From the NCBI GenBank assembly GCA_937873665.1, contig CALMYW010000539.1, positions 1-6,019 of the forward strand: a stretch of 6,019 nucleotides of DNA, read 5' to 3'. The stretch is from an uncultured Sphingorhabdus sp. Lineage in GTDB: Bacteria > Pseudomonadota > Alphaproteobacteria > Sphingomonadales > Sphingomonadaceae. The translations under genes and the position numbers were made by a program. The notes beneath the pieces are model-generated. The model was not told the DNA's origin and searched no databases. It saw only the letters and a program-made list of their open reading frames with translations. This document shows positions 1 through 6,019 of the stretch, piece after piece; the first letter of the stretch is position 1; every line of letters starts with the position of its first letter.

Positions 1-747
1 GATGCCCAAAACTGGGCAATAGTCGTCCTCATGCGGTTGGATTTCCTATCTGTACGTGTGGTGGCCAGCCCGCTGCAGTACCTGTTCGGCCGGCGCGGCA
101 TGCTGGCATCCAATGCCGCAGAAGGCGGAGGATTCCTGCGTACCCGTACCGAGCTTGATCGTCCGGACGTGCAGCTGACGCTGCTCGCGGGGCTCAAGGG
201 CACGGCGCGTGCAATCCCCCGAGAGCACGGAATCATGTTGATGGTGTCGCTTCTGCGGCCGGTCAGCCGCGGCTGGGTGACTCTCGCATCCGGACGACCG
301 CAAAGTCGGCCGGTGCTTCATCCGGCCTTCCTGGAGGATCGGTCAGAGGTCCAGACGCTGATCGCAGGTGTGCGCGAGACCCGGCGCATCCTGGCCATGT
401 CGCCCATCGCCGAGTATCTCGGGGCGGAACGCACGCCGGGTGCTGACGTGCAGTCGGATGCGGAGCTTGAGCGCGTGATCCGTGCGACCTTGTCGACCGT
501 CTATCACCCGGTGGGGACCTGCAAGATGGGCCCCTCGACCGACCCGCAAGCGGTGGTCGATGCGCGTCTGCGAGTGCATGGCGTAAAGCGTCTGCGAGTC
601 GCAGACGCATCCATCATGCCGGACATCATCGGTGGCAATACCAGCGCTCCGAGCATGATGATCGGTGAACGGCTCGCCAGTTTCATCCTCGACGACGGGC
701 ACGCAGCGACGCGTTCGTCCCCGCGGCCGGAAGCCGTCGTGGCCTAA
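1..747 (+). CDS. GMC-family FAD-dependent alcohol dehydrogenase, C-terminal half (5' end outside window)
   Basis: The reading frame is open to the left edge, so the ATG at 31 is probably internal and not the start. About 248 residues remain of a family that usually runs 530-560; the FAD-binding Rossmann fold lies outside the window. What remains is the substrate-binding and C-terminal part of a glucose-methanol-choline oxidoreductase. Counting from nt 1, it contains a GMLASNAAEGGGFLRT segment, the catalytic-histidine motif YHPVGTCKMG (His at nt 505-507), the VDARLRVHGVKRLRVADASIMP signature, and GGNTSAPSMMIGE with the second active-site residue, Asn (nt 637-639). These enzymes oxidise primary or secondary alcohols using FAD, often passing electrons to the respiratory chain (choline and alkanol dehydrogenase relatives). 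The substrate cannot be read from the sequence. The stop is 8 nt before the epoxide hydrolase, so co-transcription is likely. Family assignment is firm. Confidence 0.93.
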   Translation, partial: DAQNWAIVVLMRLDFLSVRVVASPLQYLFGRRGMLASNAAEGGGFLRTRTELDRPDVQLTLLAGLKGTARAIPREHGIMLMVSLLRPVSRGWVTLASGRPQSRPVLHPAFLEDRSEVQTLIAGVRETRRILAMSPIAEYLGAERTPGADVQSDAELERVIRATLSTVYHPVGTCKMGPSTDPQAVVDARLRVHGVKRLRVADASIMPDIIGGNTSAPSMMIGERLASFILDDGHAATRSSPRPEAVVA

Positions 748-755
748 AGCCAGCC

Positions 756-1898
756 ATGCAACCCTTCAAGGTCGACATCCCGGACACAGCGGTCGACCGC
801 ATCCTTCAGAGGCTACGCGATGCACGCTTCGCCCCCGCGCCTTCGGATGACGATGATTGGATCTACGGAACGGATGCCCACTGGCTGACCGCGCTTGTCG
901 AATATTGGACGACGGCGTACGACTGGCGAGCCGCTGAACGCACTTTGAACCGCTGGCCGCAGTTCAAGGCTCAGGTGGACGGGATGTGGATCCACTTCTA
1001 TTACGTCAAAGGATCTGCGAGCCGGCCGCGCCCGCTGCTGTTGACCCATGGTTGGCCAGGATCGGTTGTGGAGTTTCTGGGCTGCATCGATCGGCTCGCC
1101 CATCCCAACCGCCAAGGGGGCGACGCGGAGCAGGGGTTCGACTTGATTATCCCCTCGCTCCCTGGCTACGGCTTCTCTGACCGCCCGACCCGCCCGATGG
1201 GACCGCGAGCCGTTGCGCGCTACTGGCGAAAGCTGATGGTGGACGTGCTGGGATATGCCTCTTTCGTGGCGCAAGGCGGCGACTGGGGTGCCGCCGTCAC
1301 GAGCTGGTTGGGGATCGACCATGCCGATGTCACACGGGCAATTCACCTGAACATGCTGCCAAGCTGGGTCTTTGCGCCAGCTGCGGATGCGGGCGAAGAT
1401 GAGCACGCTTACCACGCTCGCGTTGCCGCGATGCGGGCAAGCGAGATGGGTTATTTCATGGTCCAGAGCACTAAGCCTCAGACCATCGCGCTGGCCCTGG
1501 CCGACAGCCCGTTGGGCTTCGCGGCGTGGGTCTGCGAGAAGTTCCGGACCTGGGGCGATACGCACGGCGACATCGATCGCCGCTTCAGCCGTGATACCCT
1601 GATCACGAATCTGATGCTCTACCTGATCACGGACAACGTCGGCCCCGCCATGTGGATGTACCGCGGGCGCGCCGAGGAGAGCCCCCCCGGAGCCGTCGTG
1701 CCCCGGGTCGAGGTGCCGACGGGTGTGGCCTGCTTTCCAGCCGAGGTGATACCGTATCCTCCCAGGCATGTCGCCGAGAGAGCGTACGCCGTCGCCAAAT
1801 GGTCCGAACTCCCTTCTGGGGGGCATTTCGCGGCCCTCGAGGAGCCGGCCGCCTTCAGCCAAGATGTTAGGGAGTTCTTTGCCCATGTCGGCTTCTGA
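756..1898 (+). CDS. Epoxide hydrolase, EHN-domain alpha/beta-hydrolase
   Basis: This 380-residue protein has the length and layout of microsomal/juvenile-hormone-type epoxide hydrolases: an N-terminal EHN region (about 1-110, with DWR, ERTLNRWPQF and DGMWIHF) and an alpha/beta-hydrolase domain. Visible catalytic parts are the oxyanion-hole motif HGWPGS (98-103), the nucleophile Asp176 in GGDWG, the cap-domain tyrosines Tyr233 and probably Tyr302 that polarise the epoxide oxygen, a probable charge-relay acid Glu330 (FPAEVIP), and the base His357 in SGGHFA. It should hydrolyse an epoxide to a vicinal diol through an alkyl-enzyme ester. No signal peptide is evident, so it is probably cytosolic. 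It starts 8 nt after the GMC stop without a strong ribosome-binding site, which fits translational coupling, and its last 14 nt overlap the next gene. All catalytic positions look intact; the natural substrate is unknown. Confidence 0.95.
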   Translation: MQPFKVDIPDTAVDRILQRLRDARFAPAPSDDDDWIYGTDAHWLTALVEYWTTAYDWRAAERTLNRWPQFKAQVDGMWIHFYYVKGSASRPRPLLLTHGWPGSVVEFLGCIDRLAHPNRQGGDAEQGFDLIIPSLPGYGFSDRPTRPMGPRAVARYWRKLMVDVLGYASFVAQGGDWGAAVTSWLGIDHADVTRAIHLNMLPSWVFAPAADAGEDEHAYHARVAAMRASEMGYFMVQSTKPQTIALALADSPLGFAAWVCEKFRTWGDTHGDIDRRFSRDTLITNLMLYLITDNVGPAMWMYRGRAEESPPGAVVPRVEVPTGVACFPAEVIPYPPRHVAERAYAVAKWSELPSGGHFAALEEPAAFSQDVREFFAHVGF

Positions 1899-2682
1899 TC
1901 CGCGTAGCCGGGCTTCCCGGGCACGCAGCCCGGCTGGTGAAGCGCGTACCGGTCGTGTCACTGTGGACACCTTCCCGCAGCCGAAGACGGCTGCGCGCGC
2001 CATGGATGAAATTGCAGCCCACTTTCGTGCCATGGTGGCCGATGGCCAACTGAAGCCGGGGGATCGTCTCCCCGCCGAACGTGACCTCGCCCATCGCATG
2101 CAGGTCAGCCGCAACACCGTGCGCGAGGCGCTTCGTACGCTAGAGCACGCAGGCCTGCTCGAGATGCGCAAGGGTGCCACAGGAGGTGCATTCGTGCGCA
2201 CCGGCAGCAGCGGCGCCATCGTCACCGGCCTGAGTGACCTGTACCACCTGGGGGCGATCACTCCCCGTCAGTTGACCGAAGCGCGCATATGGCTGAGCGA
2301 GCTCGTAGTCCGTGTCGCGTGCGTCCGGGCCAGCGATCGCGACTTCGCTGACCTCAAGGCCAACGTGGCTGCTGCAGCGGAGGCCCATCGCGGCGGACGA
2401 TTTGACGACCGCCAGAAGCTGCACCGCGAGTTCCACATCATCTTGGCACGCTCGACCCAGAACCCGATCGTCGCGATCACGATGGAAAGTGTGATGGAAG
2501 TCTTCGGCCGATTCATCGAGAAGATCGGTCCGCAGGAGAACCCGTACACTTTGCCTTCGCGGCGGCGTTTCCTGCGGCATCTCAAGGCCCGTGACGCAGA
2601 GAAGGCTGTCGCTGAGATGGCTAAGCACCTGCGGCGGCTGCACGACGATTATCTGGCCCGCTGGGACGATCTCGCGCCCTGA
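1885..2682 (+). CDS. GntR-family transcriptional regulator, FadR subfamily (FCD domain), first copy
   Basis: This 265-residue regulator has an Arg-rich leader (1-33), a winged helix-turn-helix (about 34-105, with LKPGDRLPAERDLA and SRNTVREALRTLEHAGLLE) and an all-helical FCD effector domain (about 125-250). The frame is open from further upstream, but ATG 1885 is chosen because AGGGAG (1869-1874) lies 10 nt before it; ATG 1864 and ATG 2002 are alternatives. The start lies inside the epoxide hydrolase gene (14-nt overlap), so the two are probably translationally coupled and the regulator may sense that pathway's substrate. FCD domains usually bind a metal through Asp/His/His/His. Here the corresponding positions read His180, His184, Arg226 and His248, so the first ligand is changed and the third is Arg by my hand alignment. 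It could bind metal differently or none. Family call is firm; effector and targets are unknown. Confidence 0.93.
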   Translation: MSASDPRSRASRARSPAGEARTGRVTVDTFPQPKTAARAMDEIAAHFRAMVADGQLKPGDRLPAERDLAHRMQVSRNTVREALRTLEHAGLLEMRKGATGGAFVRTGSSGAIVTGLSDLYHLGAITPRQLTEARIWLSELVVRVACVRASDRDFADLKANVAAAAEAHRGGRFDDRQKLHREFHIILARSTQNPIVAITMESVMEVFGRFIEKIGPQENPYTLPSRRRFLRHLKARDAEKAVAEMAKHLRRLHDDYLARWDDLAP

Positions 2683-2711
2683 GACCTTCCGCCGCAGCGG
2701 CCATGGAGCGC

Positions 2712-2739
2712 CTGACACAAGCCCTTGCGGGTGTACTAT
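2712..2739 (+). promoter_or_regulatory. Candidate sigma70 promoter for the second GntR gene
   Basis: CTGACA (2712-2717, 5 of 6 to the -35 consensus) and TACTAT (2734-2739, 4 of 6 to the -10 consensus) are 16 bp apart, in the 90-nt gap between the two regulators. Transcription would begin near 2746, leaving a leader of about 27 nt. The 8-bp palindrome CACTAGTG (2754-2761) follows in the leader, where a bound repressor could block transcription. This is a match by eye only. Confidence 0.45.
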
Positions 2740-2772
2740 TTCGGCTCTCAATTCACTAGTGTAAGGACACAC

Positions 2773-3555
2773 ATGATGGAGAACGGTATGTCCTCCGAGG
2801 ATTCGCGCGAATCCGGCACCGGCACCGTCATCGCGGGCATAGTCGAGTACCTGCGTGAGCGGCGCCTTCAGCCCGGGGACCGTCTGCCTTCCGAGCGCGA
2901 TCTGGCCGAGCGGCTCGGTGCGGGACGCAACGCAGTGCGAGAGGCGCTGGCCACGCTTGTGACACTGCGCATGGTTGAGTCGCGTCCGAACTCTGGGATC
3001 TATCTGCGCCACATGGCGCGGGACAGCAGTTTCGAGGCGATGGTACTGCTGGCCGACATGGGCGCGACGCCGACACCGACCGAAGTCGCAGAGACCATGG
3101 AGGTCCGAGCCCACTTGGAAGCCTTGTCGGCACGGCTGGCTTGCGAACGCCGCAGCGACGAAGATCTTGCGCGACTCGAGGCGATCCTCGCCCGCACCGA
3201 GGCGGTGCTCGCTGAGGAGGGAAACATTGCCGACGTGGACACCGAGTTCCACGTCGCGTTGGTCGATGCGACACACAACTCGGTGCTGGTGCGCGTGATG
3301 CACACCTTCTACCGGTTTACTGCGCGTCGGCGACGTATCCTCTTCCGGGACCGCGCGCAGGCGTCTGCCTCCGCCCGCGATCATCGAAAACTCGTCACGC
3401 TCATTCGCCAGCGCGATGGGGCCAAGGCAGAGCTACTGATCTTGCGTCACATGAGCCGTGCGCGCAGCTATTGGTCAGAAGTGCTGGGCGAATCGCGCCC
3501 AACTGCGGATTCACCCCAAGTGAAGGTCCCGCGCAAACGCATCAAGCGATCATGA
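2773..3555 (+). CDS. GntR-family transcriptional regulator, FadR subfamily (FCD domain), second copy
   Basis: This is a 260-residue regulator. A winged helix-turn-helix spans about 14-80 (LQPGDRLPSERDLAERLG, GRNAVREALATL, SGIYLR), followed by an FCD domain at about 103-230. The usual FCD metal-ligand set appears intact: Asp156 and His160 in DVDTEFH, His204 in ARDHRKL, and His226 in LRHMSRA. The tail is basic (KVPRKRIKRS). ATG 2773 is preceded by AAGGA (2763-2767). ATG 2776 shares that site, and ATG 2788 has its own GGAG 6 nt upstream, so the exact start is uncertain within five codons. A TTG further upstream at 2725 lies inside the promoter region and is less likely. FadR-type regulators are normally repressors released by a carboxylic-acid ligand. 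It has its own candidate promoter and converges on the MarR gene, overlapping it by 6 bp. It is not a recent duplicate of the first GntR gene: similarity is largely confined to the DNA-binding domain. Confidence 0.93.
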   Translation: MMENGMSSEDSRESGTGTVIAGIVEYLRERRLQPGDRLPSERDLAERLGAGRNAVREALATLVTLRMVESRPNSGIYLRHMARDSSFEAMVLLADMGATPTPTEVAETMEVRAHLEALSARLACERRSDEDLARLEAILARTEAVLAEEGNIADVDTEFHVALVDATHNSVLVRVMHTFYRFTARRRRILFRDRAQASASARDHRKLVTLIRQRDGAKAELLILRHMSRARSYWSEVLGESRPTADSPQVKVPRKRIKRS

Positions 3556-4269
3556 GCGGCGACTGGGCCGCTTGCGATCGGTCGACGCGGTCGTGATCTT
3601 GCGCGGGTTGTCCTTCGGGTCGCGAGCGGTGTTCTCGGCGGGTGTGCGGCCCGGCGCCAGCTTCTGACCGCCCCTGCGCCGCAGCGCCGGAGCGTCTGGA
3701 GGCATGCCCGAGGCGCGGCGTTCACTGCGGATGAACTCCTGGGAGGCGCTTTCAACTTGCGGCAGATTGGCATAGACCCGACGCAGAAGGTCGCGCAACA
3801 TGTCCACCTCATCGTCGCTGAGCACCGAGAGCGCGACTTGCTCGCGCAAGACGGCGAAACGGATGATGCGGTCGTGCAGCGCCCGTCCTTGCGGCGTGAA
3901 CACCGCGTGCCGCACTCGTCGGTCTCGGGAGTCGTCCTCGAATTGCAGCAGCCCGTCCTGGTGCATTGCCTTGAAAGTGCGACTGATCGCTCCCTTGTCT
4001 GCGTCTAGCAGTTGCACCATCCGCTGCGCTGTTACGCGGCCCTCAAGCGCCAGCATCACCATCACCCGCCAAGTCTCAATCCCCACGGCATAGAGCGCAA
4101 GGTAAGCAGAGGAAGCCCGCCCCGACAGGTTGCCGGCAATCAGGGTCAGCAACCCGGGAACGTACTTCTCGAGGTCGAGCACAGGTCCATCCGCGGATTG
4201 GCGGATGGACGCCCGGCTGCGCCGCGGCTTTTCTGTACCCGGCAGGAATGGTTGGCGTTTGGCAGTCAT
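3550..4269 (-). CDS. MarR-family transcriptional regulator with long basic C-terminal tail
   Basis: The central part (about 33-175) is a MarR winged helix domain: TWRVMVMLALEG, a recognition-helix region VTAQRMVQLLDADKGAISRTFKAM, the wing SRDRRVRHAVFTPQG, and a dimerisation helix at the end (SDDEVDMLRDLLRRVYANL). MarR proteins are dimeric repressors or activators that respond to small, often aromatic, ligands. At 239 residues it is much longer than the usual 140-170: it adds about 30 residues at the N-terminus and 56 at the C-terminus (184-239; 16 Lys/Arg against 5 acidic, likely disordered). ATG 4269 is chosen as the first plausible start after the ferredoxin stop. It has no good Shine-Dalgarno sequence, and GTG 4290 in the same frame is an alternative. 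It is third in the P450-ferredoxin operon, so it may control that operon or itself. Confidence 0.88.
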   Translation of the reverse strand: MTAKRQPFLPGTEKPRRSRASIRQSADGPVLDLEKYVPGLLTLIAGNLSGRASSAYLALYAVGIETWRVMVMLALEGRVTAQRMVQLLDADKGAISRTFKAMHQDGLLQFEDDSRDRRVRHAVFTPQGRALHDRIIRFAVLREQVALSVLSDDEVDMLRDLLRRVYANLPQVESASQEFIRSERRASGMPPDAPALRRRGGQKLAPGRTPAENTARDPKDNPRKITTASTDRKRPSRRS

Positions 4270-4293
4270 AAGGAGAAGCTTAACAGCCACCCT

Positions 4294-4305
4294 GCCGTGC
4301 ACGGC
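4294..4305. repeat. 12-bp perfect palindrome between the ferredoxin and MarR genes
   Basis: GCCGTGCACGGC reads the same on both strands and lies in the 37-nt gap before the MarR start. It could be an autoregulatory operator. As RNA it would form only a four-pair stem with a TGCA loop and has no T tract, so it is not a convincing terminator. One or more such palindromes are expected by chance in 6 kb of GC-rich DNA. Confidence 0.3.
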
Positions 4306-4306
4306 T

Positions 4307-4630
4307 TCACCGTTGGGAGGCCGGCAACTGCAGCTCCAGTCCTTCAAGCTCCGACGTCATGCGGATCTGGCATCCCAGGCGGCTGTTAGGTCGTCGCTCG
4401 GTAGCCGTCCCGTCCAGCAGGTCGTCCTCGTTGATACTGATGGGTGGGAGGCGGTCGAGCCATGCTTCGTCGACGAACACATGGCAGGTTCCGCACATGG
4501 CTGCGCCACCGCACTCGCCGATGATGCCGACGACCCGTGCATCGACTGCGGCGCGCATGATGCTGGAGCCGAGCGGTACCTCCAGCGCCACACGCGTACC
4601 GTCCGGCTGCTTGATTTGGATGATGGGCAC
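4307..4630 (-). CDS. [2Fe-2S] ferredoxin, putidaredoxin/adrenodoxin type, redox partner of the P450
   Basis: This 107-residue ferredoxin begins MPIIQIKQPDG. It has the vertebrate/putidaredoxin-type cluster pattern C-x5-C-x2-C-x37-C: Cys40, Cys46 and Cys49 in GECGGAAMCGTCHVFV, and Cys87 in LGCQI. Length and cysteine spacing match putidaredoxin (39, 45, 48, 86 as I recall it). Glu39, just before the first cysteine, corresponds to the acidic Asp38 that putidaredoxin uses for partner binding; the C-terminal Trp106 of putidaredoxin is absent (ends Gln-Arg), as in other members. GTG 4630 is chosen because AAGGA lies 8 nt upstream, and it leaves 16 nt after the P450 stop. An upstream TTG at 4666 would overlap the P450 gene and add residues unlike the family. 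It should carry electrons singly from a flavin reductase, not encoded in this window, to the P450. Confidence 0.95.
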   Translation of the reverse strand: MPIIQIKQPDGTRVALEVPLGSSIMRAAVDARVVGIIGECGGAAMCGTCHVFVDEAWLDRLPPISINEDDLLDGTATERRPNSRLGCQIRMTSELEGLELQLPASQR

Positions 4631-4646
4631 GATTCGGTTCCTTCGA

Positions 4647-5849
4647 TCAGGCGGGCACGAGTTCAAGCGGCAGGCTGTGCATGGCGCGCAGTGAGTTGTT
4701 CAGGTGACGCTTGTGCGGACCGGTCAGTCGGATTTCCTTCACGCGCTTGGCGAGCGCGCGCAGGACGATCTCGCCTTCCATCCGGGCGATCATTTGGCCG
4801 ACGCAGCCGTGGATGCCGGCGCCGAAGATCAGGTGACCCACGGGATTGCGGTTCACGTCGAACCGATCGGGGTCGGACCACTTGCGAGGATCCCTGTTCG
4901 CGGCGCCGAGCAGGTTGAGCACCTTCCGGTCTTCCGGGATCGTCACGCCTGCAATTTCCGTCTCCCGCGAGGTCGTACGGAAAATTGTCTGAACCATCGA
5001 TTCGTAGCGCAGGCCTTCCTCGAAGGTCTGTCGTGCAAGTCCGGGCTCGGCGTGCAGCTTCGCGTACTCGGCCGGATGGCGTGCCAGCGTCAGAAGCAGA
5101 TTGGCGATGCCACCGATGGTGGTGTCGACACCTGCGGAAAGGAAGGAGCGCACCAGCATCGCAGCTTGGTCGGTACTGATCTCCCCCGTGTCGGCGGCTT
5201 CATAGATCAGGTGTCCCAGTCCGCCCGCCGCCAGCGACTCGCGCTTGCAGTGGTCCATGATCCAGGAGGAAACTGGCTTGTAGCGCTCCATCGAGCGCTC
5301 GAATAGTTCGTTTCGCGGACCGAGCGCATTGAAGACCATGTCGCCGTAAAGAAGCAGGTTCTCACGGCCGTTGGACTCCAGGCCAACTGCATCGGGGAAG
5401 ACCTTCAGCGGGAAGTACTCCGCGATGTCCTTGACGCCGTCGATGCGGCCCTTCGCCAGCGCGCGGTCGACCATGGTCACGGCTTCGGCTTCGAACAGGT
5501 CGCGCAGACGCTGCAGATTCTTGGGGGACATGATCCGGGAGATGACCGTACGCACGACGGTGTGATCGGGAGGATCGGCTTCCAGCAGGATGCTCTTGGG
5601 ACGGAAGGGCGCCTCATGCCGGAAGTTGGCCAAGCCCACGCCAGCAGACGAGATGAAAACCTCCCAATTGGTCAAGACCGCTTGGCATTCGGCATGTCGG
5701 GCAAGCACGAATAGATCGTACTTGGGCAGGTAAGTCACGGGTCCTGCCTCTCGCAGGACCTCGTGCATCGCATATGGCTCGTCGATGTTTTCGTCGCTGA
5801 AAGGATCGACGTCGATTTGGGGAACTCGTGTCTCGACAACAGCATTCAT
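4647..5849 (-). CDS. Cytochrome P450, CYP199-like (para-substituted aromatic acid monooxygenase)
   Basis: This 400-residue bacterial class I P450 is complete. It has an I-helix AGVDTT (239-244, with the acid-alcohol pair Asp242/Thr243), an ExxR motif (Glu278-Arg281), and a heme loop FGAGIHGCVG (342-351) with ligand Cys349. The whole sequence aligns, at a constant offset of 9 and with recalled stretches such as ILEADPP, FPDA and NRDPR, to CYP199A4 of Rhodopseudomonas palustris, which demethylates 4-methoxybenzoate. The carboxylate-binding residues of that enzyme appear conserved: Arg83, Ser86, Arg234, Ser235, Ser238. Two pocket phenylalanines differ (Leu176 and Ile289), while Phe173 and Val286 are kept. 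ATG 5849 is chosen because AGGAG lies 7 nt upstream. Its ferredoxin follows after 16 nt. The protein is soluble and probably acts on an aromatic acid, with the exact substrate unknown. The CYP199 placement rests on remembered sequence. Confidence 0.94.
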   Translation of the reverse strand: MNAVVETRVPQIDVDPFSDENIDEPYAMHEVLREAGPVTYLPKYDLFVLARHAECQAVLTNWEVFISSAGVGLANFRHEAPFRPKSILLEADPPDHTVVRTVISRIMSPKNLQRLRDLFEAEAVTMVDRALAKGRIDGVKDIAEYFPLKVFPDAVGLESNGRENLLLYGDMVFNALGPRNELFERSMERYKPVSSWIMDHCKRESLAAGGLGHLIYEAADTGEISTDQAAMLVRSFLSAGVDTTIGGIANLLLTLARHPAEYAKLHAEPGLARQTFEEGLRYESMVQTIFRTTSRETEIAGVTIPEDRKVLNLLGAANRDPRKWSDPDRFDVNRNPVGHLIFGAGIHGCVGQMIARMEGEIVLRALAKRVKEIRLTGPHKRHLNNSLRAMHSLPLELVPA

Positions 5850-5867
5850 CAGAAGTCTCCTAATAAG

Positions 5868-5878
5868 TGGTGGGGCCA
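5868..5878 (+). promoter_or_regulatory. Candidate GntR-type operator, copy 1 (at the P450 start site)
   Basis: TGGTGGGGCCA lies within a larger dyad, AAGTGG-TGGGG-CCACTT (5865-5881). It runs from the last base of the P450 -10 box to about +4, an ideal place for repression. The identical 11-mer occurs inverted at 5983-5993, and a related one at 5997-6007. It matches the FadR-type core TNGTNNNACNA at all but one fixed position (G for the first A). Confidence 0.5.
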
Positions 5879-5906
5879 CTTTAGCGACAACTAGTTGATA
5901 GTTCAA
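5878..5906 (-). promoter_or_regulatory. Candidate sigma70 promoter of the P450-ferredoxin-MarR operon
   Basis: Read on the minus strand, TTGAAC (5906-5901, 4 of 6) and TAAAGT (5883-5878, 4 of 6) are separated by exactly 17 bp. Transcription would begin near 5871, giving a leader of about 22 nt that contains the AGGAG ribosome-binding site (5861-5857), 7 nt before the P450 ATG. The spacer holds the palindrome CAACTAGTTG (5888-5897), and a repeat copy covers the predicted start site. Assigned by eye. Confidence 0.55.
5888..5897. promoter_or_regulatory. Palindromic operator candidate in the P450 promoter spacer
   Basis: CAACTAGTTG is a perfect 10-bp palindrome sitting between the candidate -35 and -10 boxes. 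Its core ACTAGT also forms the palindrome CACTAGTG (2754-2761) ahead of the second GntR gene. A site here would let a dimeric regulator such as the operon's MarR protein exclude RNA polymerase. Palindromes of this length arise several times by chance in a window this size, so position is the main argument. Confidence 0.4.
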
Positions 5907-5954
5907 GCAAATTTCATAATGGATTTCCCTAGCAGTAATCGGCTCTCATCGGCC

Positions 5955-5982
5955 TTGCGCAGCATCAAAACGAGGTTATGAT
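5955..5982 (+). promoter_or_regulatory. Candidate divergent promoter pointing out of the window
   Basis: TTGCGC (5955-5960, 3 of 6) and TATGAT (5977-5982, 5 of 6) are 16 bp apart on the plus strand. The next base begins the second copy of the 11-bp element. No start codon follows before the right edge, so the gene it would drive lies beyond 6019. The -10 box is good and the -35 box is poor, as in regulated promoters. Confidence 0.4.
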
Positions 5983-5993
5983 TGGCCCCACCA
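5983..5993 (-). promoter_or_regulatory. Candidate GntR-type operator, copy 2
   Basis: On the minus strand this is TGGTGGGGCCA, identical to copy 1 and inverted relative to it. It follows directly after the TATGAT box of the divergent promoter, so each copy holds nearly the same position (about -6 to +5) relative to its own promoter. Confidence 0.5.
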
Positions 5994-5996
5994 GTT

Positions 5997-6007
5997 TGGT
6001 CACTCCA
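5997..6007 (-). promoter_or_regulatory. Candidate GntR-type operator, copy 3 (degenerate)
   Basis: On the minus strand this is TGGAGTGACCA, matching 8 of 11 positions of copy 2 and starting 14 bp from it. It is preceded by AAG, as copy 1 is (AAGTGG in both). It has the ACCA half that copies 1 and 2 lack, while they have the TGGT half. Shared conserved bases are TGG.G.G.CCA. Confidence 0.35.
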
Positions 6008-6019
6008 CTTTTACACATA

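Follow-up and report, generated by a model that had tools for sequence, protein, structure and literature searches.

FadR-subfamily regulators recognize operators of the form TKGT/ACMA with 3 nt between GT and AC, and the divergons under their control may carry one site per operon, with extra half-boxes placed 7-12 nt from the site centre (PMC4494728, in excerpt). Escherichia coli PdhR binds the box (A)ATTGGTnnnACCAAT(T), and its sites are known between divergent genes too (PMC7660256, in excerpt). Two FCD-type regulators of catabolic genes are also relevant: Atu1419 (GntR/VanR), which has palindromes over -10 regions (PMC7797058, in excerpt), and AlkR, which is said to repress the AlkB2 monooxygenase (PMC12042122, in excerpt). 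CYP199A4 of Rhodopseudomonas palustris, the closest named and solved relative of the cytochrome P450 considered here, holds its substrate carboxylate through Arg92, Ser95, and Ser244 (PMC11854964, in excerpt). Among the literature matches listed, none addressed the regulation of CYP199.

We analyzed a 6,019-nucleotide stretch of DNA, referred to as the window, which ends in an intergenic region carrying three TGG-N5-CCA elements (O1-O3). Based on genome comparison, we predict that GntR2 (2773-3555) probably acts through these elements as the repressor of the P450-ferredoxin-MarR operon and of a divergent gene beyond the window, which likely encodes a Rieske protein. As in described FadR-subfamily divergons, sites resembling TKGT-N3-ACMA lie one near each divergent operon, and the TGG of O3 begins 9 nt from the O2 centre, within the half-box range of the PMC4494728 excerpt; unlike in those divergons, the regulator gene lies outside both divergent operons of the window, and a likely MarR site is present as well at one of the two promoters. 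PdhR belongs to the same subfamily, and its 15-letter box is found without a mismatch in 7 of the 17 Rieske promoters linked to GntR2, but the targets here are oxygenases rather than pyruvate metabolism and GntR2 scores far under the PdhR cut-off. Atu1419 differs in binding ATGTATACAT and not TGGT-N3-ACCA, as given in the excerpt of PMC7797058. The kind of system is known; what is new is the regulon, its extension to the P450 operon, and a second lock that MarR is predicted to provide; the matches listed, as far as their excerpts go, hold no account of a circuit of this kind.

Gene content and the intergenic repeats

The + strand of the window encodes, in order, the C-terminal part of a GMC oxidoreductase, an epoxide hydrolase, GntR1, and GntR2, while the - strand encodes MarR, a ferredoxin, and the P450, which starts at 5849 and has the remainder of the window, up to 6019, upstream of it (Table 1). 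GntR2 combines an N-terminal winged helix (PF00392 GntR, 58.8 bits, cut-off 27) with a C-terminal FCD domain (PF07729, 92.0 bits, cut-off 24.3), and GntR1 has the same two domains (GntR 67.4 bits, FCD 62.8 bits). Neither reached the PdhR equivalog NF007001 (cut-off 330 bits; GntR2 64.6, GntR1 79.1) or the LldR equivalog NF007741 (cut-off 311 bits; GntR2 103.7, GntR1 77.4). GntR2 would act like PdhR or LldR but belongs to neither. The P450 matched the CYP199A structures (2fr7, CYP199A4) at E values of about 1e-139 to 1e-134, and the three carboxylate-holding residues of CYP199A4 are kept in the alignment as Arg83, Ser86, and Ser235. Unlike for CYP199A4, the P450 operon of the window is a different one with its own MarR gene. 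No viral contig matched, and plasmid matches to the P450 were at best 52.4% identical.

Table 1. Positions in the window of the genes and of the predicted promoter and operator elements
Feature	Coordinates	Strand	Basis
GntR1, second GntR + FCD regulator, rival binder	1885..2682	+	Pfam
GntR2, FadR-subfamily (GntR + FCD) regulator, likely binder of O1-O3	2773..3555	+	Pfam; orthologs occurring with Rieske gene
MarR-family regulator, last gene of P450 operon	3550..4269	-	Pfam MarR_2, 28.9 bits, cut-off 27
2Fe-2S ferredoxin; extent of the open frame, with the true start likely internal	4307..4666	-	Pfam Fer2, 38.2 bits
CYP199-like cytochrome P450	4647..5849	-	best solved relatives 2fr7, CYP199A4
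O1, predicted GntR2 operator at P450 promoter, AGTGGTGGGGCCACT, over -10 and likely start point	5866..5880	.	matrix rank 2; ATTGGTCCCACCACT in same place in L001
Predicted P450 -10, TAAAGT	5878..5883	-	TAAATT in L001, TACATT in L002, equal spacing; not called by scan
Predicted MarR operator, palindrome TTGA-N4-TCAA, TTGAACTATCAA; first half is predicted P450 -35	5895..5906	-	kept in relatives
Predicted P450 -35, TTGAAC	5901..5906	-	same layout in L001 and L002; not called by scan
Possible -35 of divergent gene, TTGCGC, weak	5955..5960	+	by eye; not called by scan
Predicted -10 of divergent gene, TATGAT, directly abutting O2	5977..5982	+	TANNAT conservation; not called by scan
O2, predicted GntR2 operator at divergent promoter, ATTGGCCCCACCAGT	5981..5995	.	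matrix rank 1; same place in L001
O3, weak copy 14 bp from O2, TTTGGTCACTCCACT	5995..6009	.	matrix rank 5; 14-bp step also in L001

The original prediction described an exact inverted 11-mer in the intergenic DNA, and direct reading and a script both recovered it, with TGGTGGGGCCA at 5868-5878 and its reverse complement, TGGCCCCACCA, at 5983-5993. A third copy, TGGTCACTCCA (5997-6007), had been described as an 8-of-11 match, which is correct against the inverted form; against TGGTGGGGCCA it matches at 7 of 11 positions. TGG-N5-CCA is common to all three copies, and the P450-side copy extends to AGTGG-TGGGG-CCACT, a palindrome with perfect 5-bp arms. Chance was rejected as the origin of the repeats: an exact inverted 11-mer arose in 5 of 5000 dinucleotide shuffles of 5850-6019, in line with the earlier estimate of well under 1 in 100, and at least three TGG-N5-CCA sites arose in none of 5000. 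The window contains three further TGG-N5-CCA occurrences (633, 4498, and 5102), all inside genes, and the same scan returned none before GntR2 itself. The proposed fit to the FadR-subfamily operator is close but not exact in the window: O1 (TGGT-GGG-GCCA), O2 (TGGC-CCC-ACCA), and O3 (TGGT-CAC-TCCA) each depart once from TKGT-N3-ACMA.

Two promoters facing away from each other had also been proposed. A strict sigma-70 consensus scan of 5840-6019 called none, while by eye both can be discerned, as TTGAAC-N17-TAAAGT on the - strand and TTGCGC-N16-TATGAT on the + strand, with supporting conservation. No terminator was called in 5840-6019. Two small palindromes with a similar core were also seen, CAACTAGTTG (5888-5897) between the predicted P450 -35 and -10 and CACTAGTG (2754-2761) just upstream of GntR2; that of CAACTAGTTG is absent from L001, the closest relative of the locus.

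Conservation at P450 promoters of relatives

Relatives of the P450 were collected as 56 loci from one scan of species genomes. The closest, L001, is a Rubrivivax metagenome-assembled genome with an 88% identical P450, the ferredoxin, MarR, epoxide hydrolase, and GMC genes, and both regulators (GntR2 82% and GntR1 70% identical to those of the window). All three elements are in place there: relative to the P450 start, ATTGGTCCCACCACT lies at -28, ACTGGTAGGACCAAT at -140, and TCTGGAACTACCAGA at -154, and of these ATTGGTCCCACCACT and ACTGGTAGGACCAAT match TGGT-N3-ACCA perfectly. In the alignment of the two intergenic regions, 34 of 44 operator positions agree and 10 of 12 in the TTGA-N4-TCAA box over the P450 -35, compared with 43 of 110 remaining positions. 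In L001 the product of the divergent gene is a Rieske protein of 429 residues whose C-terminal domain is LigXa-like; the genes that follow encode a CoA-transferase of family III, a binding protein of the TctC type, and a thiolase-like protein. The gene beyond the end of the window at 6019 is likely a Rieske gene as well; judging by the name of its domain, such a protein may act on related methoxylated acids.

Beyond L001, the expectation that the repeats would be conserved among P450 promoters was borne out only in part. L002 (Variovorax, P450 81% identical) has the same gene set as L001 minus GntR2, which was not found in its genome at E 1e-40, while the same query identified relatives in 10 of the 101 genomes of that genus (E 1e-60). 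The 320 nt upstream of its P450 lack TGG-N5-CCA; the promoter keeps TTGAAC-N17-TACATT together with the TTGA-N4-TCAA palindrome. In L006, L132, and L133 too, the 300-320 nt upstream of the P450 contain the palindrome but lack TGG-N5-CCA. Stray TGG-N5-CCA sites at loci without GntR2 were seen at -34 of the P450 in L118 and at -224 in L008. The P450 occurs together with GntR2 in only two loci, the window and L001, which are close kin.

Several features of these loci were observed in passing. In L001, GntR2 follows MarR on the P450 strand (9280-9999), unlike in the window, and it may therefore lie inside the very operon that it would repress. The genome of L001 encodes a second CYP199-like P450 (L127, 59% identical to that of the window), and both elements are missing from the 300 nt preceding that gene. 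The GMC oxidoreductase, epoxide hydrolase, and GntR1 genes (1-2682) are co-directional in the window and occur together in L001, and L002 keeps the first two together; GntR1 could serve at that operon.

Predicted Rieske-linked operators and the choice of regulator

At E 1e-40, GntR2 relatives were detected in 11 of 399 genomes of the family of L001, six of them with at least 60% identity (that of L001 included), and six plasmid records also had relatives. We fetched 20 GntR2-ortholog loci (50-82% identical): L001, L086-L090, L091-L100, and L101-L104, with four of the six plasmid records taken, as the other two look like same-species repeats. Family matches L071-L075, at 36-44% identity, were not counted as orthologs. 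A Rieske gene was present at all 20 loci, with 61-82% identity to the L001 gene at the remaining 19; in an annotated Variovorax paradoxus, the Rieske gene, its reductase, and the GntR2 ortholog follow one another on one strand. Across the 399 family genomes, the Rieske gene was found in 10 (E 1e-150), which include all six with a close GntR2. A search of 399 genomes of the order at E 1e-70 gave no GntR2 match beyond the genome of L001 itself.

An operator matrix was built from 17 distinct Rieske promoters, leaving out the window, L001, and two duplicates: L098, whose record is that of L103, and L101, whose promoter is that of L096. TGG-N5-CCA lies at most 180 nt upstream of the Rieske start in all 17, and perfect ATTGGTNNNACCAAT in seven. 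With one site per promoter picked by likeness to ATTGGTNNNACCAAT, a choice that sharpens the matrix, O2 and O1 ranked first and second in the window at 16.0 and 9.3 bits, where mononucleotide-shuffled windows are expected to hold 0.02 and 0.07 such scores each. In Cupriavidus metallidurans (L102), the Rieske gene is preceded by a sequence nearly identical to O2. O3, at 0.8 bits, does not exceed chance as a motif on its own (about 3.8 expected per shuffled window); it is possibly an accessory half-box, and exact 14-bp doublets occur in L086, L087, L090, and L100. Counting a loose operator pattern across the genome of L001 was uninformative, with 107 and 111 matches, fewer than the 272 and 312 of the reversed control. 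In 14 of 18 related Rieske promoters (L001 included), as in the window, a TANNAT directly abuts TGG-N5-CCA, against a background of 22 in 13,678 TGG on both strands of those loci; the operator thus begins at the end of the likely -10. Together with the conservation in L001, the two top-ranked sites support the original prediction that a GntR protein represses the P450 operon and an unseen divergent gene; we infer the binding and the repression. The likely identity of that regulator (GntR2) and of the unseen gene (Rieske), together with the predicted MarR palindrome, are additions to it. Separately, L073, L074, and L075, which hold distant GntR2 homologs (36-38%), have two TGGT-N3-ACCA boxes exactly 14 bp apart beside the homolog's own gene, the same step as from O2 to O3.

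GntR1 (1885-2682), of the same subfamily, could instead bind the sites and control both promoters, and Rieske promoters at loci without GntR2 bear directly on this. All five examined (L002 and four genomes of the family) have TGG-N5-CCA within 180 nt, so the core is not private to GntR2 and does not name the regulator. GntR1 relatives lie in four of these loci (L002, 65%; L128, 75%; L129, 49%; L130, 59%); the fifth, L131, has a site of the ATTGG...CCAAT form and neither GntR1 nor GntR2 in 20 kb. However, GntR1 adjoins the P450 in L002, yet TGG-N5-CCA is missing there. In addition, an A before TGG is commoner at half-sites of promoters without GntR2 (7 of 12) than with it (15 of 66; p = 0.03, for sites that are not independent), and the window has 0 of 6, so that the flank bases weakly favour GntR2. 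We consider control by GntR1 unlikely. A clean separation of the two regulators by flank bases was set aside as weakly supported; L099 and L100 carry both forms. In these two loci (L099:7125-7192 and L100:12594-12667), AATGGT...ACCATT and ATTGGT...CCA sites both occur, as if two FadR-type regulators met.

The putative MarR element and the predicted circuit

The P450 promoter carries a second element that recurs in several relatives. TTGA-N4-TCAA lies 56-103 nt upstream of the P450 in the window, L001, L002, L006, L132, and L133, and 13 occurrences were counted in the 763 kb of L001-L056. In L133 a MarR homolog is encoded 6 kb from the P450, with a further box located 181 nt ahead of the matched part of that gene. 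The DNA-binding domain of the window's MarR is recognized by MarR_2, and a related MarR model fell just short (24.3 vs 24.6 bits). We predict that MarR represses its own operon here. The TGG-N5-CCA repeats were rejected as MarR sites, because the palindrome over the -35 differs from them and persists in L002, where they are missing. No TTGA-N4-TCAA was found upstream of the P450 in L003-L005, L007-L010, and L055, which also have MarR; these upstream stretches look like coding sequence of the upstream gene, and the promoter would be elsewhere.

This second element raises the alternative that only O2 and O3 function, with O1 idle and the P450 operon under MarR alone. The lower score of O1 (9.3 vs 16.0 bits) fits this, as do the four P450 promoters that have the palindrome and lack TGG-N5-CCA (L002, L006, L132, and L133). 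Against it, the element is kept in the same place in L001, where it is perfect TGGT-N3-ACCA, and few such scores are expected by chance (0.07 per shuffled window); we regard an idle O1 as improbable. Equally improbable is a GntR2 that joins O1 and O2 by a DNA loop, or activates, instead of blocking each promoter separately: their centres are 115 bp apart and tetrameric Atu1419, another FCD regulator, loops palindromes 190 bp apart (PMC7797058, in excerpt), but each of the two overlaps a predicted -10 or start point, in keeping with simple blocking, and in FadR-subfamily divergons each operon often has a site of its own that acts independently (PMC4494728, in excerpt).

With GntR2 as a separate repressor at each promoter, its site over the P450 start point would be O1 and that over the start point of the divergent gene O2, perhaps aided by O3, and an acidic metabolite would free it from both sites at once, switching the P450 and the Rieske oxygenase on and off jointly. 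We infer this ligand, as well as repression rather than activation. MarR would bind TTGA-N4-TCAA over the P450 -35, such that two signals would be required for the P450 and a single one for the divergent gene. A tentative evolutionary reading, to which we give slightly less than even weight, is that the P450-ferredoxin-MarR operon was captured by the Rieske regulon: in one lineage the operon would have ended up in a back-to-back arrangement with the Rieske gene, acquiring a GntR2 operator precisely at its own start point. A single repressor would then serve two unrelated oxygenases that act on related aromatic acids, while the P450 keeps its MarR lock, forming an AND gate.

If true, the circuit would name the regulator, the operator, and two target operons for an oxygenase module of Rubrivivax, Variovorax, Cupriavidus, and other Burkholderiales, and it would be a clear case of an enzyme operon entering an existing regulon through one start-point site with the old repressor retained. 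A short repeat spotted by eye has in this way led, through genome comparison, to a testable regulon.

A further candidate element was seen upstream of the P450. GGGAAA lies 16-23 nt upstream of TTGA-N4-TCAA in the window (5922-5930, AGGGAAATC on the - strand), L001, L002, L132, and L133, and may be another kept element; L006 has CCGGAAA at 34 upstream of the box.
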